Source: Bolinopsis microptera (lineage: Eukaryota > Ctenophora > Tentaculata > Lobata > Bolinopsidae). Taken from it: a stretch of 64,000 nucleotides of DNA. Below, in pieces: positions 1-64,000 of the stretch. The stretch is from contig NC_087081.1 of assembly GCF_026151205.1 (NCBI RefSeq), positions 7,001,246-7,065,245 of the forward strand, written 5' to 3'. Each line of letters opens with the position of its first letter. The stretch's first letter is position 1. Both the position numbers and the translations under genes were made by a program. Under the pieces are notes generated by a model. The model was not told where the DNA came from and made no database searches. It saw only the letters and a list, made by a program, of their open reading frames with translations.

Positions 1-210
1 TAGGTACTGACTACTGCGTGTGTGTGTGTATAAGCAGCGAGCACTTCCGCTACAGAATGTGGTGTCTGCGGTCAGTCTACAGTCTAATTACACTGTAGTA
101 GATACAGTGATATTATACAGTGTAGTAAATAGAGAGAGATGTTTGATAGCTCAGGTTAGTAACTGTAGATACGTTTTGTACTTTGTAATTTGTCAAGGTG
201 GTCTCAGTGC

Positions 211-440
211 TTTACAATAATTTCATGGTATTGCATTCTAATTCTTAGTATTCATCCAATGCGAAATCCTAAGGTGCAGTGCCGAACAATTGTAGCAGTA
301 TCAATTAAAACAGGGAACAATTCACTCCCATGTGAAGTGGTATCGAATGATATAGAGTCTATATATCGGCACTGCACCTTAGGATTTCGCATTGGATGAA
401 TACTAAGAATTAGAATGCAATACCATGAAATTATTGTAAA
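211..440. repeat. Perfect 74-bp inverted repeat with 82-bp spacer
   Basis: Bases 211-284 (starting TTTACAATAATTTCATGG) are the exact reverse complement of 367-440 by my reading, with no mismatch. The spacer 285-366 is unrelated AT-rich sequence. A transcript through it would fold into a long perfect hairpin. It may be a fold-back MITE or a recent inverted duplication. I see no convincing target-site duplication and no open frame. Confidence 0.9.
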
Positions 441-2813
441 ATAGAGTGTGGCCGGTGACTTGTAGATGCTATGCCATAATTATTTATTTTTTATTGTTTC
501 GTTTTTAGAGCCCTTGTACGTTTCAACTATTAAATGAACTCATTTAAAACTCATGTAAATTTGAAAAACATTAGTTAGACAATAGACAGTGATAATACAA
601 TAAAATGTGTAGTTTCTTGTTTATGTACAATATAGTACGGTTGCTGTTGATATAGGTTGCTGTGGATATAGTTAGTAGTTACTATGGTTAGAGTATTGAT
701 TATGCTGCGGATATCTGATTGTATGGGATTTTGTGAAAAATAGTTTTCTAAGGTCTCCGTAGTTAGTAACTATGTTAAGAACGTACTGGTTACTATGGTT
801 ACTGGTTAATAACTAGGTAGTTACTCTAATTGAGGAGGTATAGGTTCTATAAAGATAATGCCAGTGCTTTGAACCAATATGAAGGTTGTATTATTATTAT
901 GGTTGTATTATTATGTGTAACGTGGTTATAATCTAACATGAAGATGAGAGAATTGTGCACGTGCACTTTAATGCAGAGACATTGTTGCAACTAGTGCACG
1001 TGGTCGCGATATTGTAATCTTCAGTATAAGTAGTCCAGTATACATAATTTCACAAGTAAAATGAGTCCGTGTTCACTGCTCGCGCTATTATACTATCCAA
1101 CACACAACTAAAATCAGCTGAAATCAAGAGATTATTACACACAGAATTAGGTCAATGTACTCAGGAGTTCAGTACACAAATGTTTACATGTTTGTGTCTG
1201 CTTGTAGACTGTACTAGACAAAAGAATTATAAATAATTATAAAACTTCTGAGTTCTGTTTCCTGGCTGTATAGAGACAGATGTTTAGAAATAGTTCAGTG
1301 ATCATGGCAAACCCCCCCTCCTGTCCCCCCCCCCCACCTCAGCTCATGTCCCTTTGAGGATACATTAATATAATATCCCTGTATTGTATATAATTACTAC
1401 AGTGTTGTACAATGTTGATTACATTGTCTCATATGTCTAGAAGAACAACACACGCAGAAGCTAGGGAAGCTACGACTTACAATATGTCACATTACTATGA
1501 GTTGAGATCATATTATATTGTTATCCTTCCATAATAGCACATAATATTATTATATAACTTTATTTAAATAAAAAAAGGAACAGAAATGAACATCTTAAAG
1601 ATCTGATAAGTAGCCTAAATAAAATTAATACGGATACATGATATATTAAAACAATTTCTAAGACATGTATCACTCTAATGGTATTACACAACACTTTAGT
1701 CTTTAAATAAACCTGAGAGTGTGGAATTATGGAAGAGGGGGTATAAAACTTATTCCATGTTTAATGTTTATATCTGTAAATATTATTATGCACTTTGTAC
1801 CATTTGGTTAAAATCAATAATCATAAGAAAGTAAGAACAATTGTAAAGGAAAAGAGGCGAGAATTTTGAACATCTGTACGTCTTTTAACAAATTATAGTT
1901 GATACCGAGAAACATATTGCGCGGCGAAATGATCCCTCTCTAATTTTAATCTCGAGTCTAATATTACATTATGTACTATGAAATCAAATTGATCGGGGGT
2001 AAACATCATGTTCCTATAAATAAATTGATATTAAATATTATAATATGAGCATGCCCACTGCCCAGGCAAAACAAACTTTCATTTGAAATCTCCGAACTAT
2101 TTTTTTTGAGGTACTCATCTATTGCTACTATTTTTTTGAGGTACTCATCACACATTTTTGCTTTGAATTCAGATACAATTTTGATTTAGTCTTTTATATT
2201 CAATTAATTATATTTTATCGTTAAAACTTCATTCCATCGGAAATATTACAAATCAGCCAATTGTAATTGAGAATTTCTTGGTTGTGGCCATTATTCTTTA
2301 AAACCTAAAAATGCCTCCTAAGGTCACAGCTCTTTTTATTTGCCCATTTTTCTCCTATGGGGTCCAATGTAATTGCTCGACTTTTCATCAGGTCTCTCGA
2401 GGCCTTTTGTTTGGTTATTTGGGTGTATTGGTGTCCCCTGATTGTTATCATCGCTGCAAGTGTACATTTCTTGGTTTCTCTAATCCATTTTTAGAAATTC
2501 GATACAACATTGATATTGTAATAAATTCTGATGATAATAATTGAAAGATTTCAATGAAAAAATCTCCAATTTCATTGGTCAGATTATAATTGAACTAAAT
2601 AGTAAGACATCATGATCATGATCAAAGATTACAACTGATTCTTGGAGGTAATATAATATTATTACACGTACTGATATGATAAAATCCAACTAATATTAAT
2701 CGTACTAAGATAACCGCTCTTGCTAAAATGAATGTTTTTGCTAAAATAAATGTTTTTGCAATGACAGATCGACCACCCGTTGACGGTCTAACCCGTATCA
2801 TTTAATATAACTA
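441..2813. other. Gene-free AT-rich stretch
   Basis: No convincing exon or RNA gene was seen. It holds a C-tract near 1305-1336 and a roughly 28-bp direct duplication near 2101-2155 (TTTTTTGAGGTACTCATC twice). The short open frame at 2311-2544 has no recognisable domain and I do not call it. Confidence 0.5.
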
Positions 2814-2906
2814 GCAGGAACCCGTCTAACCCTAAAGTGGTGTCAAGACTCGAGAGACTAAAATAATTATTACCTATTTAATTCGCGTTTTTGACACCAC
2901 TTGAGA
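2814..2906 (+). repeat. Dispersed repeat copy (inverted partner near 53.4 kb)
   Basis: The segment with GGAACCCGTCTAACC, GTGGTGTC, an ACTCGAGAGACTAAAATA block and a TTCGCGTTT block recurs in reverse orientation at about 53336-53430. The copies are similar but not identical, so this is a dispersed family of at least two members in the window. No termini or coding sequence could be defined. Confidence 0.65.
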
Positions 2907-3150
2907 GTCCAAATTTTGGGCACTAAAATTATTATTCCTTGGCCAATTTTTTATTTTTTCATGCTGATTTGAAGGCCATTAAAGCATTTGACCCAGTCAA
3001 AAAAGTTTCAGTTGTATATGTTTTACGGTTTTTGCGGAAAGTCGCGTTAAAGTTGATGCCGTGGTGTCAGTTAAATGGCACGGATATATACACATATATA
3101 TATATCGTCTCGCTTTATATATAGTAAGATATGCATATTTGCGAGCGATA

Positions 3151-3900
3151 TTTTGATCGGTTTTGTAGTAAGTACGTTGTGTTCAGTGCGAGCTACATTT
3201 TAATCGGCTGAATCTTCGGTTGTGACGGATATTTGTTGATGCTATAAAAACTGACTACCAAAGAATACTATTACCTTCCTCCCTGTAACCAGTGAACCAC
3301 GGGCTTTCTAGTCTTACTTGTAATTCAGAGAATTCTTTCTGTAGAATCTTTGTACGACCGCCCACTTGCAAATTAAACGAGAAATAGGTAGTTGCATAGT
3401 AACCATAGTAACGAGGGTTGAAACGCACACATGCACGTGAAATGATTGTTTTAACGTCATTTTAATCGGTTTTGTTGATATTACGCTGTGTTTAGTACCA
3501 GCAACATTTTATTTGGCTGTATCTTCGGTGGGATGAATACTTTTTGACTTCCAAAGAATACTGTTAGGTTCCTCCCTGTGACCACGGGTTTTCTAGTCTT
3601 ACTTATAATTCAGAAAATCCTTTCTGTACGTACACTGTACGACCGCCCACGTGCAAATAGATAAGAAATAGGTAGTTGCATAATAACCATGGTAACGGTG
3701 TTAAAAGTGCACTTGCACGTGCAAGGATTTGAGAGGGGCATTTTGATCGGTTTTGTGGCAATTACGTTGTGTTTAGTGCAAGCTACCTTTTATACGGCTG
3801 TATCTTCGGTTGTGACGGATATTTGTTGATGCTATAAAAACTGACTACAAAAGAATACTATTAGCTTCCTCCCTGTCACCACGGGCTTCCTAGTTATAAA
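3151..3900 (+). repeat. Triplicated ~280-310 bp direct repeat
   Basis: Three diverged units begin with TTTTGATCGGTTTTGT-like sequence at about 3151, 3460 and 3741. Each carries the landmarks 'CGGCTG(A/T)ATCTTCGGT', 'AAAGAATACT', 'CCTCCCTGT' and 'ACCACGGG(C/T)TT'; the first two also share 'CGCCCAC(T/G)TGCAAAT' and 'GAAATAGGTAGTTGCAT'. The third unit is truncated near 3900. No open frame is shared by the units. Confidence 0.75.
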
Positions 3901-4468
3901 GTAACGAAAACACTCAAACTTTCTTACTATATGGGCAATTTCACGTAAAGTAAATTACACTTTGCACAAAAATTTGGCCTTATTCTGACTCTCAAGCATT
4001 ACACAAACATAACAGAATCATGATAAATTGCATGAAACATCTCTTATGTACTCCACACACAGCTATATTAAGATTTTTACTCCAACTGCTATGGCTTTTG
4101 AGTGAGGCACGTTTGAAAATGTAAAGTAAATTACAGGGCACAAATTGACATTCCTGACCAACGTGTATTGAAATCTCATTTCGTGCCCAGGTGTGAGAGT
4201 AAACATTTAAATATTTTTCATGCACACTGGCAAATGTCTTGCCTGTACTGGAAAGGGTTTGTTTTGGTAAATGGTTAATAGCTGTGTTCTGTAGAAGCCT
4301 TTGTTCCTTGTAAAGTAAGTTACTCTTTTGTGTCAAGTAGTTTACACTGTTACACAATCCTTTGATTTTAACTGTTTAAAGCTGCCCCTTTGTCTTTAAT
4401 TCGTTTGCTAAGTGTATGAACTATGTAATATATGATTAATAATGATATATCAGTTTATCATTAGCCAA
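3901..4468. other. Gene-free stretch with recurring GTAAAGTAAATTAC motifs
   Basis: No exon is supported; a 121-codon open frame on the minus strand (3992-4357) shows no domain. The near-palindromic GTAAAGTAA(A/G)TTAC motif recurs near 3947, 4120 and 4311, with relatives near 5173, 5365-5405 and 5556. It may mark the edges of decayed elements. Confidence 0.4.
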
Positions 4469-4472
4469 TTAA

Positions 4473-5044
4473 GGGGGCCGGGGGGGCCTTCATCAAAATT
4501 TTCTCGAAATTGACTTTATAGTTGTTTCTAATAGAGGGGAGTGATATCTATCAGATGCTTTTGGTCCCATGGAAAAATATTGTTCCTAGACGAAATTATT
4601 ATCGGTCAAATGTCAGCGCTTATGTGTAATTGTATTGCGCGAGCGATTTTCAATTTTTGAAAATCTTGGACCTCAAAAAATCGTCAAAAAACGAGGTTCA
4701 AGATTTTCAAAATCGAATAAAATATGTTTAAAGGCCTATATCAAAATTCTGTTTGGCTCATCTCTTTTAAATTATCTCTAGAACATATCCTGAAAGTTTC
4801 AGGGTGATTGCTCAAAACATGTAGGAGAAAATAGATTTTTAGACTCGATTTTCAGGACACGTGATTGAAAATCGCTCGCGCAATACAATTACACATAAGT
4901 GCTGATCTTTGACCGACAATAATTTCGGCTAGGAATAATATTTTTCCATGGGACCAAAAGCATCTGATAAATATCACTCCCTTCTATCAGAAACAATTAA
5001 AAAGTCAATTTCGAGGGAATTTTGATGAAGACCCCCCGGCCCCC
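4473..5044. mobile_element. 572-bp MITE with ~190-bp terminal inverted repeats at TTAA
   Basis: The left end (GGGGGCCGGGGGGGCCTTC) and right end (GAAGACCCCCCGGCCCCC) are inverted copies, and similarity continues inward about 190 bp on each side (4473-4665 versus 4850-5044) with scattered differences. Both flanks show TTAA (4469-4472, 5045-5048), and the reconstructed empty site CCAATTAATTGG is a palindrome, so TTAA (piggyBac-type) or TA (mariner-type) duplication both fit. The centre holds a further hairpin near 4655-4710. No coding capacity: a non-autonomous element. Confidence 0.85.
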
Positions 5045-5048
5045 TTAA

Positions 5049-6050
5049 TTGGTTGATTGATCCACTGATTGGGTCCACAGTTAGCCCAGTTATACAGAGT
5101 AGGTAGGTGGGCGTAAATGTACGAATGTTTCCCAGCTCAAAAATTTGTGTTCAAGCAGGCCACTGGATTTTCTGTAAAGTAAAGTATTATTTATATTATA
5201 TTTTCGAAAAGTCAATTTTTAACCATTTTAAACCATTTTTATAGATTTCTTTAATGAAATTCTGACCAGAACCAATCTATTATCACTTTTAAATAACTTT
5301 TATTCTGTTTGACAATCGTTACTTGTTGTGTTTTACTACTATTACTGAATAAAAAGCATATGTGTAAATTACTTGACACGTAAATTACTTGACATGTAAC
5401 TTACTTGACGCTGGTATTGACATGATCTGATATCTATGGATCTAAATAAACAAGTACATTATGTCTTGACATCAGAGTTAGCTTGTTTTAGCAAGATTTC
5501 AGCAAGAAATAACATGAAATGTGGCCAGCAGAAAACTTTTTTGTTTTTTATGTATAGTAATTTACACTAAAAACAGGAGAAAGTAGAATAGCATTGCTCC
5601 GAATCTGCTTAAATTTTGAGTCCCAAATTTTGCATACAGCTTCAGTGAAGTGGTATGCACCTTTACAGATCAAGAATTAATGAATATTACAACAATCTCT
5701 TTTTAGTAAACAGCTTTTATTATAGAGTAGTTTTAGCCTGTAAAACATGACAATTTATGGGTATTTTGAAAACGCGATAACACAGAAACGAAGTGAGATA
5801 TTTATAAGCGGTTTTTTGTGTCTAACAGTTTATAATCTTCTCTTTCAGACTCCAATCAAAGCTAGTGCCATAACTGAAATTTATTTTTTTCCCTCCTTGT
5901 TCATGTTTCATGAAATTGCCCATATATATTATATAACTATTATTATCTAAAATACTGAAAGTTTAGAGAATTTCGCTCTGTCGTGAAACTGTTACACTCC
6001 TTAAATGTATAGTTGTTAAATATTGACTGATTGACATCTCTAGTAACGGT
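5049..6050. other. Gene-free AT-rich stretch
   Basis: No gene or RNA was recognised. Near 5365-5410 the phrase GTAAATTACTTGACA is repeated about three times with small changes. The open frame at 5747-5950 lacks any family signature. Confidence 0.45.
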
Positions 6051-6058
6051 CTTTACAA

Positions 6059-6502
6059 CCCCCCCCCCATCAACCCCATCAACCCCCCCATCAACCCCCC
6101 CCCCCCCCCATCAACCCCCCATCAACCCTCCCCCCATCAACCCCCCCATCAACCCCCCATCAACCCCCCATCAACCCCCTCAACCCCCCCCCCATCAACC
6201 CCCCCCATCAACCCCCCCCCATCAACCCCCCCATCAACCCTCCCCCCATCAACCCCCCCATCAACCCCCCATCAACCCCCCATCAACCCCCTCAACCCCC
6301 CCATCAACCCCCCCCCCATCAACCCTCCCCCCATCAACCCTCCCCCCATCAACCCCCCCATCAACCCCCCCATCAACCCCCCCCCCCCATCAACCCCCTC
6401 AACCCCCCCCCCCCATCAACCCCCTCAACCCCCCCCCATCAACCCCCTCAACCCCCCCCCCATCAACCCCCTCAACCCCCCCCCCATCAACCCCCTCAAC
6501 CC
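6059..6502. repeat. CCCCATCAA minisatellite, C-rich strand
   Basis: About 440 bp made of (A)CCCC(n)ATCAA and CCCCCTCAA units with variable C-runs of 4-12. One frame reads as a Pro/Ser/Thr-rich polypeptide without a stop, but this follows from the repeat composition and is not evidence for a gene. The opposite strand is G-rich with many G-runs, so G-quadruplex formation is possible. Confidence 0.9.
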
Positions 6503-9018
6503 ACCTGAAATATAGTATCGAATACCTTGTAACTGAGTAACTCCTTAAACGATATGCCAACAATTTTAACCATAAATAGCACGATTTAAATTACATACTC
6601 ACTCACTGACCACCATGCTCTCTTAAAGTCTCTCAATCAGCTGATATCACTGCCATTAGCTGCTCTCTGCGTTTACTTCTTACTCTTCACTGCACTTCAG
6701 TTCTTGCACTTCTCTTCTCTTCTTGCACTTCTCTTCTCTTCTTGCACTTCTCTTCTTGCACTGAATACATGCGCTTCTGATCGGTCACATACGATAGTTA
6801 TATATATTATATTATATAATAATATATAGTTATATTCTATATAGTTATATATATAATATTCTTATTATAATAGGTAATATTATATAAAGCTGCTGCTGAG
6901 CCAGAACCATCCATTTGATGCTGTGATATACAGTGATTGTTCTAACTCTGTGTGTGTGGGATTGTCCTCCTGGTAACACGACTCCTGGTAACTCCTGGTA
7001 ACTCCTGGTAACTCCTGGTAACATGACTCCCTAATATTATGCCCGTTATATTCTTCAGTGTTCTTGATGTGAGACTGAAGAGAGCTCTCGTTAACTTGAC
7101 GGGGCTTTCAATGATCATTCTTAACGTTTCTTTGTTCTTTACATTTTTGTTTTTTGTCTTTGTTTTTGTTCTTAATTCCTTGCGTTTTCGTAAAAAGACA
7201 TTTTTCAACTACTAAGCCTCAGTTTACCACTCCCTTACAACTGAGTATATCATCATTGGAAGTTTTATGTGTTTCCATTGTTATATACCCAGAAGTTGTA
7301 CGTGTTTCTGTTGTTATTATACAAAACAAAACATGTTTTATTGTTATATATACATAATATTATCACCTTTGTAAGCCTGAACTAAGGAATATAAAAGGTT
7401 AGCACTATGACCTGTAGTTAAGTGTCACGGTCAGTAGAAGTAGAACAATGCTTATTGGCGACTCACTGGCTGGGGAGAGAGACAACCTGGCTAACTCTTT
7501 TCAGGGAAACACCTCTCTTAGTTCTTTAACATCTTCTACTTCTAAACATGACTACAAGGCCTCTTAAACATCACTTTTTTTCTTCCTTTTTTTAATAATT
7601 TATTTATTTTTAAATGTTTTACAGAGAGGCTGGGCCTGGGTGGCCACTTTTCTAAGGCCTATAAAACACTATCATTAATAAATAATAAGCCTCCTACTAC
7701 TAATACTACTCTTACTACTAATACTACTAATACTATTATTATTAATGCTAATATTACCGCTCTAATTATATAAATATGTATAATGGTAGTTCACTGTCTG
7801 TATAACTACATATTTAACCTCATAGTAGTTAATAAATAAATAAAGTCAAATTCTATACAGCACTTTATCAGTAAATATTTGAGTCAGTTATTATATAGTT
7901 ATAAGGAATAACTATACTCTATAGATGATGCTGCAAAGGATCCAGTACATCAGATCGTTAGAATGTCAGTAACTTACACCCCACTGTAAACAACGTCCAT
8001 AAACCCCGTAAATAGTCGATATATTTCATTTAGATCATCCCCTCGATCTTAATATCTTGAGCAACCATACAGAGGTTTAGGTAGGTGACATGCATCGATA
8101 AGTATCCTAGTCCACTGAGTCCTTGAGATAAACGAATTTTTATAGGACCAAAATCCTTTACACTTTGTCGCATTAGATGGTAGGATTGTGCTGTTAGTCA
8201 CGTGTTATTGTTTATGATCCAGTACGTGTCTAAACATATTGCCGGACCTGCTGTTATCACAGATAAGGTAGTAGAGTACACAGGAAACATATATCTAGAT
8301 TATACCTTTCAGGGAGCACATACAAAACCAGCTAGATATATCAAAATATTATAGGGAACATAACAATACATAGTGTGATAAGATACCAAACTAAAATATG
8401 TCCTCAGCAGTCAATATATAATAGTCTCAGCAGTCTCAGCAGTCAATAAGTAGTCAATAAATAGTCTCAGCAGTCTCAGAAGTCAATATTATATAATAGT
8501 CTCAGCAGTCTCAATAGTCAATAAGTAGTCTCAGCAGTCTCATCAGTCTCAGTAGTCAGTGATTAGTCAGTAAATAGTATTAGTAAGTAGTCTCCGTAGT
8601 CAAAAGGTGTTCTGGCTACTGTTTTGGTGCTGCAATACGGCATAACTTTCTTAGGATCATTATAAAATCCAAAAACAAAAATCTAAAAATACATTATCAA
8701 TCAGCAAAAAAAGCAGTCCTGGCTATAATAAATTTCCTGCCCACTGTAATAAGTGCACCTAAAAATACATCATCTAAAAATACATCATCTAAAAAGAGTT
8801 TGCAAAAGAAGAGTTTTGTTCACTAAAGTGCCTGCCTGCTGCATCTAGTAAATATGCAGACCGTAGGGCACTGCTTGATATATCACGTGACGTGCTCTTA
8901 GAATTAGAATTATTATCGGGGATTGGTCACGTGATATTCGTTCTTGCAGCAACGTATCTAAAAATATCCTAAGTAAGGTAGGGAGTCAAAAAATCTCCCA
9001 AAGAAATTTCAACAGAGT
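6503..9018. other. Gene-free stretch with short tandem repeats
   Basis: No gene is supported. Small repeats include CTTGCACTTCTCTT units near 6700-6760, ACTCCTGGTA decamers near 6980-7022, TACTAC-type repeats near 7690-7745 and an AGTCTCAGCAGTCTCAGCAGTCAATA array near 8403-8610. A GGATTGGTCACGTGATAT segment near 8919-8936 resembles the CCAAT plus CACGTG combination seen elsewhere in the window. Confidence 0.5.
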
Positions 9019-9023
9019 GTGAA

Positions 9024-10986
9024 CCCCTCTAGCTCTCAAGAGAGCCAGCTTAGTTGTACTGGTTGTCTCCTGAGAACCTCTCTAGAGAGCCAGCTTAGTT
9101 GTACTGGTTGTCTCCTGAGAACCTCTCAAGAGAGCCAGCTTAGTTGTACTGGTTGTCTCCTGAGAACCCCTCAAGAGAGCCAGCTTAGTTATACTGGTTG
9201 TCTCCTGAGAACCCCTCTAGAGAGCCAGCTTAGTTATACTGGTTGTCTCCTGAGAACCTCTCTAGAGAGCCAGCTTAGTTGTACTGGTTGTCTCCTGAGA
9301 ACCTCTCTAGAGAGCCAGCTTAGTTGTACTGGTTGTCTCCTGAGAACCTCTCTAGAGAGCCAGCTTAGTTATACTGGTTGTCTCCTGAGAACCCCTCTAG
9401 AGAGCCAGCTTAGTTATACTGGTTGTCTCCTGAGAACCTCTCTAGAGAGCCAGCTTAGTTATACTGGTTGTCTCCTGAGAACCTCTCTAGAGAGCCAGCT
9501 TAGTTATACTGGTTGTCTCCTGAGAACCTCTCTAGAGAGCCAGCTTAGTTATACTGGTTGTCTCCTGAGAACCCCTCTAGAGAGCCAGCTTAGTTATACT
9601 GGTTGTCTCCTGAGAACCTCTCTAGAGAGCCAGCTTAGTTATACTGGTTGTCTCCTGAGAACCTCTCTAGAGAGCCAGCTTAGTTATACTGGTTGTCTCC
9701 TGAGAACCTCTCTAGAGAGCCAGCTTAGTTGTACTGGTTGTCTCCTGAGAACCTCTCTAGAGAGCCAGCTTAGTTGTACTGGTTGTCTCCTGAGAACCTC
9801 TCTAGAGAGCCAGCTTAGTTATACTGGTTGTCTCCTGAGAACCTCTCTAGAGAGCCAGCTTAGTTATACTGGTTGTCTCCTGAGAACCTCTCTAGAGAGC
9901 CAGCTTAGTTGTACTGGTTGTCTCCTGAGAACCTCTCTAGAGAGCCAGCTTAGTTGTACTGGTTGTCTCCTGAGAACCTCTCTTGATAGCCAGCTTAGTT
10001 GTACTGGTTGTCTCCTGAGAACCTCTCTAGAGAGCCAGCTTAGTTGTACTGGTTGTCTCCTGAGAACCCCTCTAGAGAGCCAGCTTAGTTATACTGGTTG
10101 TCTCCTGAGAACCCCTCTAGAGAGCCAGCTTAGTTGTACTGGTTGTCTCCTGAGAACCTCTCTAGAGAGCCAGCTTAGTTGTACTGGTTGTCTCCTGAGA
10201 ACCTCTCTTGATAGCCAGCTTAGTTGTACTGGTTGTCTCCTGAGAACCTCTCTAGAGAGCCAGCTTAGTTGTACTGGTTGTCTCCTGAGAACCTCTCTAG
10301 AGAGCCAGCTTAGTTGTACTGGTTGTCTCCTGAGAACCTCTCTAGAGAGCCAGCTTAGTTGTACTGGTTGTCTCCTGAGAACCTCTCTAGAGAGCCAGCT
10401 TAGTTGTACTGGTTGTCTCCTGAGAACCTCTCTAGAGAGCCAGCTTAGTTGTACTGGTTGTCTCCTGAGAACCTCTCTAGAGAGCCAGCTTAATTATACT
10501 GGTTGTCTCCTGAGAACCCCTCTAGAGAGCCAGCTTAGTTATACTGGTTGTCTCCTGAGAACCCCTCTAGAGAGCCAGCTTAGTTATACTGGTTGTCTCC
10601 TGAGAACCTCTCTAGAGAGCCAGCTTAGTTATACTGGTTGTCTCCTGAGAACCTCTCTAGAGAGCCAGCTTAGTTATACTGGTTGTCTCCTGAGAACCCC
10701 TCTAGAGAGCCAGCTTAGTTATACTGGTTGTCTCCTGAGAACCCCTCTAGAGAGCCAGCTTAGTTGTACTGGTTGTCTCCTGAGAACCTCTCTAGAGAGC
10801 CAGCTTAGTTGTACTGGTTGTCTCCTGAGAACCTCTCTAGAGAGCCAGCTTAGTTATACTGGTTGTCTCCTGAGAACCTCTCTAGAGAGCCAGCTTAGTT
10901 GTACTGGTTGTCTCCTGAGAACCTCTCTAGAGAGCCAGCTTAGTTATACTGGTTGTCTCCTGAGAACCCCTCTAGAGAGCCAGCTT
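9024..10986 (+). repeat. 45-bp minisatellite, about 43 units
   Basis: The unit is 45 bp (15 codons), for example CTAGAGAGCCAGCTTAG then TTGTACTGGTTGTCTCCTGAGAACCTCT. Because 45 is a multiple of three and one frame lacks stops, the array reads through as about 650 codons of a SLESQLSCTGCLLRT repeat. Variation is almost confined to two sites, TGT/TAT (Cys/Tyr) and TCT/CCT (Ser/Pro), plus two TTGATAGC and three early CAAGAGAGC variants. There is no upstream signal, splice site or homology, so I treat it as non-coding satellite rather than a gene. Confidence 0.92.
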
Positions 10987-11280
10987 GTGCATGTACAGGG
11001 ATTATCAGTTAAGTGTTACTTTATGTTACACTGTTACTTTATAATACTATAATTTATGTTGCAGTAGTACTTTAGTCAGCTCATGAGGAATATGCGGGCT
11101 TTAGCAGGCTTCGTTACCATGCATCTTCTTAACTACCCTTAGTTCCGGCGAAACAGTATTTATATATAATCATAATTGCCATAGTGCCACAAGAGTGCCG
11201 TGACAATGCCACGAGAGTGCCGGGACAGTGCCGTCGGGATCCGGATGTATGACCACAATATTATGTTTAATAATAATTGC
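10987..11280. other. Unique spacer between two satellites
   Basis: No gene seen. A short GTGCCACAAGAGTGCCGTGACAATGCC-type repeat of three to four units lies near 11180-11232. Confidence 0.4.
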
Positions 11281-11455
11281 AATTCACGTTATTTAATTCA
11301 ATTCACGTTATTTAATTCAATTCACGTTATTTAATTCGATGCACGTTATTTAATTCAATTCACGTTATATAATTCGATTCACGTTATTTAATTCGATTCA
11401 CGTTATATTATTTAATTCACGTTATTTAATTCGATTCACGCTATATTATTTAATT
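11281..11455. repeat. AATTCACGTTATTTAATTC satellite, left block
   Basis: About nine units of 18-20 bp (AATTCACGTTATTTAATTC) with CGAT/CAAT variants. The same satellite resumes at 15605 after a 4.15-kb interruption, which shows that the intervening DNA was inserted into it. Confidence 0.9.
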
Positions 11456-11514
11456 GGGGGGGGTGTCACGTCCGTCTATGTCCGCTTGTCTCATAGAATC
11501 CAAAAAGGACAGGA

Positions 11515-11725
11515 CATAGGCGGACATAGACGGACATAGACGGACATAGGCGGACATAGGCGGACATTAATGGACACCTAAATTGCTAAATAAAATGTTC
11601 AATTTTTGCTGTTATAGGGGGGATCATGTTTTTTGTCCGTTCGGTACCCTATATTTTCAAAACGGACAAAAAATAGAGCGGACAAAAACGGACAAAAATG
11701 GACAAAAACGGACAAAAATGGAAAT
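11515..11725 (+). repeat. GGACATAGGC and GGACAAAAAC decamer arrays
   Basis: About six CGGACATAG(A/G) units at 11515-11575 and five GGACAAAAA(C/T)G units at 11664-11720 lie just inside the left end of the larger element. They are related to the GTCCGCCAAT units near the right end, read on the other strand. Confidence 0.8.
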
Positions 11726-11744
11726 AACATTTAGATGCTTCCGC

Positions 11745-14700
11745 CTCCTACTCTTCCTCCTCCTCCCCCTGGGTCTTCCTGATCTTCCTCAGTCCTCTTC
11801 CTCCTCCCCTCCTCAGTCCTCCTCCTACTCCTCCTCCTCGTCCTCAGTCCTCCTCATCAGTCCTCAACAGTCCTCCTCCTCCCCAGTCCTCCTCCTCCTC
11901 CTGAGTCCTACTCCTGGGTCCTCCTCCTGGGTCCTCCTCCTCCTCTTCATCCTCCTCCTCTTCCTCCTAAGTCCTCAGTCCTCATCAGTCCTCCTCCTCA
12001 TCCTTCTCCTCAGTCCTCCATCCTCCTCCTCAGTCCTCCCCCAGTCCCCCTCCTCCTCCTCCTCCTATTCAGTCCTCCTCCTCCTCCTCCTTCTCAGTCC
12101 TCCTCAGTCCTTCTCCTCCTCCTCCTCCTCTTCCCTCTCAGTCATCCTCCTCAGCCATCCTCCTCAGTCCTCCTCAGTCCTCCTCCTCAGTCCTCCTCCT
12201 CCTCCTCTTCATCCTCTTCCTCCTCGGTCCTCAGTCCTCCTCCTCCTGGGTCCTCCTCCTCATCCTTCTCATCAGTCCTCCTCCTCCCCAGTCCTCTCCC
12301 AGTCCTCCTCCTCCTCCTCCTCCTCCTCAGTTCTCCTCAGTCCTCCTTCTCATTTCTCCTGAGTCCTCCTCCTGAGTCCTCCTCCTCTTCCTTCTGAGTC
12401 CTCCTCCTGAGTCCTCCTCCTCCTCCCTCTCAGTCATCCTCCTCAGTCATCCTCCTCAGCCATCCTCCCCAGCCTTCCTCCTCAGCCATCCTCCTCAGTA
12501 CTCCTCAGTCCTCCTCCTTCTCAGTCATCGTCAGTCCTCCTCCTCAGTCCTCCTCAGTCCTCCTCCTCCTCCTGGGTCCTCCTCCTCCTCCTCCTCCTGG
12601 GTCCTGATCCTCCTGGGTCTTCCTGATCCTCCCCAGTCCTCTTCCTCCTCCCCTCCTCAGTCCTCCTCCTACTCTTCCTCCTCGTCCTCAGTCCTCCTCA
12701 TCAGTCCTCAACAGTTCTCCTCCTCCCCAGTCCTCCTCCTCCTCCTCCTCCTCAGTTCTCCTGAGTCCTCCTTCTCATTTCTCCTAAGTCCTCCTCCTGA
12801 GTCCTCCTCCTGAGTCCTCCTCCTCTTCCTTCTGAGTCCTCCTCCTGAGTCCTCCTCCTCCTCCCTCTCAGTCATCCTCCTCAGTCATCCTCCTCAGCCA
12901 TCCTCCCCAGCCATCCTCCTCAGCCATCCTCCTCAGTACTCCTCAGTCCTCCTCCTTTTCAGTCATCGTCAGTCCTCCTCCTCAGTCCTCCTCCTCCTCC
13001 CAGTCCTCCTCCTCCTCCTCCTCCTCCTCAGTTCTCCTCAGTCCTCCTTCTCATTTCTCCTGAGTCCTCCTCCTGAGTCCTCCTCCTCTTCCTTCTGAGT
13101 CCTCCTCCTGAGTCCTCCTCCTCCTCCCTCTCAGTCATCCTCCTCAGTCATCCTCCTCAGCCATCCTCCCCAGCCATCCTCCTCAGCCATCCTCCTCAGT
13201 ACTCCTCAGTCCTCCTCCTTCTCAGTCATCGTCAGTCCTCCTCCTCAGTCCTCCTCAGTCCTCCTCCTCCTCCTGGGTCCTCCTCCTCCTCCTCCTCCTG
13301 GGTCCTCCTGGGTCTTCCTGATCCTCCCCAGTCCTCTTCCTCCTCCCCTCCTCAGTCCTCCTCCTACTCTTCCTCCTCGTCCTCAGTCCTCCTCATCAGT
13401 CCTCAACAGTTCTCCTCCTCCCCAGTCCTCCTCCTCCTCCTCCTCCTCAGTTCTCCTGAGTCCTCCTTCTCATTTCTCCTAAGTCCTCCTCCTGAGTCCT
13501 CCTCCTGAGTCCTCCTCCTCTTCCTTCTGAGTCCTCCTCCTGAGTCCTCCTCCTCCTCCCTCTCAGTCATCCTCCTCAGTCATCCTCCTCAGCCATCCTC
13601 CCCAGCCATCCTCCTCAGCCATCCTCCTCAGTACTCCTCAGTCCTCCTCCTTTTCAGTCATCGTCAGTCCTCCTCCTCAGTCCTCCTCCTCCTCCTGGGT
13701 CCTCCTCCTCCTCCTCCTCCTCCTGGGTCCTCCTGGGTCTTCCTGATCCTCCCCAGTCCTCTTCCTCCTCCCCTCCTCAGTCTTCCTCCTACTCTTCCTC
13801 CTCGTCCTCAGTCCTCCTCATCAGTCCTCAACAGTTCTCCTCCTCCCCAGTCCTCCTCCTCCTCCTCCTCAGTTCTCCTCAGTCCTCCTTCTCATTTCTC
13901 CTAAGTCCTCCTCTTGAGTCCTCCTCCTGAGTCCTCCTCCTCTTCCTTCTGAGTCCTCCTCCTGAGTCCTCCTCCTCCTCCCTCTCAGTCATCCTCCTCA
14001 GCCATCCTCCCCAGCCATCCGATCCTCCTCAGCCATCCTCCTCAGTACTCCTCTGTCCTCCTCCTTCTCAGTCATCGTCAGTCCTCCTCCTCAGTCCTCC
14101 TCAGTCCTCCTCCTCCTCCTGGGTCCTCCTCCTCCTCCTCCTCCTGGGTCCTCCTGGGTCTTCCTGATCCTCCCCAGTCCTCTTCCTCCTCCCCTCCTCA
14201 GTCCTCCTCCTACTCTTCCTCCTCGTCCTCAGTCCTCCTCATCAGTCCTCAACAGTTCTCCTCCTCCCCAGTCCTCCTCCTCCTCCTCCTCCTCAGTTCT
14301 CCTCAGTCCTCCTTCTCATTTCTCCTAAGTCCTCCTCCTGAGTCCTCCTCCTGAGTCCTCCTCCTCTTCCTTCTGAGTCCTCCTCCTGAGTCCTCCTCCT
14401 CCTCCCTCTCAGTCATCCTCCTCAGTCATCCTCCTCAGCCATCCTCCCCAGCCATCCTCCTCAGCCATCCTCCTCAGTACTCCTCAGTCCTCCTCCTTCT
14501 CAGTCATCGTCAGTCCTCCTCCTCAGTCCTCCTCAGTTCTCCTCAGTTCTCCTTCTCATTTCTCCTAAGTCCTCCTCCGGAGTCCTCCTCCTCTTCCTTC
14601 TGAGTCCTCCTCCTGAGTCCTCCTCCTCCTCCCGCTCAGTCATCCTCCTCAGTCATCCTCCTCAGCCATCCTCCCCAGCCATCCTCCTCAGCCATCCTCC

Positions 14701-15350
14701 TCAGTACTCCTCAGTCCTCCTCCTTCTCAGTCATCGTCAGTCCTCCTCCTCAGTCCTCCTCAGTCCTCCTCCTCCTCCTGGGTCCTCCTCCTCCTCCTCC
14801 TCCTCCTGGGTCCTCCTGGGTCTTCCTGATCCTCCCCAGTCCTCTTCCTCCTCCCCTCCTCAGTCCTCCTCCTACTCTTCCTCCTCGTCCTCAGTCCTCC
14901 TCATCAGTCCTCAATAGTTCTCCTCCTCCCCAGTCCTCCTCCTCCTCCTGGGGCCTTTTCCTGGGTCCTCCTCCTGGGTCCTCCTCCTCCTGGGTCCTCC
15001 TTCTCCTCCTCAGTCCTTCTCCTCCTCAGTCCTCTTCCTCCTCTTCCTCCTCCTCCTCCCTCTCAGTCATCCTCCTCAGCCATCCTCCTCAGCCATCCTC
15101 CTCAGTCCTCCTCTTTCTCAGTCCTCCTCAGTCCTCCTCCTGAGTCCTCCTCCTCCTGAGTCATCCTCCTCAGTTCTCCTCCTCCTCCTCCTAGGTCCTC
15201 CTTCTGGGTCCTCCTCCTCCTCCTCCTCCTGGGTCTTCCTGATCCTTCTCCTCCCTCTCAGTCATCCTCCTCAGTCATCCTCCTCAGCCATCCTCCTCAG
15301 CCATCCTTCTCAGCCATCCTCCTCGGTACTCTTCAGTACTCTTCAGTCCT
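11745..15350. repeat. 3.6-kb TCCTCC pyrimidine array with higher-order structure
   Basis: Nearly pure TCC/TCCTCAG/TCCTGGG/AGCCATCC words. A landmark GGGTCTTCCTGATC recurs near 11771, 12615, 13310, 13735, 14156 and 14818, giving higher-order periods of about 422, 660-695 and 846 bp. Open frames across it (such as a Ser/Leu/Pro-rich one at 11583-12362) are composition artefacts. The strand bias makes the minus strand almost all purine plus short interruptions. Confidence 0.92.
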
Positions 15351-15354
15351 CAAA

Positions 15355-15530
15355 ATGTTTGTCCGCTAATGTCCACCAATGTCCGCTAATGTCCACCAAT
15401 GTCCCTCCAGGTCCGCCAATGTCCGTCCGGGTCCGCCAATGTCCGTCCGAGTCCGCCAATGTCCGTCCGAGTCCGCCAATGTCCGTCCGAGTCCGCCAAT
15501 GTCCGTCCGTGTCCGCCAATGTCCCAAAAA
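15355..15530 (+). repeat. GTCCGCCAAT / GTCCGTCCGA decamer array
   Basis: About 17 ten-base units, mostly alternating GTCCGCCAAT and GTCCGTCCGA (20-bp period), preceded by GTCCACCAAT variants. Open in several frames on both strands, which explains overlapping repetitive reading frames; none is called as a gene. Confidence 0.9.
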
Positions 15531-15604
15531 ACACGTCCGTTGTCTCATAGAATCCAAAAAGGACAGGACATAGGCGGACATAGACGGACATGACACCCCC
15601 CCCC

Positions 15605-15772
15605 TTAATTCAATTCACATTATTTAATTCAATTCAAATTATTTAATTCGATTCACGTTATATTATTTAATTCAATTTGCGTTATTTAATTCAATTCACA
15701 TTATTTAATTCAATTCACATTATTGAATTCGATTCACGTTATATTATTTAATTCACATTATTTAAGTCTATT
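15605..15772. repeat. AATTCACGTTATTTAATTC satellite, right block
   Basis: Continuation of the satellite seen at 11281-11455, about eight units with ACATTATTT variants. It starts with TTAATT directly after the C-tract that ends the inserted element. Confidence 0.9.
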
Positions 15773-17319
15773 CATAGCGTGTGGTATTGTGGGTGAAACT
15801 GCCAGAGACCTGGATCATCAGACCTTTACACAATGTACAATGTACATGGTACATGTACAATGTACAATGTACAGTGTACATGTACCTTTTTACGTGGTCA
15901 GGTGATCAGTTGTGCGTGTTAATTCCCACGATGCGGTGAACTATATAAAAGTGTTACTAGGAAGTTGATTTGTGTGTTAGTTGCTGTACAGTAGTTAGTT
16001 GTGCTGGACAGGGAGTATTTTGTTTGGTAAGGCAACATGTAGCCGGTGGGCCCGACATAAAACGACATATCTCGACACGACGGGGTTTGTCGGGGTTTGT
16101 CAGGGTTTGTCGGGTTTGTCAGGGTTTGTCGGGGTTTGTCAGGGTCTGTCGGGATTCGTTAATAATGGATGAAAAGTGATTAGGCTCAGAGGTCGAGATG
16201 GCTCAGCTAGCTAATTAGCTTATTCTTCTTTTTTTTTCTTTTTTTCTTTTTTTAAAATTAATTAATTAATTTATTTATTTCTTTTTTTTTGTCGCGACAC
16301 CCACTGAAGGCCTCATGTTGCCGTTGGGCCCGACATGATACGACATATCTCGACACGTCGGGGTTTGTCGGGGTTTGTCGAGCCTGGAGGCTACATGATG
16401 CCTTTGGTAGTTCCTACGTGTTGTGTTGCTAAACAGTTCACATGTATTATGTAGTAGTGGACGTGTTCGCTACTAGTTCACTGTTACACAGTGGTTGTTT
16501 ATCCGTAGTAGTTGTTGTAACTGGACCTAGAGTAGCTGCCCAGTGCCCCCCACCTCCAGCAACTCCACCTTTACATCCACCATAGTTCACTCAACACCAC
16601 ACCTTTCACTGTACTACATCACGTTTTACCTGCAGTTTATACTGTTTTGTACACTACTTATAACTCATTAGGTAACACCACTGTGATATGTTACGGTAAA
16701 CCTATTTAAGTAAACCACTATGTTAAGGAAGGTCTGAGTGGGATAAACTGTTAAAATCTAAATAAACTGTTAAAATCTAAATGTCTAATGGAAAGTTCTA
16801 GGTTCAATAAAACCTGCATACTCATTAAACATGGATATTATGCAACCTAGGTCAGACCTATAACATGGCTATTATGCAACCTAGGTCAGACCTATAACAA
16901 TACTGGTAGAGTAACAGTAATAGTGCATTACGTAACCTATCAAGCAGTACTATTATGGCGAACAGTCCACTATCCAACATAACTCCGGAATAATATTACG
17001 AGTAACAGTTCTCCAAGAAGCAGTACACTGTATTGCATGATAGCAGTGTAGAGGTTAAAACTGTTCTACACTGAGTATCTGTTATTGAGTGCTCTTCAGG
17101 ATGGACGGAGTAAAGAGAGATCGTAGTTTTATTACTGGGATTATTGTCTTTTTTGTACTTTTTAAAAGCTTGTACAAAACAAAATCCTCCTCATATTTTA
17201 TTCAAGTCCTTATAAATATTTTGTATTTTTTACAAAGCATTATATTGTTCTAATTACTCACATTCTACATATTATATTTCTTCATGACAAGATACCTTGC
17301 ATCAATCTATACTGCCAAG
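15773..17319. other. Gene-free stretch with duplicated GGGTTTGTC repeat block
   Basis: Contains ACAATGTAC palindromic repeats near 15829-15885. A block with GGGCCCGACAT, ACGACATATCTCGACACG and GGGGTTTGTCGGGGTTTGTC occurs at about 16023-16150 and again at about 16310-16385, so it is a diverged direct duplication about 285 bp apart. The first copy carries about seven GGGTTTGTC(A/G) decamers. No gene is supported. Confidence 0.55.
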
Positions 17320-17430
17320 AACACCTTTAACTGCAGCTGTAATACCTTTAACTGTGCAGCTGTAACACCTTTAACTGCAGCTGTAACACCTTTAACTGCA
17401 GCTGTAACACCTTTAACTGCAGCTGTAATC
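17318..17430 (+). repeat. 21-bp minisatellite (ACACCTTTAACTGCAGCTGTA)
   Basis: Five units of about 21 bp containing the PstI-like CTGCAG core. One frame reads AVTPLTA repeats; there is no sign of a real gene. Confidence 0.85.
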
Positions 17431-17470
17431 GCCACAGTTTTACAGTTAATCCATAGCAATAATCACCACT

Positions 17471-17750
17471 ACTACCACTTAGCTACAAACACTGTACTAA
17501 TACACTAATAACACTGTACTAATACACTAAAAACACTGTACTAATACACTAAAAACACTGTACTAATACACTAAAACCACTGTACTAATACACTAAAAAC
17601 ACTGTACTAATACACTAAAAACACTGTACTAATAAACTAAAAACACTGTACTAATAAACTAAAAACACTGTACTAATACAATAAAAACACTGTACTAATA
17701 CACTAAAAACACTGTACTAATACACTTAAAACACTGTACTATTACACTAC
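17471..17750 (+). repeat. 22-bp minisatellite (CACTAAAAACACTGTACTAATA)
   Basis: About 12 units of 22 bp with rare substitutions (AAACC, TAAAC, ATTAC). It follows the 21-bp array after a 40-bp gap. Non-coding. Confidence 0.88.
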
Positions 17751-18074
17751 AAGACAGCCAACTTGAAGCACACTTCCGAACTCTGCAAACCACTAACTAA
17801 CTACCTAACTACTACTTGCAACACAGTTCATACAGCGAGCACTAAAACTGCTTTCAACAGCTCCCTACCCAAAATATAGATGATGCAGACTGTAAATACT
17901 ATACCACTCTACTAACACTCTAATAATCCCCCAATATTTGCGTTTGAAGTGCCACTCTCCATGGTAGTAGACCCAGTTTAAAAAACAAGGGAATATCTCT
18001 CAACAAGAAAATATCTCTCTGTACAGTAGTACACTGTAAGGGGGGGGGGGGGTGACACAGTTGGGACTGGTAAG

Positions 18075-18223
18075 CAGGGACAAAAGGATTTCGCGATTAT
18101 TTTGGCCAAAAATCGCGATACCGCGAATTTTAACAGACTATACATTAAACTATACATAAAATTTGTCGCAAATAATGGGAAAAATCGCGATTCCGTACAT
18201 GCCGCGATTTCCTTTTGTCCCTG
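18075..18223. mobile_element. 149-bp hAT-type MITE with 8-bp target duplication
   Basis: The ends are CAGGGACAAAAGGATTTCGCG and its inverted partner (CGCGATTTCCTTTTGTCCCTG). Both flanks are CTGGTAAG (18067-18074 and 18224-18231), an exact 8-bp target duplication. Terminal CAGGG plus 8-bp duplication are hallmarks of hAT elements. No coding capacity, so it must have been moved in trans. A G13-14 tract lies just upstream at about 18040-18052. Confidence 0.92.
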
Positions 18224-18231
18224 CTGGTAAG

Positions 18232-18915
18232 TGGTCTGCTTCAGTGGAGTAAGAGGTACGGGACACATTGCAAACTTAGCAAAGTGTGTTAAAGTGTGTT
18301 AAACTACTGTCCTCTAATTCCTGTAGGTACGGACCGTCGCACCTTGCCAAGTTTAGTTATACCCGGTGTTCTGCTAACAATGTGTTCTGGGTACTGTATA
18401 GAATATTAGTCATATACTCCACAAAAATGTTGAAATGAATGTAGATTTGATCAGATGTGATTTGAAAATCGTAAAATTCGCGGGATTTCCCAATTCCCAT
18501 AATATATTGTGTTGTAGTGCTGTGTTTGACATTGCGTAATTCTTAGCAAACTTCATTCTGCAATGTGTTTCATCAATTGAACGTGACAATGCAACATCAT
18601 CAGTGATCAGTGATCACAACTGTGATGTAACTCACCGCTATAACACCATGCAATACTTAAAACTGATTTGACTCAAGGTAAGGATTCCCAGAGGTTTCAC
18701 TATTTTACCAGCTTATATAATTTAAGATTACGTCTGAAAGAAAGATTTCATTTCATCTGCTGTATTTTATATTTTGTGTGTAGCAATGAAGCCATTAATA
18801 TACGTTTAGTAACTATACAGGGTTCCACCGTCCACGCTCAGTGATATAATATGTTACTACTCGTATAACTAAAGAGTACTCTAGTAGACCCCCTATCTTA
18901 TGGGTAGAAAACACC
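18232..18915. other. Gene-free stretch
   Basis: No exon, RNA gene or repeat of note. The sequence includes a small ATCAGTGATCAGTGATCAC repeat near 18598. Confidence 0.4.
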
Positions 18916-18917
18916 TT

Positions 18918-19325
18918 AACCTGGTAACCTTGTGACCTGGTAACCTTGTATCCTTGTAACCTGGTTGCCTGGTATCCTTGTAACCTTGTAACCTGGTAAC
19001 CTGGTTGCCTGATAACCTGGTAACCTGGTAACCTGGTTGCCTGGTAACCTTGTAACCTGATAACCTGATAACCTTGTAACCTGATAACCTGATAACCTTG
19101 TAACTTGGTAACCTGGTAACCTGGTTGCCTGGTAACCTTGTAACCTGATAACCTGATAACCTTGTAACCTGATAACCTGATAACCTTGTAACCTGATAAC
19201 CTGATAACCTTGTAACCTGGTAACCTGGTAACCTGGTAACCTGGTAACCTTGTAACCTTGTAACCTGGTAACCTGGTTGCCTGGTAACCTTGTAACCTGG
19301 TAACCTTGTAACCTAGTTGCCTGGT
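18918..19325 (-). repeat. 8-bp ACCTGGTA-type array, ~400 bp
   Basis: Built from the octamers ACCTGGTA, ACCTTGTA, ACCTGATA and ACCTGGTTGCC, arranged in a loose higher-order pattern. On the minus strand 24 bp (three octamers) equal eight codons, so the array stays open for about 130 codons (GYKVTRL / GYQVTRL); I regard this as a by-product of the period. Confidence 0.9.
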
Positions 19326-20914
19326 TGCCAGCACAAGAGCAATTCTAACAGCACATCCACAGTAAACCTTCCGCAATGTATTCACGTTATAATACCAAGA
19401 GAGGGAAGATTCATTTTAGAAGAGTACAGAACCAGAACGTACATAAACAGTTATGAAAAGTTAAGAGGGAATTATAATGATATGTAATTGTAATATACTG
19501 TAATTGCAATATACTGTAACAGACAACAATTGAAAACGTTACCCCTTATTACAACTTGAAAAATATTTATGAAGAAATAGAAAATACAGACTATTAAAGG
19601 GCTATTAGCTGTCTAATAGCCATAACAAAACACCGGCTGTAAAGAGGGCTGTAAAGAGGGCTGTAAGGTATTTGCGCTATTCAGGATTTTACAATCGGTA
19701 TGATTCAGAGATCTTGATTGACTGAGAGGCTACTTTCTGGGGACTACGTTCTTGAGTCTGGAGTCTTGATCCTTTATTCATGCTAAAATAATTAATTTCT
19801 ATCTCCTTCCCTGTAGCCATGTAGTTGAGTCCAATGAAGACATTCGAAAAAGGAGAGTAGTTATTCTTCGTTAAGTTATTACATATTTTAGTTAAAATGT
19901 AGCAGGACACGGTAACTGTCGTCAACAGAGAAACAGTAACATCACATCAGCATAGCTTACATCACACATACTTGACACGTGTCAAACATTCCAGCCAACA
20001 TGCCCTTATTTGGGCAATACCGGTTTTAAATTCCTGCCTATATGCCCTTGTTTGGGTAAAACCGACATTACATTCCAACAAACATGCCCTTATTTGGGCA
20101 GAACGTGCTTAGCATTCTTTGGTGTATGCCCATAGAAGGCAGCATGTTGTCTTTCTCCCACGTAGCTAGTTACTATTTATACTTGTTGATGCAGGCCAGG
20201 AATGTAGTTGACGTTAGTAAAAGTCACGTGCTCACCTGCTCTTGCGTAGTGTTTGAGAATTTTGTAAATAGCTAAATATTCTATTCAACAAGTTAAAAAC
20301 AGGTGCGTAGGTTCAGTATTTGGTTACGATATCAGTTTTTGATAACATGTTATGCAGGATTGGTTTTGCTCAAAACAAGGAATTTAAAACATGTGTTTCC
20401 TCTCTCACATGTAAACAGTGTCAAACAGTGCTGCTCACTGCACAGGTCATGTGCTTATAGGCGTGGTCGGTGAAATCAACGAGACCGAATATTTGTAGTT
20501 GTAGGTTATTGATGTGATTATCTAATGGTTGATCATTAATACTGTGCCATGGTTTGTACACATGCGTGTACAGGTCTGGAGGATGGAGACGTTGTTATTA
20601 CAGTGTAATTTAACGATTTACCATTTTAACCAGCTAGCTCTGATGTTGATAACCAGTTCTGTAGTATTTGAACTGGATTCAACACAATATGTTGCTGACA
20701 TATCGTAACAATAAGTAATAACATATTATAACATAGTATATAATATTATAAAATGTTACATGATGTAATAATACTCGTGTGGTTTCAGAGTTTTCTCCTG
20801 TTTTAAGTGTAGTTTAGTGTATTAGTGGTCACCACGAGTCACGACCATATATGGTCATATCACCACGCCCATCTTCCATCTTGAGGATGACCTTATCAAT
20901 CTTCATTGACTGGA
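19326..20914. other. Gene-free stretch with TGCCCTTATTTGGGCA repeats
   Basis: No gene found. Three near-palindromic units TGCCCTTATTTGGGCA / TGCCCTTGTTTGGGTA occur at about 19999, 20042 and 20084 (period about 42 bp). Related inverted units (GCCCAGATAAGGGCAT, GCCCAAATAAGG) occur at 21782-21834. Confidence 0.5.
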
Positions 20915-21240
20915 TAAAAAGAAAAGGATTGCATTCAAATTCTTACTGCTATCTCACAAGGCCTTGCTAGGATTGGCTCTAACTTATCTACAAGACATGT
21001 TCAGAGAGACTCACATCGTATCATGGCCACTCGTTGAAACTTATTATATTACCCTTCTTTCAATTCTAAGTTTGATAAGCGTAGCTTCTCTATAGCTCTA
21101 GAGAGAGAGAGAGAGAGAGCTTCTCTGTAGTGGCTCCAAAGATGTACAATCATCTTCATGTTACCATCTCATCGGCTCAATCGCTGGAATATTTTAAAGC
21201 TCCTTTAAAAATAATATATAAGAATATGTTTAGTATGTTA
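20915..21240 (+). pseudogene. 3' end of a decayed LINE reverse-transcriptase ORF (CR1/L2/jockey type)
   Basis: One frame near 20918-21000 reads a KKRIAFKFLLLSHKALLGLA-like segment, matching the conserved tail region of non-LTR reverse transcriptases (xRIxFKxLLLxYKALxGLAPxYL). After a frame change, near 21115-21215, the frame reads RSFSVVAPKMYNHL and then SLEYFKAPLK, matching the usual RxFSVxAPxLWNxLP...FKxxLK ending. Stops and frameshifts separate the pieces and a GA-microsatellite interrupts it. The N-terminal endonuclease and polymerase core are absent, so it is a 5'-truncated dead copy. Confidence 0.75.
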
Positions 21241-22755
21241 AATTCGTCAATCTAATCCATACACTTATTTTTAAATATCATCTTATTTTTATTCAATAAC
21301 TCCCTCGATCCCTGTCATGATTTCGCATTCTATATTAAAATAAGATTGCATCTCGACATCAAACTTAAATTACCTGCCCCCACAACTTCTATAGAAACAT
21401 GAAATATAATAGAGTCATTATACAGGTCAAATGCTATTATTATAATAATATATAGAGTTATAGGTAAAATGATAAAGGTATCACTTCAGTCTGACACTGA
21501 TCAAATCACAAATCAAGTTAGCTGAGATTTGCGTGGGTATATTTCATAATTACACTTAACCATACCGGTTATCCAGATATTTTATTCTGTTGCATTTTAT
21601 CGTTACGAATCTTCTTAATCCCTAAATTAAAGATTCGTTTATCTGGACGTATTTCAATTAAGATCCCTCTTAACCACTTGACCACCCTCAGATCTGATCT
21701 GTCACCAGCGTTGAACAGAGGTGCTCTTCCTCTTAAATTACTATTATTTGTCGAGTCGAGCAGTTTTAATCATAACCTCCTGCCCAGATAAGGGCATACT
21801 GACTAACGTCATCATAATGGCATGCCCAAATAAGGAGTTACTGGCTAACACTAATTATGCGACAAACTCATAATAGATTTCTAATTTTGCTTGTACTGAA
21901 GCGCAGTAGCTGTATTTGTGTTGTGTCTTATGAGTTATATCACATTCTTGAGTTAAACTCTGTGTGTATCACGTGATATCATTCTACAGAACGGAACTGG
22001 CGATGCTTGGTGACTGTTTCCATGGTGACGTCACGTGACTATTTCCATGGTGACGTCACGTGACTGTTTGCTTAGCTGTTCCTGGTTCCTTATTTGTACA
22101 TAATCCTGTTCAATTTTTGACAAGCCGCGTATCGTCTGGCATTTGGGTATCAGCCGTCAGTTCATTTTACGATTTGGAGTAGTCCTTTAAATGTTAACGT
22201 TAGTTTGTAATTACTGTTGAGTTGTTAAATTCGTTCCGTACACCATGACGTATGATTAAATACTTACTTTTAGTTGAGCTAGCCCCGGGCAGAGATTCAA
22301 GAATGCACTTTTTTGACATCACAAATTGAAAAAACTCTTTGAAATTTGAGAGTAACATACCAGTGTGAACATTTGTTTTGAGTTTTGAGAATCATGATAT
22401 TATATTGTTATTTACACGGAAACTTCAATTCACACTAATTGATTGATAATCGGTTGATAATTGTTTGGACAGTGTCTGCTAATTGTCTGCTGCATGAAAA
22501 ACCAAGAGTAATCTTCCAAAATGAAGGTAAGATGGTAATTTAGTCTGTTTGAATATAATATAATATATATATATAAGGAGGAATAGCAGTGACTAGTGAG
22601 TCACTGAGTCAGTCATTAGCTGTTAGTATTGACAGGACGCCGGTAAATTGATCATTCTAAATATCTCCAACATTCCGTCAGAATCATTTTGTACACATTT
22701 TTCATCTTTGATATTTGTAGTGTTTTTGTGCAATGTTATCAGGTTCTTCCCACGT
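21241..22755. other. Gene-free stretch with duplicated CRE/E-box unit
   Basis: No exon is convincing. ATGAAG followed by GTAAGA at 22521 could be a minimal first exon but nothing supports it. The CCATGGTGACGTCACGTGAC unit is duplicated at about 22019-22068. Confidence 0.4.
22018..22068. promoter_or_regulatory. Duplicated TGACGTCACGTGAC composite site
   Basis: CCATGGTGACGTCACGTGACT occurs twice, 27 bp apart. Each unit fuses a palindromic CRE (TGACGTCA; ATF/CREB-type) with a CACGTG E-box (MITF/TFE/USF-type). The direct duplication of both sites suggests selection or recent duplication. No adjacent gene could be assigned, so regulation is inference. Confidence 0.5.
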
Positions 22756-23035
22756 GTATATAGTGTGTAACACAGTGTAACACAGTGTAATATTGTATAA
22801 CACGTGTATAACAACACGTGTATAACACAGTGTAATAACACGTGTATAACACAGTGTAATAACACGTGTATAACACGTGTATAACACGTGTATAACACAG
22901 TGTAATAGTGTATAACACGTGTATAACACGTGTATAACACGTGTAATACACAGTGTATAACACGTGTATAACACGTGTATAACACGTGTATAACACAGTG
23001 TATAACACAGTGTATAACCTTATAACACAGTGTAA
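22756..23035. repeat. ACACGTGTATAA / ACACAGTGTAATA array
   Basis: About 23 units of about 12 bp. Two unit types alternate irregularly: ACACGTGTATAA, which contains the palindrome ACACGTGT with an E-box core, and ACACAGTGTA(A)TA. Minus-strand open frames here (VLYTCYTRVIH) are repeat artefacts. Confidence 0.9.
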
Positions 23036-24549
23036 TAGCCTGGATCAGTTGATTTTATACTTTTGTACTTTTAGTTTTAAGAGCAGTATCTGTTAAATAT
23101 GTTAGCGTTGGAAAGTAACATTTATCGAGTAATCGAAGTGTCCGGAAAACATAGCCCCGTGTGCACGAATAAATTGATAAATTCTTGCTGTACATTTTTA
23201 GTTTATTTCTGGTATTATCCCAAAGTGTTTCAAGATTTCAGTAGATGCACAAGCTTATTTTACACCTACTTACATTCTTCTTACTCCCTCATAAACTTAC
23301 CTTCTTAAAACAAGTTATATACTCCCTCTGCGTATGTAAGTTTATGAAGGAGTATTACTGTGTAATATACTTCACACCATTCCCAACATTCCACAGACCT
23401 ATATAAAGTCGTGTTGTGACGTAGTGTCCCACTCTTACACTAGTATATAAATATACTGTAGCTCTCTTTAGTTGCTCAACCCTGTTACTTTGGAATAACT
23501 CTTTCTTTGGATTCAATCTTTCACTTATATGTCTGGAATATGTTTTTTGTGTCTCCAAATATTTCTAGTTAGAATCTCAGACTCTTTCTCTGGATTCCGT
23601 TTGAATACTTCAACTGCGACGTGCTTCACCTCCGTCATGATTATGCATTAAATCACGTATTATTTATTATTTGCTATGTAAATCAGATACTCCGCAACCA
23701 ATACTAGCTACTCCGCAAGCAATGCTAGCTTGCTACTTATATTTCTTGTGCTCTCGAATTCTTATTGATTTCATTCCTGTTAAGTTTGCTCTGTTATTTC
23801 GCTTTTTTTGAGTTTATGCGAGCTTTAATTAAATTCGTGGTTAAAAACGAAGTCACGTGACTTAAATACGTGGCTGTGATTGGTCCAATATAAATTCCGT
23901 AATTGTGTGTATTGTAGCACGGCGTAACCAACAATGGTCTGACACCTAGAATAATAATAATGATCACCTGCTGCTTAATTGTTTTCTTATGTCACAGTTA
24001 TTTGAGATCATTCTACTTATGATCAATGATGATACACTTGGAATTTGCTTCTTACGAATATGATAGATTTTGTCCATGGTTTTCTTGAATAAGAATGTAG
24101 CAATAATAAAAGTATTATATTTATCAAAGATTTACTGAATATAGAATTTTTTAAATAAGCCTAGCCTGGTACATAAGCCTCAAGCTCTCTACTACTCGTC
24201 ATTCTAAGACTGGTATGATAACATCATAATATTCTGTTGTATAAAGCGATGTTTAGAGAGCCAATATTAGATTGAAATATCCATAATATAATGTAAAATT
24301 CTAATAATATATAAAGTTCTTATATATAAAGTTCTTATATGTTCGTTTCGTTTCGTATTAAATTGTGTCTATGATATTTTCGATCTTGCATCGATGGCTC
24401 GCTGAAGGCCCATTAGATTGAATCGTGGATATTTAGTCACTCTTAGATATCAATATCATAATAATAATGTAATTTAAAGTTATAATTCATTACGTTATAT
24501 ATTATAAATCCGTTACATCAGTGTAGCTATCAAGCTGCTGTGAAGATAC
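23036..24549. other. Gene-free stretch; promoter-like motif cluster near 23.85 kb
   Basis: No gene found. Around 23851-23895 there are AGTCACGTGACT, GATTGGTCCAAT (two facing CCAAT boxes) and ATATAAAT within 45 bp, a promoter-like arrangement. An ATG at 23934 is followed at once by a stop, so no product can be named. Confidence 0.4.
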
Positions 24550-24567
24550 ATGAAGACGAGGCGCATG
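24550..24567 (+). CDS. Tentative first coding exon of the KLF gene
   Basis: ATG followed by six codons (MKTRRM) ends at a strong donor GTAAGT at 24568. Its phase (0) fits the likely second exon at 26267. It is only one of several possible starts; ATGAAG|GTAAGA at 22521 also fits, and the CCAAT/TATA-like cluster at 25.3-25.5 kb would imply a start further downstream. Transcript evidence is needed to choose. Confidence 0.25.
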
Positions 24568-25299
24568 GTAAGTTAAAAGTAATATATTTATGAAGGAGCA
24601 AGTAATATTATGTCCTGTTATAAAACCTGACCAATCTGGTAAATCCTGGTATTTCTACTTTCAACACTTCTATGTAACAAACAATTGAGGACTAGTAATG
24701 TATAATGTATAATGTATAATAATGTACTACAAATAGGAAGACGTAATCCTAATGGTGTTGATTTACTGGCTATCCAACATATTACATGTTTAGTCTAACA
24801 AACTGGTCATGGCGGGTTATCAGCTGAGTCACCTTTTGTTCAATAATTGTTCACTTAAATGCGTTTGCTACATTCCGGAAGTTGGCACTGTGCACTGTAG
24901 GTGATTTTATATTATTCGAGGTGTGAAAATATCCTAGATAAATACCCAAGGAGTGGTGTGTTTAATCATTTCAATAATGGTGCCTGATTTCAACTTAAAC
25001 ACAAGATTCCAAAATGTTTCCCAAAATGTTTCACTGTTTAAGCTCAAATAGTGCGAATAAAAGGACCTATTCCCCTCTAACTCTAAGTATCCCAATAACA
25101 AATATCTGAGTTGAGCCCCCGGCCCCCTCCCTTATCCCCTCTTCACACTTGAATATACCAGTTCAGTAATATAACAATTCAGAAATCCCTCTACCCCCAG
25201 TAAACAATGGTTTGCTCCGAAACGGCTACCACTAATGGTATGTCCAATAAATTAATTATCAGCAGTCTACCTCTCCTGATCATCCCCACTTTATTAGAA

Positions 25300-25415
25300 A
25301 ATACCCCTCCCCTGATTGGACCCTCACTGTCATGTGACACTACCTCGACCCCCTCATTGGTTGTTCACACTAAACTGGTTTGCTTCAGTGTTAGGTTATG
25401 CTATAATTAGTATTC

Positions 25416-25460
<45 letters not shown>

Positions 25461-25515
25461 ACTAAAGCATGATTTAAAGGGCGTGGCCGCTGAGAGGGAA
25501 CTAATATAAGTATGT
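25300..25515 (+). promoter_or_regulatory. Promoter-like region upstream of KLF exons
   Basis: Two inverted CCAAT boxes (TGATTGGACC near 25313, TCATTGGTTG near 25355), a (GA)n tract at about 25420-25459, a GGGCGTGGCC motif at about 25480 (KLF/Sp-type CACCC/GC box) and ATATAAG near 25504 lie in about 200 bp. Such an array 0.75 kb before a KLF exon is suggestive; the KLF-type site would permit self-regulation, which is only inference. Confidence 0.4.
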
Positions 25516-26266
25516 GAAATATACACACGGAGCACGGACCCTGGATTTATTATATTTACCGGGACCATTACGTACGAAGGAAATTCCTTTACGTTATCAG
25601 GAATTTAGAATATTTGGATCAGAAACACGTTCATATTCCGCTTCAGTGTTTGCCAGGAATTTGGATGTCGAAATTAAATCTGTTTTCTTGACAACCAACT
25701 CTGCTCGGAATTAAGTTTGTCTTCAGAAGCCTAATAATTCGGATCCTTACATCCGGTCACATGTTCTTATCTGTGTTAGAATTGCAAATATGTGGTGATT
25801 ATATTTAATTCGCCCCCGATATTATATTCAGGGACCCCACCCCACCACTTCAGGGCAGCTAGACTCGTCTCTACTTGTGGTAACTGGGACTTTGAGTACT
25901 TATGAGCTGTTGAAATGTTGAAATCGTGTTGTTTCTTCTCGGGTGGGGTTGTTTCCTTACAGGATTTAACATGCAATGTGGTGCTACGTCACTGAAACTG
26001 AAACTGAAACTGAAACTAAAACTGAAACTGAAACTGAAACTGCAACTGTTAAATTACCCACTTTTAACGGAGAATTTGGCTTACAAATCGAATATTTTTA
26101 CCAGAATTCTAACCAAACTTTAATATACGAAGTGTCACGGTTAATAAATTTAATTGTCCAAACTAACTGTGTTAATTATACTAATTACAGTAGATACTGT
26201 TAATTAAACTGATGGTATGTAATTATGTTAATTATGTTAATTTATGTTAATTATTCATTACTTCAG

Positions 26267-26362
26267 ACACGAGATGAGATGGAACAGTACTTACCAAGAC
26301 AAGCTCCTCCTCTCCTTTACCGGCCCGCTAAGAAAATAAACTATCGGAGAGAATCTGCCAAG
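26267..26362 (+). CDS. Probable internal exon of KLF
   Basis: 96 bp between an acceptor (CTTCAG) and a donor (AAG|GTTAGC), open in phase 0 and joining in phase to the last exon at 27793. It encodes 32 residues: TRDEMEQYLPRQAPPLLYRP and then AKKINYRRESAK. Unlike surrounding DNA it has a protein-like composition and no repeats. Function is not recognisable; it would be part of the variable N-terminal regulatory region of the factor. Confidence 0.6.
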
Positions 26363-27239
26363 GTTAGCTATCAAACTTTGGTAATCTGTTAATTATCCCT
26401 AATTACCCTAATTAGTAATTATCACTAATTGCACTCTAAAGATGATCAATTTTGTAACGATAAATGTCACACAAATTTAGTTAAGCTGCCAACACATTAA
26501 TTAGTGCGGAAATTAAGTCACAATTAGCAGTAAAATCACACCACTATAAGCTCGCTACACTACTAGGATATATGTGTACGTCAGTAATTAGTAAGTTAGT
26601 ATAATAGTAAGTTAGTATGTAATGGCAATGCGGGCTTATAATACTCCACTATAACTATAATATTATCATGTATTATAATATTACAAATAAGATACAGTGC
26701 AGGGTTAACTAGATATCATAAATCATAATGATATTAGTTGTTATCTGTAGAGTCTCTTAGTTATTGTTAGTTAGTTGCACGTTACTACCACTACCCTACG
26801 TAATACAACCCGCCTTAAGGTGGTTATTTTAGTTACAATTTTCTAAATTTAAGTATTTCAATAATGAGGCAAACATGTATAATATAATGGAGGTTAAAGG
26901 TGCCCGCTTTTACATCCCTCCTATCCGTTGAATAGTTTTTAACCATACAAAATGCAGTGCCTGATTCATTCGTCTTGTACGTCACAACATCACCTAAAAA
27001 CATTTCCTGAATATCTCGTTACAAAAGAGATAATCAGACAACATGACGGATACGAGATAAATACTCCTTTATAAATCCTTTTCTTCTAAATAAATCTGTA
27101 TCTTGAGTGTCACATGAGGGTGACAACTGGCTGTGTTGTATTGTGGGGAAGCAGTAAGACAATAGGACATGTGATATAAAATCAACTAATGGTGGTACCT
27201 TGCAACAATGACTGGAGACAGGTTGCTGGGGTGAGATAG

Positions 27240-27302
27240 CACGTGTTAACCACGTGATAGCACGTGTTAACTACGTCATAGCACGTGATAACACGTGTTA
27301 CT
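27240..27302. promoter_or_regulatory. Intronic CACGTG cluster in the KLF gene
   Basis: Within about 60 bp there are five CACGTG cores (GCACGTGTTAACCACGTGATAGCACGTGTTAAC and onward), a TACGTCA and two GTTAAC palindromes, arranged as ~20-bp repeats. E-box palindromes of this type bind bHLH-zip factors. Position in the last KLF intron suggests an intronic regulatory element or a small satellite. Confidence 0.5.
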
Positions 27303-27792
27303 GAGGCTGCCTGGTAGTCTTATACTCGTCTTATATATAGGGAGCGAGAGGGGGGAAACTGTGCGAGATTTCGAGGAGGGGGAGATTATTTTTACAATAT
27401 TACTTAGGTTACAATATGGGGACGGGGGAACTGTACTATTTTTACAATATTACTTTAGAGTCTAACTAATTACTGATATTTTGGTTTTGGTCCAAGATGA
27501 GGTTTGATTCAGAGTGGCTCTGTCTAGATCATCATAGTATAGAGAGTAGAGACTTTAGTTTATACACTTCACAGTGGATTCTTACTAAGATGTCTAGTTT
27601 TAGTTCTTTAATTACTGTCACACTAGACTAGTAAACTATTGGATACGATCTGGAAAAGAAGTTTAGAAATGCGAAAGCAAAACCACTGCACACAAAAGTA
27701 ACTAAATTTTTAATCACCAACCTATCAATTTTAACATTTAGTAGGTAACAAAAGGAAAAAGTCTCATTAATAACCATCCTATTTTCCCGCAG

Positions 27793-28707
27793 GTGGTAGA
27801 CGATTTCTTCAACAATGAAGCAGCTAAAGGTTCCGGAGATGGACCTGTGGACCCTGCCACCTTCAACCCCCCCTCGTCTCTACCAAACATCAAGGAGGAG
27901 AGGATAGATTTCATGCGGCCTGCCCCGCCCCTTTTTATGAACAATCTGCAGCCCCTCCAACCAATGGGGCCCCCCATGGGGCACTTATCACAAGGTCCCC
28001 CTCCGCCGCCTCCCCCCGCTTCACACCCGCCTATAAAGCAGGAACAGTTCACCACTTTTGAGAGTTACCCTGTTACCATGGCACCCCAAGTTAACCCCAT
28101 GAGACCGGTTATAAGTCTGCCAGAGACAGGAGCAATAGCTGACACCCTGCGCCCCGCCATGACGCTGCCAGATCAGACCTTACCTAGCTACCAGGCTAGT
28201 CTAGACAGTGCTTCACAGAACAGCCTGCAGAGCGGCGGCGCTGCTCCCAGCTCTATCCACCAGGACATCAAGACCTCTGATATCCTCTCCATGCTGATCA
28301 GAAGCGCTAATATCCCCAACTCTCAGCTCAACAATCCCGGACTCAGTATGATTAACTCGCACCCACTTACTCACCTACCTGCTACTGAGTCTAACTACGG
28401 GCTGGGCATGAGGCGCACGCCCGTCGACAACACGCGCAAGCGCGTACACAAGTGCGACCACATCGGGTGTACCAAGGTTTACACAAAGAGTTCGCACTTG
28501 AAGGCGCACCAGAGGACCCACACAGGGGAGAAGCCTTATAAATGCACGTGGGAAGGCTGCACGTGGAGATTTGCGCGCAGTGACGAGCTCACTAGGCACT
28601 ACAGAAAACACACGGGTCAAAAACCGTTCAAGTGTTCACACTGCGACCGGTGCTTCAGCAGGAGTGACCACCTAGCTCTCCACATGAAGAGACATTTAAA
28701 CACGTGA
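27793..28707 (+). CDS. KLF: Krüppel-like transcription factor, last exon
   Basis: Encodes the C-terminal 304 residues of a KLF, a nuclear DNA-binding regulator of GC/CACCC promoter sites. It begins directly after the acceptor CCCGCAG, so its first codon GTG is valine inside the protein, not a start. Residues about 219-302 are three C2H2 fingers: HKCDHIGC...[13 protein letters not shown]...HYRKH and FKCSHC...HMKRH, joined by TGEKP and TGQKP linkers, with [12 protein letters not shown] and [12 protein letters not shown] recognition helices typical of the family. A basic RKRVHK stretch precedes them. The finger set resembles KLF5 and KLF3/8/12 about equally. The N-terminal part has a proline run (near 70) and two ψKxE sumoylation-type motifs (IKEE near 33, IKQE near 80). 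Stop TGA at 28705. Confidence 0.96.
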
Positions 28708-28775
28708 TGTGTGACGCCATGCCACGTGATGTGTGACGTCACACCACGTGATTATGACGTCATACCGCGTGGTTT
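28700..28775. promoter_or_regulatory. CACGTG/TGACGTCA array overlapping the KLF stop codon
   Basis: A ~24-bp unit CACGTGATGTGTGACGTCAC is repeated about three and a half times from 28701, starting inside the last codons (ACACGTGA holds the TGA stop). It alternates E-box and CRE palindromes with degenerate copies (GACGCCAT, CGCGTGG). It may be a 3'UTR/enhancer element or a local tandem expansion. Confidence 0.55.
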
Positions 28776-30010
28776 ACGAGAAAGAATGCATGGCACGTGG
28801 GACTTACATCCGTGTCTTTTAATACAGATTAATGTAAAGTTTGTAGTTCTAAGTAAAGCCTCTTTGACAAACGCCGTTATTGCAAAGGTTTTTATTATTT
28901 GACTGTGAAATAATTGTAAGTGTCGGAATATAAAGCACATACAATATCTGCAAAACTACTAAGCTTTTTGTACTAAGATCTGAGATGCACAGTAAGATTT
29001 CAGCAGGCCTTCCTTCCACTGTACTACAGTTAGCCCCATATATGGGCATCACGTGGGGTCCAGTATTTAACCAGTATATAACATTATCCTGCATAATATG
29101 GGGATATTATGATATCAGTTATTAGTTACACTAATGTAACAGTGTAATAAGGTTACACTCCAACTGGGATATTCACCACATTTTCTCCTGATCTGTAAAT
29201 AATTTAGCACAAGGGATTTGCAGAGCTTGATAAAGGAGTTACACGTGACGTTTGTTGTCTATTTCTGGTGATGGTAACTTGAATACTGTAGTAGCGAGGA
29301 GGGGCCCTCAGATTTGTACTGGATTAACTATGAAATGTAATTGTGACGTTATTTCGCGCTTTTTAAAGGACTAAATATTCAGTAATATATAACTTTCTTT
29401 ATGAAAGTAAAATGTGTTGTGTCGAAACTTAAAATAATCTTATACAATATTAAATATATTAACTGTGTTTTTCCTTTTAAATTTCGCTTTCTGCGGTGTA
29501 TAATAATTATAACGCAGTCTGAAGACAGTTCGGCAAGCTAAAAACTTTCAAACCTTGAAAGTTAGTTATACAATTATATAACTATATTAATATATACAAT
29601 AATGAAGTGCATGGTAACTATGGTTACTTGATTAGTAAATACTTAATTAGTAAGTATAATATTATAATGTCTTTCTTTGAAGTGTTGTTATTATAGTTTT
29701 TTAAAAATTTCTACCACACGACTCCACGTAATACAATACGTGAGACGTTACAAGACACGATACTCTGCATTTTCCTTCACAATACCTTGCGCGTCACCAA
29801 TACTCCAAACGTTTTGCAAGAAGCGCATATGTGCGCGTCAAGCGCAGATGTGCATGTTGTTTTAGCGCAAGTTTTTGTGAGCTAGGCACTAAGTAAATTT
29901 GTTACCATCAGATGTTGATTGTAAAGATTGTGCTTAACCATGGAGTACTGCTGAAGCTACACGAATCCGACATTCTGACTTATTGTTGCTCAGATTTATC
30001 ATGATTATAC
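28776..30010. other. KLF 3' flank and gene-free DNA
   Basis: The KLF 3'UTR must end here; AATATAAAG near 28927 is a weak poly(A)-signal candidate and no AATAAA was found near the stop. No other gene is supported; short open frames have no domains. Confidence 0.4.
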
Positions 30011-30018
30011 TGACAGAA

Positions 30019-30120
30019 AGTGTCGCACAAGTGTACTTGTGGTGCGCACAAGTGTACTTGTGTTGCGCACAAGTGTACTTGTGTTGCGCACAAGTGTACT
30101 TGTGTTGCGCACAAGTGTTA
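30019..30120. repeat. 21-bp palindromic repeat GCGCACAAGTGTACTTGTGTT
   Basis: About five units, each holding the perfect palindrome CACAAGTGTACTTGTG flanked by TTGCGC. The units are nearly identical, so the array is young. Every unit can extrude as a small hairpin. Confidence 0.88.
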
Positions 30121-30564
30121 ATTAGTTAATTTAACTTTATAACTTATTAGTTAATAATTTTATAACTAATTTAGTAAACAAGACACTTTGTTGAGACAAA
30201 CATGGTAACGTGTGGAAAACGTTTGATTTGTAAATCAATTATAATGAAATATACTACCACTTACCAGCAATACAACTAACAATTAAGTAATAAATTGGTA
30301 ATTATTAAAATCTTTTTGGCAAATCTCCCAATTCAAACTTGCAATAAAACTAAGGGGGTTGGTCTAGTGGTGATATAACTAATTTACTAGACAAGTGATA
30401 AGTCCGGTGGGAAGATAAATATTTTACTGGACACAAATAATAAAATAGAGTGGCGTGTCTCTGTAACTTATTTTTATCAATAATACGCTAATATGTAATC
30501 TTTTTCAAAGATTTAATCAGTGTTTCATTTCTTTGTTACGAGGGTTACTTTGTGGTCAATAATA

Positions 30565-30653
30565 AGTCTATAATACAATAGCTATGTGTACAACTGATTA
30601 CGAAGGGGTCAGGGAGATGGGGGTGATTACGTAATAATATGTGAACGACCCCT
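30565..30653 (+). mobile_element. Truncated MITE copy (GTCGTTCAC family)
   Basis: Right-hand part of the element seen whole at 31809-31974: it shares CAATAGC(T/C)ATGTGTA(C/A)AACTG, GATTACG(A/G)AGGGG and the end GATTACGTAATA...TATGTGAACGACCCC. The left end is missing. Confidence 0.75.
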
Positions 30654-30799
30654 TATAATTATAACTGGACATTAATCTCTCCTCAAATTCAAAAACAGGA
30701 CCATTATAAATTCTTCTTGAACGATATTTACTGTCCTCTCGAATTTCCGTTAAGAAAGTACAATTAAAAAGCAAAAATATTCACTATACGTGCAGATAC

Positions 30800-31015
30800 T
30801 CTTTTCTGATTGGTTGTTTCGTGACACGTGATTCAGATGAACCTGGTTAGTGGTTACTCCCTCAATCTACTAAACTGCCTGTTTTACTTCACAGCGGGTC
30901 CTTTCTGTTGACGCTGTCTCATTGGTCACATTTGTGTCTTGGTTTGGAAACTGTGCTCTGATTGGTTAATTTGTATCACGTGGTGTGAACAGAGGCGGGG
31001 GATTGGTTTGCTCGC
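30800..31015. promoter_or_regulatory. CCAAT/E-box/GC-box cluster without a recognised gene
   Basis: Inverted CCAAT boxes (ATTGG) occur near 30809, 30920, 30960 and 31000, with GACACGTGATTC near 30823, ATCACGTGGTGTG near 30974 and AGGCGGGGG near 30991. This density resembles an animal core promoter. No first exon was identified on either side. Confidence 0.45.
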
Positions 31016-31808
31016 TGTTCCTCCAGTTTTAAAGTCTGACAATGAAACTCGAAGGTTGAACAAAACGACAAAATTGGGAAATACTTGCACTTGCACGTGC
31101 GTGCGTGTAGGGCACTATTTGCACCTGCGTTTTTTAACGCATGTCTGCTCACATTGATTGCAGTTTGTAACAGCTGTTCAATTATTTCCCAATTAGTGCT
31201 GCAGAATGCTGGTCTGCAAATATTTACCACAGGCATCCGTCCTTGTCTACTAAATATTGTCGGGGAAAAGGAAAAAGAGAGAACTACAGTTGTTACCAGA
31301 GTAAGAGGGCCTATCAGGGTTACCATGGTTACCATACTTATCAATGTTACCAGTTTTTTTGGTGCCCCTACAATAATTTTCTTATGTCCTTAAATATATT
31401 TTGTATCCCCAGATATTTTTAGTTGGCCGGGATATGGTACATTAAGCTGCAAAATTGGAATGTTTTTCGTTTAAAAATACCATAATTGGGAGGAAAGCGC
31501 CAATCACTGCTCTTGTGATCTATACATTTTAATCCCACCCCTATGTTTATCCTCCTGGACATCAAATATTATGTAAATTTCATTTTAGGCAAGTCAATGT
31601 ATCCAGTTAAGTTACCACCATATTTATTACAAACATTCGGGCACAATAATACACGTGACTGACTGAATGGAACGCGCGGATGCAATAGCGTTGTGGAGCA
31701 CCCACTTTTGTGTTTATTCTCGCGCGTAAGATCAGGGAGCTGCATGGCAGACGGTGTATAGGCGGTAGCCCGCCGGTACCCACGCTGATAGCCGATATAA
31801 TCAATAAT
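31016..31808. other. Gene-free stretch
   Basis: Several overlapping short open frames (31085-31393 plus, 31569-31820 minus) show no domain, no splice structure and no family signature. A TTACCATGGTTACCATA segment lies near 31319. Nothing is called. Confidence 0.4.
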
Positions 31809-31974
31809 GGGGTCGTTCACATATTACGTAATCAGCTGAGGGGGGGGGGGGGGTTCCGAATGATTACGCTAGTGTAATTTTGACACAATAGCCATGTGTA
31901 AAACTGAAAACTGATTACGGAGGGGGGTGGTAAAAATGTTCCAAAAAATGATTACGTAATATGTGAACGACCCC
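31809..31974. mobile_element. 166-bp MITE with 25-bp perfect inverted ends
   Basis: Left end GGGGTCGTTCACATATTACG and right end CGTAATATGTGAACGACCCC are exact inverted copies over 25 bp. The centre contains a G14 tract and GGAGGGGGGTGG. AAT is found on both sides (31806-31808, 31975-31977), allowing a 3-bp target duplication (PIF/Harbinger-like), but this is too short to be decisive. A truncated relative lies at 30565-30653. Confidence 0.85.
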
Positions 31975-32455
31975 AATAGTAGTCTAGTAGTCTAGTATAT
32001 ATGCTATAGCAGTCTAGTTCGTTATCATTGTGGCTTCAAATCTGCTCTACATCATCTTTAATTCTGGGTGAGTATAAAGTTAACGCTAAGGTTTTGCAAA
32101 GTCACCATTACTTTAATTTTCAACAGGGCTTGCGGCCGGAGATATTAGGGGTGCCTAAAAATTTGATCAATTTGATTAACTGTTGATACATGTTACGTAT
32201 CAAAAATATCAGAGATATTCGGCGGCGAAAAGTGGCATGCAACGTATGTCAAATTAACTGATAAAGCAGTTATACTAGAAGCTGAATTACGGGGATTTTC
32301 TGCTATATACACTAGAGTCGTCAGACATGTCTTAAAATATGAAATACGTATTTTTGGCCTCTGAATCAATTGGTGATAGTTGTATCACGTGGTGACCCCC
32401 ACTGTCGCTTCACTATAGAGTAGAGTTTCGACGATACAGGGGGAGCCGCGCACTC

Positions 32456-32734
32456 GTGCGCGGCGGGTCATACAACGTATGACAATTTGATATTGATGTT
32501 TTTATTGTATCTTCTTTATCTCCTTAATTTGAATGGATAAACTGAAAGTTTTTAACTAATCTTATATGATTCTAATTACAAATTATAATCAAAATTGTAA
32601 TTGACACTTAAGCTTTAATCTTTATACTGCTTCAAGTACACTTTTATGAAACCCGTAGTAGTCGAATTATATTGCACAACTACACTTCTATTCCCACTAT
32701 CACCTTGTCATACGGCGTATGACCCGCCGCGCAC
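32456..32734. repeat. 279-bp inverted-repeat element with GTCATAC...GTATGAC arms
   Basis: Arm 1 (32456-32485, GTGCGCGGCGGGTCATAC...) and arm 2 (32705-32734, ...GTATGACCCGCCGCGCAC) match at 28 of 30 positions when inverted. Each arm contains its own small palindrome GTCATAC..CGTATGAC, and CCGCGCACTCGTGCGCGG overlapping the left arm (from 32447) is a further perfect hairpin. The spacer is AT-rich. Probably a MITE, but no clear target duplication was seen. Confidence 0.75.
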
Positions 32735-32891
32735 GTCCTGGTAGGTTGTAAACCTTCGGCGGCGCGAAAAGTGTCATGCAACGTATGTCAACAATCAAGT
32801 AAGTTTATAACTTACTTGTAGCGCGATGCGCTACTGTGCCGCGCCGAGCTGAGATGAATTGACATCGTCAATTAAATAACTTACCAAGACT

Positions 32892-33198
32892 TACTGGGCG
32901 GCGCTCAGCCTGTCATTCCGCCGAATCTCTATTATATTTGTTTATGAACATAATTAATAGCCTGGGTCCCCAAGTAAACCAGGACGCGCGCCGAGTTGGA
33001 CTCGTCGACGGTCCTAATAAATATTTGAAACAAATATTTTACGAGTATCACCCGTTAACTTATGACGCCAATTTGCAGATCAGGCAGCATGCAAGCTGCT
33101 AGATGCACGCATATTTTATAACAGTACAACACTCGTTGTATGTTGTAGGTTTACAACCTACCAGGACGCGCGCCGAGTTGGACTCGTCGACGGTCCTG

Positions 33199-33234
<36 letters not shown>

Positions 33235-34600
33235 GGAACAAATATTTTACGAGTACCCAGCAAAAGTTACTGGCTGGTGGTGGTACTAGAGGTGGTTTAA
33301 TTTAAACAGACGGCTAGACCTCGCGCGCGACATTAAACATGATTTGCACGCGTGGCGCATTCCAATAATCAAGCAGCCAGCACGTGACACAATTAAGCCA
33401 ATCAGAGTACAGGAATCTGCAAAGTTAAAGTTGCAAACTTTTGAGCGGCCCAAAATGACACTTTTCTGGAGATTTGTAGATAACTCTAAATTTACGTTGT
33501 TTTAAATGTTCCCCCTGGGGAAACGTTACTTTTACAAGACGAACATGTTGCAAAAACCGGAAATCTCTAACTCTTTTACTTTCAAAGTTAGGCCCCATCT
33601 AGTAAGGGTTTCTGGGTGCAGTTGACTGACGCCAAGTAGGGTATTTTGGCCGTTCTAACTTAAGACTTTTAAGAATTAAAGCATAGCCGTATTGATCCTC
33701 CAAACCTACAACTTTTAAGAGCTAGAATTGGCCGTATTTTGCCGTTAAAATACAGCGTATACTGTTTTACTTCATGATTGGGTCGTAATTCAAAAGCCAA
33801 TTTGACAAGAAGTGGGGCTCCACGGCTCACTTTTTCTCAAACATCATTTATCGCTCAGTTGAAGCGACCATGTCTTGCGACCATAGACAGCAGGCATATG
33901 ATCCGAAATACGAAGTATCCTTGTGTTTGGCATGTAGTAGCCTTAATTGGGTACTTCGTCATCAGTTATGATACCCAGCAAAAGTTACTGGCTGGTGGTG
34001 GTACTAGAGGTGGTTTACTGGGCCGCGCTCAGCCTGTCATTCCGCCTAATCTCTATTTTATGTTAATGAACATAATAGCCTGGGGTCCCCAGGTAAGAAG
34101 TGGTTTAATTTAAACAGACGGCTAGACCTCGCGCGCGACATTAATGATTAAGCATGATTTGCACGCGTGGCGCATTCCAATCTTCAAGCAGCCAGCACGT
34201 GACACAATTCAGCCAATCAGAGTACAGGAATCTGCAAAGTTAAAGTTGCAAACTTTTGAGCGGCCCAAAATGACACTTTTCTGGAGATTTGTAGATAACT
34301 CCAAATTTACGTTGTTTTAAATGTTCCCCCTGGGGGAAACGTTACTTTTACAAGACGAACATGATGCAAAAAACTGGAAATCTCTAACTCTTTTATTTTC
34401 AAAGTTAGGCCCCATCCAGTAAGGGTTTCTGGGAAAATCAAACATTTTGGTTTAATTCAAAATCTAAATTGACCCAAATTGTGCTCCTGGGGAGCTAACT
34501 TTAAATTTACGAGACGGAAATCTTCTTGAAAACCGGAAGGTTCTATTTATTTTACTTTTAGAGATAGACCCCAGCCGGTAGGGTGGGCTGGGTTAATCTT
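32892..34600. repeat. Mosaic of shuffled repeat modules
   Basis: At least five module types recur in different orders. D (CTCAGCCTGTCATTCCGCC...) at 32892-32975 and 34016-34096; E (CAGGACGCGCGCCGAGTTGG...CGACGGTCC) at about 32979-33016 and 33162-33197; C (TACCCAGCAAAAGTTACTGG...) at 33254-33298 and 33972-34017; A (about 330 bp, GTGGTTTAATTTAAACAGACGG to AAGGGTTTCTGGG) at 33292-33616 and 34100-34433; F (GCTCCTGGGGAGC...CCGGAAGGTTC) at 34436-34595. E and F recur near 45.2-45.58 kb, E inverted. No protein is encoded. Confidence 0.8.
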
Positions 34601-34980
34601 ATATTCAGACCTTGAGATTACAATTTATTGATTACAATTTTTGAGATGTAAAATTTTTCTGCTCCCTCTGTCGGGTAAACTTATTTGGAACCGGTTCTTT
34701 ACACTTTAGAGTTATGTACCGCTCAAACAAGATACCTCTTATTATGTTGTTATTCCCATTGGCCATTAATTGGTTGTTTGCATGTATATAATACTTATAG
34801 TAAACATCTGTTGTAATCAAGTTTTATCACTACACAAAGAAGACGCTGGAATTTGTAACTTAATCCAAAAAGCAAATAACAATATACACACTAACAAACT
34901 ATTTGTAAACTGCATCGGCAAAAATACTTGTCATCACAGCTGCAATAAGTACGTCTTATTATTAGTTATAACTTCAAATA

Positions 34981-35978
34981 TGCACCAGGTTCACACTGCA
35001 CAGTTACCATGTTCCTGACCTCGTCTCCAGGTGCACACTGCACAGTTACCATGTTCCTGACCTCGTCTCCAGGTGCACACTGAACAGTCTCCATGTTCCT
35101 GACCTCGTCACCAGGTGATACTGCACAGTCTCCATGTTCCTGATCTCGTCTCCAGTTCACACTGCACAGTCTCCATGTTCCTGACCTAGTCTCCAAGTGC
35201 ACACTGCACAGTCTCCATGTTCCTGACCTCGTCTCCAGGTTCACACTGCACAGTCTCTATGTTCTTGACCTCGTCTCCAGGTTCACACTGCACAGTCTCC
35301 ATGTTCCTGACCTCGTCTCCAGGTTCACACTGCACAGTCTCCATGTTCCTGACCTCGTCACCAGGTTCACAATGCACAGTCTCCATGTTCCTGACCTCGT
35401 CACCAGGTGATACTGCACAGTCTCCATGTTCCTGATCTCGTCTCCAGTTCACACTGCACAGTCTCCATGTTCCTGACCTAGTCTCCAAGTGCACACTGCA
35501 CAGTCTCCATGTTCCTGACCTCGTCTCCAGGTTCACACTGCACAGTCTCCATGTTCTTGACCTCGTCTCCAGGTTCACACTGCACAGTCTCCATGTTCCT
35601 GACCTCGTCTCCAGGTTCACACTGCACAGTCTCCATGTTCCTGACCTCGTCTCCAGGTTCACACTGCACAGTCTCCATGTTCATAACCTCGTCTCCAGGT
35701 TCACACTGCACAGTCTCCATGTTCCTGACCTCGTCTCTAGGTGCACACTGCACAGTCTCCATGTTCCTGACCTCGTCACCAGGTTCACAATGCACAGTCT
35801 CCATGTTCCTGACCTCGTCTCTAGGTTCACACTTCCAAGTCTCCATGTTTATGACCTCGTCTCTAGGTTCACACTGCACAGTCTCCATGTTCCTGACCTC
35901 GTCTCCAGGTGCACACTGCACAGTCTCCATGTTCCTGACCTCGTCACCAGGTGCACACTGCACAGTCTCCATGTTCCT
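34981..35978 (-). repeat. 42-bp minisatellite, about 24 units, half inside the receptor ORF
   Basis: Minus-strand unit: GTCAGGAACATGGAGACTG, TGCAGTGTGAACCTGGAGACGAG, that is the 14 codons RNMETVQCEPGDEV. Units at 35481-35978 are all exactly 42 bp and stay in the receptor frame; units outside the ORF (34981-35477) include 41-bp units that break the frame near 35114, 35152, 35406 and 35444. A block of seven units is duplicated with a 292-bp period (compare 35114 with 35406). The plus strand also stays open (MFLTSSPGSHCTVS). Confidence 0.93.
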
Positions 35979-38288
35979 GACCGCGATCATGTTCACCGAC
36001 CATATCCACCCTGCCAATAGGTAACCAACAGCCTTTTTGTATAGGTCGCTATAGAATAAGGGATTCAGAAAACTGTTGCCTGGGATGACCACCAGAGCGA
36101 ACACCTCAAAGACTGAAGGTGGTACTGGTTGTTTGGAAATGAGCTGGTAATAGACTGTTGCTATGATGAAGGGTATCCATGCTATGAGTTGACTTCCGAT
36201 CATAAGAGCTACTTTTAGTGCTAGAGATCGTGTAATGTCCACCTTTTGTGCTTCTTGTAGAACCGCAACACGTGCTTTACTCTTTCTATCTTCCAGCAAT
36301 ATTTTGGTGTATGTTACAAGTACTGTGACCAACAGTACTGCCAGAGTTGTGCAGTATAGAAGTTTGTAGATCTGATAAGATTCCTGGAGTTTGAAGATGT
36401 TGTGGACACATAATCCGGTGTTACCGTAGTAACCTATCTCTTCACTATCGAATATGCTTCCCTTGGAAGTCGTGTTTCGGAGCTTTTCCAGCATGGCGTT
36501 TGTGTTAGTTTCCGTAGAAAATGCACCCTCGTACATTATTTTAATTTTAGGTAGGTCGATAGGATTCTTGCTAAAAAATGGATTTTCATCAAGATGAGTG
36601 AAAAATATTTCCGTCCTAAAAATATCCTGTACAGCAGAAATAGATAGGAGCGGAAAAATAGCATGAGCTACATTTAGGAGAAGACCTAAAGCGGATCCTA
36701 AGACGACCATCCTTGTTTTTATTTCCCAAACCATACTGGTGCAATTCAGCCATCTGATCACACTAACAGATGCGACAGTTAACAAGGAGCCATGGGAGGA
36801 TACAGAGAAGAGCACACCAAGACTAGAGCACGATATGCTGGCTCGCCACTTTCTCTCCAACAAGCAGTAGTCGCCTTTGAATCGGAGCACTGTATCGGCT
36901 ATAACGATACAGCACAGATATAATCCCATCAGCAGATCGTAGAAGAATATTTGGAGACGGAAAGTTCTGTCAATTCGACCGGTCTTTGAATCCTTTTGGG
37001 AGCGATAGCATTTGTATCCCTCTACAGAGTTGATGATGACGATGAAGAGGCCCATAAAAATTGTGACTACTAGAACCGGTATGGATCGAATAAGGAACTT
37101 TGAGGAGGACAAACTTCCCAGGTCACATGTCCCACATTCATCACTACCGTCAGCACAATCCTTCACATGATCACATACTTTGTCAGGATCAACCCACTCT
37201 GCTGTTGAGTTTGGGCTGCAATAGAACCTGCCCGGACATCCAATTTCATCTGCCCCATTTTTACAGTCTTGCTTTTCATCACACAATGCTGTTACGTGGA
37301 AAGACTCTGTTCCAGATCTAAACGGATCTTTCTCACAGTCAAAAACGAAGTCGCTCTCTGACCATGAATCACTAAATACGTGATCACAAAATTGTACCCA
37401 ATTTTCCACCACGAAGTCTGTTTCGTTAGTGCAGTTATATTTGCAATAAGATGACACGAAATTTATTGGATCCTCACGCATTGATGACATAAATGACTGG
37501 TAGTTATGTCGGTATTGTCTAAGACACGAGTACAAGGGAGACATTTTATCAGGATCCCGAAAAGCCTCCTCACATTTATCAGCGTCACTCTTATCTGGAA
37601 TAGTACAATTCAAATTAGTTGACAGGCTACCCAGGCACAATACAGCAGGCAAACAAATGGGAGTGCTGCTGATTAGCGGGCAAGATATCTTCACAGAATC
37701 TTCACAGTAACATTCATCAGACCCATCAATGCAGTCCTGGGTACCATCACATAGACCGTCGAACGAGATGCAGCCTGAGCCGTCAAAGCAGTAGAAAACT
37801 TCAGTCAAGTTATTTTTGCAGCCACACTCATCAGTGAGACACTGGGACACACCATCACAGAGATTCTTATCAGGCAGAGAACAGGTCCATACTGCATCTT
37901 CATCACTTGCAATCTCATCGACATAATCTGTGGGGTCAATCTCTCGGAAATCACTTGAAATCTCATCGACATAATCTGTGGGGTCAATCTCTCGGACGTG
38001 GCCTTGGTAAGGGTCGAAGTTGAACCGACATATTGTAGAACTATTCCCTAGTTCTTTGGCCGGTTTATGATTATCATAATATCCAGGAAACATGAACAGC
38101 ATTCGAGAATATTGGAAGCATTTTGTTATTATCTCTGTGTCGCTCATGGGCAAATAGGGATGCTGTCCGTTATACTTCGCAAAATCAACTGTAAACTTTC
38201 TCCCCTGAGGACCAGTGCCCGGGACTTGAAATGGAAAGAGCGACAGAAGAAGCAGCAAGAAGACACCCCAAGATGGAATATCCCTCAT
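35478..38288 (-). CDS. LDLa-module, relaxin/LGR-type 7TM receptor with minisatellite-encoded tail
   Basis: Single-exon gene, 936 residues, plasma-membrane receptor. A signal peptide (about 1-27, GVFLLLLLSLFPF) is followed by a 16-residue duplication (REIDPTDYVDEI twice) and four LDL-receptor class A-like modules near 135-160, 166-195, 320-352 and 354-387, with CDGTQDCIDGSDEC and CDHVKDCADGSDEC calcium-cage signatures; the first and third are imperfect. The 7TM core spans about 394-766. TM2-TM3 (FFYDLLMGLYLCCIVIADTV, then FKGDYCLLERKW) most resembles relaxin-family/LGR receptors, and TM7 ends with NPLFY (NPxxY). No leucine-rich repeats are present. The usual E/DRY-type motif after TM3 reads VIRW, lacking the acidic residue. 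Residues 771-936 are about twelve copies of a 14-residue repeat from the minisatellite, ending where a unit mutated GAG to TAG. Ligand unknown. Confidence 0.93.
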   Translation of the reverse strand: MRDIPSWGVFLLLLLSLFPFQVPGTGPQGRKFTVDFAKYNGQHPYLPMSDTEIITKCFQYSRMLFMFPGYYDNHKPAKELGNSSTICRFNFDPYQGHVREIDPTDYVDEISSDFREIDPTDYVDEIASDEDAVWTCSLPDKNLCDGVSQCLTDECGCKNNLTEVFYCFDGSGCISFDGLCDGTQDCIDGSDECYCEDSVKISCPLISSTPICLPAVLCLGSLSTNLNCTIPDKSDADKCEEAFRDPDKMSPLYSCLRQYRHNYQSFMSSMREDPINFVSSYCKYNCTNETDFVVENWVQFCDHVFSDSWSESDFVFDCEKDPFRSGTESFHVTALCDEKQDCKNGADEIGCPGRFYCSPNSTAEWVDPDKVCDHVKDCADGSDECGTCDLGSLSSSKFLIRSIPVLVVTIFMGLFIVIINSVEGYKCYRSQKDSKTGRIDRTFRLQIFFYDLLMGLYLCCIVIADTVLRFKGDYCLLERKWRASISCSSLGVLFSVSSHGSLLTVASVSVIRWLNCTSMVWEIKTRMVVLGSALGLLLNVAHAIFPLLSISAVQDIFRTEIFFTHLDENPFFSKNPIDLPKIKIMYEGAFSTETNTNAMLEKLRNTTSKGSIFDSEEIGYYGNTGLCVHNIFKLQESYQIYKLLYCTTLAVLLVTVLVTYTKILLEDRKSKARVAVLQEAQKVDITRSLALKVALMIGSQLIAWIPFIIATVYYQLISKQPVPPSVFEVFALVVIPGNSFLNPLFYSDLYKKAVGYLLAGWIWSVNMIAVRNMETVQCAPGDEVRNMETVQCAPGDEVRNMETVQCEPRDEVINMETWKCEPRDEVRNMETVHCEPGDEVRNMETVQCAPRDEVRNMETVQCEPGDEVMNMETVQCEPGDEVRNMETVQCEPGDEVRNMETVQCEPGDEVKNMETVQCEPGDEVRNMETVQCALGD

Positions 38289-38319
38289 TTACCCTCTATT
38301 CAAGTGTATTGAAATACGA

Positions 38320-38745
38320 GCTGTGTTCCTTGAGTGAACTGACAATGACTGAGGAAGAGTGTTACTGTTGCTGCTAGGGTTTGACCTTTTATACGCTAAT
38401 TTGAGAGAATTACACAATACTCTTGGTCCCCAGCTACTTTACTGGCATTCATTTAGTTCGGTGCCACACAATAGATTATTGTATTCATAGAGATCAAAAT
38501 ATTAGAAAATAGTGCATTCAAGTGTCATAAAGGGTGCAGGTGGGTTCCTTGAGAGAACTGAGGACGACGGTTGCTGTTAGAATTTGACCTTTTATACGCT
38601 AATTTGAGAGAATTACACAATACCCTTGATCCCCAGCTACTTTACTGGCATTCATTTAGTTCGGTGCCACACAATAGATTATTGTGGCTGTAGGACTATT
38701 GAGCGGTATTGTATTCATAGAGATTAAGATATCAGAAAATAGTGC
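38320..38745 (-). promoter_or_regulatory. Tandemly duplicated TATA promoter region of the receptor gene
   Basis: About 190 bp upstream of the receptor ATG is present twice (about 38320-38515 and 38540-38745) with ~90% or better similarity; the second has a short insertion (GGCTGTAGGACTATTGAGCG). On the minus strand each copy holds GTATAAAAGG, the proximal one about 107-116 bp before the ATG, at a plausible TATA distance, and the distal one 193 bp further up. Both share GGTTCCTTGAG and ACTTTACTGGCATTCATTTAG landmarks (plus-strand reading). Confidence 0.6.
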
Positions 38746-38975
38746 GTGATCATGTAATCTTATAAAAGATTGTATCGATTGCAAGGCAAGAACAGAACTG
38801 TTTCGCAAGATTACAGTTATCAGCTAGCTTTGTTTCCCAGGAAGCCTGCCGTTAGAAACTTTATGTTAAATCCCATTAGTAGCCGAGTCTATAAAAGTCA
38901 AACTTTTATCAATCTTTATACCTAATAGTTGATAATAATAGTTAATAGTAATATGTTTACAGTATGCACTGAAGG
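38746..38975. other. Spacer between receptor promoter and SINE
   Basis: AT-rich, no gene seen. No repeat of note was identified. Confidence 0.35.
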
Positions 38976-39192
38976 GGTATCCTAGGAACTTTCTTGAACT
39001 TTTAACAGGTACCCCTCCTCATTTAACCCTCGTCCCTCGATTAAGTTTCCTATTATTCGGCTGAGTCGACCGAGGAGATTACATAGATCCAATGGATCCT
39101 TAGCTACTCCCCAGACTAGGTGACACTGGGATTCGAACCCTGAACCTTCTGCGCAGAAGGCGGATGCTCTAACCAATAGGCCACCTAGCCCC
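38976..39192 (-). mobile_element. tRNA-derived SINE
   Basis: On the minus strand the 5' part (39192 down to about 39115) has pol III internal promoter boxes: an A-box-like TGGCCTATTGG, and a B box GGTTCGAATCC 30-40 bp later. It can be drawn only as an imperfect cloverleaf (possible TCT anticodon loop, mismatched acceptor), so it is a SINE head and not a working tRNA gene. A ~130-bp tRNA-unrelated body follows (TCCATTGGATC, GGTCGACTCAGCCG) to about 38980. The LTR element has inserted 5 bp beyond its head. Confidence 0.7.
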
Positions 39193-39197
39193 TACGT

Positions 39198-39891
39198 TGT
39201 AGGGCCCCAACCCTACAATTATAGTCCCATCATATCAACTACTGTTATTGTTTGCACCTGCCTGGCAACCATAAATTAGACAGTCTGCGTCCATTAATCA
39301 TTACGACCGGATATTACTATTGACCTAGAAGGCCACGGTCTAAATTAGTAATTTCGTTTGCAATTAATCGATGAGCATCACCGCAAGCTCTAGAGTTCTG
39401 ACTTTACTCCATAATTATACGTTCGGTGGTTTTCGGTAGGGAGTTGTGGTTTGATAATTACTGCCAGAAGGACGTCACACTATGGTTTCATTAAATGAAC
39501 TAAGATCATCTATGAGTAACCATGGATATCAAATAGTGATTCCTGAAGGGCTAGATCAGTGACTACACCATCTAGCTAAAACCACCACCGGAAATGCGTC
39601 ACGTTTGTTTACACGAGAAAGCTCATCGGCCGACACGCCTAGGGAGTGCCGACAATTAAGGGGACTATAAAAACGCCCGGCGCCTTGAGAAAACTGTCTC
39701 TTTTTGTCGAATCGTTAAAGTTATATTTAAATAGTCAACCAACACCGCTAGTTTCGTTTTAACATTGTTTCCTAAATTTCCCGAGTTTCATTTCCGAGTC
39801 CAAACCAACTAAAAGTACACAACGCATTGAAGTCCTAATTTGAAAGCACTGACTACCGGAGCAAGTTTAACTCATTAATCTGGTAGTTACA
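39198..39891 (+). repeat. 5' LTR (694 bp)
   Basis: Begins TGTAGGGCCCCAACCCTACA (itself a terminal hairpin) and ends GGTAGTTACA. Contains GGGGACTATAAAAACGCC, a TATA box at 39666-39672 for RNA-polymerase-II transcription, placing R near 39700. Reads the same as the LTR at 44102-44795 at an offset of exactly 4904 bp. Confidence 0.93.
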
Positions 39892-39915
39892 AAGTGGTGC
39901 TGCGACCGAAGAACC
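39892..39915 (+). promoter_or_regulatory. Primer-binding-like site
   Basis: AAG then TGGTGCTGCGACCGAAGA directly after the 5' LTR. TGG at the start pairs with a tRNA 3' CCA as expected for minus-strand priming. The primer tRNA could not be named. Confidence 0.55.
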
Positions 39916-39999
39916 TTTACTGCAACAACCAACACACAGGTACCAAAGCACCTTTCTCCAGTTGAGCATTAATTTTGTTACATACCAAATTGTATAGCC

Positions 40000-41397
40000 A
40001 TGTCACATCATTCGTCACACCACTCGCTTGATGTGGATTCTCCCATTCAAAATCCATTAGAGACGGAACAGGACCATAATACCAACACAGCTGAGGCAAC
40101 CAATCGACCAGCTCTTCGACTGAAAATGTTCTCAAATACAGAACAGGTCGACCAACTGAATGAGGGGGATAGGCGTCCCGGCATGTATCAGCAACCATTA
40201 GGCGAAAAGGGATACCTATCTTGGACAGCCGAGTACAACCGTCGGCACCAACAACCTCAATCACTGAATGCTCTGCCAGCAAGGACCCCTAACAGTATGT
40301 TCAGGGGTAGGAAGCCTAATGAATATAGTTACGGTGATGACATTCACGATTACTTAAAGAGTTTCGATAACTATAAGATGATCACCGGATTACAAAGTGA
40401 ACAGGCATTTCAGGTCTTTTGCACGTTTTTAGACAACCGAAGTCTGAACAGAGTCCTGTCTCTCAAGCTAACAGGTAAACAGCTTGCAGATTGGGAGTCT
40501 GTCAAGGAGAAGGTCATCCAGAAACTGGATCCAACATACGACACGGAAAGCTCTATAGATGAGCTGTTTGCCGTGAAGCAAACTGGGTCGGAGACGACTC
40601 AGGACTTTGCAGACCGGCTGGAGAAAACAGCACAAATGATATCGGCTTGCAAGTTCATGGCTGGTGAAACTACGGATAAGTTGATGAAGGACGCTTTTAT
40701 AAACGGTCTTAAGTCCCAACAAATGATGTTTTGCCTGTTGCAGAAAAGCAAGCTCACATATGACACAGCTTTGCTGGAGAGCTCTAAACTAGAAAAAATC
40801 CTAGGAAAGATCAAAGCGAAAGTAACCAACTTAGATTCATTAAATGATGCAGCGGGACTCTTAACAATCGAGGAGAAGGAAACCCCTCATTTTCAGCCAT
40901 TTCAAAATAAGTGCTGGGCTTGTCGTGAAGTAGGCCGGGTTAAGAAAGACTGGCCGGAACCGGACCATCGGAAGTGTCACAATTGTGGTATGCCTGGTCA
41001 TCTGATAAAGGACTGCAGATTCCCAATAGAAGGTTGCACTTATTGTCAGGGCAACAACCACACGATAAAAAACTGTTTTAAGAAAGAGAGAGACGACAAG
41101 GAACAGGATCGTTATTACAACCAACCACGCTCCAACGAATTTGACGAAGAACCAGTTATTTGTAATCGGAGTCCATCAGAAGATACTGGACACACGTCTT
41201 GTGCTGTGTCAAGAAGTCAGGCCATCGATAGAGGAAAGCGTGTAAGATTTAACCAACCTCCGGAACCTGTTAGTACAGTTCTAGACGAAGTGGAAGAGCA
41301 TGCCATGAATTACTCACCATACTTTGATGAAAGGCAGGTTTTTCTGACTGACGATGAAGAGTTTATTGAAGAAGAGGCCAGGTTGGAAAACTACTAA
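40000..41397 (+). CDS. gag: Retrotransposon Gag polyprotein
   Basis: 465 residues from a true ATG 108 bp after the LTR. The centre (about 105-270) reads like a Ty3/Gypsy-type capsid (FDNYKMITGLQSEQAFQVF; QTGSETTQDFADRLEKTAQM). C-terminal nucleocapsid has two intact CCHC knuckles, CHNCGMPGHLIKDC (about 327-340) and CTYCQGNNHTIKNC (about 347-360), plus an upstream degenerate one (CWACREVGRVKKDW) that lacks the His and last Cys. The tail is acidic. Gag would form the virus-like particle that packages element RNA. The ORF is uninterrupted, unlike the rest of the interior. Confidence 0.92.
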   Translation: MSHHSSHHSLDVDSPIQNPLETEQDHNTNTAEATNRPALRLKMFSNTEQVDQLNEGDRRPGMYQQPLGEKGYLSWTAEYNRRHQQPQSLNALPARTPNSMFRGRKPNEYSYGDDIHDYLKSFDNYKMITGLQSEQAFQVFCTFLDNRSLNRVLSLKLTGKQLADWESVKEKVIQKLDPTYDTESSIDELFAVKQTGSETTQDFADRLEKTAQMISACKFMAGETTDKLMKDAFINGLKSQQMMFCLLQKSKLTYDTALLESSKLEKILGKIKAKVTNLDSLNDAAGLLTIEEKETPHFQPFQNKCWACREVGRVKKDWPEPDHRKCHNCGMPGHLIKDCRFPIEGCTYCQGNNHTIKNCFKKERDDKEQDRYYNQPRSNEFDEEPVICNRSPSEDTGHTSCAVSRSQAIDRGKRVRFNQPPEPVSTVLDEVEEHAMNYSPYFDERQVFLTDDEEFIEEEARLENY

Positions 41398-44086
41398 GCA
41401 CCTCCAAGGAAAATCATGATGTGAAAACAGGTTCACACCGGTCAACCACAGCACGCGAAAGTATACGTGCAGGTTGTGTTGCCATTGAACCACAACGTGT
41501 ACTCGCTAGTGGAAAGCGAAAGTACACATATTTTACTAGACGCTTGCCATATTATGGTATCTTGACCTTTGAAGCTATATACGTAAGTTGCCACGTCACC
41601 AAGCTGCCAATGTGCTCCAATGTAATTCTTGATATCACCATGTTACAAAACTTATGGCACAACTCCTTTACAAAACAACAGAACTTCCGCACAGTCTGGA
41701 ACAACTAATTGCCCGTCACTGTCAGAGCTCCATGTGTGCTTGTGGTTAATAATTGGTTAACATCATTGCAACTTTGCTTTCGTTCTCCATATTCGATCTC
41801 ATTAGTCGAGGAGAAAGAGCATATAATCTTATAATGGTAAATTGCCCGGATCCCGCAATACCCTAGATAGTTTGCATGAGTTTGGCCAAAACAGACAACA
41901 GGCTCACAGGAACATCCGGAGCATTGGCCGTTCCTGAAAGATTATTCATGGAATCACGACAGCAGATAATGCGTTAGTTCCAACTCTGTGAGAGCTGAGA
42001 TAGTTGTGCCAGTTAGTGTTCATTTTATTGTGGACGTTACAATTTTTAAAAACGGGCCATGGAGCTCATCTGATATTCTAAAGCGGATCAGCAAATCAGT
42101 TAAAAGTAAAAGTCGGGCTAAGTCGGAGCCAGCTAGGAGTTCTGATCTGAGCAATCAAACTCCCCGAAAGTAATGGCAATTGGAGAAACAGACTGATATA
42201 AATCAGAGAATTTAGAACTAAGGGTACGTGTGCTAGGCTATCATTATGTGCTTAATGAATCTAGGGTAAAATCACACCTGATCAGGTCTAAAGAAGGAAA
42301 AATGGGTACTGCAGTATGCCGAATTAAATATTTCAGCTACATTAAGCTGGGCCGACCAGTAGATGCATCTACTAGATAATGTTTCGGACATGCGCAAAGC
42401 AGAGTTGGGTACAGCAACTACCCAGGAGCCGAAGTTGCCACATTATCACATCGCAATAACAAATGCGGGTCGGCGGTCGACCAATTTAATTTAAGACCCC
42501 ACACATGAGCCTGATGAAGAGGCTGTTACGTTGATGATTCCAACGAAGATAGACCACATTGTCCTACGGGACCGTCTCAAGCATGATTATTATCATGGCA
42601 ATGGATTGTTACACTGCCATGATTGATGAAACGAACAATCATTGAAAGATTTAACATTATTGAAGTAACCTGATCATAATGATAGCTGTGAAATCGCACA
42701 CCGAAATTTGTGCAGATTGTACCAATATTGGATTTATAGTTCAATTGTCCAATCAAGTGGATGTCATTGCAAACTTATCATGTAGGTTCATGTAGGTTTC
42801 TGTGAGAAGTCATACCATAACCCAGTCAAAAGTACATATCATTGAAAAGAGAAGATACTGAAGTTTGTAGACAATACGAAGTTAATTCAGGAGCATAGGA
42901 AGATGAAACGTTCATCTTACAAATTATTAGAAGCATTCTCTTGGCTCCATGAAGGTCCATCACGATGCTATTGGAATATTAGAAGACAACCAGTTTCCCC
43001 ATTAAATGAACAGAAGAAGAAGTTTATGTCAGTCAGAGCTCAGGTTCCAAATGCAAACGAGTTTAAACTGCACTCATTTGCTCAGTCATACATCATTCAC
43101 GATCACACTGTAGTCATGGCATAACAATTTGGTACCTGTAGCAAATAAAGACCTTAGAGTCCGTGTACTTTGTACACATGCGAGCGACGTCGCGGTAAAA
43201 CGTGACTATGTACTCTCCAAAAGATGACGACACAGACGGTATCAACTTCTCAAAAAGCTGGATTGTCACCTCACTCTCCTGTTGTCAGTTTTGCGGATTC
43301 ACGACCCAAAGAACAACAGTCACCCCTCACGGTGTGACAATGACCAGGAAGATGAGGACTTTTACAAACAATAGCTCGTCCGACCATATGATGTAAGATG
43401 TCATTACAGTTATACAAACTAATTTGTTCATAGTATTCTAAGTTTAATGTAAATTAGTTAAAGTGATTTTAATAAGTATAATAATTTTAGTGCAATTTAG
43501 TTTATGTAAAATTAGCAGATTATTACATAAACGTAGGATATTATAGTATTATGTAAATAATTAAGTAAATATAGTGTAATCTAAATTCGTTTTTTAAGGT
43601 GTGTATATTTAAATTTTAGGGAAATTAAAATTTGTGTGAAAACAGATTATTATGTAAACGTAGGTTATTATTTTCGTAAATACCAAATAAAAATATATGT
43701 CTAAAGAAAACATCATTTAATGAGTTATAAAAAAAATATAGATTATGTGTAAGTGTGAAATGTATATGAAACATTATACTATATTATGAAAGTAATATAC
43801 AATCATATAACAGAGTGTATTATAAATATTGTGATAAAAGGATTAAAGTTAAAAAAAATAAATGTGTATGTTATTTAAATGTTATGTGTATTTTTGAAAC
43901 TAATTACTATAGATTGTAGAGTAAATTACTCCCACAATCAAATCAACAGCATCATTTTTAAATTTTAGTACGAGATTTTATTTTCAAAAGACCGAGAAAA
44001 ATTGCATTATTTTATGTATTAGTTGTAATTCAAACTGGAAAAGATCAGTATTTTAAAAACGTATATTTAATCACAACAGTTTTCTA
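41398..44086 (+). other. LTR-element interior lacking recognisable pol
   Basis: Only short open frames occur. The stretch 41421-41708 could be protease-derived (TFEAIYVSCHVTKLPM then SNVILDITMLQ resembles the end of gypsy proteases), but this is weak. No YxDD, RNase H or integrase HHCC/DDE signature was found. 43400-44086 is very AT-rich and untranslatable. Confidence 0.6.
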
Positions 44087-44101
44087 AAGGAGGGTGGAGT
44101 T
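44087..44101 (+). promoter_or_regulatory. Polypurine tract
   Basis: AAGGAGGGTGGAGTT immediately before the 3' LTR, the expected priming site for plus-strand synthesis. Confidence 0.7.
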
Positions 44102-44795
44102 TGTAGGGCCCCAACCCTACAATTATAGTCCCATCATATCAACTACTGTTATTGTTTGCACCTGCCTGGCAACCATAAATTAGACAGTCTGCGTCCATTA
44201 ATCATTACGACCGGATATTACTATTGACCTAGAAGGCCACGGTCTAAATTAGTAATTTCGTTTGCAATTAATCGATGAGCATCACCGCAAGCTCTAGAGT
44301 TCTGACTTTACTCCATAATTATACGTTCGGTGGTTTTCGGTAGGGAGTTGTGGTTTGATAATTACTGCCAGAAGGACGTCACACTATGGTTTCATTAAAT
44401 GAACTAAGATCATCTATGAGTAACCATGGATATCAAATAGTGATTCCTGAAGGGCTAGATCAGTGACTACACCATCTAGCTAAAACCACCACCGGAAATG
44501 CGTCACGTTTGTTTACACGAGAAAGCTCATCGGCCGACACGCCTAGGGAGTGCCGACAATTAAGGGGACTATAAAAACGCCCGGCGCCTTGAGAAAACTG
44601 TCTCTTTTTGTCGAATCGTTAAAGTTATATTTAAATAGTCAACCAACACCGCTAGTTTCGTTTTAACATTGTTTCCTAAATTTCCCGAGTTTCATTTCCG
44701 AGTCCAAACCAACTAAAAGTACACAACGCATTGAAGTCCTAATTTGAAAGCACTGACTACCGGAGCAAGTTTAACTCATTAATCTGGTAGTTACA
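44102..44795 (+). repeat. 3' LTR (694 bp)
   Basis: Same length and, by my line-by-line reading, same sequence as the 5' LTR; TATA box at 44570-44576. Followed by the ACGT target duplication. Confidence 0.93.
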
Positions 44796-44799
44796 ACGT

Positions 44800-45580
44800 C
44801 TTGCGCCAAGTTTAAAAAAGAAAAATCCTCACTTAGATGAGCACATTATTGAAAAAGAAGTGCTATATTACTTTAACTCTAAATTTTGGCATAAAATGAG
44901 AACGAGAGTGTCCGCGAACCTTTACCGTAGACGTTATCTTCCGTAAACGCGTTTTCTATTCGAATCACGATTTTTCGCGGTTGCCGCGACATATCGCGAT
45001 TGTCTCCACGAATATCTCAGCCCAAAAATTACGTTTTTCTATTCCCAGAAAACCTTACCGCCTGCTGGGCTTGCTAGAGGTGATAGATTTTCAACAGCAC
45101 GTTTGGTGTCGCGCGTCACGTCAAGTTTACCTTTCGCTCGCTGCATTGAGCCTAGTAGTCATGACAACGACATTTTTTTGCAAAGTTTAAAAGCTGTGAT
45201 CTTTTATTTAGCCCAAAATCAAACTTTTCGGTTTAATTCAGAATCTACGTCGTCCCAAATTTGGCTCCTGGGGAGCCAACTGTAAATTCACGAGACAGAA
45301 ATTTTGTTGAAAACCGGAAGGTTCTATTTATTTTACTTTTGGAGATACACCCCAGCTGGTAGGGTTTGCTGGGTATCACCCGTTAAAACACTCGCAACGT
45401 AACATAACAATTAAAAGCACGTGTGGCGATGAATGATCATTCATTATCTGGGGCCGGGGCCCTTAACGTGTGAAACTCGTAAAAATAAAATTAAAAATAT
45501 GAATATCTGTTCCATATATTAGGACCGTCGACGGTCCGACTCGGCGCGCGTCCTGGTAGGTTCAAGGTTGTAAACCTACA
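44800..45580. repeat. Continuation of the repeat mosaic (modules F and inverted E)
   Basis: 45217-45375 repeats module F of 34436-34595 (GGTTTAATTCAGAATCTACG, GGCTCCTGGGGAGCC, AAAACCGGAAGGTTC, CCCCAGC(T/C)GGTAGGG). 45530-45580 is module E in reverse, containing the 16-bp palindrome GGACCGTCGACGGTCC, CGGCGCGCGTCCTGG and GTTGTAAACCTACA. 44800-45216 has no recognised content. Confidence 0.75.
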
Positions 45581-45584
45581 ATTA

Positions 45585-45626
45585 GCAGCAGTTAGCAGCA
45601 GTTTCTTTGCACTATAGTCCTCCTTT
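45585..45626 (+). repeat. Half copy of the AGTCCTCC hairpin MITE
   Basis: AGCAGCAGTTTCTTTGCACT and ATAGTCCTCC match the right arm of the palindromic element at 46140-46304. Together with that element's left arm it makes an inverted pair around 45627-46139. Confidence 0.8.
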
Positions 45627-45913
45627 TGCCTGTGTCCTGTGTTTAGTCTTTAAATGCTTTTTCATAAATTCCCTAGATGCTAGACCGATCCTTTTGATAT
45701 GATTTGTTAACATATATCATTTATGGTCTAAATTGTAAATGGCATTTTCTAGAAAATTTGAAATTACTAGCTCAATTGTATATAAAATAGAGTTAAGTGT
45801 ATTTGAAAACAAATAAAAGTCTTCCATTTTGTTTTGATCATAACATTAGTACTAATATTTGTAATTAGTATTAGTACTTTTTTTCTTTTTCTTTTTCCTC
45901 CTTGTCCTCCTAG

Positions 45914-46025
45914 CATTATCAAAACAAAAGACACCACACTTCAGATGTTCTTCAAAGTCGAAATCGTGGGCTGTCCTGACCTGAGATGTACAGTTTTTAT
46001 CGAACGAAGGACACAAATCTTGTAA
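45914..46025 (+). CDS. Possible terminal coding exon of an unidentified gene
   Basis: A pyrimidine-rich acceptor (CTTTTTCCTCCTTGTCCTCCTAG) is followed by an open frame of 36 codons with TAA at 46023. It includes LQMFFKVEIVGCPDL and RCTVFIERRTQIL, a protein-like beta-rich composition. No upstream exon on the plus strand was found; the nearest 5' DNA is repeat mosaic and the LTR element, so the gene may be disrupted. Weak. Confidence 0.3.
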
Positions 46026-46139
46026 TATTTGATACTATCGATAACACTTAAATTCCTCGATATGTGAAAAAACATGAAGTCCAGTTGTAAATGATTTTAA
46101 AGCGGTTTGATTTTATGTTATCATACAGTATACTCCACA

Positions 46140-46304
46140 CACAGGAGGACTATAGTGCAAAGAAACTGCTGCTCACTGCTGCTCACTGCTGCTAACTGCT
46201 GCTCACTGCTGCTAACTGCTGCTATGGGTGAGCAGCAGTGAGCAGCAGTGAGCAGCAGTGAGCAGCAGTGAGCAGCAGTTTCTTTGCACTATAGTCCTCC
46301 TGTG
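46140..46304. mobile_element. 165-bp near-perfect palindromic MITE
   Basis: CACAGGAGGACTATAGTGCA at the left is inverted at the right (TGCACTATAGTCCTCCTGTG). Arms are filled with (CACTGCTGCT)n on one side and (AGCAGCAGTG)n on the other, so the whole unit is a hairpin with a tiny GCTATGGGTG loop near 46221-46230. Short tandem units inside inverted ends look like an element that grew by internal slippage. Confidence 0.85.
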
Positions 46305-46346
46305 CACAGTTTTCAGTTTGTAACAATACCTCGTCTTTGTTAACAG

Positions 46347-49300
46347 TTAGTGGGATATCCGTCGTTTTTGTCGGAAAACAATGACACCCCTTCTTGGGTC
46401 CAGCATATCTGGAGCATCTGAAATATGTCACTACTGTGAGCTTGTTTCTGTTTTTCAACTAGAAATATTCATTATATATAATATTTATATATTTCTTTAA
46501 AAATAACCATTGTCTGAAATCTAGGTAAACTATAGGTAAAAATATAATATTAATCATAAGCTAAAATGTACTAACCTTTGTATTCTAAATGGGGAAAAGA
46601 AGAAACATTGTCAGTCAGTCGAGAAAATTGTCAGTCAGGCTCCTCCCGAAAATAAATTACTACTGAATAAATGCCAATAGTGGCGAGGGAAGTGAAACAT
46701 ATTTGTTTCGACACGTGCCAGTGACTTTGGGTTTTAGTTAATCAATAATAAAGCAAGCTGATTGCTTAACTGTGTGACGTGTCAAAACAAATGATCATTC
46801 CACAAGTATCCACATCTATTAAATTATGTGTATTATTATAAGTATAACATAGATCACCTGTTAACGGTGTGTCGACGGCGGTTATAAAGCCCCAGTTGTC
46901 CGGACGCGATGGAAGAACGAGCACTTTCCGGGATCCACCTCGAAACCAAACTGCAATCCGAGCTTTCCTGATTGGAATAGTGTGTGAGTTTTTATCAAGA
47001 TGCACATTTGAAGTTATTGACGATAATAACTCAGCAAAATAGTTCCAATCACGTCACACGTGCTATACTGCTAAGGTAGTAGTAAGAAGAATGTTGTGAT
47101 AAACTGTTACAGTCGTTACCTTTTCTTCCTGCACAGCCAGATCTTGAATCTCATATCCCTGGTCAGGATACCTTAGCAAATGGTTCCCTGGCTGGTAATC
47201 CACATTCTGAGAAATCAATCTCAAGCACCGAAATGTAAAAAAAGAGACACGGCATGCAAAAGTATTTATTCGGATAGACCCTGCGGTTTTTAATTTTGTT
47301 TGATAACCCGAGTAATAGCGCAAATTCTCACTCAGTACGCAGAAAAATCTGTAATGAATATATAATAATACATAATAATATATAATAATACATAATAATA
47401 TATAATAATTATATATAATCTTCTTTGTATGCATTGGAAACTAACCGGGTCGTTGAATCCGATGACGATAGGACACACATCTATTTGACTAAGCTGAGCG
47501 GACGTCCTACATTCCACTTTGATCTTAATCGTGGATCTTGATTCTGAAAAGATGCTTCAATGGTTTCTGTTTACTGGTTACCAGGTCAATATATTTTGGA
47601 TGCAATGCTTGTGCAATGTGCATGCTGGCAGCTTGATTTGGGTACTGCCTAACTGATTTACTTTAATAATTAAACAAATATAACGTACATTATTAATTGA
47701 CTGCTGTAAAAAAGGAAATTAAGTGTGAGCCACTAACCCGGGGGTATATGAGTGACGGTGCAGTTTTTAGGGGGGCACTGTGTCCACTGTGTATCCCAAG
47801 TGTAGCTTAACCTGCAACCACGTACCTTCATCCTATGGGACATTTAGTTTTGTATATGGTATTGAAACTTTGATATCATCTCCCGACTCCCAATCTTAAC
47901 TTTTCAAATATTAATGCATCACTCAGCCGTCAATTTACGCAGTACGCACCTTTGATCCAAAACGAAATGGTTAAAGGTGGAGATGTGATTATCTTCAACC
48001 ACTGCCACAGTAGAGACGTAGTGACGTCCTAAAAAAAATATCACTGTAAAGCATCAAGTTGATAAATTATAGACCTGATCATATTTGTCAAATACAATAT
48101 TTTAATTAATTATGGATGGATAGCGAGGACCGGGGATTATGATTAAAACAGAAATATTCCAAATTTGAAAATGCATAGTTCATGTGAGCAAAATATTTTC
48201 TTGAGATTACAGATTAAACCAAAATACAATAGTCCCACAATTGCTTAAATTCTAAACTAAAACTCAACTGGGTTCTCCTGTGTCACCAAATAACACCAAG
48301 AAGTTTTTGAGGATGAAACTTTGCTCTTTGAAGTATTTTTAGATTGTTATATTGTTATATTTTTATATTTGTACATTGACCTACTGGAATGTGGTTGGTA
48401 GAGCTGGTGTCAAGCTCAGGTCGATCCAACGATAAGCATGTGTGACCTTCGGCACTTGAAACCTCCTCAAGCCTCCACTTATTTATTTATTATTATATTG
48501 TTAGATTTTGCCGTAAAAAACAAATAGTTGTTTTATTGAATAGTTGTTTATTGACGTCTGTTTCAGAGGAGTCCATGCCGTCTATATTCAAAATCAAACT
48601 GTTCAAAGTTAAAACTAAGTTAACAAAAATTATGATTAATGGCAAGGTACTTTTATTATTTTATTAGTATTTCAGATAACTTGAAAAATACAGTATATAA
48701 CAAAACGTAATAACGAAGTTATAATAACGAAAACCGAAGAAGGTATTCTATTCACCCCATGGTTGGTCTGCGGTTTCATTACCACGACTACGCGGCTTTG
48801 ATAAAAGGTAATTTATAAATTGTCCAGTTTACTCAAACCGGATTAGGAATTTAGAGCATTACAGCGAGAACGTATTTAATATTGCTTAGGTCTATACTAA
48901 CATTTTAGGTCAACTCTTCAAGAAATGATATTTTTAAAAATTTAGAAACCATGAGCTTAGTTTGGACGGAGTGCTACTTCCAATTCAAGGACGGATGGTT
49001 CCAGCATGACGGAGGCTGGGCAAAGCCTACGGGACCCCAGTCGCCTGATGAGAAGAGGGGGTACTCGTCATCCGACCAGATTTATTAGTCAACAGATCAT
49101 CCATGTTGACCCTGCTTCCAACAAGTCCAATCCAGTCAATTATTGCAAACAGTTTTTACGTTTTGGAACAAGGAACGTTCTATCTCTTGTCAGTTCATTT
49201 ACACAGCTTTACCAACTTACTAACTTAGTCAAAACATTGATCAGTACAGATTGGATCTTTTGGGGATTACCGAGACTCACATGCCTGGATCTGGCGCCAC

Positions 49301-52300
49301 TCTACTGGACAATGGCAGTCTACTCATCCATTCCAGTAGAGTCGACAGGATCAAGATACAGGGAGTCGGCCTCAGTCTTTCAAAACGAATCAGAAACTCC
49401 CTGATATCGTTCACTCCCACATCGGAGAGGGTTTTAACTGATAGGCTGCATAGTAAGCAAATCAACATTTCTGTTGTTGTGGCCTATGCTCTGCAACTGA
49501 GGGTGCAGAGGAGAGTGAGAAAGATAAGTTTTATAGGACACTCACAGACACATTTGATGGGCTACCACGTCACGATATCATGTTACTGCTCGGCGATTTT
49601 AATGCTAAAGTAACATCAGGCAGATATGGAAGTGAAGCGGTCATCGGTGGGGAATCACTCCATAGCTCATCAAATGACAACGGGACAAGACTTGTGGATT
49701 TCTGTGCGACGAAGACCAAGGATCTATTGATTCAGCGGGCACAGTTTAAGCGCAGAGACCCAAACTCGGACGCTAACAGGTGAGAGTATTATAAACTTAA
49801 TAAGTTAGTCAAGAAAAGCAGCAAGCTAGACGACAATAACTGGGCAGTTAGAGTAGCTACTTATCTTGAGGAAGCAGCGAGCAAAGGTCAGCAGCGTGAG
49901 GTATGGGCAGATCAAGAAGATCTCTGGTAGGAACAAGACGCCTCAAGCATCTTATGTCCGGGACAAGGACGGTAGGAAGATCACGGATCCCCAACAGCAG
50001 AGGGATAGGTGGAAGGAGCACTTTACTGAACATCTGAATCCTCCATTATCAAGTGTCGACCTAGCCGACCTTGATACAGTACCACCCCAACCCCACTTTG
50101 ACTCTCTATCTCTTGTTCGGATGGACCACCCACCAGAGACGAGATTAATTATTCCCTGACAAAGCTTAAGAACCACAAAAGACCAGGCGTGGACGGGATA
50201 ACTACGAGCAACTGAAGTATGGTGCGAGTGCTCTAGTTGACTAACTAGAGTGTCTACTCAAGAAAGTGTGGGAAGAAGAGACTGTTCCTGAAGATTGGTT
50301 TAAGGGTGTGATCATTGTTATTGGGAAGAAAGGGGACAATTCAGTCTGCGGGAACAACAGAGGGATCACTTTAAGGTCTACAGCATCCAAGCTTTTTCAG
50401 ATGATTCTCGGTTACATGCTGGTATGGAGTGTCTTCTCAGGGAGAATCAGTGCGGATTTAGACAGAACCGCTCATGTATTGATCAGATTTATTCTCCCCG
50501 AACTATTATTCATAACTGTCTTGAGTTTAACATTCCTCTTTACATTAATTTTGTCGATTAAGGCAGCGTTTGATTCTATCAGAAGGGACTTTATTTGGTG
50601 CAGTATGAGACACTATGGGCTGCCTGAAAAATATATCAGAATATTTCAGTCATTTTTTGAGGGGTACAATGAGTGCAGTGAGGGTTAATGGGGAGCTGAC
50701 AGACTGGTTTGATGTTAACTCAGGCACAGGTCAGAGTGACATTCAAGCACCTCCTGTCTTTAATTTCTGCCTAAACTTTTCTGCATTTCTGGCTGAGACC
50801 AACAAGACCATCAGTCGAGGCGCAGTGCTGCAGATGGAGATGAAGAGGTCGAGGAAAAGGTCATTCTGGACACCGATTATGCTGATGACATGGCTATTAT
50901 GGACAACTCAGGGGAAGGCCTACGGCCCTACAGGAGTCAACTGATCTATTAGTTCATTAAAGCTCCTACGCTGGGCTCAGAATAAATGCAAAGAAGACCC
51001 AACGCATGGCTGTAAGCAAGTGCGCCTCCCAGCGACCTTTCATTAAGGATGACTGTATTGAGCTGTCGGTTGAGGGTGAACCCGTTGAGCAGGTTAGCAA
51101 CTTTGTCTACCTGGGTGCAACTATCAGTGGGGATGGGACAATCGACAGAGACCTGGGTGTCCGTATCCAGAAGGCTAATGGCCAGCTCTGGAACATTTGA
51201 AATAGCAGAACTATAAAGACTCCAATCAAGATCAGGATCTATAAGGCTGCTGTCCTCACCATCTTGTTGTATGGAGCTGAAGTCTGGAACACCACCAAAA
51301 AGCAGATGAAACGCCCTGAGGTTTTCCATCAGACCTCCTTAAGAAGGATCCTTAGGATTAAATGGTTCTTTCATGTGTCCAACGAAAAAGTTCTTAGGAG
51401 GGCTGGCATCAAGTCAGTCAGACTTTCATCAGTGCTGCCAGGCTACGTTGGTATGGACATGTAGTTAGAATGCCAGACTATAGACTACCGAGGTTTCTGT
51501 TGAACTGGAAGCCAAATCATGGAAAGAGGTCAAAGGGCAGACCCCGAAAGAATTGGAAGACCTGCGTACTCAAAGATGCTGCTAAGTTTACAGGTGTTGA
51601 AAACATCGACAACAACACAACAGACGCTTTGGCTACCAACCGAGTACAGTGGAGACATATGTTACGCCGCCAACACAATGTGTGTGATGCAGGCCACTCC
51701 AACGACTAGGAGGAGACCTTACCATGTAACATGTATGTACTATGTATGTATGAGCTTAGTTTCATATAATTATACGGAAATAACCGCCTTTAACCGCCTA
51801 TAACCGCCAATAACCGCATATAACCACAAATAGCCTCTTATGTAAATTACTTTAAATTAACACAATCCAAAAGGGATCAATTTGGAATATCAGATACTTT
51901 TAACAAAACTTACGTTTGTTGTCCAATTAAAGATAATTATCGATTGCAAGCCAAAATCATGGAACATTATGTTGATCTACCAGGTGCCATGATTGACCCG
52001 TATTCTCGTAAATCTTACCACTTTCTTTAGTGCATGGCTCCGATGGCCAGAATGCTATCCCTTTAGTCCTCTGTACTGGGTTCCTTCTCAGAGCAGTCAT
52101 CACCTCCCCATAGTGCTTCATTGAGCAACAGCAGGCTCCCTGAACAGTGAACAGTGAACACGTTGGTAATGTGTGGACAATTATATGTTTTGTACGAGTT
52201 ACCATGGTTACCATTTTCAGTTGAAATGTTTAGCCAACTTTTAGCCAGGTTATTTTTGGTCATTTGATTTTCAGATGCATTTTAAATTTATGAAATGTGT

Positions 52301-52381
52301 AACTTGTTAACTTACCTTGATTTTCTGATCACATGACCAAGCAGGTACTATGAGCATCACCACCACGAAAATTATAGACAT
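46347..52381 (-). CDS. Seven-exon secreted protein of unknown family
   Basis: Minus-strand exons joined by splice sites and phase: 52316-52381, 52019-52139, 47950-48028, 47446-47536, 47120-47206, 46858-47029, 46347-46417; total 687 bp, 228 residues plus TAA. Exon 1 is a signal peptide (MSIIFVVVMLIVPAWS) ending at AAG|GTAAGT. Exon 2 gives GACCCSMKHYGEV and GIAFWPSEPC; exon 3 RHYVSTVAVVEDNHISTFNH; exon 4 STIKIKVECR and DVCPIVIGFNDP; exon 6 IAVWFRGGSRKVLVLPSRP and DNWGFITAVDTPL. Cysteines suggest an extracellular, disulphide-bonded protein. No family was recognised. Exon 4 uses a second-choice acceptor (AATCAAG|A), and exon 7 is the least certain since another frame there is also open. Intron 2 contains an antisense RTE-like LINE. 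Confidence 0.6.
48964..51749 (+). mobile_element. Decayed RTE-like LINE with 13-bp target duplication
   Basis: ATGAGCTTAGTTT flanks both ends (48951-48963 and 51750-51762), the mark of target-primed insertion. The 5' half encodes an APE-type endonuclease in shifted frames (LLGITETHMPGSGA near 49253; LLLGDFNAKV near 49582). The reverse transcriptase follows: NNRGITLRSTASK near 50352, KAAFDSIRRDFIW near 50561, and an intact DYADDMAIMD catalytic box near 50875. The C-terminal part has FVYLGATISGDG, TILLYGAEVW and KGRPRKNW motifs. The arrangement fits the RTE/CFDP2-like clade. Frameshifts and stops make it inactive. The 3' end is an ATGTATGT-type microsatellite rather than poly(A), common in RTE elements. 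Confidence 0.88.
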
Positions 52382-52507
52382 AATTAAATCTGGTTAAATT
52401 AACTAATTAATTTACTGATCGACCAATAAAAGAGCTAGGAACGTTTAGTTAATTGGGTGGAAGCATAATTCCGTCTATCTAAAATAGTGATTTAATATAA
52501 TCGTAAT

Positions 52508-52765
52508 ATGGATCATATGGTTGTTATGAAATATAAAACGTTACAAGTTAAACAAAATAGATTTAGATCAGTGAAAATGGCGAACAAGGAACAAATGATA
52601 AGCACTGAAAAAAGTGTAAGCTTAGTTCGTCTGTTAAGACTTAATCAAAGATTAAAAGAAAATTCTTCCGTCAGCGTAAATAGATTAAGCGAAGCACACG
52701 TATTCATAATCATCGATTCAGATTTACAAGAAGAGAAAAAGGTACAAGAGCATACGACGCTCTGA
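52508..52765 (+). CDS. Short open frame, possibly real
   Basis: ATG-initiated, 85 codons, lysine/glutamate-rich (MANKEQMISTEKSVSLVRLL, then AHVFIIIDSDLQEEKKVQEH). It starts 127 bp from the divergent first exon of the secreted-protein gene. No domain, no splice evidence. Could equally be chance. Confidence 0.2.
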   Translation: MDHMVVMKYKTLQVKQNRFRSVKMANKEQMISTEKSVSLVRLLRLNQRLKENSSVSVNRLSEAHVFIIIDSDLQEEKKVQEHTTL

Positions 52766-52999
52766 CTTCACAATCTTCATAGGTGTAACCATCTTACCAT
52801 TGGAACTAAATTAACGGAACTAAAGTACAACACACACTTAACTTGACACTAATTGTGGATGGCATAGTTAATGCTATAATAGTAAAGCAGTAAAATGTTT
52901 CGGCATCCTTTGTTGATATATACCTACCCCCGACAGATTGGGGAAGTGATGGCTGATGCAGTTGCAAGTTAGTAATAATCCAAGCTGATAAATTACTCA

Positions 53000-53300
53000 C
53001 AAAAAGGATGGTTCACAAAGTTTCATTTTGCTGCTTCCGAAACATTCAAAAAAAGAGTGGAAGTTAGTAAGAAGTGAGAAGTACAAAAAGGATGGTTCAC
53101 ATAAAGTTTCATTTTGCTGCTTCCGAAACATTCAAATAAAAAGTGGAAATTAGTAAGAAGTGAGAAGCACAAAAAGGATGGTTCACAAAGTTTCATTTTG
53201 CTGCTTCCGAAACATTCAAATAAAGAGTGGAAGTTAGTAAGAAGTGAGAAGCACAAAAAGGATTGTTCACAAAGTTAAATTTTACTACTTCCGAAACATC
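53000..53300. repeat. ~84-bp tandem repeat, 3.5 units
   Basis: Units starting CAAAAAGGATGGTTCACAAA at about 53000, 53084, 53168 and 53252, each with TTTCATTTTGCTGCTTCCG, AAACATTC and GTGGAAGTTAGTAAGAAGTG. The last unit is diverged. Confidence 0.85.
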
Positions 53301-55120
53301 TTACTATATATAAAGCAAGACGATATATAAAGATATATACAAATTGAAACGCGAATCAAATAGGTAATAATTATTTTAGTCTCTTGAGTCTCGACACCAC
53401 TTTATGGTTAGACGGGTTCCTGCAAGTTCAAATACAGAGTGGGAGTTAGTAAAAGTAAAATGTTAATGTTAACAACAGGATAGGGCTCCGATATTCTAAG
53501 AATAAGAACTAAGAAGCAACAACTACGGCACAGTTGGGACTTTGGTCTTGGACATTGGATAATAAACTTAAATGAGCCAAATATACTTACTTTGATACTG
53601 TAATGAGGTTTAGCCAGAATGTCAGGGCCATCGTACATCACGTACACCACCCGAATGATGAAAATATTTTACCATATTATACCAAAGAGCAAACCCCGAC
53701 TACATTGCATGTTATTAGAAGGCGTCCCGCATTTCTCCACGAAGAGCAGAAACGGCAGCTGCAAGATTGAAAATAATATATCAAACTATCAAACTCTGAC
53801 ACGTACAAAACCAGCCGATCATCATTGCTCAATTAACAGCTGTTAGTTAACTTGAAGTAATAGTGAATTGACGAAATTGCCATCTGATTACGACAATGCG
53901 CGCATCTTGAGAAGTTGAGATATATCAGTAAAGCCTGGGGATTGGGGAAGTGATGGCTGCAGATGAAAGTTAGTAATAATCTAAGCTGATAGATTACTGA
54001 CTTACTATAATTAGTGTCAAAACATTGATAATCCTTTAAAAATGTCCGTTCAATTTGGCTAATTTTATAATTACATTGCAATAGAAAACATTATTGGATA
54101 TCGTTTGCAACTTTTTCTGAGTATTTTTACGCGATCAAACATGATAACATGGATGGAGATGAAGATATATACAAATTACCAAGGATTTGGCGTCACACCA
54201 CAAAAACAATATCTTTCTAAGTTTTCTTTTACAATATTTAGGAATTTGGGAATTAATTATATTTGAATCGACAAATTTATCTCGAAATATCGTGACACTT
54301 TCATACACGAGAGAGAACATAATGGTTGTGCTGAGTGGGTCAATGAAGCTGGAGTAATAATATGTTCCCGTAAACTTGTGCAGTCGTGGACCTTATCTTG
54401 CAGTTTTGTGATTTCTTCCATCTGTAATAAACTATTTTATGTTATTGTAAAAGGTTGAGGGAAAGCCACGAAGTTACAACACTGATCAATATGCATGGGA
54501 AAACGTTGTATGCGCCTAAGATGAGAAGTACGTACCGTTTCCGGCTTAAAGTACGTAATACGGTACAAGGTTTTTTATCAGTACGTACCGTACAACCACT
54601 TTAAAGTACGACATTTTTCTGAAAAAAACGGTGTCCGCTTTTTACCTTATTTGTATAACTATATTGTTGTAAAATTGGCAGGTATGTATGCAATTTTCGA
54701 ACCACGATTTTGGTGCCAGTGAATGCTAAAGTCGAATTAAACAATTTTCAAGTCAATAAATAAATTTTAATAACTGCAATTATACTCAATAGGAGTACGT
54801 ACACTGTACAGTCATACAGTCTAATGATGGAAATAAGAATGCGGCGACATAATAAGTTTAGGTGCCCGTAGCGCCATTTCAAGTGTTCCTGTTAGTGTTA
54901 TTATTTTGTCAGTGATGTAGTGCATTCCTTGAGCCGTGGGAACCATTAAGATGTAGTGTCAGTGACATAAATATGGTGCACGTGTCTTGTAATAGTTAAA
55001 GTTTAATAGTTTAGGCCTCAAAAATTTGAGCAGTGTGAGAATTTCAATTTTTGTTTTTTTGTGTTCGTATAGTTTGTGGTGTGTTTAATATAACGTCAGT
55101 TTAAGATACTACACTAAGTT
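53301..55120. other. Gene-poor stretch with dispersed repeats
   Basis: 53336-53430 is the inverted partner of 2814-2906. 53938-53998 repeats 52938-52998 (GGGGAAGTGATGGCTG...AAGCTGATAGATTACT). GTACGTACCGT words recur at 54529-54592. Minus-strand pieces near 53605-53650 (YVMYDGPDILAKPHYSIK before GTAAGT) and near 53690-53770 are open between possible splice sites but could not be joined into a gene. Confidence 0.45.
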
Positions 55121-55762
55121 TCATGTCATCGGCACACGAGCTGCATGAGCAGCCCTACCGGACACAAAAATAAAATATATATCCACCAGCGTGCGCTTTT
55201 TCGCATAGCGGGCTCTCACCAGCCCGCTGTCAAAGGGCCCGATATCTCTACAGCCCGCTCATGATATAGCCCGCTAACAAGTGACATTTAATTTGACCAG
55301 TAGCAATATAGCCCGGAGTTCTCTAAAATATTTTCAGTTTCTGTATCGTCTCCATGTGAAATTCCTTATTACACTGACTATATTATATACATTTTATTTT
55401 TGTGTCCGGTAGGGCTGCTCATGCAGCTCGTGAGCAGACGACATGATACTTTGATATATATCAAAGTTATTATAACACACTACATGATAATACACATCAG
55501 CACTATAATCCCCCTATATTATTGATATTCATCGTCACTGACATAATACATTCATTATTCCCACGGCCCAGGAATGCAGTGCATCTCCAGCCCCTATATA
55601 CGACACAGCCCTTTATGATTGGCTTACATTGAACACGTGACGTGTTACCATGGTTACTAAAATTAGTGGCGACCTTTTTCTATAGTTGACTTTTATACAA
55701 GCTCCATTGTTTATTTATAAAATTATATATTAACTGTAATACGCCCGCTGGTGGATATAATC

Positions 55763-55934
55763 CACATCACCTCGACCCGCGGGCGGAAAAATCGTATAGC
55801 ACTCGGGCCCGATGGGCCCTCCGTGCTATACGAAAATATGTCCTCCTCGGGCTAGCGCCCTCGGGGACATATGAAATATTGCACGCGCGTGCGCGTGCAA
55901 TATTTTGTTCCGCCCACGAGTCTCCGGTGATATG
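55763..55934. other. Cloverleaf-like hairpin cluster, copy 1
   Basis: An outer stem pairs CATCACCTCGACCCGCGGGCGGAA (55765-55788) with TTCCGCCCACGAG...GGTGATATG (55908-55934). Inside are three hairpins in a row: 55793-55832 (CGTATAGCAC / GTGCTATACG), 55836-55872 (ATATGTCC / GGACATAT with inner GGGC/GCCC) and 55875-55904 (AATATTGCACGCGC / GCGCGTGCAATATT, 2-base loop). Arms and linkers use the whole segment. No tRNA A or B box is apparent. Confidence 0.75.
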
Positions 55935-56523
55935 TATATATATCCACCAGCGTGCGCTTTTTCGCATAGCGGGCTCTCACCAGCCCGCTGTCAAAGGGCC
56001 CGATATCTCTACAGCCCGCTCATGATATAGCCCGCTAACAAGTGACATTTAATTTGACCAGTAGCAATATAGCCCGGAGTTCTCTAAAATATTTTCAGTT
56101 TCTGTATCGTCTCCATGTGAAATTCCTTATTACACTGACTATATTATATACATTTTATTTTTGTGTCCGGTAGGGCTGCTCATGCAGCTCGTGAGCAGAT
56201 GACATGATACTTTGATATATATCAAAGTTATTATAACACACTACATGATAATACACATCAGCACTATAATCCCCCTATATTATTGATATTCATCGTCACT
56301 GACATAATACATTCATTATTCCCACGGCCCAGGAATGCAGTGCATCTCCAGCCCCTATATACGACACAGCCCTTTATGATTGGCTTACATTGAACACGTG
56401 ACGTGTTACCATGGTTACTACAATTAGTGGCGACCTTTTTCTATAGTTGACTTTTATACAAGCTCCATTGTTTATTTATAAAATTATATATTAACTGTAA
56501 TACGCCCGCTGGTGGATATAATC

Positions 56524-56695
56524 CACATCACCTCGACCCGCGGGCGGAAAAATCGTATAGCACTCGGGCCCGATGGGCCCTCCGTGCTATACGAAAATAT
56601 GTCCTCCTCGGGCTAGCGCCCTCGGGGACATATGAAATATTGCACGCGCGTGCGCGTGCAATATTTTGTTCCGCCCGCGAGTCTCCGGTGATATG
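56524..56695. other. Cloverleaf-like hairpin cluster, copy 2
   Basis: Same arrangement 761 bp downstream. The outer-stem base that reads CCCACGAG in copy 1 is CCCGCGAG here, which improves pairing with the CCGCGGGCGG side. All three inner hairpins are kept. Confidence 0.75.
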
Positions 56696-56858
56696 TATAT
56701 ATATATCTCCGGGCTATATTATTATATCGCCCGATGGTATAGCGGGCTCCCGCTATATCAGCGGGCTGTTACAGCGGACCGGGATATATCATGTCTTCTA
56801 ACTAGCGGGCTGCGCGGGCCTGCTGGCGCAAATATAGCCTGCTGGTGGATATACTATG

Positions 56859-57624
56859 TAGACAGAGTAAAACAAAATGGCCACTAGCTACACCTCGTGC
56901 TAAGTTGATTAACTGAAGCTCACCATCTGCTCAAATGACGTCAGATGAATTTCGAATGGATGAATAAAACAACGAAAATTTAGTCAACTGTAACAGGGGA
57001 ACACCAGTTGCAAATAGGACCACTGTAACAACGCTCACAAAGTTGATACAAATAAGTTTACTGAATTTCTGACTTTGAGTTCATTGATCATCAGGTCCTT
57101 TTCCGACAAATATTGTTTTTTGTCCTCGATTGAGCTGCATTTCGTGATTTGAGTATTGACGTTGTTTATCGTCTGGGTGGAAGCCTATATTATTTGTATC
57201 CTTAATTGTGCTACTACTAAGCATACAAAACGTGGCTGAAGCTGGAATCCGAGGAAAAGAATAAAGTTGTAAATGTTAAGATGATACCGTCAGTCAAAAT
57301 AATAGTAAAAACTGAATCATATTCAAATATCATTATCATATCAAGTTGGCCTTTAAAGGTTTAAAGGATAAATTTGAGCATTTCGTCCCCAAAATCCAAA
57401 TGTAAATAAAAAGTCCGTCAATATTCGAAGTGACAACTTAAATTGTCCATTAACTGAACCATGACATTGAAATTAAAATGAATGCAACTCCTACACAAAA
57501 TATGTAACGATGTGTGTTTCAAAATATGTTTAAGAATTGAGATTAAATAATAAGATAATAGCCAAGAGTTAATAATAAGATACGATTCAAGAGTTTAGTT
57601 GATTTGCTACGTGCATAAACCAGC
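56859..57624. other. 3' flank of the SLCO gene, no other gene seen
   Basis: AT-rich. The transporter 3'UTR probably lies in the right part. No repeats or exons were recognised. Confidence 0.4.
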
Positions 57625-60600
57625 TCATTCTGGATACAGTCTCCATGCAATAAAGATGCAGATAGTTCCTGCTACTCGGAATCCTAGCTGACTCATCGTA
57701 AACGTCACTATCATACTGAAATTGGATGAATATCAGTGGCAAAATGCATAAAGGAACCAGTTCAGATCTGTTTCTAGAGGACCGTATACAGACTCAGATC
57801 GAGATGCGCTAAAATCTCGATCCTTAATAGGGATTGGATATAATGTGATAATTCAACCATGTCGGTGAGTGTGTTGCAACGAAGTGGCACTACAATAAAC
57901 AGTCAATAATGGCGTGCTTTTTGAGAAATTCAGAACACATACTCATGCAGATCGTAGAGCCAGCAGCTTCCTCCACCTCTCCACACTACGCAGTAGTTGT
58001 CAATGATAGCTCCAAACAGAATGGGTCCTAACACGAATCCAAACGCTCGTGTAAAGAACTCTTTCAATCCCTGTGCTGCGGACCTGTCGATTTCGGGAAC
58101 CACTCTGAGAATTTTCAAAGATTAGCCGCCAGAATTTTGACTATAATGTAGGATTAGTTTTGCCATATCAAACTTGGCTGTGATTTTGAGGAATTTAAAG
58201 CCTCGTGGAAGTGGAGGTAAACACTGCTTCTTGCGAACACATTATATCAATAATCAATAGTTGTATAAATCTGATTTGCAATTTGTGATTAGGAAAAACC
58301 ATGTGAGTAACCTAAAACAAGATTTTAACCACCGAGCTTCCAAGCTTTGATTTTCATACATATTTCAGTTTTGTTGAACAAAATTCTGCTCACCTGAGGT
58401 AAGCCACACTTATGGCAGGGTAGTGACTGAAGAAAAAGAGGGCTCCGAAGAATTGCTGAATTACAAAAACTATCCACTTCCTCGTCGAACAGGAATCTTC
58501 TGCTGGACATGCTCCCGGGACTAAATCTGCCTTACTGCACTCACAATTCTCATAGACCTTCTTTTCTTCCTGCAATAAAATAGGAATTATCAGAAACAAT
58601 CCTCTGTACCATCAAACAATCGCTTATATGAGTAGGCTAGAATTAAACCTCTTAAACATTATGACCAAGAATATTTTGTGTAACCGCCAATAAAGAGCTA
58701 AAAATTACGTTATATGAAGAACAGCCAGCATGGCAGGGGGAGAAGTAGGTTATCTTACTCTCCAGATCACAAACGGGCTCGTAGAAATCTGTTGAGCAAC
58801 TACATTCACCGTTACACTTGTCTGTCAAGTTCCTGCTTCCCTTGCTGAGATTATAGTTTTACATTTAGTCGACCTCTACTGCTGCTTAAGATTCTCAACG
58901 ATATAGCGAATATGAGTATAAGAATTAACAAGAGGAACTAAAAAGCTCAAAAGCCGTGTCTTAACACATTAAAATTGAGAATTGATTTTGCTTTTACTTC
59001 CAATCCAGGGAAAGGTCGGTCGGGTAGGAAACTGATATACCAGCAACATTGTCAGTTTCACAGTGATGAAGTGACATCGGTGGTGCAGGCAGTGCCAGAA
59101 ACTGTGTCACTACTACGAACAGCAAACACGTTTTTCCTGAGTGATGTGGTCATGACTGATCTCGACAACTGTAATCGATACAAGAGAGATACAATAAGAG
59201 AGGCCGATATACCAACTTTTTTGGTGCAAGTATCTACTTGCATGATGCATCCAAGACGACTCAATAACTATCAGTTAGTAGTTACCCGATGGAGTGAATT
59301 TGCCCATGAAAGCCCCACCTAGGGCTAGTCCTAGAAGACTCCCAACTATTTTCATAATCCCGATAAGCGATCCTGTCTCTGTAACTGATATCCTGTAAAG
59401 ACATAGTTCTAGATCTCTTATTTTTCTATATATCACCCGAGGTAACAAATAAGCTGAAAATCGCACTATTTACAAAGAATCACCGCACCTATAAATGTAT
59501 GTATATTAATCTAAAAACTTATCTTATACATCTGATACATGCTAGAGGTTATAACTATCAGAAGTTAGAAGGTAATTCACATTTAAATCACATTTCAATG
59601 TACTGGTTAACCATAGTGGGAGATATCAAAATATAATGATAATAATATACAATTTCATTACACTAATAAGTTTCACTTATCGATACTTTTCCCCCGACTT
59701 ACTTGAACAGTTGCGACAATAATTTGGTATCATATGCCATGGAAGAGACGTATATGTTGTTAAGAGCTTGTCCTGCAAGAATGAATAACAGAGCCTTGTT
59801 TTTCATGAGACGTTTCAGAGTAGGTAACAAGTCATTCATAAGGTCCTTCAGTGACCGGTTCAGTTCAGAGTCCTTTTCTTGCTGACTTGCCTTCCCGATA
59901 TCTATCTTCTTTCGTAGAACTACCTTCAATGTAACTAAGCTTTCTTTAGTGTTTCCGTTTGCTCTTAGAACATATCTGCTCTTAAATCATATATCATTTA
60001 TGCCATCCCTAGAAATTAGACTATGTTGATTAATCAAACCTTAGCTGCTGGCATCTGTGTAGGGAACAGTATCATGGGTATCCCAGAAAGAGCAAGCAAG
60101 AGTCCAGGTGCTAGGTACCCCATCCACCATGCCCCCACCCAATGACTGCTCCCTAGTGTCACTCCATCTGGGGGTGTACCCAGGGTGACATACTGTGTCA
60201 GGAGATATGCTCCAAACAGATAGGAGGCTGTATACCCCAGCAGACCTATAATGCTAACAACAGCAATAGAGGGACCAAGCTTCTTCTTCGTCATCACTTC
60301 GTCTAGATACGTTATGCCACAAATTGCTTGAGATGTTCCTATACCCTAATTTGGAATTAATACTTTTCACATATATTATATAAATATGTATATATATATA
60401 TATATATATATATGTATCTATATTTAATTTTCCATATATAGAAAATGCATATTATAGGTTTCGTGTACTTGTGTTTTTTGATAAGTTGGAAGGAAAAATC
60501 TGTCATGCAACTACCATGCTTTGCTTCTTATTATATTCAGATTCTTAAGACAATTTTCTTTAATATCTTTCAGTATTTTTACCTGTAATATTCCGGCCAA

Positions 60601-61658
60601 GAAAAGGATCCAGAACAATTTGTTATTCTGAACAGCATAAAACATCGACTCTATCACTGAGTTTGTATTATCTTCATCATCAAGTGTACACATCTTATCT
60701 TCTTTTCGTACGTTAGATCCCGTCACGTCGCTTGTCAGTTCAGGAAGCTAAAATGATTAGATGCTCATATGAGATTCCTGTTCAGATTATGATACTATTT
60801 TCAATTTTATCAAATATCAGCAGTTGGCATCGATCGAGCGACTTGTTACGACCATTAGATTGACTTAAGATCCAACTCACTATACCGACCATACATTTAA
60901 CTGTCTAGTTCCACATGATTTTATCATACCTTGACAAAGAGCTGTGTACCACTTTGCAACAGATTTGCTATAAAGCTGACTATCACCCCGAAAAGTAGCC
61001 ACCTCATCTTTCCTTTGCTGGCAAAATGCCCGAATATGAACGCCACAACAAGACCAGACAAGTCATTTGCGATTAGTATCAAACCTATGTGGAATTCAAA
61101 TAAAGTTGCTAATTTTATTCAATTTTAAGAGCGTGTTCAAACTTGCTTGAATTTTAAATCCTGTTCGACTTATAAAGTACCCACTTGGTATTGTAACCAT
61201 CTATAATCTATTGTAAATGTAAAATATTAAAATCGTCTTTTGTCAATATCCTGAATTATCAATTGCTTACCAATTTGCTTTGAATTCAAGTTGAACAGTT
61301 CCTGAAGGGTTGGTATCAGCACTTGGTTCATACCCAGAGTTGTGGCTATAGCGAAAGTGGATATGGAGAAGAGGACCAGGTACATATTAGGAGTGTTGTA
61401 TATCTGAAACAAAACGATTTTACAACTTTTGCACACCCTCCTAAGTTTATAGTCGCAAAATAATTGATCAGTGTTATATCTGTCATTTTCTGGAGAAGTA
61501 AATATTAACAACAGGTCATCAATGCCAAATGAACCCAGTTGGAATGTTGTCCAAACCTTTAAAAAAGATGGTCTCCAACCCCATAGCCCGCAATTTGTTA
61601 CTCGTGGACTATTCATTTCAACTTTCATGTTGGCACCTGTTTTGTCTAAAAAAATCAT
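57625..61658 (-). CDS. SLCO: Organic anion transporter (SLCO/OATP family), complete, 12 coding exons
   Basis: Minus-strand exons: 61557-61658, 61271-61403, 60930-61084, 60583-60747, 60040-60345, 59703-59923, 59286-59392, 58998-59136, 58709-58844, 58394-58569, 57943-58104, 57625-57715. All have GT-AG borders and consistent phases; total 1893 bp, 630 residues plus TGA, normal for this 12-TM plasma-membrane family that exchanges amphipathic organic anions. Signatures: GLWGWRPSFLK at the start, GIGTSQAICGITYLDE, the family hallmark WVGAWWMGYL in exon 5, MGKFTPS after TM8-9, CETDNVAGISVSY, the Kazal-like extracellular loop (CNGECSCSTDFYEPVC, then ITYFSPCHAGC and CECSKADLVPGACPAEDSC) over exons 9-10, RAFGFVLGPILFGAIID and a last TM (VAGTICIFIAW). 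Start may alternatively be the ATG at 61628. Weakest join: exon 6 acceptor (ATTGAAG|GTA) with a poor pyrimidine tract. Confidence 0.93.
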
Positions 61659-61734
61659 AAGACATCAGTTAGTTTAATAGGATGAAAATAACGATAATAT
61701 AAACATAATATAATACACAATATAAATTTAGGGC

Positions 61735-62790
61735 CTGTCATGATATCATGGATCGCTTAGGTTTCACCAGGATCTGGTAGTCCTCATAATTCTGCGGCCT
61801 CTATGTATTGTCATCTCGCACAACTCCGTAAGACCCTTGTGAGTTTGGCATGTGAACATTTTCAGCCTTCCAGAAATTGATTGGGTTAACACTGGCAAGA
61901 GCTGTTACCTTGAATTCTCAAACTCTCGATCCAACAAAGATAAAGATACACCCTCTGATCAAGAAATCAATATCAATGGCATACCTTTGAAGAGTGTACA
62001 TGAAACTAAATTCTTAGGTGTAACAATCGATGAAGACCTAAACTGGAACGCACACAGAAGGAATTTAGCAAAAAAACTAGCCAGCTGCTGTGGCATGCTA
62101 AATAGAATTAAAGATAACATTCCCACATCACTCCATAATGATAAAGATCTGTATCACACTCTGTTTGAAAGCTATCTTGCATATGGTATAACTGTCTGGG
62201 GAGGAGCATCTAACAAAAAACTTGAACCTCTGTTCAAAGCACAGAAAATGTGTGCCCGCATAATGTTTGGAGATAAAGAAGCATACTTGGATAAATTTAA
62301 AACTAGTGCGCGATGCAGACCCCACGGGGAACAAATCCTGGGCAACGAATTCTACAGAAAGGAGCATACAAAACCCCTCTTCAACACTCATGAAATCATG
62401 AATGTACATAATCTGTACTTCTACCATTGTATTAATGATATCTTCAAGGTCTTGAAATATAGAACCCCTATATCACTATACTCCCTTTTTGAAACATCTG
62501 GCAGACTTGGCAAAGAGACACTCATTCTTACACCTAAACCATCAGACAGCTACATATACAGAGCAGGGACAATATGGAATACAGTACGACAAAATCTCAT
62601 GCTAACTACATTCACCTGTTATAAGCCCAATCACCTCAAATCATCCATAAGAATCACCATCACTCATACTCAAAAGGAAGGAGAACCAAATGATTGGAAC
62701 TTAGCCTTAAACAGCGTTCGACAAAATTCAAAAACTTTAAAATTGACCTTGCCTAGATTACTTAAGCTTGAAAAAGCGGTAATATCTTAG
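61735..62790 (+). pseudogene. 5'-truncated LINE, C-terminal reverse-transcriptase region
   Basis: About 310 codons open from 61852 to TAA at 62788, with the post-catalytic RT motif TKFLGVTIDEDLNWNAH (near 62008), then LYHTLFESYLAYGITVWGGA and KAQKMCARIMFGDKE, typical of jockey/CR1-type non-LTR elements. The polymerase core and endonuclease are missing and the fragment joins abruptly near WVNTGKSCYLEFS, so part of the NKLSLN region is deleted. It sits about 80-190 bp upstream of the SLCO start codon. The open frame is long for a dead copy, implying recent insertion. Confidence 0.8.
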
Positions 62791-63435
62791 CAAAATATAA
62801 CTTGCAGCAGCCCCATACCTTGTCATGAACATAATATCGAAACTACCTCTGTGATCACATCTTTCTCTGGGTGCAAAATGAATATATATATATAGGTTTA
62901 TTAGTTTTATAGAAATTTAAAAGTTCTATAGAAATTTATTATATAAGGATTATAAAACTTTTTTTTGGGTGTTTTGTGTTATGCATTTTTATACCTATTT
63001 AAGAAGAGATTTTTATAGAATGTTAAAAGTGCAGTAGGGTCAGTTTCAGACGAATTAAGCATAAATGACATCATTGCCATGTCTGAAGTGGTTTGTAAAT
63101 GGGCATTGTTAGCCCCCAAGCGTTTTGGTCCGTCATTCCTGCCACTCAGCATTGCCTACTGCAAAGTAGAAATTTTTCTGAGACAATAGAGAAACTGACC
63201 TCGTCTCACTAAATTCAACCACTTTCCATAATAAAATACTAACAAATAAAGTTTTTAGTTAACTAATTCGTGGTTTAAGCTCTTATTTTATTTATGAAAG
63301 GAATGTAAAATAAAACTTATTGTTTCATTGAAAACTTATTGTTTCATTGAACGAGGTGTCGTACGTCACCTCAATATCGGGTGACAGTGGGCTGACCAGG
63401 CCAGAACCCAATTGATTTGGTCTGAGGTAACGTTA
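62791..63435. other. LINE 3' flank and gene-free DNA
   Basis: Starts with probable LINE 3'UTR; an (AT)n run lies near 62883. A 20-bp direct duplication AAAACTTATTGTTTCATTGA occurs near 63312 and 63331. No gene seen. Confidence 0.4.
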
Positions 63436-63545
63436 TTATGAGCCTGAGGTCACGTGACTGTGACGTCACCAGAGCTTGTTCTCCGTTTCCCGCTCATTGG
63501 ACCAGGTGAGCTTGCATACTTGTGAATATGGGACTTGTGGGTGTA
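63436..63545 (+). promoter_or_regulatory. Promoter-like segment with possible first exon
   Basis: GGTCACGTGACTGTGACGTCACC near 63449-63471 (E-box plus CRE), an inverted CCAAT box in CTCATTGGACC near 63494, and ATGGGACTTGTGG followed by donor GTGTAAGT at 63527-63539. This could be the start of a plus-strand gene leaving the window; CAG|GTGAGC near 63505 is an alternative donor. No downstream exon lies within the remaining 450 bp. Confidence 0.35.
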
Positions 63546-64000
63546 AGTACAGCTGTACTGTAGTTTATATCTAATTACCCCCTATTATAGAAACCGTAAA
63601 TTTATTTTCTGACAGAAAGCTAGAAATTTACCAAAATATCGACATTGTTATAAGAGCTCAACAATGCTTCCTTATGCCTTAAAATCCATGTTTTATCGAT
63701 ACAATCAACATTATGATCCTGTTGATTAATTAGTAACAGGTAACAAATACGCAGAGACAACCATCACACCTACATTGCATTCTTAACGGATCGATTTTGA
63801 GTGACCAATAATCGTCGTGATGATACGTCATGTGTTCCTGATCATCATAAGCAATCAAGAGACAGGAGCGGCGGTTGCTTTAAATCAATGGTTTACGTTA
63901 TTTTTGTGAATTCGACCCCTGTTGAAACAGTTATCACACTTTGTAACTGCATATGTATTGAGGATAGCTTTACAAATACGTTCACAGGCTACCACGTCTC
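63546..64000. other. Gene-free window end
   Basis: No exon or repeat recognised; possibly the first intron of the gene suggested at 63.5 kb. Confidence 0.3.

Follow-up and report, generated by a model that had tools for sequence, protein, structure and literature searches.

Among described mobile elements, those closest to the one presented here are the Cryptons, the animal members of which were surveyed, reportedly by Kojima and Jurka, and the Helitron2 or Helentron elements, whose asymmetric repeats are said to have been described by Bao and Jurka; IS200/IS605 elements, which employ an enzyme of a different type (Y1 HUH), are a further point of comparison. For Cryptons, departure as circles and insertion by the tyrosine recombinase have been proposed, by analogy only (PMC3212892). 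The parts of that survey on which we draw report short direct terminal repeats of 4-6 bp in fungal and stramenopile Cryptons and state that none were found in animal Cryptons; the CryptonA and CryptonI groups are characterized by a DUF3504-related tyrosine recombinase and by abundant short non-autonomous derivatives that keep the ends of the coding element, both features being shared by the elements described below (PMC3212892). In Helitron2 and Helentron elements, as presented in the relevant sections of PMC3627910, an asymmetric inverted repeat has its 3′ copy just upstream of the 3′ terminal hairpin, compensatory changes have been reported at these ends too, and terminal hairpins are mentioned as important for transposition in IS200/IS605 elements, a likeness to the ends studied here.

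Folded recombination sites are known from bacteria. According to the passages of PMC2727003 used here, integron attC sites pair their end boxes (R″, R′) on one strand, keep conserved unpaired bases, can have a branched terminal structure and are recombined by a tyrosine recombinase; in their layout they resemble the structure discussed below, from which they differ in being bacterial, cassette-borne and recombined with attI by IntI through the bottom strand only. The excerpts of PMC9345347 at hand describe SE-6945 as representing tyrosine-recombinase elements that form a circle from one strand, likewise comparable, yet these are bacterial and attC-like imperfect inverted repeats were undetected at their attB, attL and attR sites.

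The structure examined in our study lies in a 64,000-nt stretch of the Bolinopsis microptera genome, referred to as the window (C10:7001246-7065245 of the 264.65-Mb genome), and is very probably the 3′ terminal part of a Crypton-type DNA transposon. Positions 55178-56706 hold two 761-bp units (55178-55938 and 55939-56699) in head-to-tail orientation, each terminating in an outer stem with three hairpins, so that the cloverleaf makes up only the last ~200 bp of a larger element. The features are as follows (window coordinates):

55178..55938, plus strand: family-A element copy 1, non-autonomous, 761 bp, starting TATATCC... and ending at the junction with copy 2 (761-bp period, same ends elsewhere)
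55939..56706, plus strand: family-A element copy 2, head-to-tail tandem, including the terminal TA-rich core (761-bp period, same ends elsewhere)
55178..55195, plus strand: 5′ terminus of copy 1, TATATCCACCAGCGTGCG; copy 2 opens identically at 55939
55178..55357, plus strand: 5′ subterminal region with three forward and one reverse CCCGCT motif (mononucleotide-shuffle mean 0.07)
55742..55759, plus strand: inverted repeat of the 5′ end within copy 1, subterminal and immediately preceding the cloverleaf, CGCCCGCTGGTGGATATA; over 18 nt its complementarity to 55939-55956 is 94%
56503..56520, plus strand: the corresponding inverted 5′-end sequence within copy 2, likewise subterminal (inverted-repeat pair)
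55766..55931, plus strand: cloverleaf copy 1, three hairpins in an outer stem (RNA and DNA folds, covariation; one stem mismatch, at 55916)
55792..55833, plus strand: hairpin 1 of copy 1 (folds with RNA and DNA parameters)
55836..55872, plus strand: hairpin 2 of copy 1, with the conserved tip CTCGGGC-loop-GCCCTCG at 55846-55863
55874..55905, plus strand: hairpin 3 of copy 1, 15-bp arms with 2 nt between them
56527..56692, plus strand: cloverleaf copy 2, hairpins at 56553-56594, 56597-56633 and 56635-56666, tip motif at 56607-56624
55926..55947, plus strand: junction of copies 1 and 2, GGTGATATGTATATATATCCAC, imperfect inverted arms around a TA-rich core
56705..56853, minus strand: 5′ part of an older family-B element, host of the tandem pair (relatives L026-L039)
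55116..55174, minus strand: continuation of the host family-B element across the insertion (67-nt inverted pairs, 93-94% complementary)

A preliminary description had reported the outer stem with three hairpins in two copies, and both copies were found where it placed them, 761 bp apart. The description of the hairpins as perfect needs correction for hairpins 1 and 2, which both contain internal loops, that of hairpin 2 being a conserved TC/TC. The described difference in the outer stem corresponds to A at 55916 in copy 1 and G at 56677 in copy 2, which pairs better, and the A is a mutation of copy 1, because G occupies this position in the other 33 of 34 rows of 3′ ends, drawn from overlapping loci with some places counted more than once. 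Folding, proposed there as a check, bore the structure out: as single-stranded DNA, copy 1 (55742-55956) reached -75.3 kcal/mol (z = -13.6) and copy 2 (56500-56720) z = -10.8, with none of 200 dinucleotide shuffles as good in either case. With RNA parameters the end of copy 2 (56503-56704) is predicted to form an outer stem of at least 10 pairs with exactly three branches of at least 9 pairs, a shape reached by 4 of 300 shuffles.

Family-A copies elsewhere in the genome start with TATATCCACC and end with ...GGTGATATGTATATATAT, in unrelated flanks. A 17-mer from the 5′ end occurs at 212 genome places (109 + 103) with at most one mismatch and one from the 3′ end at 134 places exactly, the backward controls giving 0 for both. 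Junctions that were read include head-to-tail, head-to-head and tail-to-tail joins, located at TA-rich cores. The tandem pair of the window is itself nested in an older family-B relative on the minus strand, and the empty site is preserved in the close relative L026 as AATAAA-ATATATATAT-CTCC. Between the same landmarks the filled site measures 1532 nt and the empty one 10 nt, a gain of exactly 2 × 761 at this one site, which is what would be expected from insertion of a circle; the same sum would be given equally by a transposase with target duplication, if the tandems arose by unequal exchange. Terminal repeats are TATAT-like at both ends in family A, TTATAA with TTATAA or TTGTAA in family E, and TATAA in the one family-F copy that has both ends, the target repeat and the element's own sequence being inseparable in all three. 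Such TATAT- or TATAA-like repeats at both ends would distinguish these elements from animal Cryptons as characterized in the portions of PMC3212892 consulted, where no terminal repeats were found, and so do the subterminal inverted copy of the 5′ end and the conserved terminal cloverleaf or hairpin. A stretch of ~67 bp (GTGTCCGGTAGGGCTGCTCATGCAGCTCGTG...) within the family-A copies (55385-55451) and the host family-B element (55116-55182) is 93-94% alike, more than the remaining interiors of the two.

A 1.6-kb variant (L017, L015) has mainly the 5′ 177 bp and the 3′ ~200 bp in common with the window unit. Possible coding elements between family-A ends were fetched as L013-L017, L040, L042 and L043. 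Several were discarded: L014 contains no reading frame of 150 codons, L015 and L017 represent the 1.6-kb variant, L040 and L042 are copies enlarged by other repeats, and in L013 the reverse-transcriptase-like and other frames lie between two separate 761-bp copies. In L015, two near-identical frames judged by eye to be reverse-transcriptase-like with GIY-YIG stand back to back (5608-7792). Regional divergence of family A (5′ 0.69%, middle 1.57%, 3′ 0.43%) was set aside as evidence because many copies had been collected through a match to their 3′ end.

In regard to coding relatives, L041 (4.1 kb) has ends in common with the window unit (96.9% alike over 194 bp and 98.0% alike over 199 bp), in the manner of a Crypton and its non-autonomous copies. 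Its recombinase gene is split into pieces, with Phage_integrase scoring 29.1 bits (cut-off 27.1) and DUF3504 below its cut-off. The last coding piece of L041 matches seven genome places; all except C6:5988003 were fetched, and in five of these six the recombinase is followed by the cloverleaf (L041, L060, two in L061, and L062), L041 having been found through its ends. In L063, which also carries the family-A/C recombinase, no cloverleaf was found. L062, a 3.4-kb element of family C, resembles the window unit at its 5′ end (69% over 141 bp) and 3′ end (84% over 204 bp) and has a predicted 534-aa recombinase in four exons with GT-AG borders, scoring 42.5 bits for DUF3504 (cut-off 29.7) and 28.4 bits for Phage_integrase (cut-off 27.1). 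DUF3504 scores amount to 78.3 bits in L065, 59.0 in L069 (family E) and 44.1 in L072 (family F), so that these three and L062 all encode the DUF3504-related tyrosine recombinase typical of Cryptons. Against solved structures, with E up to 10, the sole match of the L062 protein was a weak one to QRICH1 (E = 0.054), which the cited portion of PMC3212892 lists among Crypton-derived genes. Between families the recombinases are 26-46% identical. Judged by eye, family D seems to have the whole catalytic tetrad R-H-R-Y; the His of HxxR appears as Arg in families C and E, at a gapped part of the alignment, and as Lys in family F, and the other tetrad residues seem present in C and E.

From these sequence comparisons, assignment of the element to the known Crypton type is well supported, and within that type it may be CryptonA-like. 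The earlier statement that no named family has this design therefore falls for the element. It stands for the end, inasmuch as the animal-Crypton survey, in the passages used here, describes Cryptons without terminal repeats, and folded Crypton ends were not found in the literature searched (titles, starts of abstracts, top results). A Crypton-type transposon with a conserved folded end is neither an ordinary element nor a new kind of element. By eye, the recombinases of families A and C end in ~20 hydrophobic residues resembling a membrane tail anchor, odd for a DNA recombinase (L062 3730-4090; L041 773-1093, minus strand). In family D, direct repeats of ~90 bp, 93-99% alike, flank the recombinase gene inside the element (L065 1073-1159 and 2946-3032; L066 1057-1146 and 2928-3017), and in L061 (4540-4650) a long AT-rich (TA)n tract joins two family-C elements in head-to-head orientation.

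The preservation of the shape was followed in 26 ends of families A, B and C. Places covering less than 80% of the query, including the fetched family-B ends L057 and L059, were dropped first; 75 places were reduced to 38 distinct ones and to 26 after those at least 98.5% alike had been dropped, and the final rows comprise 25 of these (without L002, a near-copy of L001) and L062, which is close to L061. A fold of the gapped alignment by RNAalifold joined hairpin 1 to hairpin 3; pairs were instead taken from a single folded family-A sequence, which biases their counts towards family A. Over 66 pairs, 90.7% of 1582 cells are paired, and 89 cells are changed on both sides, compared with 33.1 ± 5.3 in shuffles (reached by 0 of 500) and 4-29 in slid-partner controls. 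Compensatory changes in all four stems, which the preliminary description had named as support for a functional fold, were indeed found. They affect the outer stem (columns 33-209 and 23-223, for example), the base of hairpin 1 (45-112), hairpin 2 (119-155) and hairpin 3 (165-198, 166-197, 171-192). The events are few because the three families are related. Two of the measures are weak: 12 pairs show changes on both sides, only mildly high, as 38 of 500 shuffles reach that number, and further pair types number 24 against 25.8 in shuffles, 472 of 500 reaching 24. Parts of hairpins are lost in several copies, e.g., L018, L034, L054, L056 and L058. That the cloverleaf shape is under selection can nevertheless be held with high confidence.

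A comparable layout recurs in further families, recovered through the 14 DUF3504 matches of the genome, 11 of which were fetched. Family E (L069, L070; 2.4 kb) starts with TTATAAACCCCTCCGGG and has an exact inverted 17-mer 195 nt from the 3′ end, followed by an outer stem with three hairpins (DNA fold z = -11.9, 0 of 200 shuffles as good); its end was matched at 40 scored places of 235 candidates. Family F (L072) has a layout like that of E with an imperfect inverted copy (z = -9.3), and in family D (L065, L066) the inverted copy is an exact 13-mer, 83 nt away from the end, and the structure consists of a single long hairpin (z = -8.4). The inverted copy of the 5′ end before the structure is thus exact over 13-17 nt in L041 (A), L030 (B, over 17 nt), L065 (D) and L069 (E), and imperfect in L062 (C) and L072 (F). 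One end each of A, B, C, E and F fits an outer stem of at least 10 pairs with exactly three branches of at least 9, as do 4, 8, 3, 3 and 4 of 300 shuffles, respectively. At E ≤ 0.1, the ends of A, B and C had no similarity to those of E or F; a segment of 82 nt is 70.7% alike between E and F, and 28 nt at a hairpin tip are common to D and F. Furthermore, the first 180 nt of A, B, C, E and F contain CCCGCT/AGCGGG 2-5 times, compared with 0.04-0.10 in shuffles, and the motif is absent from that region of family D. Such conservation of shape across several families suggests that the elements may be cut and joined as folded DNA, like integron cassettes.

The families are also linked by the hairpin tip, a TC/TC internal loop below a GC-rich apex (C-TC-GKGC-loop-GCMC-TC-G), carried by hairpin 2 of A, C, E, F and most of B and by the single hairpin of D. 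The motif CTCG-KGC-loop-GCM-CTCG was found at 379 genome places, versus 8 for the backward control, and twice in the window, versus 0 in 100 window shuffles. Family F, with its longer apical stem, escapes this count because the pattern allows only loops of 3-5 nt, and the tip in L030 (B) is one base off. The motif lies downstream in six of the 11 fetched DUF3504 matches; in the other five it was not found (L067 and L071, which are interrupted copies, L068, and L073 and L074, which form family G). Of six rare forms of the motif (L076-L081), four belong to old, poorly folding relatives of family E and one (L080) to a relative of family D; L077 matches no known end and folds differently. In L074, strongly folded direct repeats (14-174 and 4433-4603), 90% alike and ~4.4 kb apart, flank another DUF3504 gene, of family G.

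In regard to the strand that might be used, the TC/TC of the tip is unpaired on the top strand and has GA/GA as its counterpart on the bottom strand, and G-A pairs in tandem form stably in DNA. At the ends of A, B, C and D (six of eight ends), folding of the bottom strand is more favourable by 0.9-6.7 kcal/mol, with no such advantage in E (+1.0) or F (+0.1). Over all 66 pairs, A-C mismatches on the top strand outnumber G-T ones, the G-U wobbles of RNA, by 34 to 18, and by 23 to 13 when five pairs are left out. Together, these observations lean weakly to the bottom strand and away from an RNA of the coding strand, and the conservation of the TC/TC (GA/GA) mismatches suggests that one strand, perhaps the bottom one, is read.

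On balance, we slightly favour a Crypton variant whose end is a folded recombination site resembling integron attC. In such a model the recombinase would join both ends into a circle, setting the 5′ end beside the 3′ terminal structure (...GTATATATAT joined to CCACC...), and the junction at 55926..55947 would be the sequence carried by the circular form and may be read as its recombination site. On one strand, the subterminal copy (R′) would pair with the 5′ end (R) and the cloverleaf would close the stem, so that the paired R′/R arms and the TA-rich core would together form the site of the recombinase. In the window, the subterminal inverted copy and the neighbouring 5′ end are predicted to form one long stem across the cloverleaf (-131.7 kcal/mol, as RNA), and by prediction the attC hallmark of a one-strand fold with paired end boxes and conserved unpaired bases is present. 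Exchange at a short TA-rich target would insert the circle and leave direct repeats resembling TATAT, and insertion at the end of another copy would produce tandem, head-to-head and tail-to-tail arrays. We infer the circle, the transposition and the contact between recombinase and DNA from sequence; likewise, recombination of a folded strand is proven for attC, in the cited part of that work, and for these elements we infer it. That the folded strand itself may be the substrate is tentative, falling somewhat short of an even chance, and the hairpins might instead function in excision, replication or silencing. A wider proposal is more speculative again: animal Cryptons might recombine through a folded single strand, the cloverleaf and the end pairing forming an attC-like site read on one strand, and hence could move through single-stranded DNA and gain copies during replication. 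If true, eukaryotes would have arrived independently at an equivalent of integron recombination, and the multiplication of a tyrosine-recombinase transposon that lacks reverse transcriptase would be explained.

Alternatively, the elements could use an ordinary double-stranded Crypton site, with the cloverleaf acting as a cruciform or replication-linked hairpin that aids excision or blocks nucleases and is not a substrate. We consider this rather unlikely: recombinase and ends do go together, the circle junction resembles a normal site with short inverted arms around a TA core, and the folds of E and F lack strand preference, yet the exact inverted copy of the 5′ end before the structure (A, B, D, E) and the conserved unpaired TC/TC of the tip would both be left unexplained. 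Growth of palindromic repeats in repeat-rich DNA, yielding hairpins as a functionless by-product, fits the abundance of tandem repeats in the window and the loss of hairpin parts in some copies; the preservation of the shape through paired changes, its recurrence in E and F, and a tip motif seen 379 times against 8 make it extremely improbable.

Two further explanations were weighed. Rolling-circle movement of the Helitron2/Helentron type, with the recombinase genes as passengers or resolvases, would account for the inverted 5′-end copy upstream of the 3′ hairpin, which is found here and corresponds to the asymmetric terminal inverted repeats of Helitron2 as outlined in the pages of PMC3627910 considered, and the genome does hold 41 matches to the Helitron Rep domain (PF14214). 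However, the Helitron counterpart has a Rep-helicase, whereas here the coding copies carry a tyrosine recombinase between their ends and the three-hairpin cloverleaf terminates A, B, C, E and F; several distinct recombinase families are each paired with their own ends, none of the 41 Rep matches lies inside the fetched coding elements, and by eye none lies near a family-A 5′ end in the right orientation among 100 listed of the 212 places. The tip motif is also absent from one Helitron locus, 9.9 kb between two Rep copies with element ends unmapped. A Helitron origin had been our first idea, given the asymmetric inverted repeats and tandem copies; it was dropped since the coding relatives carry a tyrosine recombinase, and we regard it as quite improbable. 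Action as RNA, e.g., in stabilizing the recombinase mRNA from its 3′ end or in supplying small RNAs, is slightly less credible again. In L062 and L041 the cloverleaf does follow the gene on its 3′ side, in the coding strand, and folds strongly with RNA parameters, but non-coding copies retain it, it immediately adjoins the end of the transposon, it shows no preference for coding-strand wobbles (18 GT/TG against 34 AC/CA, or 13 against 23 when five pairs are left out) and it matches no Rfam family at the cut-off. Accordingly, of the two possibilities raised in the preliminary description, that of a multi-arm terminal structure such as a transposition hairpin survives as a transposon end, and that of a structured RNA is not supported. 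The sole Rfam match of the window is a tRNA elsewhere (39118-39190, minus strand), with 31.5 bits just above the cut-off of 29.

The conserved folded end and the common tip motif provide a handle for defining Crypton boundaries and for tests of circle formation, and the folded end opens the question of whether folded DNA can be a substrate for a tyrosine recombinase of eukaryotes. Vertebrate genes such as ZMYM2-4, QRICH1 and KCTD1 derive from Crypton recombinases, as stated in the portion of PMC3212892 used here, and Crypton termini are described as similar to human Eulor repeats in the part of PMC5753468 considered; the function of the ends may therefore bear on those too.

Other features of the window include a zinc-finger reading frame and, on the minus strand (35478-38288), a frame that matches LDL-receptor A and, below threshold, a 7-transmembrane domain; it continues into a 42-bp minisatellite (34985-35982), by which it would be extended with a long repetitive tail. 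Long pyrimidine-rich tandem arrays with TCCTCAG- and CCCCCCATCAA-like repeats and strong strand skew occupy 11740-15298 and 6062-6495, and a 45-bp tandem array of 43 copies (97%) at 9033-10986 lies inside a frame open for 691 codons.
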